NCBI GenBank assembly: GCA_028284885.1
Contig: JANQQW010000318.1
Span: 1 to 33,099, forward strand
DNA: 33,099 bases
DNA from: Planctomycetaceae bacterium
GTDB lineage: Bacteria > Planctomycetota > Planctomycetia > Planctomycetales > Planctomycetaceae
Reading direction: 5' to 3'
Shown: positions 1 to 33,099 of the stretch, piece after piece
Layout: every line of letters begins with the position of its first letter
How positions within the stretch are numbered: position 1 is the stretch's first letter
Made by a program: the position numbers and the translations under genes
Notes under the pieces: model-generated
Seen by the model: the letters and a program-made list of their open reading frames with translations, nothing else
What the model was told of the DNA's origin: nothing
Databases searched by the model: none

Positions 1-2
1 AG

Positions 3-230
3 TGGACGGAGCGCTGCGTCGGCCTGATCAACGACGACGAGACGCCGGTCGGGCAGGTGCACCTCGGGATCGTTCACGTGTTCGAGCTCGATTCTCCGCA
101 AGTTCGCCCACGTGAGGAGTCGATCATCGAGACGGGATTCGCACAACCGTCAAAGTTGCGACAGTCCGCAGACTCCTTCGAGTCGTGGTCGCGAATCTGC
201 CTCGAACATCTCTTCGCCTCCGAAGCATGA
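3..230 (+). CDS. NUDIX-like predicted phosphoesterase, 3' end only
   Basis: The reading frame is open from the left edge and stops at TGA 228-230, leaving 75 residues of the C-terminus. The visible part contains [21 protein letters not shown], a segment of acidic and glycine residues, then [13 protein letters not shown] and [13 protein letters not shown]. As I recall it, this pattern matches the C-terminal half of the COG4112 group (predicted phosphoesterase of the MutT/NUDIX superfamily), where the Gly-Leu-Ile-Asn-Asp-Asp and Gly-Xaa-Val-His-Xaa-Gly stretches are conserved. The NUDIX box itself lies outside the window or is not recognisable, so substrate and activity cannot be judged. Alternative: another conserved planctomycete protein of unknown role. 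The codon bias and lack of internal stops support a real gene. Confidence 0.68.
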
Positions 231-287
231 AGGTCGGCGCGCGGAACTTCGGGCCACTGCGTCGTCGCCAACCGGGAGTCACCGTCG

Positions 288-884
288 ATGAGCTTTGTTT
301 CGCGCGCGGCACGTCTCGGCTCGGTCGTGGCGGTTCTCGGACTGGTCCTGAGCGCCACGAGCAGTGCCCGCGCGGGGGAGGCCCTCTCCCAGGCCGAACT
401 GGGACGCATGCTCGACGGCATGGGGCTCTCGCCCAAACTCGACGACCAGCGTTACGACTTTCAGTTCAACGCCGTCCACCGGGGTCGGAAGTGGAACCTG
501 TCGATGTCGGCCGTCTTGAGTGCGAACGGCAAGAGCGTCTGGCTCGTCGCTTGGCTTGACGAACTCCCCAAGTCCGCTGCCGACGTGCCGCGTACGGCGT
601 TGCTGCGACTGCTGGCCGACAACGACCGGCTGGGGCGCGGCAAGTTCTTCGCCTACGTGCCGGCGAATCGTCGGTTCGTGCTGCAACGAGTCGTCCCGAA
701 CGACGACCTGACCCCCGCGAGCTTCCGTGACGCCTTGCAGGATCTCGGCGGGAGCGTTGCGGAGACCTACGGCCACTGGTCGGTGGCCGGGTGGGCCGCG
801 GAGTCGGAGGGCTCGACCGGCCGGCCCCCCGTCATCGAGGCGACACGCGACGCCTCGAAGTTCCGCCCGACCTCGCGGAACTGA
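288..884 (+). CDS. Secreted YbjN-like protein of unknown function
   Basis: This 198-residue protein begins at ATG 288 with a GGGAG about 10 nt upstream. Residues 1-29 form a typical signal peptide: a basic start, a hydrophobic core (VVAVLGLVLSA) and an Ala-Arg-Ala cleavage site. The mature part alternates short amphipathic helices and strands: ALSQAELGRMLDGMGLSP, then a YDFQF strand, NLSMSAVLSANGKSVWLVAWL, and a helix ALLRLLADNDRLG. This order resembles the YbjN / type III secretion chaperone-like fold, which is found in exported form in many planctomycetes. No catalytic motif is visible. The role is unknown and the fold assignment is an inference from pattern. A strong hairpin terminator follows at 923-954. 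Confidence 0.72.
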   Translation: MSFVSRAARLGSVVAVLGLVLSATSSARAGEALSQAELGRMLDGMGLSPKLDDQRYDFQFNAVHRGRKWNLSMSAVLSANGKSVWLVAWLDELPKSAADVPRTALLRLLADNDRLGRGKFFAYVPANRRFVLQRVVPNDDLTPASFRDALQDLGGSVAETYGHWSVAGWAAESEGSTGRPPVIEATRDASKFRPTSRN

Positions 885-922
885 ACGCTTTCGACACAAC
901 GAGTCTTCGTCGTGCTGACGAG

Positions 923-958
923 ACGGCCCGGTCGCCACCGTGCGATCGGGCCGTTTTC
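923..958 (+). terminator. Rho-independent terminator after the secreted YbjN-like gene
   Basis: ACGGCCCGGTCGC (923-935) pairs with GCGATCGGGCCGT (942-954) around a 6-nt CACCGT loop. This gives a 13-bp stem with one G-U pair, and TTTCC follows directly. It lies 38 nt after the stop at 884 and points along the plus strand. The minus-strand side has no T run, so it probably acts in one direction only. Confidence 0.8.
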
Positions 959-1004
959 CTTTGCGCACGAAGTGTCGGCGTCGCGAACGACCGGAAACGA
1001 GAAC

Positions 1005-1208
1005 TCAGGCCTCGGTCGTCTCGCGGTCGACTCGGGCCATCTCGTCGAGAACGACCGCATGCCAGTCGTGTTCGCGCTGGTCGGCCGGCACGTGGTTGTG
1101 CCGGGCCCAGGTGCGAAGACGCATCTCCTCGACGGCGTCGATCTCGTCCAGCGGGTCGAGAGCCGTTGCGGCGTCGGCTCGGTTCTCCAGCAGTGCGGGC
1201 GGGTTCAT
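1005..1208 (-). CDS. Small conserved-looking protein, unknown function
   Basis: This 67-residue reverse-strand gene starts at ATG 1208, preceded by GAGAGGA seven bases upstream, a very good ribosome-binding site. The product is charged and soluble. DEIDAVEEMRLRTWARHNHVP is followed by WHAVVLDEMARVDRE, a pattern of acidic and Trp/Arg residues that I associate with short planctomycete proteins but cannot assign to a family. There is no signal peptide or membrane segment. The ribosome-binding site and the intact frame argue for a real gene despite its size. A 26-nt palindrome sits 40-65 nt upstream of the start, suggesting regulated expression. Confidence 0.6.
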   Translation of the reverse strand: MNPPALLENRADAATALDPLDEIDAVEEMRLRTWARHNHVPADQREHDWHAVVLDEMARVDRETTEA

Positions 1209-1247
1209 CCGCTCGTCCTCTCGAAGCGTTCACGATGGCAAAGAACC

Positions 1248-1273
1248 GGGACACGCAGCATGCTTCGTGTCCC
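1248..1273. repeat. 26-nt near-perfect palindrome upstream of the small reverse gene
   Basis: Left arm GGGACACGCAGCA (1248-1260) and right arm TGCTTCGTGTCCC (1261-1273) abut with no spacer. Twelve of the 13 positions are complementary; the only mismatch is C1256 against T1265. There is no T run next to it on the plus strand, and on the minus strand only TTCTTTG. An operator for a dimeric regulator of the 67-residue gene is therefore more likely than a terminator. The rest of 1209-1441 shows no coding sign. Confidence 0.65.
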
Positions 1274-1441
1274 AAGGGCTGAGCAGGCTAACACGGGTGC
1301 GATCCGCAAAGCAAGCGGCGTCCCAACCTCTCTCGCATCGTCGCACTCGCAGTGGCAGCCGCGTCAACTTGCGTCGGGCACGGGCATGCGGAGAATCCGG
1401 AGAGACAACGTCGTCCCGTCGTTCGTGCTCGGAGAGTCGAG

Positions 1442-1819
1442 TTGGCCAGTTTCGAGGAACTCGTGACCTCTCGTCGCGCTTGGATTGCCGACGTCCTCGA
1501 GCCGTGGTGCCGCGCGGCTGCTCGCAAGGACCTGGTCCAGGCCCACGCCGAGTGGACGGACATTGCGGGCAAGGCCGATCCGAACGCCACCCTGTGGAAG
1601 TGGGCTTGGAGCCGCTTTCCGGACCTGGTCCACGCCGACCTCCCGGGCGTGGACGAGACGACCCGGGTGGAGGTCACGCTCGACGACGGCTCGACCCACG
1701 CCGGCTTCCCCGACGGCCGAAGCAGCGAGTACGGCCGCCTCGTCCTGCTCTCCGACGACGGGGGCGAACTCGGGCCGTTCTCGATCGACGAGGTTCGCGG
1801 GGCGAGGCGACTGCCGTGA
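1442..1819 (+). CDS. Unknown protein encoded directly upstream of coaX
   Basis: I place the start at TTG 1442, with GGAG seven bases upstream, giving 125 residues. The open frame extends further upstream, but that part reads like non-coding arginine-rich sequence. The N-terminal half is helical with many Trp and acidic residues (SRRAWIADVLEPWCRAAARKD, then LWKWAWSRFPDLVHAD). The C-terminal part, VEVTLDDGSTHAGFPDGRSSEYGRLVLLSDD, looks like a small five-strand barrel of SH3 or Sm type, ending in a possible DEVRGARRLP tail. The stop overlaps the coaX start by four bases (GTGA type), so translation is probably coupled. The role is unknown. A function linked to coenzyme A or to the downstream GTPase is only a guess from position. 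Confidence 0.7.
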   Translation: MASFEELVTSRRAWIADVLEPWCRAAARKDLVQAHAEWTDIAGKADPNATLWKWAWSRFPDLVHADLPGVDETTRVEVTLDDGSTHAGFPDGRSSEYGRLVLLSDDGGELGPFSIDEVRGARRLP

Positions 1820-2628
1820 CGGACCTGACGCTCGCGGTCGACGTGGGGAACAGTCGGTTCAAGATCGGGATGTTCCGCCGAGCGGCCCACGACTCGGCGT
1901 TGCCGCTCCAAACGGAGTCGGTCGTCGTGCCTCTCTCGGACGAACTGCCGTGGGACGAAATTCTGGAGTGGACGAGCGGCGGCGACGTGCCACGCGGGGT
2001 CGTCGCCGGGTCGAATCCCGCGGGCGTTCGACGCGTGCTGGAAACCTGGCCGGGGAGTCGCTGGCCGTTGCCCGTGGTCGTGGACCATCACCAGCAGCTT
2101 CCCCTCGACGTGAATCTGCCGTTCCCCGGCGGGGTCGGCCTCGACCGACTCCTGAACGCCGTCGCCGGCAACGTGCTGCGGTCGGAAGGACGGCCAATGG
2201 TCCTCGTCGACAGCGGTACGGCGACCACCGTCGACTACGTCGACTCGCTCGGGCGGTTCCGCGGCGGGGCGATCCTGCCGGGCTTCGAGTTGTCGGCGAA
2301 GTCGCTGCACCAGTACACGGCGCTGCTGCCCTACGTCGAGCGGGAGGAACTCGACCACTACGACGTCCCCCCGCTCGGGACGGAGACACGCGAGGCACTC
2401 CGCAGCGGGCTCTACTTCGGCCAACTCGGTGCCGTGCGGGAACTCGTCGGGCGGCTGAAAGGAGTCGAGTCGGGCGAGGCGACGACGCTGCTCACCGGCG
2501 GCGGGTCGGCGTCGCTGTGGGAACTGGTCGGGGCCGAGCCGTTCGCCCGGGTCGAACCGGCACTCACGCTGCAGGGCTTGGTGTTGGTCGCGGACCACTT
2601 GGAAGCCGAGGCCCGGGATGGAAGCTGA
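1816..2628 (+). CDS. coaX: Type III pantothenate kinase
   Basis: CoaX phosphorylates pantothenate with ATP, the first step of coenzyme A synthesis, in the cytoplasm. The 270-residue length fits the family. The start is GTG 1816, overlapping the stop of the gene before it. The N-terminal phosphate-binding motif DVGNSRFK is at residues 9-16, the pantothenate-site segment FPGGVGLDRLLNAV lies mid-protein, and the second ATPase-fold motif VDSGTATTVDYVD is followed by GGAILPG. All are hallmarks of the ASKHA-fold type III enzymes, which are feedback-insensitive and need a monovalent cation. The 3' end overlaps the next gene by 11 nt, so the three genes 1442-3742 form one operon. No type I or II kinase is seen in the window. 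Confidence 0.95.
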   Translation: MTDLTLAVDVGNSRFKIGMFRRAAHDSALPLQTESVVVPLSDELPWDEILEWTSGGDVPRGVVAGSNPAGVRRVLETWPGSRWPLPVVVDHHQQLPLDVNLPFPGGVGLDRLLNAVAGNVLRSEGRPMVLVDSGTATTVDYVDSLGRFRGGAILPGFELSAKSLHQYTALLPYVEREELDHYDVPPLGTETREALRSGLYFGQLGAVRELVGRLKGVESGEATTLLTGGGSASLWELVGAEPFARVEPALTLQGLVLVADHLEAEARDGS

Positions 2629-3742
2629 CTCGCCAACCGCATGGCCGCGAGCATGGCGGCTCACACCCGACGGTCGGGGAGGCGTCGCCACGGTCGCCGT
2701 GCACGGGCCCGTCGATCTCGTCCAGCGGGCCGGTTTCCGGGCCGCTTCGGGACGAGAGCTGCCCGACTCGGAGCCGAATCGGGTCGTCTTCGGTCACTGG
2801 GGGGACCCGCCGGAGGACGTCGTGGTCTGTCGGACGAGCGAGTCGGTCGTCGAGGTCCACTGCCACGGCGGACGCGTCGCGGTCGGGCGCATTGCGCGAG
2901 ACCTGCGCGACGTGGGTGTCGAGTGGACCGACCGCCCTGTTCCGACGGGCACGCGGCTCGAGAACATGTTGCGGCGGACGCTCGTCGCCGCGACGACGCT
3001 TCGGACGGCGACGATCGCGCTGGACCAGTCGAACGGTCGGCTTCGCGAGTCGCTGGAGATGCTTCGTGTCGAGTTGGAGACCGCGAGTCTCGAAGCGGCC
3101 CGGCGGCGGTGCGACGACCTGTTGTCCTGGTCGAACGTCGGACGGCATCTCGCGAGCCCTTGGAACGTCGTCCTGACCGGACGCCCGAACGTCGGCAAGT
3201 CGAGTCTGGTGAACGCTCTCCTCGGCTACGGTCGTTCGATCGTGTTCGACCTGCCGGGGACGACGCGTGACGTCGTCTCGGCCGACACGGCGTTCGACGG
3301 TTGGCCGGTCCGCCTGGTCGACACGGCCGGCCTTCGTGACGGTGCCGACGACCTGGAGTCGCAGGGGATCAATCGAGCTCGCACGGCCTTGGCCGGGGCC
3401 GACTGCCGACTGGTCCTGCTCGACGTGTCGCAGCCTGAGGACGACGAGGACTTCCGGTTGCTTGCGGAGTGGCCCGATGCGATCGTGGTGGCCCACAAGT
3501 CCGATCTGCCCTGCATTCGCGAACGCCTGCCGGAAGGCGCCCTCGCGGTCTCGTCGACGACCGGGGCCGGACTCGAAGAGTTGGCCACGGCGATCGTGAG
3601 GGCGATCGTCCCGCGAGTTCCCCCGCGGGGCACGGCCATTCCCGTCTCCGTCGAGTTGACCGAGTCTCTCACCAGGGTTCGTGACCGGCTGGACGACGAC
3701 CTGGCCGCCGCGTTCGACGAACTCCGACGTTGGCTCGCGTAG
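2618..3742 (+). CDS. MnmE-like GTPase lacking the tRNA-modification tail
   Basis: The 374-residue protein starts at ATG 2618 inside the end of coaX. Residues 20-110 resemble the folate-binding N-terminal domain of MnmE/TrmE, including VVEVHCHGGRVAVGR. A helical stretch follows, then the GTPase domain: G1 GRPNVGKSS at 188-196, the switch/K-loop segment IVFDLPGTTRD, G3 DTAG at 235-238, and G4 HKSD at 293-296, where the usual Asn is His. The G5-like SSTTGAG follows. True MnmE (about 450 residues) ends with a Cys-Ile-Gly-Lys motif needed for 5-carboxymethylaminomethyl uridine formation. This protein ends in a plain helix, ELRRWLA, with no such cysteine. It is therefore probably a paralogue with a different role, and a full mnmE should exist elsewhere in the genome. 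Confidence 0.85.
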   Translation: MEADSPTAWPRAWRLTPDGRGGVATVAVHGPVDLVQRAGFRAASGRELPDSEPNRVVFGHWGDPPEDVVVCRTSESVVEVHCHGGRVAVGRIARDLRDVGVEWTDRPVPTGTRLENMLRRTLVAATTLRTATIALDQSNGRLRESLEMLRVELETASLEAARRRCDDLLSWSNVGRHLASPWNVVLTGRPNVGKSSLVNALLGYGRSIVFDLPGTTRDVVSADTAFDGWPVRLVDTAGLRDGADDLESQGINRARTALAGADCRLVLLDVSQPEDDEDFRLLAEWPDAIVVAHKSDLPCIRERLPEGALAVSSTTGAGLEELATAIVRAIVPRVPPRGTAIPVSVELTESLTRVRDRLDDDLAAAFDELRRWLA

Positions 3743-3745
3743 CCG

Positions 3746-4297
3746 TCAGTGCGGAACTCGGACCTCTTCCGCCAACTCGCGGAACAGCCGGGCGAAGTCG
3801 GCGATCTGGTAGTGCGCATTCAGTCCGCTCGGGTTCGGCAGAACGTGTACGCGGGCCGGGCCGATCTCGTGGTCCTGCGGGCCGACCACGGCCTTCTTCT
3901 CTCCGAACGCCGACCGGTACGACGTGATGCCGAGGAAGGCGACGCACTTCGGCCGCCGCCGGCGGACCTTCCGTTCGAGCTTCGCGGCTCCCGCGACGAA
4001 CTCCTCGTCGGCGAGCTCGTCGGCTCGCGCCGTTGCCCGCTCGACGACGTTCGTCAGACCGCAGCCGAACTCGACGAGCAACGCCTGCTCGGACGGGTCG
4101 AGTTGCCGGTCGGTGAACCCGCCCTGGTGCAGCGCCGGCCAGAAGCGGTTGCCGGGTCGGGCGAAGTGGTGGCCGACGACGGCGGAGTAGAGGCTCGGGT
4201 TGATGCCGACGAACAGCACGTCGAGGTCGTCGGCCAGGACGTCCGGGATCGTGGTGTCCCGGGCCGCTTCGAGTTGCTCGCGGGTGATCTTCGGCAC
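3746..4297 (-). CDS. mug: G/U mismatch-specific DNA glycosylase (Mug)
   Basis: Mug removes uracil and ethenocytosine opposite guanine, starting base-excision repair. The 183-residue product matches the E. coli protein along its length: LFVGINPSLYSA (residues 28-39; Asn33 corresponds to the catalytic Asn of the GINPG motif), HFARPGNRFWPALHQGGFTDRQL, CGLTNVVERAT, a middle helix with KLERKVRRRRPKCVAFLG, and HVLPNPSGLNAH, the loop that wedges into the DNA. The start is ATG 4297 on the minus strand. A TATGAT -10-like box lies near 4446-4451, implying a leader of about 140 nt. The gene converges with the MnmE-like GTPase gene, with only 3 nt between the two stops. Confidence 0.95.
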   Translation of the reverse strand: MPKITREQLEAARDTTIPDVLADDLDVLFVGINPSLYSAVVGHHFARPGNRFWPALHQGGFTDRQLDPSEQALLVEFGCGLTNVVERATARADELADEEFVAGAAKLERKVRRRRPKCVAFLGITSYRSAFGEKKAVVGPQDHEIGPARVHVLPNPSGLNAHYQIADFARLFRELAEEVRVPH

Positions 4298-4445
4298 GAT
4301 GCTGAGGGACCCCGATGAGCGAGGGTGAAGGGCGAGTCGCCTCGCGACCCTGTGGGGAGGGCCGTTCGCGATGCTCGGCTGCGGCGGTGATCGTCACCGG
4401 CCGACGAGTCGGCTTCACCGGCAAACTCCACGACCAAGCCTCTGG

Positions 4446-4451
4446 ATCATA
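4446..4451 (-). promoter_or_regulatory. Possible -10 box for mug
   Basis: TATGAT (five of six matches to the sigma-70 -10 consensus) reads on the minus strand about 150 nt before the mug start. No convincing -35 box lies at the right spacing, so this is a weak call. The intervening leader (4298-4440) shows no coding signal. Confidence 0.3.
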
Positions 4452-4515
4452 GTGCAGGAGCACCGCTCGGAGTCCCGAGATTCTCGCTCGCTCGCCGAGT
4501 CGCGGCTCCACGCGG

Positions 4516-4521
4516 TACACT
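4516..4521 (+). promoter_or_regulatory. -10 box implying a leaderless pseudouridine synthase mRNA
   Basis: TACACT ends seven bases before the ATG at 4529, so transcription would begin at or next to the start codon. No Shine-Dalgarno sequence is present, consistent with a leaderless message. A -35 box is not evident. The same GGTACACTCGCC string recurs at 8281-8292 before the response regulator gene. Confidence 0.45.
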
Positions 4522-4528
4522 CGCCCCG

Positions 4529-5467
4529 ATGAACGCCACTTCGACGAACGAGAACGCGCCACCCGCCCAACCGGTCCGGCTTCAGAAGCTGCTGGCCGAG
4601 GCCGGGTACGGCTCGCGACGAGCCTGCGAGGAGTTCATCACGTCGGGGCGAGTGGCCGTGGACGGCGAGACCGTCACGAGGCTCGGGACGCAGGTCGATC
4701 TCGACCGGCAGCGTGTCACCGTCGACACCGTGCCGCTCGAGCTGGAGAAGAAGCAGTACTTCCTCGTCAACAAGCCGCCCGGCTACCTCTGCACGAGCAG
4801 CGACCCCCGCGGGCGGCCGAGAGTGATCGACCTCGTGCCGCCGCACGGCCGGCTGTACACGGTCGGTCGGCTCGACGAGAACAGCCGCGGCCTGTTGCTC
4901 GTCACCAACGACGGCGAGATGGCCAACAAACTGCTGCATCCCCGGTACAAGGTGCAGCGGCGGTACAAGGTGCAGGTGGCGGGCGAGCCGACCGGCGACA
5001 CGCTCAAGTCGCTCGAGGCCGGGTTGCACTTCACAGAGGGGAAGTTCCGCGTTCGTTCGGCGAAGAAGATTCGCAAGAGCGGCAAGAGCGCGTGGCTCGA
5101 ACTCGTGCTGACCGAGGGCCGCAACCGGGAGATTCGTCGCCTGCTCGCCCGCGTGGGCCACAAGGTGATGAAGCTCGAACGCGTCGGCTTCGGCCCGCTC
5201 AAGATCGGCCGGCTGAAGAGCGGCGAGTACCGACCGCTCACACGCAAGGAGCTCGACGAGCTGCGGGACCTGGTTCGCAAGAACTCCGGCTCGTCGTCCG
5301 GACCGCCGCGGCGTTCGCGGAAGAAGTCGGCATCGGGAGGCCGGCCGGCGTCGAAGCCCGGGTCCTCGAAGCGTGGTGGGAAGCCAGGAGCATCGCCGAA
5401 GTCGCGGAAGAAGGGCGGACGCCCGACGAAGAAGAAGGGACAGTCGTCGAAACGCGGACGACGCTGA
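4529..5467 (+). CDS. RsuA/RluB-family ribosomal RNA pseudouridine synthase
   Basis: The enzyme converts a uridine in ribosomal RNA to pseudouridine. The 312-residue product has an N-terminal S4 RNA-binding domain (residues 15-65, VRLQKLLAEAGYGSRRACEEFI), then the catalytic domain starting YFLVNKPPGYL. The catalytic aspartate is Asp116 in GRLDENSRGLLLVTNDG. The family motif EGRNREIRRLLARVGHKVMKLERV follows. Similarity is best to RluB/RsuA rather than RluA types, but the exact target base cannot be told from sequence. Residues 250-312 form an extra Lys/Arg/Ser/Gly-rich tail, likely disordered and RNA-binding, which is common in this subfamily in high-GC bacteria. The pyrK start lies 16 nt downstream. 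Confidence 0.93.
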   Translation: MNATSTNENAPPAQPVRLQKLLAEAGYGSRRACEEFITSGRVAVDGETVTRLGTQVDLDRQRVTVDTVPLELEKKQYFLVNKPPGYLCTSSDPRGRPRVIDLVPPHGRLYTVGRLDENSRGLLLVTNDGEMANKLLHPRYKVQRRYKVQVAGEPTGDTLKSLEAGLHFTEGKFRVRSAKKIRKSGKSAWLELVLTEGRNREIRRLLARVGHKVMKLERVGFGPLKIGRLKSGEYRPLTRKELDELRDLVRKNSGSSSGPPRRSRKKSASGGRPASKPGSSKRGGKPGASPKSRKKGGRPTKKKGQSSKRGRR

Positions 5468-5483
5468 CGGACGGAGAACCGAC

Positions 5484-6371
5484 GTGAGTGGACCAGTTGC
5501 CGAACTCCCCGGGTGCATCCCGACGGCCGAACGCGTCGTCGCGACGGTCGTCGAACAGGAGCAGGTCGCCCGGGACACCTACCGTCTACGGCTCCGCTGC
5601 CCGTCCATCGCCCGGCAGATCCGGCCGGGGCAGTTCTTCATGGTCCGCGATCCGCACGGGGACGACCCGCTGCTCGGTCGGCCGTTCGCACTCCTCGACG
5701 TGGCGGCCAGCGAGGGCGGCGAGATCGACTCGGTCGACTTCGGCTACGTCGTCGTCGGTAAGCTGACGACGCTGATGAGCCGCTGCCAGCCGGGCGACAC
5801 GTTCGAGGTCTGGGGCCCGCTGGGCAACGGTTTCCCGAAACCGACGGGCGGCCACCTGATGCTGGTCGCCGGCGGCATCGGGCAGACGCCGTTCCTCGCC
5901 GTCGGCCGCGAGGCACTCGGCCGGCACGTCTACGGCGACCCCCAACGCGTTCTGGTCGAGAAACCCGACCGCGTGACGCTCTGCTACGGTGTGAAGTCCG
6001 AGGACCTCGTCTCGTTCGTCGACGACTTCGAGCAGGCCGGCATCGACGTGCGGCTGACGACCGACGACGGCTCGAAGGGACGCTATGGCTTCGTCACCGA
6101 ACTCCTGAAGGAGGCGATCGCCAGTGGCAGCGACCGGCCGGACGAGGTCTTCTGCTGCGGCCCCGAACCGATGATGGCCCGCGTCGGCGAGACCTGCGTC
6201 GAGCACGACATCCCCTGCTGGCTGTCGCTGGAGTCCCCCATGGCCTGCGGCTTCGGCGCCTGCTTCAGCTGCGTCGTCCGCCTCCGCGACGACGAGTCGG
6301 AGACCGGCTGGGACTACAAGCGAAGCTGCGTCGAGGGCCCAGTGTTCCGGGCCGACTCGCTGATTCTGTGA
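5484..6371 (+). CDS. pyrK: Dihydroorotate dehydrogenase electron-transfer subunit (PyrK)
   Basis: PyrK is the FAD and [2Fe-2S] subunit that passes electrons from class 1B dihydroorotate dehydrogenase (PyrD) to NAD in pyrimidine synthesis. The start is GTG 5484 with GGAG seven bases upstream, giving 295 residues. The FAD-binding barrel contains RPGQFFMVRDP and LLGRPFALLD; the NAD-binding part has MLVAGGIGQTPFLA and FCCGPEPMMARV. The cluster cysteines are Cys255, Cys260, Cys263 and Cys282 (C-x4-C-x2-C-x18-C), matching the family. The length is a little above the usual 250-270 because of an insertion after GGIGQTP. No pyrD is in the window. The stop overlaps the start region of the next gene, so the two are co-transcribed. 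Confidence 0.9.
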   Translation: MSGPVAELPGCIPTAERVVATVVEQEQVARDTYRLRLRCPSIARQIRPGQFFMVRDPHGDDPLLGRPFALLDVAASEGGEIDSVDFGYVVVGKLTTLMSRCQPGDTFEVWGPLGNGFPKPTGGHLMLVAGGIGQTPFLAVGREALGRHVYGDPQRVLVEKPDRVTLCYGVKSEDLVSFVDDFEQAGIDVRLTTDDGSKGRYGFVTELLKEAIASGSDRPDEVFCCGPEPMMARVGETCVEHDIPCWLSLESPMACGFGACFSCVVRLRDDESETGWDYKRSCVEGPVFRADSLIL

Positions 6372-7231
6372 TGTCTCTCCTCCTCGGCTACAACTCGAAC
6401 GGCTTTCCGTTCCATCGTTGGCCGGACGTGCTCGAGCTCGTGGCGGAGATCGGGTACGGCTCGGTGGCGATCACGCTCGACCACCACTGCCTCGATCCGT
6501 TCTCGCCGCGGCTCGACGAAGAGATCGAGCGGACGAAGTCGGAGCTCGAACGGCTCGGGCTGCATTCGGTGATCGAGACCGGGGCGCGATTCCTGTTGAA
6601 TCCGCGTTCGAAGCACGAGCCGACGCTGATGAGCCCGACCGCCGAGGAGCGGGCCGTACGGATCGACTTTCTGAAGCGGTCCGTCGACGTCGCCGCGGCG
6701 CTAGGGTCGGACGCCGTCTCGTTCTGGTCGGGCATCCTGCGGGAGCCGGTCGAGTGGTCGACGGCGATGGACCGACTCGTCGCCGGGGTTCGAGAGGTTG
6801 TCGAGTATTCCGGCGAGCGGAGCGTGTCCCTCGCCTTCGAGCCGGAGCCGGGGATGTTCGTCGAGCGGGTCGAGCAGTTCGACGAACTCGTCGAGCGAGT
6901 CGAGGCGGTCGTGGGTCCGTCCCCTCACCTCGGCGTCACGCTCGACGTCGGTCACCTGCAGTGCACGGAGGACCGCCCGCCCGCCGAGTACGTCCACGCC
7001 TGCCGAGACCGGCTGTTCAACGTCCACATCGAGGACATGGTTCGCGGCGTCCACGAGCACCTGCGATTCGGCGACGGAGAGATCGACTTTCCACCCGTGC
7101 TCGCCGCCCTGGAAGACGTCGGCTACGCGAACGGCGTTCACGTCGAACTCAGCCGCCACGGCCACGTGGCCCCCGTGGTGATGCGGGAATCGTACGACTT
7201 CCTCGTCGCCGCCTCGCAGTCGTCGGCGTGA
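6371..7231 (+). CDS. Sugar-phosphate isomerase/epimerase-like TIM-barrel protein
   Basis: The 286-residue product (ATG 6371; GTG 6368 is an alternative that overlaps the pyrK stop) belongs to the xylose isomerase-like TIM-barrel group (AP endonuclease family 2 fold). Metal-binding candidates follow the usual order along the barrel: a Glu in VSLAFEPEPGMF, LDVGHLQC, FNVHIEDMVRGVHEHLRFGDGEIDF, and a C-terminal Glu in HVELSRH. The N-terminal LGYNSNGFPFHRW and the ETGARFLLNPRSKHEPTL segment mark a subgroup common in planctomycetes whose substrate I do not know. It resembles EboE-type proteins somewhat, but none of the other ebo genes is here. The gene shares an operon with pyrK without a clear metabolic link. 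Confidence 0.82.
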   Translation: MSLLLGYNSNGFPFHRWPDVLELVAEIGYGSVAITLDHHCLDPFSPRLDEEIERTKSELERLGLHSVIETGARFLLNPRSKHEPTLMSPTAEERAVRIDFLKRSVDVAAALGSDAVSFWSGILREPVEWSTAMDRLVAGVREVVEYSGERSVSLAFEPEPGMFVERVEQFDELVERVEAVVGPSPHLGVTLDVGHLQCTEDRPPAEYVHACRDRLFNVHIEDMVRGVHEHLRFGDGEIDFPPVLAALEDVGYANGVHVELSRHGHVAPVVMRESYDFLVAASQSSA

Positions 7232-7236
7232 TTCGT

Positions 7237-7278
7237 GCGGACCGGTCGCCTGACGCGCACGACCGTCAGGCGGTCCGC
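7237..7278. terminator. Bulged hairpin between convergent genes
   Basis: GCGGACC (7237-7243) plus GCCTGAC (7248-7254) pair with GTCAGGC and GGTCCGC (7265-7278) around a 10-nt loop, giving a 14-bp GC-rich stem with a 4-nt GGTC bulge. It spans the gap between the TIM-barrel gene and the convergent aminotransferase gene and includes the latter's stop codon. No T run follows on either side, so classical intrinsic termination is uncertain. It may instead block or stabilise the 3' ends. Confidence 0.55.
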
Positions 7279-8198
7279 TCTCGGGCGACCGTCCGGATTT
7301 GCTCGGCGACGTCGAGTCCGACGTGCTCGCTCCACGCGGAGATCAGCCGCTCGAACACGGGGCCCGGTCGGCCGGAACCGATTGGCTGGCCGTTCGCCTT
7401 CGTCACGGGCAGCAGGCAGTAGGGCGTCGACGACGTGAACGCCTCGTCCGCGTTGAGCACGTCGTACATCGTCGTCGGCCGGCTCGTCATTGGCACTTCG
7501 AAGGCCGCTGCGAACTCGGCGATTCTTCGCTGACTCGTCCCTCCGAGCGCGCCCGCGGCCCCCGGCGCGCAGATCGCCCCCTCGCTGACGTAGAGGAAGT
7601 TCGCGCTGCTCGTCTCGGTGACGAATCCGTCGTGGTCCAGCAGCAACGCCCCGGCCTTCGGATCGACCAGCCGGGCCTGGGCGTCGGCCATGTACCAGAA
7701 CAGCCGGCTCCGCATCTTGAGCCGCGGGTCGATCGAATCCGCCGGCACGTGCCGGATGCTGGGCGTGACGAGATGCTGGCCGTGCTCGAGCTTCTCGGCC
7801 CACAGCTCGAACGGGAGCGGAAACGTGTGCACGCCGACTGTCGGCTGGCGGACCTGCCCGGCCCCGGCCGACCCGACGTACGTGGGATTCGCCCCGGCCG
7901 TGACGAACGCGACGATGCCCAGGTCGTGGTGCTCGGGGATCAGCGTCGCGTTGTGCGCGACCACTTCGTTCACCCGCTCCCGCAACGTCTCCAGCGTCAG
8001 GTCGCCACCGAAGCCGACGACCTTCAGCGACCGCAGCAGACGGTTCAGGTGCCGGTCCAGTTCGAAGGGCAGGTGGCGAAACGTGCGGATCATCTCGGTG
8101 ACGGCCGCCCCCTGCACGAGCCCGAGGTCGTGCACGGAGACCCGGGCGTCGGAGAGGGGGACCACGCGGCCGTCGAGACTCGCAATCGGTTCGCTCAT
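7266..8198 (-). CDS. Class IV (branched-chain / aminodeoxychorismate lyase type) PLP aminotransferase
   Basis: This 310-residue fold-type IV PLP enzyme starts at ATG 8198 on the minus strand. LDGRVVPLSDARVSVHDLGLVQGAAVTEMIRT is the typical N-terminal block. Lys161 in DPRLKMRSRL is the expected Schiff-base lysine. VTETSSANFLYV carries the Glu that contacts the pyridine nitrogen, and GGTSQRRIAEFA and DEAFTSSTPYCLLPV complete the family pattern. Members include IlvE, aminodeoxychorismate lyase (PabC) and D-amino acid aminotransferase. The sequence does not decide among them, although the LKMRSRL form is unlike standard IlvE. The message may be leaderless (see the -10 box at 8205-8210). Confidence 0.88.
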   Translation of the reverse strand: MSEPIASLDGRVVPLSDARVSVHDLGLVQGAAVTEMIRTFRHLPFELDRHLNRLLRSLKVVGFGGDLTLETLRERVNEVVAHNATLIPEHHDLGIVAFVTAGANPTYVGSAGAGQVRQPTVGVHTFPLPFELWAEKLEHGQHLVTPSIRHVPADSIDPRLKMRSRLFWYMADAQARLVDPKAGALLLDHDGFVTETSSANFLYVSEGAICAPGAAGALGGTSQRRIAEFAAAFEVPMTSRPTTMYDVLNADEAFTSSTPYCLLPVTKANGQPIGSGRPGPVFERLISAWSEHVGLDVAEQIRTVARERTA

Positions 8199-8204
8199 TC
8201 AGGG

Positions 8205-8210
8205 ATTGTA
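8205..8210 (-). promoter_or_regulatory. -10 box immediately before the aminotransferase start
   Basis: TACAAT (five of six consensus bases) reads on the minus strand and ends six bases before the ATG at 8198, so +1 would fall on the start codon. No Shine-Dalgarno sequence is present. A -35 box at the right distance is not recognisable. Confidence 0.5.
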
Positions 8211-8259
8211 CTAACTCCGACGGCTTTCGACTTCGTCACCGCGGAAGCCGTTCGAGGCG

Positions 8260-8288
8260 CTGACGACAGCCCTGGCTGGGGGTACACT
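8260..8288 (+). promoter_or_regulatory. Sigma-70-type promoter of the response regulator gene
   Basis: CTGACG (8260-8265) and TACACT (8283-8288) are separated by exactly 17 nt, each matching the consensus at four of six positions. Transcription would start near 8295, leaving a leader of about 47 nt with GGAAGGA placed seven bases before the ATG at 8342. Confidence 0.55.
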
Positions 8289-8341
8289 CGCCGTCGGCAT
8301 TCGCCGTTTTCCCCTCTCGCTCCACTCGGAAGGACGATCGC

Positions 8342-9031
8342 ATGACGATTCTCGAGCCCGTCGAACAGTCCGCGGCCGCCGACGTCCCGGACCCGGTCGT
8401 CTTCATCGTGGACGACGACCCGATCGTCAACGACTCGCTCCGCTTCCTCGTCGAGTCGGTCGGGCTGCAGGCCGAGTGCTTCGGCAATGTCGGGTCGTTC
8501 CTGGACGCCTTCGAACCGAACGCGCCGGGCTGCGTGATTTTGGACCTCCACCTTCCGGACGGCACGGGCATCGACGCGCTCCGGAGGCTGCGGGACAAGA
8601 GCCCCAGCATCCCGGTGATGATGGTGACGGCTGAGCCGCGTGTCCCGAAGGTCGTGACGGCGATGCGGCTCGGCGCGATCGACTTCTTGGAGAAGCCGCT
8701 CGACCACCTCGCGTTGTTGGACAAGGTGAAGCAAGCCGTCGAGCGGGACGTGGCCGACTGGCCGCGGAAGGCCGAGGTCCACGACATCCGCCGTCGGCTG
8801 GAGACGCTGACGAAGAAGGAGCGGGAGGTGCTCGAACTCGTCGTCGAGGGGCTGATCAGCCGTGCCATCGGCGACCGCCTCGTCATCAAGGAGAAGACGG
8901 TCGAGGCCCACCGAGCGAGCATCGCGAGAAAAATGGGTTCGGTGAACGTTTCCCAGCTCGTGAACATGGTCATGCGGGCCCGGCAACCGGAGAATCCGTT
9001 CGTCTCCAGTGACGAACCGACCGACTCCTGA
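8342..9031 (+). CDS. FixJ/NarL-type response regulator
   Basis: The 229-residue protein has a receiver domain (residues 20-135) and a LuxR-type helix-turn-helix (about 155-215). The acidic pair is in FIVDDDP, the phospho-acceptor is Asp68 in VILDLHLPDGTG, the Thr is in MMVTAEP and the Lys in FLEKPLD, so the receiver looks fully functional. The output domain has LTKKEREVLELVVEGLISRAIGDRLVIKEKTVEAHRASIARKMG, matching FixJ/TodT-like regulators. No partner kinase is adjacent; the hybrid kinase at 23.7 kb carries its own receivers. The next gene, fhcD, starts 17 nt downstream, so the two are probably one transcript. The target genes are unknown. Confidence 0.93.
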   Translation: MTILEPVEQSAAADVPDPVVFIVDDDPIVNDSLRFLVESVGLQAECFGNVGSFLDAFEPNAPGCVILDLHLPDGTGIDALRRLRDKSPSIPVMMVTAEPRVPKVVTAMRLGAIDFLEKPLDHLALLDKVKQAVERDVADWPRKAEVHDIRRRLETLTKKEREVLELVVEGLISRAIGDRLVIKEKTVEAHRASIARKMGSVNVSQLVNMVMRARQPENPFVSSDEPTDS

Positions 9032-9048
9032 GCCGACCGACCCCCAAG

Positions 9049-9987
9049 ATGCTCCCTGAGACGACTCTCGACTGCCACGGCGTTCCCGTGGTCGACACGT
9101 TCGCCGAGGCGTTCCCGACCGTTGCCGCACGGCTCGTGGTCACCGCAGCCTCCGAGGAGTGGGCCCGCACGGCCTGCCGAGAGGCCTCGGGCCACGCCTC
9201 CAGTGTGATCGCCTGCGACGCCGAGGCTGCCGTCGAAGGACCGGTCTCGCCGGAAGACACTCCCGACGGCCGGCCCGGGGTCTCCCTGCTCGTGTTCGCG
9301 TTCTCGAAGGACGCCCTCGCCAAGGCACTCGCCGCCCGCGTGGGGCAGAACGTGTTGACCTGCCCGACGACCGCCTGCTTCGACGGACTCGCCGAATCGG
9401 GGGACGAGTTCGACTTCGTCGCGCGACTCCCCGTCGGGGACGCCCTCCGGTTCTTCGGCGACGGCTTCCAGTCCTCCAAGAAGCTCCTCGACCGCCGCTT
9501 CTGGCGCGTTCCCGTCATGGACGGCGAGTTCGTCTGCGAGGACCGCGTCGGTGCGGTGAAGGGGGTGGCCGGCGGGAACCTCATCCTCGGCGGTCGCTCT
9601 GCCGCGGAAGCCCTCGCGGCCGCGGCGGCCGCCGCCGCCGCGGTCGAGGGCGTGCCAGGTGCCATCGCGCCGTTCCCGGGCGGCGTCGTCCGCAGCGGGA
9701 GCAAGGTCGGCTCGAAGTACCCGAAGCTGAAGGCCAGCACCAACCACGCCTACTGCCCCACGCTGCGGGCTCAGTGCGAGACCTCGGTCGACGACGAGAC
9801 ACGGGCCGTCTACGAGATCGTCGTCGACGGCCTGACCGCCGAGCACGTCCGCCGGGCGATGCACGTCGCCCTGCACGCCGCCTGCGCGTGTCCAGGGCTG
9901 ACGTGGGTCACGGCGGGCAACTATGGTGGAAAGCTGGGCCCGCACCACTTCCACCTGCGGGACCTCGTCGCCCCGCCCGCCGAGTGA
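9049..9987 (+). CDS. fhcD: Formylmethanofuran:tetrahydromethanopterin formyltransferase
   Basis: This enzyme (Ftr in methanogens, FhcD in methylotrophs) moves a formyl group between tetrahydromethanopterin and methanofuran during one-carbon oxidation and formaldehyde detoxification. The 312-residue product has the family's N-terminal TTLDCHGVPVVDTFAEAFP, NVLTCPTTACFDGL in the first half, and GGVVRSGSKVGSKYPKLKASTNHAYCPTLR in the second. It ends in GNYGGKLGPHHFHLRDL, a signature of the family. A run of nine alanines (codons about 9616-9642) lengthens a surface helix. In methylotrophs FhcD works in a complex with FhcA, B and C; none of these is in the window, so they must be encoded elsewhere or be absent. 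Confidence 0.93.
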   Translation: MLPETTLDCHGVPVVDTFAEAFPTVAARLVVTAASEEWARTACREASGHASSVIACDAEAAVEGPVSPEDTPDGRPGVSLLVFAFSKDALAKALAARVGQNVLTCPTTACFDGLAESGDEFDFVARLPVGDALRFFGDGFQSSKKLLDRRFWRVPVMDGEFVCEDRVGAVKGVAGGNLILGGRSAAEALAAAAAAAAAVEGVPGAIAPFPGGVVRSGSKVGSKYPKLKASTNHAYCPTLRAQCETSVDDETRAVYEIVVDGLTAEHVRRAMHVALHAACACPGLTWVTAGNYGGKLGPHHFHLRDLVAPPAE

Positions 9988-9994
9988 CTGCTAC

Positions 9995-11989
9995 GTGACG
10001 GACGCCTCGCCCGCCGTGACCGCCGCCGATCGCGATGCGGTTGCCCCGCGCGCCGTCCGGGCACTCTTGGTCACGGTCGTTCTGACCGCCGTTGCCGGCA
10101 ACCTGTTCCGGGCGGAGCCGCTGCAGAGTGCGAACGACCGGAGCCGTTGGTGCACCGTCGAGTCGCTTCTCTCCGGCAACGGTTACGTCATCGACGAGAT
10201 CGACGGCACCCGGGGCTGGAGCACGATCGACAAGGTCCGGCACGAGGGCCACTTCTACTCCACGAAGCCACCGATGCTCCCCACGCTCGTCGCCGGGGTC
10301 GCGTGGTGCGTCGAACGGGCGAGCGGGCTGGATCTGCGTGACGACACGCCCACCGTCGTGCCTTGGGTGCTCTTGTTCGTGAACGTCGTTCCGCTCGGCG
10401 TCGCCCTCGCGCTCTTGGGCCGCATCGCGGAACGGCACTCGTCCCGCGGCTTCACTCCGCTGTTCGTCGTGGCGGCCGCCGGGACGGCAACGCTGCTGCT
10501 GCCGTTCTCCTCGACGCTCAACAACCACACGGTCGCCGCCTGTTCGCTCGTCGTCTCGCTCGCGGCCTTCGACCGCATCCTCGCCGGCAGCCGTTCGTTC
10601 GTCGCCTTCGCCGTCGCCGGGTTCTTCGCGGCGTTCACGGTCGTCAACGAACTCCCGGCCGCCTCGTACGGCGTCGCCGTCTTCGCAGTGCTCCACTGGA
10701 AGTCGCCGTCGCGGACGTGGGCCGCCTTCGTCCCGGCCGCCCTCGTCCCGCTCGTGGCCCACTTCGCACTCAACGTCGTCGCGACCGGCGGCGTTGTCCC
10801 GTTCTACGCGAAGTACGGCACGGAGAAGTACGTCTACGTCCACGAGGGCGTCCCCAGCTATTGGGCGAACCCCACCGGCATCGACGCCTCGACCGAGTCG
10901 CCGCTCGTCTACTTCCTCCACTGCACCGTCGGCCATCACGGCATCTACTCGCTGTCGCCCGTCTTCCTGCTCACGCTCGTCGGCTGGTGGTTCACGTTGA
11001 AGAGGGCTCGCGACCGGAGCGAGCGAAGCAAACTGCTTCCGTTGGCCGCCATGGGGCTCGGGCTGACGGCGATCGTGCTCGCGTTCTATCTCTCTCGCAC
11101 CCAGAACTACAACTACGGGGGGATCAGCGCCGGCCTCCGCTGGACGATCTGGCTGATCCCGTTCTGGCTGGTCGGCATGCTGCCCGCGGTCGACCGTCTT
11201 GCCACCCCGCGCGGACGAGCCGTCGCGCTCGTCCTGCTGTTCGCCTCGGCGTTCTCGGCGTGGACCTCCGCCCGCTCGCCGTGGGCGCAACCGTGGCTGT
11301 TCGACGCGATGGAGCAGGCTGGCTGGATCGACTACTCGGAACCGGAGCCCACACTCGACGAACCGCTTCACACGCTGATCGGCTCGCTGCCGGGACTCCG
11401 TGACGAGACGAGGCCGAGTTGGATTCGATTCCGAACGACGGAGGGAGACGGTCGGTCAGTCTGGCTGTTGCTCTTCGACCACGGACTGGACGACGAGGGC
11501 GGCCACGAGCTCCGGTACGCCGTCAGCCCGGAACCGCTTCTCCTTGGACGCGCCCACGTCGTCACGCTGCGACCGGAGGAACTGCGGGGAACGGACACAC
11601 CCGACTGGCAGCGGGAGTCGCTCACTCACGATCCGACGATCTGGAAGCCGCGGGACGCTCGCGACGGCTTCTTCCCGTTCGGCCTGCCAGAGCCGGCACG
11701 TTTCCGTGTCCGCAAGATCGAGTACGTTCGCACGCCGCTTCGTCGGGACGCCTTCGAGTGCCTGCACTGCATGGCGACACTCGACAAGTTCGCTGGCGAG
11801 AACGGCCCGACGCTTCGGTACTACGCGGAGACCTGGCTGACCGACGAAGTCCCGTTCGGCACGGTCAAGTTCGCGACGACCGTCGTGAACCTCGACACGG
11901 GCGAACTCGTCTCCAAGCAGGTCTGGACGGCGATCGACGCGAGCGACTTTCCGACCGAGTCTCCGATCGTGGTGACGCCGTCCCGGTAG
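9995..11989 (+). CDS. Large multi-spanning membrane protein, possibly GT-C fold
   Basis: The likely start is GTG 9995, seven bases after the fhcD stop, giving 664 residues; no strong ribosome-binding site is seen. Residues about 15-440 contain 10 or 11 hydrophobic segments, for example VVPWVLLFVNVVPLGVALAL, TPLFVVAAAGTATLLLPF and GLGLTAIVLAFYLS. An early loop, HEGHFYSTKPPMLPTLVAG, resembles the first-loop motif of GT-C type glycosyltransferases (PMT/ArnT group), which use lipid-linked sugars. The C-terminal 200 residues are soluble and include a C-x2-C pair in FECLHCMATLDKF and a strand-rich end. The function is not established; a cell-envelope transferase is the best guess. It converges with the BshC-like gene with a 1-nt gap. 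Confidence 0.82.
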   Translation: MTDASPAVTAADRDAVAPRAVRALLVTVVLTAVAGNLFRAEPLQSANDRSRWCTVESLLSGNGYVIDEIDGTRGWSTIDKVRHEGHFYSTKPPMLPTLVAGVAWCVERASGLDLRDDTPTVVPWVLLFVNVVPLGVALALLGRIAERHSSRGFTPLFVVAAAGTATLLLPFSSTLNNHTVAACSLVVSLAAFDRILAGSRSFVAFAVAGFFAAFTVVNELPAASYGVAVFAVLHWKSPSRTWAAFVPAALVPLVAHFALNVVATGGVVPFYAKYGTEKYVYVHEGVPSYWANPTGIDASTESPLVYFLHCTVGHHGIYSLSPVFLLTLVGWWFTLKRARDRSERSKLLPLAAMGLGLTAIVLAFYLSRTQNYNYGGISAGLRWTIWLIPFWLVGMLPAVDRLATPRGRAVALVLLFASAFSAWTSARSPWAQPWLFDAMEQAGWIDYSEPEPTLDEPLHTLIGSLPGLRDETRPSWIRFRTTEGDGRSVWLLLFDHGLDDEGGHELRYAVSPEPLLLGRAHVVTLRPEELRGTDTPDWQRESLTHDPTIWKPRDARDGFFPFGLPEPARFRVRKIEYVRTPLRRDAFECLHCMATLDKFAGENGPTLRYYAETWLTDEVPFGTVKFATTVVNLDTGELVSKQVWTAIDASDFPTESPIVVTPSR

Positions 11990-11990
11990 G

Positions 11991-13652
11991 TCAGCCGCCG
12001 ACGTCGAGACCGGTCAGGAACGGCCGCAGCGACTCTTCGGGGAACAGCCACCACGCCCACTCGCGGTTCGCGAGTACGGTTTCCGCTCGTTCGCGCTGCT
12101 CGAGTCGCTCGACTTCTCCGCGCCACTCGTCCCACTGTTGTGACAGGAGCTCCGCCAACTGCTTGTTGACCTCTTGAAGCTCGTCGAAGCGACGACGGTT
12201 TCGCACGCTGTCGCGATGGCGCTCGCTGCGGGATCGCCTTGGCTCGCGAGCCGCCTCCGCGGAGTGCTGCTGCTCGACCAACTCGGCCTTGCGAGCGACC
12301 AGCTCCCGTGCGACCGGCGATGCGGCCCCGTCGACGTGTCGTTCCGGGTTGTACCGCAGGCTTCGTTCCCGTCGATGGAGCCGGGCCCTCGCCTCGGCCA
12401 ACCCGCCGGCTGCGACTCCGTTCTGGGAGAACGGCAGGTGCCGCGTCGCCGAGAGCAGCAGGAAGCGCGGCACGGGCAGGCCGAAGAACCGCTCGATCAG
12501 CCGGTCGGTCATCTCGTCGTACTTCGCCCCGCCCACGCCGTGGACGAACAGGTCGGACAGGAACAGCCGGGCGTACAAGGTCGTCGTCAACGCTCGCGTT
12601 CGCAGCCGGACGCCCCGGTCCTTCAGGGTCCCGATCGCCGCGACGGCTGCTTCTGCGTCCGTTGGAAGTTCGACTAGGTCACCGTCCCGGTCGCCGAGCA
12701 CGAGTCGGTCGGCACGACGTCGAACCACGACCGGCCGTCGAAGCTCGCCGCCGGCGTTCCAAGTCCAGAACGGCAGCTCGGTCCAGTCGTCACCGCCGTC
12801 CAGGGCCGGGACCGGGTGCGTTGCGCCGCGGATGCCGTTCGCCCGGCGGTACTCTCCGAGAACCTCGTTGTGCAGTTCCCGGAATCGCTCGGCGTCTCGT
12901 GCGAGGTGTAGCAGGAACCGCGCGAAGGACGACGTCTCGCAGAGTCGACTCTGCCGAACCTCGAGGTTTTCGCAGCCCCACCGCCGTTCGGTCCGGACGC
13001 GAACCCGGGTCAGCAACTCGGCGAGCCCGTCCCCCGCACGTGCCTCGGGCCAGTCGCGAGCGACGGACGGCTGGAGTCCCCACTCGGCCAACGCCCCGCG
13101 GAGTCGGTCCGACAGCGTCCGCCACGTCTCCGGATCGACGACGACGGACTCCTCCCACGGGGTGGCGGGCTGTTCGCCGTCGAACGGCACGGTCTCGACC
13201 CACGGCGACTCACTGCCGCCGACCGGCACGCGAACGGTGCTCGAAGCACGAAGGTCGCCGTCGACGACGAGGTTCACGCCGACGCCGTCCAGCCGCCTCG
13301 CGAGCGCGGCCGTGGCGAAGTTCTTGATCCAAACTCCCGGGTGGAAGGGCGCCGGTTGATGGCCCGTCATCACGACGAGGCGGACTCGGCGTGGCGATTC
13401 AACGGGCTCGCCCGCGAGAGACTCCGTCTCGCCGACCGCCGTCCGAATCAACTCGTCGCGGGCGGCTCGTCGCAAGTCGAGGAACGGTCGCCCGGCGATC
13501 AGAAGGGTGCCAGCCGAATCCGAGTTCGTCAGCCGCTGCACGTTTTCGCGTGCGAGGTCGGCCGCCCGGTCGAGCGGTGGGTCGGCGAGGATCGCGCCGT
13601 CATCACGCGGAACGCGGATGGACCGTGGATGGTCGGGTGAACCGGCCGGCAC
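11991..13652 (-). CDS. BshC-like protein of unknown function
   Basis: The start is GTG 13652, directly after the glycosyltransferase stop (zero spacing), with GAGG about 12 nt upstream; this gives 553 residues. TGHQPAPFHPGVWIKNFATAALARRL followed by NLVVDGD resembles the GQQ...LYTIHKAI...LA...VFWVATED pattern of BshC, the putative cysteine-adding enzyme of bacillithiol synthesis. LFVHGVGGAKYDEMTDRLIERFFGLPVPRFLLLSATRHL resembles the BshC segment ending in PRNSATL. The last 130 residues are an Arg/Glu-rich coiled coil (about 420-530), again like BshC. The similarity is distant, from memory, and no bshA or bshB is adjacent, although a glycosyltransferase precedes it. The protein may have a different substrate. 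Confidence 0.82.
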   Translation of the reverse strand: MPAGSPDHPRSIRVPRDDGAILADPPLDRAADLARENVQRLTNSDSAGTLLIAGRPFLDLRRAARDELIRTAVGETESLAGEPVESPRRVRLVVMTGHQPAPFHPGVWIKNFATAALARRLDGVGVNLVVDGDLRASSTVRVPVGGSESPWVETVPFDGEQPATPWEESVVVDPETWRTLSDRLRGALAEWGLQPSVARDWPEARAGDGLAELLTRVRVRTERRWGCENLEVRQSRLCETSSFARFLLHLARDAERFRELHNEVLGEYRRANGIRGATHPVPALDGGDDWTELPFWTWNAGGELRRPVVVRRRADRLVLGDRDGDLVELPTDAEAAVAAIGTLKDRGVRLRTRALTTTLYARLFLSDLFVHGVGGAKYDEMTDRLIERFFGLPVPRFLLLSATRHLPFSQNGVAAGGLAEARARLHRRERSLRYNPERHVDGAASPVARELVARKAELVEQQHSAEAAREPRRSRSERHRDSVRNRRRFDELQEVNKQLAELLSQQWDEWRGEVERLEQRERAETVLANREWAWWLFPEESLRPFLTGLDVGG

Positions 13653-14408
13653 TCACTCGTTCCTCGCCGGCCACTCGTCCGTCCACGCGTCCGCACAACA
13701 GTGCGTGGCGGCCAACTCCCGCTCGAGCACGGCCCGGTAGTGGTCCATTCGGATCGTCGCGTCGTCGAGCGACCCGCCGAACGACCGCTCCTCGTCGAGG
13801 TAGATCAGCGGCACCGCGTGCTCGACGATCCGGAGCCCCGCGTCCTTGGCCTGCACCCACAACTGCAACGGCATCGCGTAGCCGGGCTCGGTCACGTCGA
13901 GCTTCCGGAGCGCCTCCACCCGGTACGCCTTGAATCCGCAGAACGCGTCGGTGAGTCCGAGCCCGAGTCGTTCGTTGAGGAAGGCCGTGACGTCGGCGTT
14001 GATCTGCCGCCGTTCCACGGGAGGCAGACTGTCCCCGTCGAAGATCGCGAGGTAGCGACTCCCGGAGACGACGTCGTTCGGCGGCCCGTGCTCCGGGAAG
14101 ACGGCTGCGGCGAGCTCGGGGATTCGCTTCGGTTCGTGCTGACCGTCGCAGTCGATCGACACCAGCACGTCGTATTCGTGTTCGGTCGCGTAGTCGAACG
14201 CGGTCCGCAGCGCGGCCCCGTAGCCCCGGTTCGGTTCGTGACGGACGACGGTCACGTCCTCGAACTCGACCAGACGTTCGCTGGTCCCGTCGGTCGAACC
14301 GTCGTCCACGACGAGAACGTCGTCTGCGTAACGCCGGACCCGTCGGAGAACCTCGGCCACGTGCTTCGCCTCGTTGTAGACCGGAAGGGCGGTCAGCACG
14401 CGGGGCAT
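13653..14408 (-). CDS. Family 2 glycosyltransferase (polyprenyl-phosphate sugar transferase type)
   Basis: I choose ATG 14408 as the start. The open frame runs further upstream, but that part is unlike any glycosyltransferase, and a good promoter lies at 14463-14491. The 251-residue product has LTALPVYNEAKHVAEVLRRV, VLVVDDGSTDGTSE, NRGYGAALRTAFDYA and LVSIDCDGQHEPKRIPEL, which together are the GT-A nucleotide-sugar and metal (DxD-like) motifs of the DPM1/GtrB-type family 2 enzymes. CGFKAYRVEALRKL follows. No C-terminal membrane helix is seen, so it is soluble or peripheral. It is the first gene of a two-gene reverse operon with the BshC-like gene. Confidence 0.92.
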   Translation of the reverse strand: MPRVLTALPVYNEAKHVAEVLRRVRRYADDVLVVDDGSTDGTSERLVEFEDVTVVRHEPNRGYGAALRTAFDYATEHEYDVLVSIDCDGQHEPKRIPELAAAVFPEHGPPNDVVSGSRYLAIFDGDSLPPVERRQINADVTAFLNERLGLGLTDAFCGFKAYRVEALRKLDVTEPGYAMPLQLWVQAKDAGLRIVEHAVPLIYLDEERSFGGSLDDATIRMDHYRAVLERELAATHCCADAWTDEWPARNE

Positions 14409-14462
14409 GGCGTCGTCCTCGTTCGGGGTGAAGGCCGCGAGCACGTCGTTCGCGGTGACTCG

Positions 14463-14491
14463 ATTCTTGGGGGATCGACAACGAGGGTCAA
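14463..14491 (-). promoter_or_regulatory. Sigma-70-type promoter of the glycosyltransferase operon
   Basis: On the minus strand TTGACC (14486-14491, five of six) and AAGAAT (14463-14468, four of six) are separated by exactly 17 nt. Transcription would start near 14456, giving a leader of about 48 nt with GAGGA ten bases before the ATG. This supports the shorter start of the glycosyltransferase. Confidence 0.65.
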
Positions 14492-14599
14492 CTCGCAGCA
14501 CGCGAGGATCGCGCGTTGCCCCGGCCTCGACAGCCGTGTTGCGGCCGGTTCGGACACGCTTCTTCGAGCAGCACGACACTTCGTGGAGCGGCTGCTTCG

Positions 14600-14628
14600 T
14601 GGACAGCAGCGTGTGACTCGGGTATTCC
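14600..14628 (+). promoter_or_regulatory. Candidate promoter of the SDR-hydrolase operon
   Basis: TGGACA (14600-14605, five of six) and TATTCC (14623-14628, three of six) lie 17 nt apart. The start codon is at 14680, giving a leader of about 45 nt. The remainder of the divergent region 14409-14679 shows no coding signal. Confidence 0.42.
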
Positions 14629-14679
14629 GGATCGAGGATTCTCAGCACGAACGACATCGACGAAGTCGAGGAGCAACGA

Positions 14680-15411
14680 GTGACTTTGAAGGGCAAGACG
14701 GCCGTCGTGACAGGCGGCGGAACGGGAATCGGGCGGGCGTGTGCCGTCGCGCTCGCGGACGCCGGGGCGAAGGTCATCGTGACCGGCCGCCGCGAGGAGA
14801 AGGTTCGCGAGGTGGCCGACGCCTACGAGGGGCCGGGGGAGATTCACCCCCACGCCTGCGACGTCGGCAACCGCGACAGCGTCCGCACGCTGTTCGACAT
14901 CGCCAAGCAGCAGTTCGGCCAGGTCGATCTGTTGATCCACAGCGCGGGGACGAACATCCCCAACCGCACCATGGCCGCGATGGAGCCCGAGGACTGGGAC
15001 GAGGTACTCCGCATCAACGCGACCGGCGCGTACAACTGCATGTACGAGGTGCTCCCTGGCATGCGGGACCGCAAGGACGGCGTGATCGTGTTGATCTCGT
15101 CGGTCGCGGGGATTCGGGCCAGCGTGCTCGGCGGGGTTGCGTACTCGGCCTCCAAGTTCGCGATGGCGTCGCTCGGCCTGACGACGGCGCGCGAGGTGAA
15201 GGACGAAGGGGTCCGCATCACGAACGTCTACCCGGGCGAGGTGAACACGCCGATTCTCGACAACCGCCCCGTACCGGTCAGCGACGAACACAAGGCCCAG
15301 ATTCTGCAGCCGGAGGACGTGGCGGCCGCCGTCATGATGGTCTGCGAGCTCCCGCCGCGGGCCCACATCCCCGAACTGACGATCAAGCCCACGACTCAGG
15401 ACTTCGAGTGA
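14680..15411 (+). CDS. Short-chain dehydrogenase/reductase
   Basis: This 243-residue classical SDR uses NAD(P)H to reduce or oxidise a carbonyl or alcohol. The start is GTG 14680 with GAGGAG five bases upstream. The dinucleotide motif TGGGTGIG is at residues 11-18, an acidic or basic dinucleotide selector lies in VTGRREEK (favouring NADP), and HSAGTNIPN replaces the usual NNAG. The catalytic Ser141 is in LISSVAGI, with Tyr155 and Lys159 in YSASKFA. It resembles FabG-like reductases, but the HSAGTN form and lack of nearby fatty-acid genes leave the substrate open. A secreted hydrolase gene follows after 23 nt on the same strand, probably in one transcript. Confidence 0.92.
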   Translation: MTLKGKTAVVTGGGTGIGRACAVALADAGAKVIVTGRREEKVREVADAYEGPGEIHPHACDVGNRDSVRTLFDIAKQQFGQVDLLIHSAGTNIPNRTMAAMEPEDWDEVLRINATGAYNCMYEVLPGMRDRKDGVIVLISSVAGIRASVLGGVAYSASKFAMASLGLTTAREVKDEGVRITNVYPGEVNTPILDNRPVPVSDEHKAQILQPEDVAAAVMMVCELPPRAHIPELTIKPTTQDFE

Positions 15412-15434
15412 CCTTCCCGCAACGAGACGACAAC

Positions 15435-16301
15435 ATGACTCGCCGTGTTCTCCTCCTCGCCGTCGTCGTGCTGGCGGCACTTGCCGCCCCGGTGGCCGCC
15501 CAGAAGAAACCGCCGAAGCTGCCCGCTGGTGTGGAGGTCGAGCGCGACCTGGTCTACGCCGTCCGCGGCGACCGGGCGATGAAGCTCGATCTGTACCGCC
15601 CCGAGAAGTTCGAGGGTGCGTTGCCGGTCGTCGTCTGGGTGCACGGCGGTGGGTGGAAGAACGGCAGCAAGGACCGCTGCCCGGCCGTCTGGCTCGTCCC
15701 GCACGGGTACGCGGTCGCGAGCATCAACTACCGGCTGACGGGCGTCGCCCAGTGGCCTGCCCAGATGGACGACTGCCGCGCTTCGATCCGCTGGCTGCGG
15801 AAGAATGCCGAGAAGTACGGGCTCGACGGCGACCACGTCGGCGTCTGGGGTGGATCGGCGGGCGGGCACCTCGTCGCGCTCATGGGCACGCTGCCGAAGG
15901 CCGAGGACGAGGCCGTCTCCAGCCAGGTACAGGCGGTCTGCGACTGGTACGGACCGTCCGACCTGCTGACGATGCCGCCCAACCTGGGGCCGAACAAGGC
16001 GACCTCGAACGGGGCGAAGCTCCTCGGTGCCACCGTCGTCGAGGTGCCGGAACTCGCGAAGAAGGTGAGCGCGTTCCACCAGGTCTCGAAGGAGGACGCC
16101 CCGTTCCTCATCGTGCACGGCGACAAGGACCCCGGCGTGCCGCTGGAACAGAGCAGGAAACTGCACGAGGCACTCACCGCCGCCGGCGTCCCCTCCACGC
16201 TGCACGTGGTCGAGGGAGCCGGGCACGGCGGCAAACGGTTTCAGACGGACGAGGTCCGCAGCGTCGTGCGGGCGTTCTTCGACGAGCATCTGAAGCGCTG
16301 A
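15435..16301 (+). CDS. Secreted alpha/beta-hydrolase, BD-FAE/esterase type
   Basis: The 288-residue product starts at ATG 15435. A signal peptide covers residues 1-22 (basic MTRRV, hydrophobic core, Ala-Ala-Gln). The catalytic core has the oxyanion motif VVVWVHGGGWKNGSK, the nucleophile Ser141 in GVWGGSAGGH, Asp232 in HGDKDPGVP and His264 in GAGHGGKRF, in the standard order. This matches the BD-FAE / acetyl-xylan esterase-like group of secreted hydrolases, frequent in planctomycetes that degrade algal polysaccharides. Ester cleavage of sugar substituents is likely by family; the substrate is not shown. The gene ends 7 nt before the convergent small gene at 16309. Confidence 0.92.
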   Translation: MTRRVLLLAVVVLAALAAPVAAQKKPPKLPAGVEVERDLVYAVRGDRAMKLDLYRPEKFEGALPVVVWVHGGGWKNGSKDRCPAVWLVPHGYAVASINYRLTGVAQWPAQMDDCRASIRWLRKNAEKYGLDGDHVGVWGGSAGGHLVALMGTLPKAEDEAVSSQVQAVCDWYGPSDLLTMPPNLGPNKATSNGAKLLGATVVEVPELAKKVSAFHQVSKEDAPFLIVHGDKDPGVPLEQSRKLHEALTAAGVPSTLHVVEGAGHGGKRFQTDEVRSVVRAFFDEHLKR

Positions 16302-16308
16302 GTCCTCC

Positions 16309-16668
16309 TCACGCGAACGCCAGCTCACGCTCGGCCGGCTCGTACCCGCGGGCACGGCGGTACTGCTCCTCGGTCAGCCCGTAGTGTGTCTTCAACCAAC
16401 CGAGGAACCGATCGACGTCGGTCTCGCCGAACACGTCGCCCGGCACGCGGACCGACTCCACGTACTCGCTGATCAGTTCGGAGAGATCGACGAACGCCTC
16501 GTTCAACCCGTCGAACGTCGCGTGCAGGCGACGCTCGCGGACGAGTCGGTTCGACGAGTCGCTCGTCGGATCCGGTTGGTCGAGCAGCCCGTTCCAGTCG
16601 AAGTCGGCCGCGCCGAAGTCGCCGGCCTCGAAGTCGTCTCCAAAGCGGTTCCACCCGTCCGCGCTCAT
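16309..16668 (-). CDS. Small acidic protein, unknown function
   Basis: The 119-residue product starts at ATG 16668 on the minus strand. The N-terminal 45 residues are acidic and rich in Asp, Gly, Phe and Trp, likely disordered (DGWNRFGDDFEAGDFGAADFDW). The rest is helical: ATFDGLNEAFVDLSELISEYVESV, then DVDRFLGWLKTHYGLTEEQYRRARGYE. I see no signal peptide, membrane helix or known motif. The codon bias is like that of neighbouring genes, and the convergent fit against the hydrolase gene supports a real gene. No function is proposed. Confidence 0.65.
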   Translation of the reverse strand: MSADGWNRFGDDFEAGDFGAADFDWNGLLDQPDPTSDSSNRLVRERRLHATFDGLNEAFVDLSELISEYVESVRVPGDVFGETDVDRFLGWLKTHYGLTEEQYRRARGYEPAERELAFA

Positions 16669-17232
16669 TGCCAGTGCTCCTGCGTGCTCGGTCGTGCCGA
16701 GTCTGGCGGCTTCGTCTCCGACGTCCGTGCCGGGAAGCCCTGTGCTCGAACTCCGAAACGCGTCTCCGTCGTCGCGACGGGCGGAGTCGTCCGCCCAGAG
16801 TGGAGAGCCCTTCGGGGGTGACGTTCGTCGAGAGGCACCGTGCGACCAACTCGGCTCCCCCGCTCCCCCCGAAACGGGAGAGGCCGAGCGGTCGAAGTCG
16901 TCGCACGGGACGGCTCCTTCCCGGTGAGGAGTGGAACCGCCCGACCCACGACGTCAGCGAACGATGCGTCTCGAACGTCTCCGACCCGCTCGTTGCGAGC
17001 CGGGACGACCGAGGAAGAATGCAATGGGGATGCCAATTCGTGGTTGGTCGCCGAAACCGACTCTAAGTCTCTGGGCCAGAGTCGATTGCGTTCGGCGGCA
17101 GCCTCCGCGGACGGACTCGCCGAAGGGCGTCGTTTTCGCGACTGGCGACGTCGGATCGACAACACTTCGCGCCCGAACCAGCCGGGGCTATCGTACCGGT
17201 CGATCAATTCGCCAGCTGGCCGGGAGAGAGAC
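16669..17232. other. 564-nt gene-free stretch between a small reverse gene and fabI
   Basis: No open frame here has a convincing protein-like composition on either strand. Three structures stand out: a hairpin GGGCGGA-GTCG-TCCGCCC at 16779-16796; a 10-bp palindrome CGTCGCGACG at 16770-16779; and a pair of mutually exclusive hairpins at 17058-17084, where CGACTCT pairs with AGAGTCG while the inner CTCTGG pairs with CCAGAG. The last 50 nt hold the candidate fabI promoter. It may be a decayed gene, a non-coding RNA, or regulatory DNA; the sequence alone does not decide. Confidence 0.5.
17166..17194 (+). promoter_or_regulatory. Candidate fabI promoter
   Basis: TTCGCG (17166-17171) and TATCGT (17189-17194) are 17 nt apart. 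A start near 17201 would give a leader of about 32 nt containing the GGGAGAGAG ribosome-binding site before GTG 17233. Each box is an imperfect match, so confidence is modest. Confidence 0.38.
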
Positions 17233-18051
17233 GTGGGACTGTTCGACGGCAAGAAGGGACTCGTTTTCGGCATCGCCAACGACCGCTCGATTGCGTGGGC
17301 CATCACCCAGGCCCTGCACGCGGAAGGGGCCGAGATGGGCTTCACCCACCTCCCTGACGCCGACCCCGAACGGCCGAAGATGTTCAAGCGGCTGTCGAAG
17401 CTCGTCGACGGCATCGGACCGAAGTTCAAGCTCTCCTGCGACGTCACGAAGAACGAGGACCTCGACCGCGTCTTCGAGACCGCGAAGGCCGAGTTCGGCG
17501 AGGTCGACTTCGTGCTGCACTCGATTGCCTACGCTCCCATCGACGACCTGCAGGGACCGGTGCACGCCGTCAGCCGGGACGGCTTCAAGCAGTCGATGGA
17601 GATCAGCGTCTACAGCATGATGGACATCACCGGCCGGTCGCGGGAGATCCTGAAGGAGGGGGGAGCCGTCCTCACCCTCACCTACCTCGGCGGCGAGAAG
17701 GTCATCCCCGGCTACAACGTGATGGGCCTGTGCAAGTCGGCACTCGAGACGGCCGTCGAGTACCTTGCCCACGAACTCGGGCCCGAGGGCAAACGAGTCA
17801 ACGCCCTCTCGGCCGGGCCGCTGAAGACGCTGAGTTCCTCGGCCGTCGGCGACTTCGGCAAGATGCTGAAGCTCTATCCGGCCATCGCCCCCATGCGTCG
17901 AAACGTCACGCCGGAGGAGGTCGGCAAGGTCGGCATGTTCCTGCTCAGCGACCTCGCCAGCGGCATCAGCGGCGAGAACTTGCACGTCGACGCTGGCTTC
18001 CACATCATGGGGGCTCCTCCCGCAGACGCGAAGTTCGAGGCCGAAGGTTAA
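17233..18051 (+). CDS. fabI: Enoyl-[acyl-carrier-protein] reductase (FabI)
   Basis: FabI performs the last reduction of each fatty-acid elongation cycle, reducing trans-2-enoyl-ACP with NADH. The 272-residue product starts at GTG 17233 after GGGAGAGAG. The N-terminus [33 protein letters not shown] is the variant glycine motif of FabI with the Ser-Ile-Ala nucleotide site. [26 protein letters not shown] contains the catalytic Tyr161 and Lys168 in the Y-x6-K spacing specific to FabI, and the second Tyr in [26 protein letters not shown] is the substrate-binding loop. The family is the target of triclosan; nothing here predicts resistance. No other fab gene is adjacent. Confidence 0.96.
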
Positions 18052-18079
18052 TCCCGACGATTCTGAAAGGTGCGTAGCA

Positions 18080-18628
18080 ATGCCACAGCCTCTCCGCCTC
18101 AGCTTCCTCCTTCTCGCACTCACGTCTACGGCAGCATTGGCGGAAGACGTCCGGCCCTTGAAGACTGGACCTCACGCACTCACGCTGACCTTCGGAGGTG
18201 ATCGTGCCGCTGAGGTTTACCACGATGTTCAAGTCGAGAAGCGTGGCACCCATCTCAAGCTCATCGTTCTCGCGGACATCGGCCCGGGTGTGCGACAGCC
18301 TGAGAAGGGCCTCGGTGGAGGCGAAGGGATTCCCGGGTGGAAGGGGCGGGGAGAGGGGCAACAGGCATGGATTCCACGTGGAAGGGAGCTTCACGGATCG
18401 TTGGACGAAGAGGGGAACATTCAGTTCGGCGTCACGTTCGTACGCGGTGGTCGTCTTGTCTCACTCCACTCCACGGGCCGAAGCTCGGGGCCGGAGGCGA
18501 AGGGTAGGGCCCTCTTGATGACGGAGGGCCAGCCTGTCGTCGAGGGGACTTGGCAACTCCGCAATCCGAGGTTCTGGGCACTTCCTCCCGCTCCGGGAGT
18601 CAACGGTGTGACGTTCCCAGGCCGGTGA
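18080..18628 (+). CDS. Secreted protein of unknown function, atypical codon use
   Basis: The 182-residue product starts at ATG 18080 with AAGGTG nine bases upstream. Residues 1-21 are a clear signal peptide (LRLSFLLLALTSTAALAED). The mature protein is strand- and glycine-rich, with a charged loop (GLGGGEGIPGWKGRGEGQQAW) and no recognised motif or cysteine. Codon third positions carry many more A and T than the neighbours (for example GCA, GGA, GAT, GTT, CGT and CAT near the start), and GC content looks lower, which suggests recent acquisition or weak selection. It sits 28 nt after fabI on the same strand. The following 210 nt (18629-18838) hold no recognised gene. Confidence 0.68.
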   Translation: MPQPLRLSFLLLALTSTAALAEDVRPLKTGPHALTLTFGGDRAAEVYHDVQVEKRGTHLKLIVLADIGPGVRQPEKGLGGGEGIPGWKGRGEGQQAWIPRGRELHGSLDEEGNIQFGVTFVRGGRLVSLHSTGRSSGPEAKGRALLMTEGQPVVEGTWQLRNPRFWALPPAPGVNGVTFPGR

Positions 18629-18838
18629 GTCACGGACTTGGAATCGACCTTTAGATCGACGAGGTCAACAAGCTCGCTGAACACTGGTCCGGTGTCTCTG
18701 CTGGCCCACTGGCTTCCGAGGACTGCCGGTCCCGTGGGAGTTGCCTCGTGAGTCGCCTGCCAGGACGCCGCCCGCCGCAGTTCGGTCGCCGATCGCGACG
18801 AACCGGATCGATTCCGGAGGGGATGGGTCGCGTTCGAC

Positions 18839-19306
18839 TTGAGCCGTCCCGAGCCCGGTCTCGTCGTTTCGGTGGAGCAGGTCGAAACGTGCGGCTGGTC
18901 GGTGCCGGGTTGGTCGTTGCCGGCCGTCTGGCTGCTGGTTCACGCGCTTCGCGCGAACTGGCGGATGAGGGAGTTTCCGCCCTGGGCGGCTTGGCTCACG
19001 CTGATGGTCGCCGGACTCGTCGTGCCCGGGACGCTGAGTCTTCTGCTGGGGGCGGAGCCCGACGCGGAGGAGCGGGCTCGAGTCCGTCGCGTCGGAGGCA
19101 TGCAGACCGGCATCGGAGCCTTCTTCCTGCTGACGGTCTTCGGCCACCTGCTCGCTGTGGGAGACGGCGAGTTGAAGGGGCTCGTGAGTCTCTACGTTCC
19201 ACTCGCTGCCCTCGCCGGAGGAGCGCTCGCCGTTCTCGGTGTGACGGCCGTCGTCACAGGACGTGACCTGCCGGGCGCGATCGGACGAGCACTGGGTAAC
19301 CGCTGA
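18839..19306 (+). CDS. Small integral membrane protein, unknown function
   Basis: The product has up to 155 residues from TTG 18839; GTG 18872 and ATG 18965 are alternative starts, and none has an ideally spaced ribosome-binding site. It has four hydrophobic segments: WSLPAVWLLVHAL, WAAWLTLMVAGLVVPGTLSLLL, IGAFFLLTVFGHLLAV and VPLAALAGGALAVLGVTAVV, with short charged loops (EPDAEERARVRRVGG) between. Hydrophobicity this ordered is unlikely in a shadow frame. The stop lies 9 nt before the next gene, so they probably form one operon. No family is recognised. Confidence 0.6.
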   Translation: MSRPEPGLVVSVEQVETCGWSVPGWSLPAVWLLVHALRANWRMREFPPWAAWLTLMVAGLVVPGTLSLLLGAEPDAEERARVRRVGGMQTGIGAFFLLTVFGHLLAVGDGELKGLVSLYVPLAALAGGALAVLGVTAVVTGRDLPGAIGRALGNR

Positions 19307-19315
19307 GGACGCATC

Positions 19316-20089
19316 GTGGACTCCATTCTCGCCGGACTGAACGACGACGACGAGTCGATCCTCAAGCGGGCGATCGCCTCGGCCGGGGACTCGCAGGACG
19401 ACGAGGTCGTCTCGCGGCTGCGGGACATCGTGAAGGACGACGACAAGCCGGACGGCCGGCGTGAGGAGGCCGCCGCGGCCCTCGGCCGTTGCGGGAACGA
19501 ACGAGCGGCGGCGTTGCTCGTCGAACTCGCGCACGACGGCAACCCGAAGCTTCGTGAGTACGGCGTTCTCGGGCTCGGCGGCGTCGAGTCCCGGGAGTCG
19601 CTGAACGCCCTTCTGGCCGCGCTCTCCGACCGCGTCAACACGGTCCGCAACGTCGCCGAACGCAGCCTGCTCGGCATGACCGACCTCGTGCGGAGGCACG
19701 GCATGGAGACGCTGCTCGAACTGCTCGACCACCCGGCACCACTGACCCGTTCTCCGGCGGCCCGGCTGCTCGGACAGTCCGGCGACGACCGGGCACTCGA
19801 CCCGCTCGTCGCGATGCTGCAGTCGGACGAAGAGTGGCTGGGCCGGACGTGGGCGGCGAGTGCACTCGGTGACCTCGGCAGCGGGGGAGCCTTCGACGCC
19901 CTCGCCGACCGGCTCGCGAACGACGAGAAGAACCGCGTCCGCGCGGCCGCCGCCGAGGCGCTCGGACGGATTCGACACGAACGTTCCGAGGCCGTCCTGA
20001 AGTCGGCCCTGGAGGACGACGACGAGGGAGTCCAGAAGGCGGTTCGCGAGGCCCTGCAGTCGCTCGGCACGGCCGGTTTCGAGGACTGA
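19316..20089 (+). CDS. HEAT-repeat protein
   Basis: The 257-residue product starts at GTG 19316 with GAGGA six bases upstream. From about residue 40 it consists of six or so HEAT-like helical pairs, recognisable by recurring blocks: RREEAAAALGRCGNERAAALLVELA, LREYGVLGLGGVESRESLNALLAAL, SPAARLLGQSGDDRALDPLVAML, TWAASALGDLGSGGAFDALADRL and VRAAAAEALGRIRHERSEAVLKSAL. Such proteins act as protein-binding scaffolds in the cytoplasm or, in phycobilin systems, as lyases; nothing points to the latter here. The N-terminal 35 residues are very acidic. It is likely co-transcribed with the small membrane protein upstream, and a second, shorter HEAT gene lies at 28270. Confidence 0.88.
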   Translation: MDSILAGLNDDDESILKRAIASAGDSQDDEVVSRLRDIVKDDDKPDGRREEAAAALGRCGNERAAALLVELAHDGNPKLREYGVLGLGGVESRESLNALLAALSDRVNTVRNVAERSLLGMTDLVRRHGMETLLELLDHPAPLTRSPAARLLGQSGDDRALDPLVAMLQSDEEWLGRTWAASALGDLGSGGAFDALADRLANDEKNRVRAAAAEALGRIRHERSEAVLKSALEDDDEGVQKAVREALQSLGTAGFED

Positions 20090-20102
20090 CGCGTCCCGTC
20101 CG

Positions 20103-20131
20103 TTGCACCGAGACCAAGTGGCCGCGAGAAT
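20103..20131 (+). promoter_or_regulatory. Weak candidate promoter of the Dabb gene
   Basis: TTGCAC (20103-20108) and GAGAAT (20126-20131) are 17 nt apart, matching the sigma-70 consensus at three and four of six positions. It lies in the 145-nt gap after the HEAT gene. Transcription would start about 95 nt before the Dabb start and include the 14-bp tandem repeat. Confidence 0.28.
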
Positions 20132-20151
20132 CCGCAGCCCGACGGGGCAGG

Positions 20152-20179
20152 CGTCAGGTGGCGGGCGTCAGGTCGCGGG
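20152..20179. repeat. 14-bp tandem duplication upstream of the Dabb gene
   Basis: CGTCAGGTGGCGGG (20152-20165) is followed directly by CGTCAGGTCGCGGG (20166-20179), differing at one of 14 positions. It ends 55 nt before the ATG at 20235. It may be a paired regulator site or a simple local duplication. Confidence 0.6.
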
Positions 20180-20234
20180 AACCGGTCCGGCTGTCGCCAG
20201 TTCGCTGAGCGCTTTGCAACACACGGAGTCCACG

Positions 20235-20546
20235 ATGATGCTCTCACACGACGTCTACTTCACGCTCAAGGACTCCTCCGACGAGGCAGCGGACAGACTC
20301 GTCGCGGCCTGCCACCGGTACCTGAAGGATCACGACGGCGTGGAGTTCTTCGCCGCGGGCACGCTCGGGCAGGAGTTCCAACGCGAGGTGAACGACCGCG
20401 ACTTCCACGTCGCACTCCACGTCGTCTTCACCGACAAGGCGGCCCACGACGCCTACCAGACCGTCGAGGACCACCTGACGTTCATCGCCGAGAACAAGGA
20501 CAACTGGGAACGCGTTCGCGTGTTCGACTCGTACGTGACGACCTGA
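20235..20546 (+). CDS. Dabb (stress-responsive A/B barrel) domain protein
   Basis: The 103-residue protein starts at ATG 20235 (ATG 20238 is equally possible). It fits a single Dabb domain, a dimeric alpha-beta barrel of the ferredoxin-like type. The pattern is a first strand LSHDVYFTLKD with the conserved His, a helix EAADRLVAACHRYLKDH, a strand with VEFFAAGTLGQEFQREVND, the typical FHVALHVVFTDKAAHDAYQTVEDHLTFIAEN, and a last strand RVRVFDSYV. The domain occurs in stress proteins and in some small aromatic-compound cyclases; its role in bacteria is mostly unknown. The LigD-like gene follows after 13 nt and is probably co-transcribed. Confidence 0.9.
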   Translation: MMLSHDVYFTLKDSSDEAADRLVAACHRYLKDHDGVEFFAAGTLGQEFQREVNDRDFHVALHVVFTDKAAHDAYQTVEDHLTFIAENKDNWERVRVFDSYVTT

Positions 20547-20559
20547 CCGAGCCAGTCCC

Positions 20560-20922
20560 GTGCCCCGGTTCGTCGTGCTGGAACACGATCACCCGTTCCT
20601 TCACTGGGACCTGCTGCTGGAGTGGGGCGAGGCCGCGCGAACGTGGCGTCTGCTGGCCGAGCCGGTCTCCTTCGACGAACCGGTCGCCGCCGAGTCGCTC
20701 GACGACCATCGGCTGCACTACCTCGACTACGAAGGTCCGGTGAGTGGCAACCGAGGGGAGGTGACCCGGTGGGACACGGGGACGTTCGAGCCGGGCGACT
20801 CGACTTCGCACGCGATCGAGGTCGATCTCGACGGCGAACGGCTTCGCGGACGTTTCCGACTCGAAGCGGGAAGCGGGACGTCGAGTTGGCGGCTTCAGCG
20901 TGTCGGGAACAGCGACACCTGA
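20560..20922 (+). CDS. Stand-alone LigD-type 3'-phosphoesterase-like domain
   Basis: The 120-residue product starts at GTG 20560. It matches the N-terminal phosphoesterase domain of bacterial DNA ligase D (LigD_N), which trims 3' phosphates and ribonucleotides during end joining. VLEHDHPFLHWDLLLE aligns with the active-site strand: His9, His15 and Asp17 correspond to the metal-binding His42, His48 and Asp50 of Pseudomonas LigD. DDHRLHYLDYEG supplies the equivalents of His84 and Tyr88, and VTRWDTGTFEPGD matches the following WDRGTW segment. The phosphate-binding Arg52 is replaced by Leu19, so activity may be altered. No ligase, polymerase or Ku gene is near. The 3' end overlaps the convergent gene by 28 nt. 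Confidence 0.85.
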   Translation: MPRFVVLEHDHPFLHWDLLLEWGEAARTWRLLAEPVSFDEPVAAESLDDHRLHYLDYEGPVSGNRGEVTRWDTGTFEPGDSTSHAIEVDLDGERLRGRFRLEAGSGTSSWRLQRVGNSDT

Positions 20923-21599
20923 AGGAGGCCCGACTGGCCGGGGGTCGGCTTGGCAGCCCCGCTGCCGGAGACGCGGACGATTCCCTCGACGACCTCGAGT
21001 TGTTCGAGCACCGGGCCGTCGGGGCCGGAGTCGATCGTGACGATCGCCACGTCGTGCCCGTTCCGCTGGATCCACTGGACGGGAAGCCCCTCCGTCTCCA
21101 CCTCCGAGGCGACCTCGCGGAGCAACTCGTCGAGCGGAATCGGCACGAGCCCGGCCCGAATCGAGACGATCTCGACCGCCAAACGATTCGACTCGACGAT
21201 CCACGGCTTCACGCGAACGCTGACGATGCCGCCCCACGCCTCGCTGTCGAACTTGAAGCCGAGCGACAGCATGCCGTCGTGCAGCCCCACCCGCGGGTCC
21301 GTGACGCCCTTCGGCACGAGTTCGGGGTAGTTGGTCTGGAGTTCCTCGGCCAACCAGCTGTTGATCTGGTCTTGGTGGAACTCCTCGGCCCAGCGGTCGG
21401 AGAACTGCACGTCCTCGACGATGCGGAGCGTCTGCTGGACGAACTCCTTCGCCGCCTGCTTCCGTTCCGGGGCCGGCATCTCCTCGGCGATGGCCGACTC
21501 GTAGAAGTCGGGCACCTGCTTGGAGGCCCACCAGGTGCCGCCGCCCATCGCGACGAACAGCACGGCCACCACGGCGATCGCGATCAGGATACGGCGCAT
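20895..21599 (-). CDS. Membrane-anchored protein, unknown function
   Basis: The 234-residue protein starts at ATG 21599 on the minus strand, 29 nt after the predicted start of a strong promoter. Residues 4-26 form a transmembrane anchor (ILIAIAVVAVLFVAMGGGTWW), so most of the protein lies outside the cytoplasmic membrane. The exposed part begins with an acidic helix (YESAIAEEMPAPERKQAAKEFVQQTLRIVED) with a conserved-looking FHQDQINSWLAEELQ stretch, then continues as beta-rich sequence (DGMLSLGFKF, ESNRLAVEIVSIRAG). There is no cysteine and no catalytic motif. I recognise no family. Its last 28 nt lie over the end of the LigD-like gene on the other strand. Confidence 0.78.
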   Translation of the reverse strand: MRRILIAIAVVAVLFVAMGGGTWWASKQVPDFYESAIAEEMPAPERKQAAKEFVQQTLRIVEDVQFSDRWAEEFHQDQINSWLAEELQTNYPELVPKGVTDPRVGLHDGMLSLGFKFDSEAWGGIVSVRVKPWIVESNRLAVEIVSIRAGLVPIPLDELLREVASEVETEGLPVQWIQRNGHDVAIVTIDSGPDGPVLEQLEVVEGIVRVSGSGAAKPTPGQSGLLQVSLFPTR

Positions 21600-21634
21600 G
21601 CGCAGGGGCTTTCGGACGGGTGCGCGGACGCGGA

Positions 21635-21664
21635 ATGCTATGCCCGTTCGGCGAAACGGGTCAA
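21635..21664 (-). promoter_or_regulatory. Promoter with an inverted repeat in its spacer
   Basis: On the minus strand TTGACC (21659-21664, five of six) and TAGCAT (21635-21640, four of six) are 18 nt apart, feeding the gene that starts at 21599 with a leader of about 29 nt. Between the boxes CCCGTT (21643-21648) and AACGGG (21655-21660) form an inverted repeat, an operator-like placement. A second repeat, CGGGT/ACCCG at 21657-21670, overlaps the -35 box. The divergent gltX side shows no strong promoter. Confidence 0.55.
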
Positions 21665-21788
21665 CACCCGGTCGCATCCGAAGACTGCGTCGAGACTTGC
21701 GGAATCCTGCGGACTCCCCGCGGCAGGGCGTGTCGGACGAATCGCCGATTCACTACCGTGTGCCGACGTTCCCCGAGGAGTCGAGAAC

Positions 21789-23360
21789 ATGACCAAGGTT
21801 CGCACCCGATTCGCCCCCAGTCCGACCGGCTACATGCACATCGGCGGCATGCGGAGCGCCCTGTTCGCGTGGCTGTGGGCCCGGCACAACGGCGGCGAAT
21901 TCGTGCTCCGCATCGACGACACCGACCAGCAGCGAAACGTCGCCGAGGCGCTGCAGCCGATCCTCGACGCCTTTCGCTGGCTGGGGCTCGACTGGGACGA
22001 GGGGCCCGAAGTGGGCGGCCCGTACGAGCCCTACTTCCAGTCGCAGCGTGGGGCGATCTACGCGGAGGCTCTCCGGCGACTGCTCGAAGAGGGGAAGGCG
22101 TTTCGCGACTTCGACCCGCCGGAGGTCACGCAGTCCGACCGCGAGGCCGCCGAGAACGAGAAGCGGAACTACCTCAACGTCCGCCGTTCGCTCGAACTCT
22201 CCGACGACGAGGTCGCGACCAAGCTCGCCGCCGACGAGCCACACGTCGTCCGTCTGCTGATGCCCCGCGGCGAGGGCCGAGTGTTGAAGATCAACGACGC
22301 GATCCTGGGCGACGTCGAGTGGAACGTCAGCGAGATGCCGGACCCGGTCCTCGCCCGGAAGGACGGCTCGCCGCTCTACAACTTTGCCTCCGTCGTCGAC
22401 GACGCGGCGATGGAGATGACGCACGTCATCCGCGCTCAGGAGCATCTCTCCAACCTGCCGGTGCAGCACCTCATTCGTGAGTCGCTCGGCTACGACACTC
22501 CGGTCTACGCACACATTCCGTTCGTCACGGCACCCGGTTCGTCCAAGAAGCTGAGCAAGCGGGACGCGAACAAGTTGCGGAAGAACCCGGCGATGAAGCC
22601 GATGTTCGACGCGGCCGACGTCACCTTCCCGCTGTTGGGACTCGATGCGGACGGCGACGGCATGCACCCGGTCGCCGTCGCCTGGTACGAGGCGATGGGC
22701 TACCTGCCGGAGGCGGTCTTCAACTTCCTCGCCCGGCTCGGCTGGTCGCTCGACGGCGAGACCGAGATCATGAGCCGCGAGACGGTCGTCGAGAACTTCA
22801 CGCTCGACCGCGTGGTGAAGGCCCCGGCGGCCATCGACCCGGACAAGCTGAAGAGCTTTCAGCAGCACTGGACGGGCGAGCTCTCGCTCGAAGCGAAGAC
22901 GGAGGGCGTGCTCCCGTTCCTGACGAAGGCGGGCTACGTCGCCGAGCCGGTCACGGACGAGACCCGCGAACACGTCGCCCGTGTGCTGAAGGCGATGAAC
23001 GACCGACTCGTCGTCTTCTCGGACGTGCTCAAGTTCGACGAGTTCTTCGTCGCCGACGACCGGATGGAGTACGAGGAGAAGGCGTTCAGGAAGCGGGTCG
23101 CGAAGGAGGGGGCGGCCGACCGGCTGCGGGCGTTCCGTGACTCGCTCGCCACCGTCGAGCCGTTCGACGCCCTGACGACCGAGGAGGCGATGAAGTCGTG
23201 GTGCGAGTCGAACGACGTCAAGCTGGGCGACGTCATCCACGCGGTTCGCGTCGCGACGACCGGCAAGGGGCAGGGGGTCGGCATGTTCGACGCCCTCGCG
23301 ATCCTCGGCCGCGACCGCTGCCTCGCGCGAATCGACCGCACACTCGACCGCGTCGGCTGA
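21789..23360 (+). CDS. gltX: Glutamyl-tRNA synthetase
   Basis: The enzyme charges tRNA-Glu (and possibly tRNA-Gln) with glutamate. The 523-residue product starts at ATG 21789. The HIGH-like motif is PSPTGYMHIGG (residues 10-20), and the KMSKS-like motif is KKLSKRD near 253-259. LRIDDTDQQRN, VIRAQEHLSNLPVQH and the helical anticodon-binding C-terminus (from about 340) complete class I synthetase features. IDDTD replaces the common IEDTD. An insertion of about 35 residues (DANKLRKNPAMKPMFDAADV through HPVAVAWYEA) follows the KMSKS loop before GYLPEAVFNFLARLGWS, making the protein longer than usual. Whether it is discriminating or not cannot be told here. Confidence 0.95.
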   Translation: MTKVRTRFAPSPTGYMHIGGMRSALFAWLWARHNGGEFVLRIDDTDQQRNVAEALQPILDAFRWLGLDWDEGPEVGGPYEPYFQSQRGAIYAEALRRLLEEGKAFRDFDPPEVTQSDREAAENEKRNYLNVRRSLELSDDEVATKLAADEPHVVRLLMPRGEGRVLKINDAILGDVEWNVSEMPDPVLARKDGSPLYNFASVVDDAAMEMTHVIRAQEHLSNLPVQHLIRESLGYDTPVYAHIPFVTAPGSSKKLSKRDANKLRKNPAMKPMFDAADVTFPLLGLDADGDGMHPVAVAWYEAMGYLPEAVFNFLARLGWSLDGETEIMSRETVVENFTLDRVVKAPAAIDPDKLKSFQQHWTGELSLEAKTEGVLPFLTKAGYVAEPVTDETREHVARVLKAMNDRLVVFSDVLKFDEFFVADDRMEYEEKAFRKRVAKEGAADRLRAFRDSLATVEPFDALTTEEAMKSWCESNDVKLGDVIHAVRVATTGKGQGVGMFDALAILGRDRCLARIDRTLDRVG

Positions 23361-23370
23361 CGGCGTCGGC

Positions 23371-23399
23371 TTCGCCTCTACGGGGTTCCCCGCTATCAT
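23371..23399 (+). promoter_or_regulatory. Candidate promoter of the 62-residue membrane protein gene
   Basis: TTCGCC (23371-23376, three of six) and TATCAT (23394-23399, four of six) are 17 nt apart, like the pair before fabI. Transcription from about 23406 would give a 24-nt leader before ATG 23430. Confidence 0.38.
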
Positions 23400-23429
23400 C
23401 CCTGCGAACGTCCCTCCTGCAGCCGCCCC

Positions 23430-23618
23430 ATGCCCCCGAACCGCCCCGACAGTGAGCCGTCGCCGAAGCGATCGCCCCGTTGGATCGGCTCGGCCTTGGT
23501 CGGCACCGTGACGCTGGTGCTAGTGGGACTGCTGATCGCGTTCGTGACGCGGGCCGTTCAGCAGCCGCTCCCGGCCGACGAAGTCGGTCCGCTCTCACCA
23601 GCGGCCGAGACTCAGTGA
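23430..23618 (+). CDS. Tiny single-span membrane protein
   Basis: The 62-residue product starts at ATG 23430. A proline- and serine-rich N-terminus (MPPNRPDSEPSPKRSPR) precedes one hydrophobic helix (ALVGTVTLVLVGLLIAFVT, about 22-40), followed by a short hydrophilic tail. The positive residues before the helix suggest the tail faces outward. No family is recognised. The evidence is the clean hydrophobic segment and a candidate promoter; small size keeps confidence moderate. Confidence 0.5.
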   Translation: MPPNRPDSEPSPKRSPRWIGSALVGTVTLVLVGLLIAFVTRAVQQPLPADEVGPLSPAAETQ

Positions 23619-23639
23619 GTTTCGCGAGCGACCTCCCTG

Positions 23640-23668
23640 TTGCACGCCGGCGTTCCCGGTACTAACGT
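23640..23668 (+). promoter_or_regulatory. Candidate promoter of the hybrid histidine kinase gene
   Basis: TTGCAC (23640-23645) and TAACGT (23663-23668) lie 17 nt apart, each matching three of six consensus bases. A start near 23675 fits the GTG at 23692 as initiation codon. It is a weak match. Confidence 0.33.
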
Positions 23669-23691
23669 GAATCAACAGACGCGGTTCCGGC

Positions 23692-26600
23692 GTGTTCTCG
23701 TCGGAAATTTCGGCACGACGTCATTTCCGGGCTCCTCACTTGTCGCGTTCGACGCAGCCCCGTCGCGACGAATCGCCGGTCGAACGATTCCGACCGCTGC
23801 TCGAAGTCCATCCACACGCGGTCCTGCTGGTCGACGACCGGGGAACGGTCGTTCTCGCCAGCCGCGCTGCCGAGGAGATGCTGGACCATTCGGAGACCGC
23901 TCTCGTCGGCACGCCCGTGCGGGACTGCTTCGTCGAGGACGACGAGTTCGAGCGGTGCTTCGCCCAGACGGCCCGCGGCAACCGCACGGAACTCGCCGTT
24001 CAGAACGTCGACGTCGTCCGGTCGCAGGGCGAGGCACTCGTCGTCGACCTCGGTTTCCGCTGTCTGGAGTCGGACGGACGTCGGTACGTACTCGTCGCCC
24101 TCGCTGACGCTTCCGAGCGAACTCGGCAGGAGATCGCCCTTCGGGACGAGGAGGCCCGGTACCACTCGCTCGTCGAGGGGCTGCCGCTGAACGTCTTCTT
24201 CAAGGACCTGCACTGCCGGTTCACGTTCGCCAACGAGTCCTGCCTCCGGCTGATGGAGCGGAAGCTGGAGGAACTCGTCGGCAAGACGGACTTCGACCTG
24301 TTCCCGACGGAGCTCGCCGAGAAGTACCGTCGGGACGACGAGCGGATCGTCACCTCCGGCGAGGTCTTCGAGGACGTCGAGGAGTACGGGGACAACACGG
24401 GCGAGCGGCGGTACGTCCAGGTGCTGAAGGCCCCCGTCCGGAACGCCGAGGGGGACGTCGTCGGCATTCAGGGGATGTTCTGGGACGTGTCGCCGCGTAA
24501 GCGGGCCGAGCAGGCTTTGCTCGAGAGCGAGACCCGCAAGTCCGCAATTCTCGAGGCGGCGTTCGACGGCATCGTCATGGCCGGCGAGGACGCGACGATC
24601 GTCGAGTTCAACGAGGCCGCCGAACAGATCTTCGGCATCGACTCGGACACGGCGATCGGCAAGCACTTCCTCGACACGCTCTTCCCGCAGCGGACGCGGG
24701 ACGTGCTCCGTCCACTCGTCCGCGAGCTGCTCGCCGACGGGGACTCCGACGGGCGACGACTCGAGGTCGAGGCGGTCCGGTCGGACGGGACGGTGTTCGA
24801 CGTCGAGGTCTCGCTGCGGCGGATCCCGGTCGACGAACGCCCCGCGATCGTCGCGTTCCTCCGCGACGTCACCGAGCGACGGCGTGCCGAGGCGGCGCTC
24901 GAACGGGAGCGGTTCCTGCTCCACAGCCTGATGAACAACGTGCCGGACAACATCTACTTCAAGGACCGGGCCGGCACGTTTCTCCGCATAAACAAGGCGA
25001 AGGCCCGGCGGTCGGGGCTCGACAACCCGGACCAGGCAGTCGGCCTCTCGGACCACGACATCTTCCCGCCGGAGCACGCGGCCGCGGCCCAGGCGGACGA
25101 ACAGCAGGTGATGCAGTCCGGACAACCGATCGTTGGCAAGGAGGAACGCCTCCTCTGGCCCGACGGCCGGACGACCTGGTCCTCGACGACCAAGGTCCCG
25201 CTCCGCGACGAGTCGGGGGCGATCGTCGGCACGTTCGGCATCTCCCGCGACGTGACCGACCAGAAACGCGTTCAGGAGGCCCTCCGGGAAGCGAAGGAGG
25301 CCGCCGAGGCCGCCAACCGCGCCAAGAGCGACTTCCTCGCCAACACCAGCCACGAGATTCGTACGCCGATGAACGCCATCATCGGCATGACGCAACTGTT
25401 GCTCGCCGAGAACGGACTGGACGACCGGCAACGCGAGTACCTCGGAATCGTCGAGGACTCCGCCGAGTCGTTGCTGACCGTCATCAACCAGGTGCTCGAC
25501 TTCTCGAAGGTCGAGTCGGGACACGTCGACGTCGTCGAGGAGCCGTTCGACGTCCGGGACCTGTTCGGCGACGCCGTCCGGTCACTCGCGCTGCGTGGTC
25601 AACGAAAGGGGCTGGAGATCGCCTTCCACGTTGCCCCCGACGTGCCCGAGGCGCTCGTGACCGACACGACCAAACTCCGGCAGGTGGTCGTCAACCTCGT
25701 CGGCAACGCGGTCAAGTTCACCGACGAGGGCGAGGTCGTGGTCGACGTGGCGGTCGAGTCGCGGACCGCGGACGGCCGATTCGTGCTGAGGACCGCCGTC
25801 CGGGACACCGGCATCGGCATTCCGACCGAGCAGCTCGACAGCATCTTCGAGGCCTTCCACCAGGTCGACATGTCCTCGACGCGACGGTTCGGGGGAACCG
25901 GACTCGGCCTGTCGATCTCCGCGCAGCTGGTCGACCTGCTGGGCGGTCGGATCTGGGCGACGAGCGAAGTGGGCCGTGGCAGCGAGTTCAGGTTCACGCT
26001 CCCGCTCCGCGAGGCCACCCTCGAGAGCTCGCAGCCGCCTCCCGAGTCGTTGAGCGGGCTCCGCGTGCTCGTCGTCGACGACAACGCGACCAACCGGGCG
26101 ATCCTCGAGGAGATGCTTCGCAACTGGGGCATGTCTCCGCGGTGCGAGGAGGGGGCCGAGGGGGCACGGCTGGCGCTCCAGGAGGCGATCGACCTCGACC
26201 GCCGGATCGACCTCGTCCTGTCCGACGTGCAGATGCCCCACGAGGACGGCTTCGCACTTGCCGGCTACCTCCGTGGTCAGAGCATGCTGTCCGAGACGCC
26301 GATCATCCTGCTCACGTCCGGCGACCGACCCGAGGACGCTGCCCGGTGTCGCGAGCTGCGGATCAACCGGTACATCCGCAAGCCGGCGAAGACGTCCGAG
26401 CTGTTCAACGCGATTGCGACGGCCGTGAACGTCCCGCCGGTCGCCAAGGAACGAGCCGAGCGTGCCGACGAGCCCTCGCCGGGCACCCCGCTCCGCGTGC
26501 TCGTGGTGGAGGACAGCCTGCCGAACCGGAAGCTGGCCGTGGGACTGCTCGAACGTTGGGGGCACAGTTGGGCGACCGCCGAGCACGGCCAGGAGGCCCT

Positions 26601-27252
26601 CGACCGGGTCCGGGAGGACGGGCCGTTCGACGTCGTGCTGATGGACGTGCAGATGCCGTTGATGGACGGTCTCGAGGCGACGGCCGCCATTCGCGAACTC
26701 GAGGCCGGGACGGAGACGCACCTCCCGATCATCGCCATGACGGCCCACGCGATGGCCGAGGACCGCGACCGCTGCCTCGCCGCCGGCATGGACGGCTACG
26801 TCTCCAAGCCGATCCGACCGGCCGTTCTGCGAACGGCGATCGAGACCGTCACCGGATCGGGGCAGGAGGCCTCGAACGAGTCCCCCGAGACGACGTCGAG
26901 CGATGCCCCGGAGTCACTCGTCGACTGGGACGCCGCGATGGAGATCGTCGACGGCGACCGCGATCTGCTCGGCATCGTCCACGACGCGTTCCTCGAGGAA
27001 CTCGACGAGACTCTCGAACACGTCGCGAACTCGGCGGAGGAGGGCGACGCGGACGAACTCCGCCGCTGGAGTCACAAGCTGAAGGGGGCGTTCCGTAGCA
27101 TCGCGGCGAACGTCCTCGAGCGGGACGCCGCCGCGATGGAGAAGGCCGCGGGCGAGGGCAGCACGGACGACGCTGCGGACCGGGTGGCCGCCATCTCGCG
27201 GCGGATTCCGGCCCTGCGTCGACAGCTCGACGAGTTCCGCGGCAACGGTTGA
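23692..27252 (+). CDS. Hybrid sensor histidine kinase with four PAS, two receiver and one Hpt domain
   Basis: This 1186-residue phosphorelay protein starts at GTG 23692 (TTG 23740 is the alternative; neither has a good ribosome-binding site). PAS domains span about 33-145, 155-270, 280-400 and 405-525. The HisKA domain has His554 in FLANTSHEIRTPMN. The ATPase domain has NLVGNAVKFTDEG, DTGIGIP and GTGLGLSI. Two receivers follow, with phospho-acceptors Asp845 (LSDVQMP) and Asp985 (LMDVQMP). The C-terminal Hpt domain has His1128 in WSHKLKGAF. The layout matches the BarA/ArcB-like phosphorelay, but no transmembrane segment is visible, so it is probably cytoplasmic and senses an internal signal, perhaps redox state or a ligand. 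The convergent lipoprotein gene ends 4 nt away. Confidence 0.94.
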   Translation: MFSSEISARRHFRAPHLSRSTQPRRDESPVERFRPLLEVHPHAVLLVDDRGTVVLASRAAEEMLDHSETALVGTPVRDCFVEDDEFERCFAQTARGNRTELAVQNVDVVRSQGEALVVDLGFRCLESDGRRYVLVALADASERTRQEIALRDEEARYHSLVEGLPLNVFFKDLHCRFTFANESCLRLMERKLEELVGKTDFDLFPTELAEKYRRDDERIVTSGEVFEDVEEYGDNTGERRYVQVLKAPVRNAEGDVVGIQGMFWDVSPRKRAEQALLESETRKSAILEAAFDGIVMAGEDATIVEFNEAAEQIFGIDSDTAIGKHFLDTLFPQRTRDVLRPLVRELLADGDSDGRRLEVEAVRSDGTVFDVEVSLRRIPVDERPAIVAFLRDVTERRRAEAALERERFLLHSLMNNVPDNIYFKDRAGTFLRINKAKARRSGLDNPDQAVGLSDHDIFPPEHAAAAQADEQQVMQSGQPIVGKEERLLWPDGRTTWSSTTKVPLRDESGAIVGTFGISRDVTDQKRVQEALREAKEAAEAANRAKSDFLANTSHEIRTPMNAIIGMTQLLLAENGLDDRQREYLGIVEDSAESLLTVINQVLDFSKVESGHVDVVEEPFDVRDLFGDAVRSLALRGQRKGLEIAFHVAPDVPEALVTDTTKLRQVVVNLVGNAVKFTDEGEVVVDVAVESRTADGRFVLRTAVRDTGIGIPTEQLDSIFEAFHQVDMSSTRRFGGTGLGLSISAQLVDLLGGRIWATSEVGRGSEFRFTLPLREATLESSQPPPESLSGLRVLVVDDNATNRAILEEMLRNWGMSPRCEEGAEGARLALQEAIDLDRRIDLVLSDVQMPHEDGFALAGYLRGQSMLSETPIILLTSGDRPEDAARCRELRINRYIRKPAKTSELFNAIATAVNVPPVAKERAERADEPSPGTPLRVLVVEDSLPNRKLAVGLLERWGHSWATAEHGQEALDRVREDGPFDVVLMDVQMPLMDGLEATAAIRELEAGTETHLPIIAMTAHAMAEDRDRCLAAGMDGYVSKPIRPAVLRTAIETVTGSGQEASNESPETTSSDAPESLVDWDAAMEIVDGDRDLLGIVHDAFLEELDETLEHVANSAEEGDADELRRWSHKLKGAFRSIAANVLERDAAAMEKAAGEGSTDDAADRVAAISRRIPALRRQLDEFRGNG

Positions 27253-27256
27253 GCGG

Positions 27257-28228
27257 TCAGTTCGCCCCCGCCGGTGCCCCGGCCAGGCGAGTCGGGGACT
27301 CGGTCGCCGTGAACGCCGCCCAGACCGGGAGGTGGTCCGAGACCGCGATCGCCTCGTCGCGGGTCAGGCCGAACTCGGCCTCGAGGTCGAGCACCCCCCA
27401 GCGGCCCGTGTACTCGTCCGTGGCCGCTCCGTCGAAGACGAGGTTGTCGTAGGTCTTCGTGCGTCGGGTGTTCGTCGGCATTCCGGAGACCGCCCACGTC
27501 GCGTTCGGGATGCCGGCGAGCTCGCCGAACTTCGACTCGTCGGCGTTCAGGTCGCCCAGCACGATCACGTCGTCCTCGCTCGGGTCCGTCCGCAGCACGA
27601 AGCGGTACGCGTCGTCGAGCACGTCCACCTCCTCGTCGACCTCGTCGGGATCCGTGTGCACGTTGACGAGCGTGAACGTGAACGGGGCTCCGCCCTCGGC
27701 TCCGATCGTGCGGAAACGGGCGACGAACGGCTCGCGGTGCAGCCGGTCGTTCCGGTCCGGGATCGTGTAGGTCGAGTCGGGAACGAGTTCGATCCGCGTG
27801 GCGTCGTAGACGTACGCGTACTGCTCCTTGCTGACCGTCCGGCCGAGGCGCGGACCGATGACGTACTCGTACCGATGCCCGTCCTCGTTGACGAGATCGA
27901 CCAGCTGGCCGAGCACCGACTGGTCCTTCGAGCGAATCTCCTGGATGGCGACGACGTCGAACCGCCGCAGCGTCTTCGCGAGCACGTCCATCACCTCGGG
28001 CTTCCCGGCCTTCGACGTGCCGAAGACCTGGATGTTGAAGGACGCGATCAGGACGTCGCCGTCGCGGGTGGTGGGTGTCCCGGTCTCCGGGCCGGAGATG
28101 CTGGTCGTCGGCCCGCCGAGGTCGAACGTGAGTTCCTCGCAGCCGACGGCCGTCCACAGCAGCCCGGCGAGCATCACGGGGGCCAGCAGCCACTGCCAAC
28201 GCGTCCGGTTCTTCTTGTCGTTCGTCAC
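27257..28228 (-). CDS. Secreted DNase I-like endonuclease/phosphatase (lipoprotein)
   Basis: The 323-residue product starts at ATG 28228 on the minus strand. Residues 13-29 are hydrophobic and end at Cys30 in the imperfect lipobox AVGC, so a lipid-anchored exported protein is likely. The endonuclease/exonuclease/phosphatase fold follows: Asn65 in IASFNIQVFG, the metal Glu in VVAIQEIRS, the His in LVNVHTDPDEV, VIVLGDLNADE, and the catalytic His in AVSDHLPVWAAF. The order and spacing fit bacterial DNase I-like nucleases, though phosphodiesterases of other types share the fold. It could digest extracellular DNA for nutrients. It is the last gene of a reverse four-gene run, 41 nt after the HEAT gene. 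Confidence 0.9.
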   Translation of the reverse strand: MTNDKKNRTRWQWLLAPVMLAGLLWTAVGCEELTFDLGGPTTSISGPETGTPTTRDGDVLIASFNIQVFGTSKAGKPEVMDVLAKTLRRFDVVAIQEIRSKDQSVLGQLVDLVNEDGHRYEYVIGPRLGRTVSKEQYAYVYDATRIELVPDSTYTIPDRNDRLHREPFVARFRTIGAEGGAPFTFTLVNVHTDPDEVDEEVDVLDDAYRFVLRTDPSEDDVIVLGDLNADESKFGELAGIPNATWAVSGMPTNTRRTKTYDNLVFDGAATDEYTGRWGVLDLEAEFGLTRDEAIAVSDHLPVWAAFTATESPTRLAGAPAGAN

Positions 28229-28269
28229 GGGAACGCCTCCTTGCGTTCGAGGTCGAGGGGGTCTTGTCG

Positions 28270-28770
28270 TCAGCGGACTTGGTCGAGCGCTTTCGTCGCC
28301 AAGCGGGCGAGTCGTGGGTCGTCGTCCCGAGTCGCCCGTTCGAGGGCCGGGACCGCGGCGGCCGCGGCAGTGCCGATCCGGCCGAGTGCCCAGGCCGAAC
28401 GATGTCGGGTGTTCTGAACCGGCGACCCGAGACCCGCGGCGAGTGCGGGAACGGCTGGGGCGGCTTGGTCACCGAGACGGCCGAGCAGCGTGGCCGCCCA
28501 GTAGCCGACGTCCCCTTCGTCCGCGCTCAGCAACGCGGCGAGTCGGTCGACGTCCGAAGCGAGCGGATGTTCGATCGACTCGAGTGCGCCGACGAGGTGT
28601 TCCAGCAGGACCTCGTCGTCGGTCGCGGTCGCGCTCACGATCGCGATGGCCGCGGGAGCGGCGTCGGGGCCAAGTTGCAACAGTCGCTCGGCCGACGCGT
28701 GGCGGAGGGACTCGTCGTCGCTCGCCAGCCCGGCTGCGAGGTCTGCAAGGTCGGTGTGTGAAGTCGTCAT
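28270..28770 (-). CDS. Short HEAT-repeat protein
   Basis: The 166-residue protein starts at ATG 28770 on the minus strand. Three or four HEAT-like helical pairs are visible: LRHASAERLLQLGPDAAPAAIAIV, VLLEHLVGALESIEHP, VGYWAATLLGRLGDQAAPAVPALAAGL, and RHRSAWALGRIGTAAAAAVPALERA. There is no signal peptide, so it is presumably cytoplasmic and binds another protein. It sits between the GlmU-like gene (21-nt gap) and the DNase-like lipoprotein gene (41-nt gap). The partner is unknown. Confidence 0.82.
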   Translation of the reverse strand: MTTSHTDLADLAAGLASDDESLRHASAERLLQLGPDAAPAAIAIVSATATDDEVLLEHLVGALESIEHPLASDVDRLAALLSADEGDVGYWAATLLGRLGDQAAPAVPALAAGLGSPVQNTRHRSAWALGRIGTAAAAAVPALERATRDDDPRLARLATKALDQVR

Positions 28771-28791
28771 CGCTGTCTGCTCGGTGTCGTG

Positions 28792-30075
28792 TCAGCCGGC
28801 CCGCCCGGCCGTTGTGGAAGGACTCGGACGACCGGGCTTCCGCCGCAGCGCGCGAAGGCGGACGAGGCGTGTGCGGTCGAACGTGGCTCGCAGCAACTCC
28901 TCGGCGGCCGGCCCGAGCACGCGGCCTCTCCGACCGGCGGCCGTGCGGGCCGTTGCGACGACGCCGTCGAGGTCGCGGTTCTCGACGAGTTCTCCGCGAA
29001 GCAGCGACGTGAAGGAGGGAACGAACCTCGGCACGAGCCCGCTGTACGGGACGACGGTCGCCGCGACGCCGATCGAAGTGCCGGTGTTGAACAAGGTGCC
29101 GATCGCGGTCTTCGCGTGGTCGCCGACGAAGGTCCCGACCTTGGTCAGGCCGGTCTCGACCGGATCGCCGGCGAGCGGGACGCGGACCGGCCCGTAGTCG
29201 TTCCGCAGGTCGCTGTTGGTCGTGCCCGCACCGAGGTTGACCCACGGACAGACGTACGCGTGCCCGAGGAAGCCGTCGTGGTACTTGTTCACGTGGCCGT
29301 GCAGGATCGACTGTTCGACCTCGCCGCCGACGCGGCAGTTCGGACCGATCGTCGTCCCAGCGTGGATCTCCGCCCGCAGCAGTCGGGAGCCGGCGCCCAC
29401 GAAACTGGGCCCTTCGACGCGGGTGAACGACTGCAGCACGGCCCCCGCCTCTACGCGGACCGGACCCCGACGGACGTCGAGCACGACGCACGGTTCGACC
29501 ACGGCGTCGTCGTCGATCGAGACCCTTTCTCGTGGACCGATCACCTCGACCGGCACGCCGGGCGTGACGCGATCGTCCGCGGCGGCGTCTCGTTCGAGCT
29601 GTCGCGGATTCTCCTCGACGAGGTCCCACGGCCGGGCGAGCAGCACGCCGTCGAGTTCGACCGGGACGCGGCAGGAGACGATCTGCGTCAACTCGTCCGC
29701 CCAACGTCCACCGGCGAGTCGTTCGCCTTCGACGGCATCGACCGGCAGCAAGACGACCGTCTCGCCGGCCAGCCCGACCTCCGTCGGTCGGACGGCTGCG
29801 AGCGACTCGGGGTTCGCCAACCACCGACCGTTGACGAGCAACGTCGGCCCGAGCGCGAGCCAGTCCGTCCGGTTGACGACGAGGTCCGGGTACATCTCCC
29901 TGAGTGAGTCGGCGAGGTGCGGTCGGACGAATGCTCCCCACTCGACGTCGTGGAGGCGGGAACGGAGTCGCTCGAACTGGGACGTGCGCCCGCAGACCAG
30001 CTCGAAGACGGCGCGGAGGTGGACCAGCGGCCCGAAGTCCTCCGCCTCCGCGTCCTCGTAGAAGGCGATTCGCAC
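28792..30075 (-). CDS. GlmU-type sugar nucleotidyltransferase/acetyltransferase (TIGR03991-like)
   Basis: The 427-residue product starts at GTG 30075 on the minus strand. It matches the alternative GlmU family (TIGR03991): an N-terminal nucleotidyltransferase-like part beginning IAFYEDAEAEDFGPLVHLRAVFELVCG, different from standard GlmU, joined to a left-handed beta-helix from about residue 200 (hexapeptide repeats such as VEAGAVLQS, FVGAGSRL, TIGPNCRVGG, LGHAYVCPWVNLGAGTTNSDLRNDY). The last motif is characteristic. The family is thought to make UDP-N-acetylglucosamine for the envelope, acting on glucosamine-1-phosphate. The C-terminal 45 residues are Arg-rich and variable. It follows the Hpt-receiver gene after 22 nt in the same reverse run. 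Confidence 0.88.
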   Translation of the reverse strand: MRIAFYEDAEAEDFGPLVHLRAVFELVCGRTSQFERLRSRLHDVEWGAFVRPHLADSLREMYPDLVVNRTDWLALGPTLLVNGRWLANPESLAAVRPTEVGLAGETVVLLPVDAVEGERLAGGRWADELTQIVSCRVPVELDGVLLARPWDLVEENPRQLERDAAADDRVTPGVPVEVIGPRERVSIDDDAVVEPCVVLDVRRGPVRVEAGAVLQSFTRVEGPSFVGAGSRLLRAEIHAGTTIGPNCRVGGEVEQSILHGHVNKYHDGFLGHAYVCPWVNLGAGTTNSDLRNDYGPVRVPLAGDPVETGLTKVGTFVGDHAKTAIGTLFNTGTSIGVAATVVPYSGLVPRFVPSFTSLLRGELVENRDLDGVVATARTAAGRRGRVLGPAAEELLRATFDRTRLVRLRALRRKPGRPSPSTTAGRAG

Positions 30076-30097
30076 GACAACGGCCCCGGTCGAGAGT

Positions 30098-30961
30098 TCA
30101 CGCCGCCGCCGTCGAGCGGCGGTCCTGCAGTTCGCCGATCGCGGTCAGCAGTTCGCTTGTGCGGTACTTCAGGAGGAACCGGTCGAAACCCGCTGCAAGA
30201 GCACGGTCGCGTTCGGACTCCCGACTGCCGGCGACGAGGGCGACCAACGGTGGTGTCTGTGGCTTGTTCCGGAGCGAGCCGGCCAACGAGATTCCGTCCG
30301 CGTCGGGCAAGTCGAGTTCGCTGACGACGACGTCGACCGGTTCGTCGCCGTCGAAGTACTCGATCGCTGCTGCCGCGGTCTCCACGGCCGTGACCCGGTG
30401 CTCGCAGTCCGTCAGCGACGCTCGCAACAGTTCTCGGTAGAAGAGCGAGTCGTCGACGACGAGCACGTGCAGCCCGCCAATGTTCTCCGCGACGCCAACC
30501 CGCTCATCGGAGTGCGGAGTCTTGTCGGGCGCGAACACTCGCTCGACGACCGCGGACGGTGACTCGTAGAGGGCCAGCGGGTACGTCTGCGGTTCCGGGA
30601 CGTCAACGACGTCCGGCTCGGGCTCCACTGTCGCGTCGTTCGCTTCCTCGATGTCGGGAGCGATTCGTGTCGTCTCGCCCGACCGGAGTGAGTCGAGCAG
30701 ATCCGCCAACTCTTCGAGACGGGACGACACGTCGTCCGTCCGTCCGGTGGCCACGGCCGCCTCCGCCGCGGCCACGGCCGCCCCGAGCGACGCGAGTCCC
30801 ACGAAGCCGCAGCCGACTCTAAGATCCCCGAGCCCACGCGCGACTTCCGCGAGTCGATCGCTCGGATCGGGCTCGGGACCGATTTTGGCGACCGCGGCAC
30901 GGAGGTGCTCCACGACCTCGGCGCACTCGACCAGGAACGGCTGGAGTAGACGATCGTCCAT
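30098..30961 (-). CDS. Degenerate Hpt-receiver protein without phospho-acceptor residues
   Basis: I start it at ATG 30961 (287 residues); an AAGGAG lies 14 nt upstream, an awkward distance. Residues 1-95 resemble a CheA-type Hpt/P1 helical domain, but at the phospho-site the family HTLKG is GDLRV (residues 45-49), so the His is lost. A linker rich in Glu, Pro and Val (100-160) leads to a receiver domain (164-285) with the acidic pair Asp170-Asp171, a switch region and Lys265. The phospho-acceptor position in VVVSELDLPDADG is Glu215 instead of Asp. There is no kinase core. It is probably a pseudo-relay protein that binds partners constitutively. Its gene leads a reverse four-gene run. Confidence 0.88.
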   Translation of the reverse strand: MDDRLLQPFLVECAEVVEHLRAAVAKIGPEPDPSDRLAEVARGLGDLRVGCGFVGLASLGAAVAAAEAAVATGRTDDVSSRLEELADLLDSLRSGETTRIAPDIEEANDATVEPEPDVVDVPEPQTYPLALYESPSAVVERVFAPDKTPHSDERVGVAENIGGLHVLVVDDSLFYRELLRASLTDCEHRVTAVETAAAAIEYFDGDEPVDVVVSELDLPDADGISLAGSLRNKPQTPPLVALVAGSRESERDRALAAGFDRFLLKYRTSELLTAIGELQDRRSTAAA

Positions 30962-31030
30962 GCTGTTTCGACGAACTCCTTCGGCCGCGAAGCGACTGGC
31001 GCAGTGCGGCACGGCGACGCGGCGGCGACT

Positions 31031-31057
31031 GTGACGGTTCTATCGGCCGTGACGGTT
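31031..31057. repeat. Two direct copies of GTGACGGTT in a divergent promoter region
   Basis: GTGACGGTT occurs at 31031-31039 and 31049-31057, 18 nt apart (start to start). They lie between the divergent Hpt-receiver and ABC permease genes (region 30962-31133). The spacing is near two helical turns, which suits a regulator that binds as a head-to-tail dimer, such as a response regulator. Confidence 0.5.
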
Positions 31058-31102
31058 GCCCTGCTTGACCTTCGTTGGCGTCGCAACTTCGGCGATCACC
31101 TC

Positions 31103-31108
31103 TAGAAT
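31103..31108 (+). promoter_or_regulatory. -10 box of the ABC transporter operon
   Basis: TAGAAT matches five of six -10 bases. It would start transcription near 31115, about 19 nt before GTG 31134. It overlaps an in-frame ATG (31107) that could otherwise be read as the start. A TTGACC at 31065-31070 is 32 nt away, too far for a normal spacer, so the -35 element is unclear. Confidence 0.45.
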
Positions 31109-31133
31109 GCAGCGACCTCGTCGGAGCGACATC

Positions 31134-32417
31134 GTGTGGAAGTTCGCGGCTCACAATCTCCTCAGCCAGAAGCTGCGGACGGCCCTCGCCCTGTTGGGCC
31201 TGACCGTTGCGATCCTCGCGATGGTGGGGCTGTTCTCCGTCGCCGAGGGGCTCGACGCCTCGTTCGACGACGCCTTCACGCGAATTCCCGGGTTGGTCGC
31301 CATGCAGCCCGGGGCCCCGGTTCCGCTCTTCTCGTCACTCCCCGCAGAGTGGGAGGACGAACTCGAGGAGCTTCCCGGCATTCGCACGGTGAACGCCGAG
31401 GTCTGGCAGCGAGCCAACCTCATCGAGGGCCAGCTGATCACGAAGAAACCGCGATTCCTGTTCGGGATGCACCTCCCGTCGCGGGTGCGGCTCGAACAGG
31501 CGGTGTACCGTGACGCCGTGCTGCCGGGCGGTCGGTTCCTCGGCCCGGAGGACGTCGGCTCGACGAACACGCTCGTCAGCAAGTCGATCGCGGAGGAGTA
31601 CGAGGTCGGAGTCGGCGACGTGCTCAGCGTGAACGGCGTCGACCTGACGATCGTCGGCGTCTACCACACGAAGTCGCTGCTGCTCGACGTGGCGATTCTG
31701 CTGGACATCGGCACGGTCCGCCGGATGACGGGGTTCAACCCGGACTCGGTCTCGGCCTTCTACATCGAACCGGACGGCAGTGTCCCGTCCGACGACATCG
31801 TGGCGGCGGTCGAAGAGAGGTTTCGCGGCCGGAAGCTGCCACCCCCGCGGTTTGGTCGGTCGGACCTGGGACTGCTCGTCGACTCGGTCGTCCAGTACTT
31901 CCAGCAGCCGCAGACGCCGAGCCCCTCTCGGAACTTCGTCAGCCAAGAGGACGGAGACGACGACCTGCCGATCGAGGTGAAGTCGGCGACGGACTGGGCC
32001 GAGCAGGTGGACGAGTTCTCCGGGGACCTCGACCTGTTCCTCACGTTGATGACGAGCATCGGCGTGACGATTGCCGTTCTGAGCATTCTGAACACGATGC
32101 TGATGAGCGTGAGCGAGCGGATCGTGGAGTTCGGCGTGCTGCGTGCGAACGGCTGGTCGCCGCGGGACGTGATGGCGCTCGTCACGCTGGAGAGCGTCTA
32201 CATCGGTCTGTTGGGCGGCGTGCTCGGCTGCGCCGGCGGCTGGGCCGGCACGCTGATCGTGAACGCGATTTTCAGCGACCGCCTGCAACTGTACGCCAGT
32301 CCTTCGCTACTCGCCTTCAGCTTGGCGTTCAGCATCGTGGTCGGCGTGCTGGGCGGACTGTACCCGGCGTACTGGGCGATGCGGATGTCGCCGATGGACG
32401 CCATTCGCCGCGGTTGA
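31134..32417 (+). CDS. ABC transporter permease, MacB/LolC-FtsX type
   Basis: The 427-residue product most likely starts at GTG 31134, with GGAG seven bases upstream and a -10 box just before. In-frame ATG 31107 overlaps that -10 box and would add nine residues. It begins with WKFAAHNLLSQKLRTALALLGLTVAILAMVGLFSV, the typical first transmembrane segment of this family, followed by a long periplasmic MacB-like domain (about 50-300). Three C-terminal transmembrane segments then appear (FLTLMTSIGVTIAVLSILNTMLM, YIGLLGGVLGCAGGWAGTLIV, LLAFSLAFSIVVGVLGGLYPAYWA), ending in the conserved MSPMDAIRRG. With the ATPase 9 nt downstream it forms an exporter or lipoprotein-release pair; cargo is unknown. 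Confidence 0.94.
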   Translation: MWKFAAHNLLSQKLRTALALLGLTVAILAMVGLFSVAEGLDASFDDAFTRIPGLVAMQPGAPVPLFSSLPAEWEDELEELPGIRTVNAEVWQRANLIEGQLITKKPRFLFGMHLPSRVRLEQAVYRDAVLPGGRFLGPEDVGSTNTLVSKSIAEEYEVGVGDVLSVNGVDLTIVGVYHTKSLLLDVAILLDIGTVRRMTGFNPDSVSAFYIEPDGSVPSDDIVAAVEERFRGRKLPPPRFGRSDLGLLVDSVVQYFQQPQTPSPSRNFVSQEDGDDDLPIEVKSATDWAEQVDEFSGDLDLFLTLMTSIGVTIAVLSILNTMLMSVSERIVEFGVLRANGWSPRDVMALVTLESVYIGLLGGVLGCAGGWAGTLIVNAIFSDRLQLYASPSLLAFSLAFSIVVGVLGGLYPAYWAMRMSPMDAIRRG

Positions 32418-32426
32418 GGAAGCCCC

Positions 32427-33099
32427 GTGATCGAACTGTACGACGTCACCCGCACGCACCTCGCCGGCGAGACCGAAGTTCGCGCTCTGCGTGGTATCAC
32501 GACCACGATCGAGTCGGGCAGCTTCAACTTCGTCGTCGGGCCGTCCGGGAGCGGCAAGAGCACGCTGCTGACGCTGGTGGGCGGGCTGGAGGAACCAACG
32601 TCCGGCCGCGTCGTCGTCGAGGGACGCGACCTTGCTGCCCTCTCGGGGCGGGAGCGGGACCGGTTCCGGCGTGAGGACGTCGGCTTCGTGTTCCAGAGCT
32701 TCAACCTGCTGCGGAACCTGGACGCGGTCTCGAACGTGCTCGTCCCGTTCATGCCCCGCGGGCTGGACGCCGGGTTGCGAAAGCGGGCGGTCGAGTTGTT
32801 GGAACAGGTCGGTCTCGGACATCGCCTCGACCACCGGCCCAATCAGCTCTCCGGTGGCGAGCAGCAACGGGTCGCCATCGCGAGGGCGTTGCTGAAGGAA
32901 CCAAAGCTGGTGCTGGCCGACGAGCCGACCGGCGAGCTCGACAGCGAAACCGGTCGCGAGGTGTTCGGCTACCTGCGGAACGTTCACCGTCAGTCGCGAC
33001 CGACGGTCATCGTCGTGACGCACGACCCCGCCCACCTCGAGGTCGGCGACCGCAGACTCCGGATCAAGGACGGTCAACTCGACGGAGACGAGGTGATCC
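32427..33099 (+). CDS. ABC transporter ATP-binding protein (MacB/LolD type), cut by window edge
   Basis: The gene starts at GTG 32427 with GAGGA nearby and runs past the window end with 224 residues visible and no stop. It powers the permease encoded just upstream. The Walker A motif is GPSGSGKST, the Q-loop is VFQSFNLL, the signature is LSGGEQQR, the Walker B is [11 protein letters not shown], and the switch His is in VVTHDP. The [11 protein letters not shown]...[21 protein letters not shown] pattern is typical of the LolD/MacB/FtsE-like subfamily. Only the last few residues are likely missing. No membrane-fusion or outer-membrane partner gene is in view. Confidence 0.95.

Follow-up and report, generated by a model that had tools for sequence, protein, structure and literature searches.

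What remains for a signalling protein to do when it has no kinase and neither of the residues that carry phosphate? A gene in the window, by which we mean the whole stretch of 33,099 nucleotides analysed here (contig JANQQW010000318.1 of a Planctomycetaceae bacterium), raises this question. An earlier note, made from the sequence alone, described its product as an Hpt-receiver fusion that has lost both phosphorylation sites and that might serve as a pseudo-relay scaffold or decoy. We call this 287-aa protein P0001. Our answer is that P0001 is probably a descendant of cheA without the core, left over from a che operon and maintained as a folded protein that acts by binding.

Domains of P0001

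The open reading frame of P0001 lies on the minus strand. Translation gives 287 codons, from an ATG at 30961 to a stop at 30098-30100, and stops interrupt the plus-strand frame over the gene. Two Pfam families score above their cutoffs: Hpt (PF01627) on residues 5-94 with 28.7 bits (cutoff 24.6), and Response_reg (PF00072) on residues 166-274 with 61.9 bits (cutoff 30.2). The dimerisation (P3), kinase (P4) and CheW-like (P5) domains have no Pfam match within the 287 aa, in agreement with the earlier statement that the protein lacks a kinase core. The parts of the protein are as follows.

30098-30961, minus strand: P0001, core-less and very probably CheA-derived protein of 287 aa (ORF and translation; Pfam Hpt and Response_reg; CheA HMMs)
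30680-30961, minus strand: pseudo-Hpt, most likely derived from CheA P1, residues 1-94, four-helix bundle (Pfam; single-sequence AF2; Foldseek)
30470-30679, minus strand: low-confidence linker, residues 95-164, in place of the CheA core (P3-P5) (pLDDT below 50 for 97-161)
30113-30469, minus strand: pseudo-receiver, most likely derived from the CheA receiver, residues 165-283 (Pfam; HMM; AF2 and Foldseek; tree)

In CheA the core between the two ends spans about 600 residues. P0001 has the 70-residue linker there. P0001 shows no detectable trace of the motif found before the receiver in CheA, which blurs the point of fusion. Loss of the core through an assembly break can be rejected because the open reading frame is closed on both sides: it ends 22 bp from a glmU gene and on the other side faces a divergent ABC permease gene.

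Neither phosphorylation site is left

We compared the critical residues of P0001 with those of 33 CheA proteins of the same family. These come from 17 genera, with one genus contributing 14 of the 33. Five positions matter.

30827-30829, minus strand: codon of Gly45, phospho-His column (His in 33 of 33 family CheAs)
30449-30454, minus strand: acidic pair Asp170-Asp171, kept (alignment, residue check)
30317-30319, minus strand: codon of Glu215, phospho-Asp column (Asp in 29 and Glu in 3 of 32 family CheA receivers)
30233-30235, minus strand: codon of Val243, Thr/Ser switch column (Thr in 26, Ser in 4 and Ala in 2 of 32 CheA receivers)
30167-30169, minus strand: codon of the conserved Lys265, followed by Tyr (Lys-aromatic of the CheA-receiver type, not Lys-Pro; alignment)

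The residues named by the earlier note all fall where it had placed them. Gly45, within GDLRV, occupies the phospho-His position, Glu215 occupies the phospho-Asp position, and both the acidic pair and Lys265 are kept. The phospho-accepting histidine of an Hpt domain is absent from P0001, and none of its histidines (19, 150, 165 and 188) lies at the phospho-site. Hpt domains without the phospho-His are rare, making up only 0.9% (PMC12632262).

The receiver retains an incomplete catalytic set: the acidic pair and the lysine are kept, the aspartate is replaced by Glu215 and the switch Thr/Ser by Val243. This last substitution, which the earlier note missed, occurs in P0001 only; 30 of the 32 CheA receivers have Thr or Ser in that column. 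According to the alignment the phospho-Asp is absent, and the domain is by definition an aspartate-less receiver, or pseudo-receiver. Judged from these residues, phosphotransfer through the usual sites of P0001 is excluded.

Descent from CheA

A CheA-P1 HMM matches residues 1-81 of P0001 with 37.1 bits, starting at Met1, and a CheA-receiver HMM matches residues 165-283 with 98.2 bits. Neither match is due to chance, because 500 within-half shuffles reach only 6.0 bits for the first model and 7.2 bits for the second. The best matches of the receiver half are the C-terminal receivers of same-family proteins of 870-960 aa, and all of these proteins are CheA. The CheA encoded by the same genome (contig C165) matches P0001 at the N-terminus and at the C-terminus alike; in Pfam it has Hpt, H-kinase_dim, HATPase_c, CheW-like and receiver domains.

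Finer features agree. In the alignment the start of P0001 coincides with the start of the family CheAs, and the P1-like part runs without gaps through the site region. The receiver carries two signs specific to CheA, the motif DDSxF[FY]R and, after the lysine, an aromatic residue in a place that is proline in most receivers. A receiver tree places P0001 within the CheA receivers with support 83. We use this tree for the placement of P0001 only; its 'other' group includes truncated copies of CheA loci.

The HMMs, the receiver tree and the che-operon position described below all indicate descent from CheA for both terminal domains. We are highly confident that the two domains are CheA-derived and that the gene occupies the position of a che locus. 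P0001 is CheA by descent, yet it is no member under the usual definition, which rests on four core domains; these are present in every CheA of a published survey (PMC10782961). Hence the description as an Hpt-receiver fusion stands as far as the two domains go, but it did not see that both come from CheA.

One candidate for a second Hpt-receiver protein, L097 (274 aa, with a receiver after 147 aa), turned out to be the end of a hybrid kinase.

The locus and its relatives

P0001 is the first gene of a co-directional run that continues with three further genes.

28792-30075, minus strand: alternative glmU (TIGR03991 alt_bact_glmU, 314 bits, cutoff 225.3; Pfam NTP_transf_4)
28270-28770, minus strand: HEAT-repeat protein, 21 bp past glmU (Pfam HEAT_2)
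27257-28228, minus strand: endonuclease/exonuclease/phosphatase-family (EEP) protein, last gene of the run (Pfam PF03372)

The gene had been said to head a run with envelope and nuclease genes. The 'envelope' gene can now be specified as the alternative glmU. It begins 22 bp past the stop of P0001 on the same strand. The HEAT-repeat gene is probably in the same transcription unit as glmU, and the EEP-family gene follows it after 41 bp, again on the same strand.

In several relatives the place before glmU is taken by chemotaxis genes. In G013, G020, G024 and G087 glmU comes directly after cheA-cheW-mcp-cheY-cheB-cheR, with cheY not detected in the operon of G013. In genus g58, 14 genomes yielded both cheA and glmU, and by coordinates the two genes are separated by 7-9 kb in every one of them. 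In G105 the che operon is split: cheY-cheB-cheR-glmU lie together (L188:4531-8471, C96) and cheA-cheW-mcp are on another contig (C152). The cheA and glmU loci of G032 and G122 are megabases apart, and many glmU loci have unrelated neighbours.

Closest to the window's glmU is that of G012, where no che genes lie nearby; the gene before the G012 glmU, considered as a counterpart of P0001, is unrelated to it. Deep branches of a CheA core tree are poorly supported, which bears on whether the linkage of che and glmU has a single origin or several. P0001 sits in the che position adjoining glmU, and an intact che operon is found on another contig of its own genome.

The CheA of this genome (L041:7524-10178, G000:C165) has a degenerate receiver, in which Asp-Arg replaces the acidic pair and the phospho-Asp is Glu. 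The CheA receivers of G023 and G094 are degenerate in a similar way.

Fold and maintenance

When the P1 half is modelled alone (single-sequence AF2), it is predicted to form a four-helix bundle with a pLDDT of 81.5. The best Foldseek match of this model is a CheA P1 domain, 2ld6, and 1tqg and 1i5n are matched as well. VIA-align scores the model against CheA P1 1tqg at Z 13.8. This match is consistent with a P1 origin rather than decisive, because unrelated helical bundles reach Z 14. The full-length AF2 model, which is based on an alignment of four rows, has a normal receiver fold that matches receiver structures in Foldseek, and the linker residues 97-161 stay below a pLDDT of 50.

The gene also looks like one that still codes for a protein. 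Its GC content at the three codon positions (0.76/0.47/0.81) is similar to that of the neighbouring genes. There is no stop in 287 codons, compared to 6.2 expected if the frame were unconstrained and saturated (P about 0.002).

The two halves have diverged to different degrees. The P1 part of P0001 is 22-35% identical to that of the CheAs, which share a mean of 73% among themselves. For the receiver the values are 27-43% and a mean of 48%. This pattern, strongest in P1 and weaker in the receiver, would fit a protein that lost phosphotransfer and kept its receiver fold.

No orthologue of P0001 was found in 170 same-family genomes or in other genomic and viral contig collections, where the search returned ordinary receivers or nothing. 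The short open frames recovered by an Hpt-only search of the 170 family genomes could be assigned to contig ends, to CheA of other types or to the P1-globin fusion of G119 described below. A match (46% over 41 aa) on contig C159 of G012 proved to lie in a spurious frame, one that overlaps a real gene.

Parallel proteins before glmU

Running the CheA-P1 model over about 40 glmU loci revealed two further P1 proteins without a core, in G119 and G014, which represent two other genera. The G119 protein (L138:6005-7411, C50) combines a P1 domain, in which the His is intact, with a globin domain (Pfam, 44 bits); cheY, cheR and glmU follow. This genome is 100% complete, and no full CheA was detected in it at E 1e-60. 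In G014 (L080:7371-8225, C518) a P1-globin protein of 284 aa, with Ser for the phospho-His, is encoded 37 bp before glmU. Its Pfam scan is empty, and ordinary annotation would miss it. The two P1-globin proteins align with each other in both halves, at E about 1e-5 each.

The globin half resembles chemoreceptors. The che-operon chemoreceptors of G087 and G020 have an N-terminal globin that is 43% and 33% identical, respectively, to the G119 globin. Chemoreceptors that start with a globin domain are seen at L157:4079-6610 and L073:7965-10433, where the che operons precede an alternative glmU. Such globin-headed chemoreceptors are likely to sense oxygen or redox state.

Both P1-globin proteins resemble P0001 in that a core-less CheA P1 lies between the che position and glmU. 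The G014 protein is like P0001 in two more respects: the phospho-His is gone and glmU is close behind. The difference is the second domain, a chemoreceptor-type globin in the P1-globin proteins and a receiver in P0001. Going by present-day gene order, frame-keeping deletions inside cheA-cheW-mcp would yield P1-globin proteins.

Repeated erosion of che operons next to glmU, leaving short P1-bearing proteins behind, fits these loci best. A more speculative extension is that the products were re-used, and that they make up a new class of chemosensory remnants that do without phosphorylation and possibly link chemosensing to the supply of UDP-GlcNAc, a cell-wall precursor. We consider this extension rather doubtful.

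A proposed remnant that acts by binding

To explain P0001 we propose that an ancestral che operon adjoining glmU shrank by internal deletions. An in-frame P1-receiver remnant would have stayed, with a complete che operon elsewhere in the genome. We infer this deletion route rather than see it, because the linkage of che and glmU is patchy and the nearest glmU, that of G012, is without che genes nearby. With less certainty, the remnant would still be maintained and folded although it is incapable of phosphotransfer. It would then bind, most likely blocking the surfaces where P1 and the CheA receiver dock on CheY/CheB or on CheA itself. P1 and the receiver are the CheA parts that dock on other Che proteins, hence a non-reactive copy would compete with them. 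The resulting role would be dominant-negative or buffering, as for pseudo-Hpt proteins.

Binding is the most likely role because the sequence excludes phosphotransfer at the usual sites and because Val243 weakens the reading of Glu215 as a mimic. Taken on its own, we put forward a binding role tentatively, giving it somewhat less than an even chance. The idea of a pseudo-relay scaffold or decoy survives in this form: with both phospho-sites lost and no core, binding would be the most natural role that remains. What that idea did not include is that P0001 comes from CheA and that a che operon has eroded at its locus.

The main rival holds that the protein itself is idle: the former operon would have retained its 5' end only because the promoter, the ribosome site and in-frame translation drive glmU. 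In all three reduced loci, what is left of cheA is indeed its 5' end. The genes of P0001 and of the G014 protein lie directly before glmU, and gaps of 22 and 37 bp suit translational coupling. Inside the run there is no promoter- or terminator-like site, which is a weak test in a GC-rich genome. However, the same glmU does without any che remnant in many relatives. Furthermore, a pure leader has no need of the features that P0001 has kept despite its divergence: a receiver fold with the acidic pair and Lys265, and a P1 that is foldable. We consider an idle leader unlikely.

Alternatively, the gene could be in slow decay, a pseudogene before its first stop whose sites were lost through drift. 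The His, the Asp and the switch Thr/Ser are all gone, P1 is strongly diverged and P0001 is a singleton in its family. On the other hand, neither a stop nor a frameshift is present, GC content is of the coding type, an intact frame is improbable at saturation and both domains still score as their families. Decay of this kind is a quite improbable explanation.

The earlier note favoured another mechanism, in which Glu215 locks the receiver in an active-like state that sends a constant signal. Glu mimics phospho-Asp in some receivers (PMC4395418, PMC12632262), and P0001 has kept Asp170-Asp171 and Lys265. However, for mimicry the carboxylate has to be bound by Thr/Ser and Lys (PMC12632262), and the Thr/Ser is Val243 in P0001. 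Glu alone is often insufficient to activate a receiver, and it is the commonest residue at the Asp site of aspartate-less receivers (26%; PMC4395418). Three of the 32 family CheA receivers have Glu at this column as well. One of them belongs to the intact CheA of the same genome, where the Glu occurs alongside a lost acidic pair, which points to the drift of a receiver that is unused for phosphate. The evidence weakens the proposed lock, and a permanently active receiver seems to us even less probable than decay. P0001 also teaches caution: once the Thr/Ser partner has been lost, a Glu in place of the Asp is no ground for assuming phosphomimicry.

That the phosphoryl group sits on a different residue is very hard to believe. 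P0001 does have His19, His188 and many acidic residues, but there is no His in helix 2 at the point where Hpt domains face the receiver, and no other acidic residue replaces the beta3 Asp.

The hybrid kinase encoded at 23692 had been suggested as a source of phosphate for P0001. It loses any claim to be a special partner, since P0001 has its relatives in CheA P1 and the CheA receiver and the kinase brings an Hpt of its own. Encoded at 23692-27252, it forms a complete relay alone: about four PAS domains and HisKA-HATPase are combined with two receivers, and the Hpt at the C-terminus has its His (SHKLKG). Beyond proximity, there is no link between this kinase and P0001.

Comparison with known systems

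Taken singly, the elements of P0001 are of known kinds: pseudo-receivers, Hpt domains lacking His and CheA without a kinase have all been described. In the open-access papers searched we did not find their combination, in which a CheA-derived pseudo-Hpt and pseudo-receiver stand free at a che locus that has eroded and P1-globin remnants occur in parallel. P0001 illustrates that the loss of the kinase and of both phosphate sites need not prevent a phosphorelay protein from persisting in foldable form, and three lineages display different forms of one reduction. Because P0001 and a CheA of the parental type occur in one genome, they offer a simple system for testing decoy action of pseudo-Hpt and pseudo-receiver proteins.

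CheA-type Hpt domains without His also occur in ChpA of P. aeruginosa, where their role is undetermined (PMC10782961). Unlike P0001, ChpA combines them in one protein with a kinase core and with further Hpt domains that are active.

Aspartate-less receivers and pseudo-receivers (ALR, PsR) share with P0001 a receiver fold that lacks the Asp. The pseudo-receiver of P0001 differs in being joined to a pseudo-Hpt and in having no output domain.

The CheA of the same genome, a CheA-CheY hybrid, has the same order and start as P0001, with P1 at the N-terminus and a receiver of the same subfamily at the C-terminus. P0001 differs from it by lacking the dimerisation, kinase and CheW-like domains and the phospho-His.

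Another case of reduction is the split CheA of Rhodobacter sphaeroides. Its CheA3 is related to CheA and, like P0001, keeps a P1 without the kinase domain. CheA3 reportedly retains a His that can be phosphorylated and cooperates with the kinase CheA4, whereas in P0001 the His is gone.

Finally, the pseudo-Hpt protein AHP6 of Arabidopsis has an Hpt fold without the phospho-His, as P0001 does, and inhibits a phosphorelay. AHP6 is a stand-alone Hpt of a plant, has no receiver and is of unrelated origin. By analogy, P0001 may inhibit a relay in the manner of AHP6, through binding.
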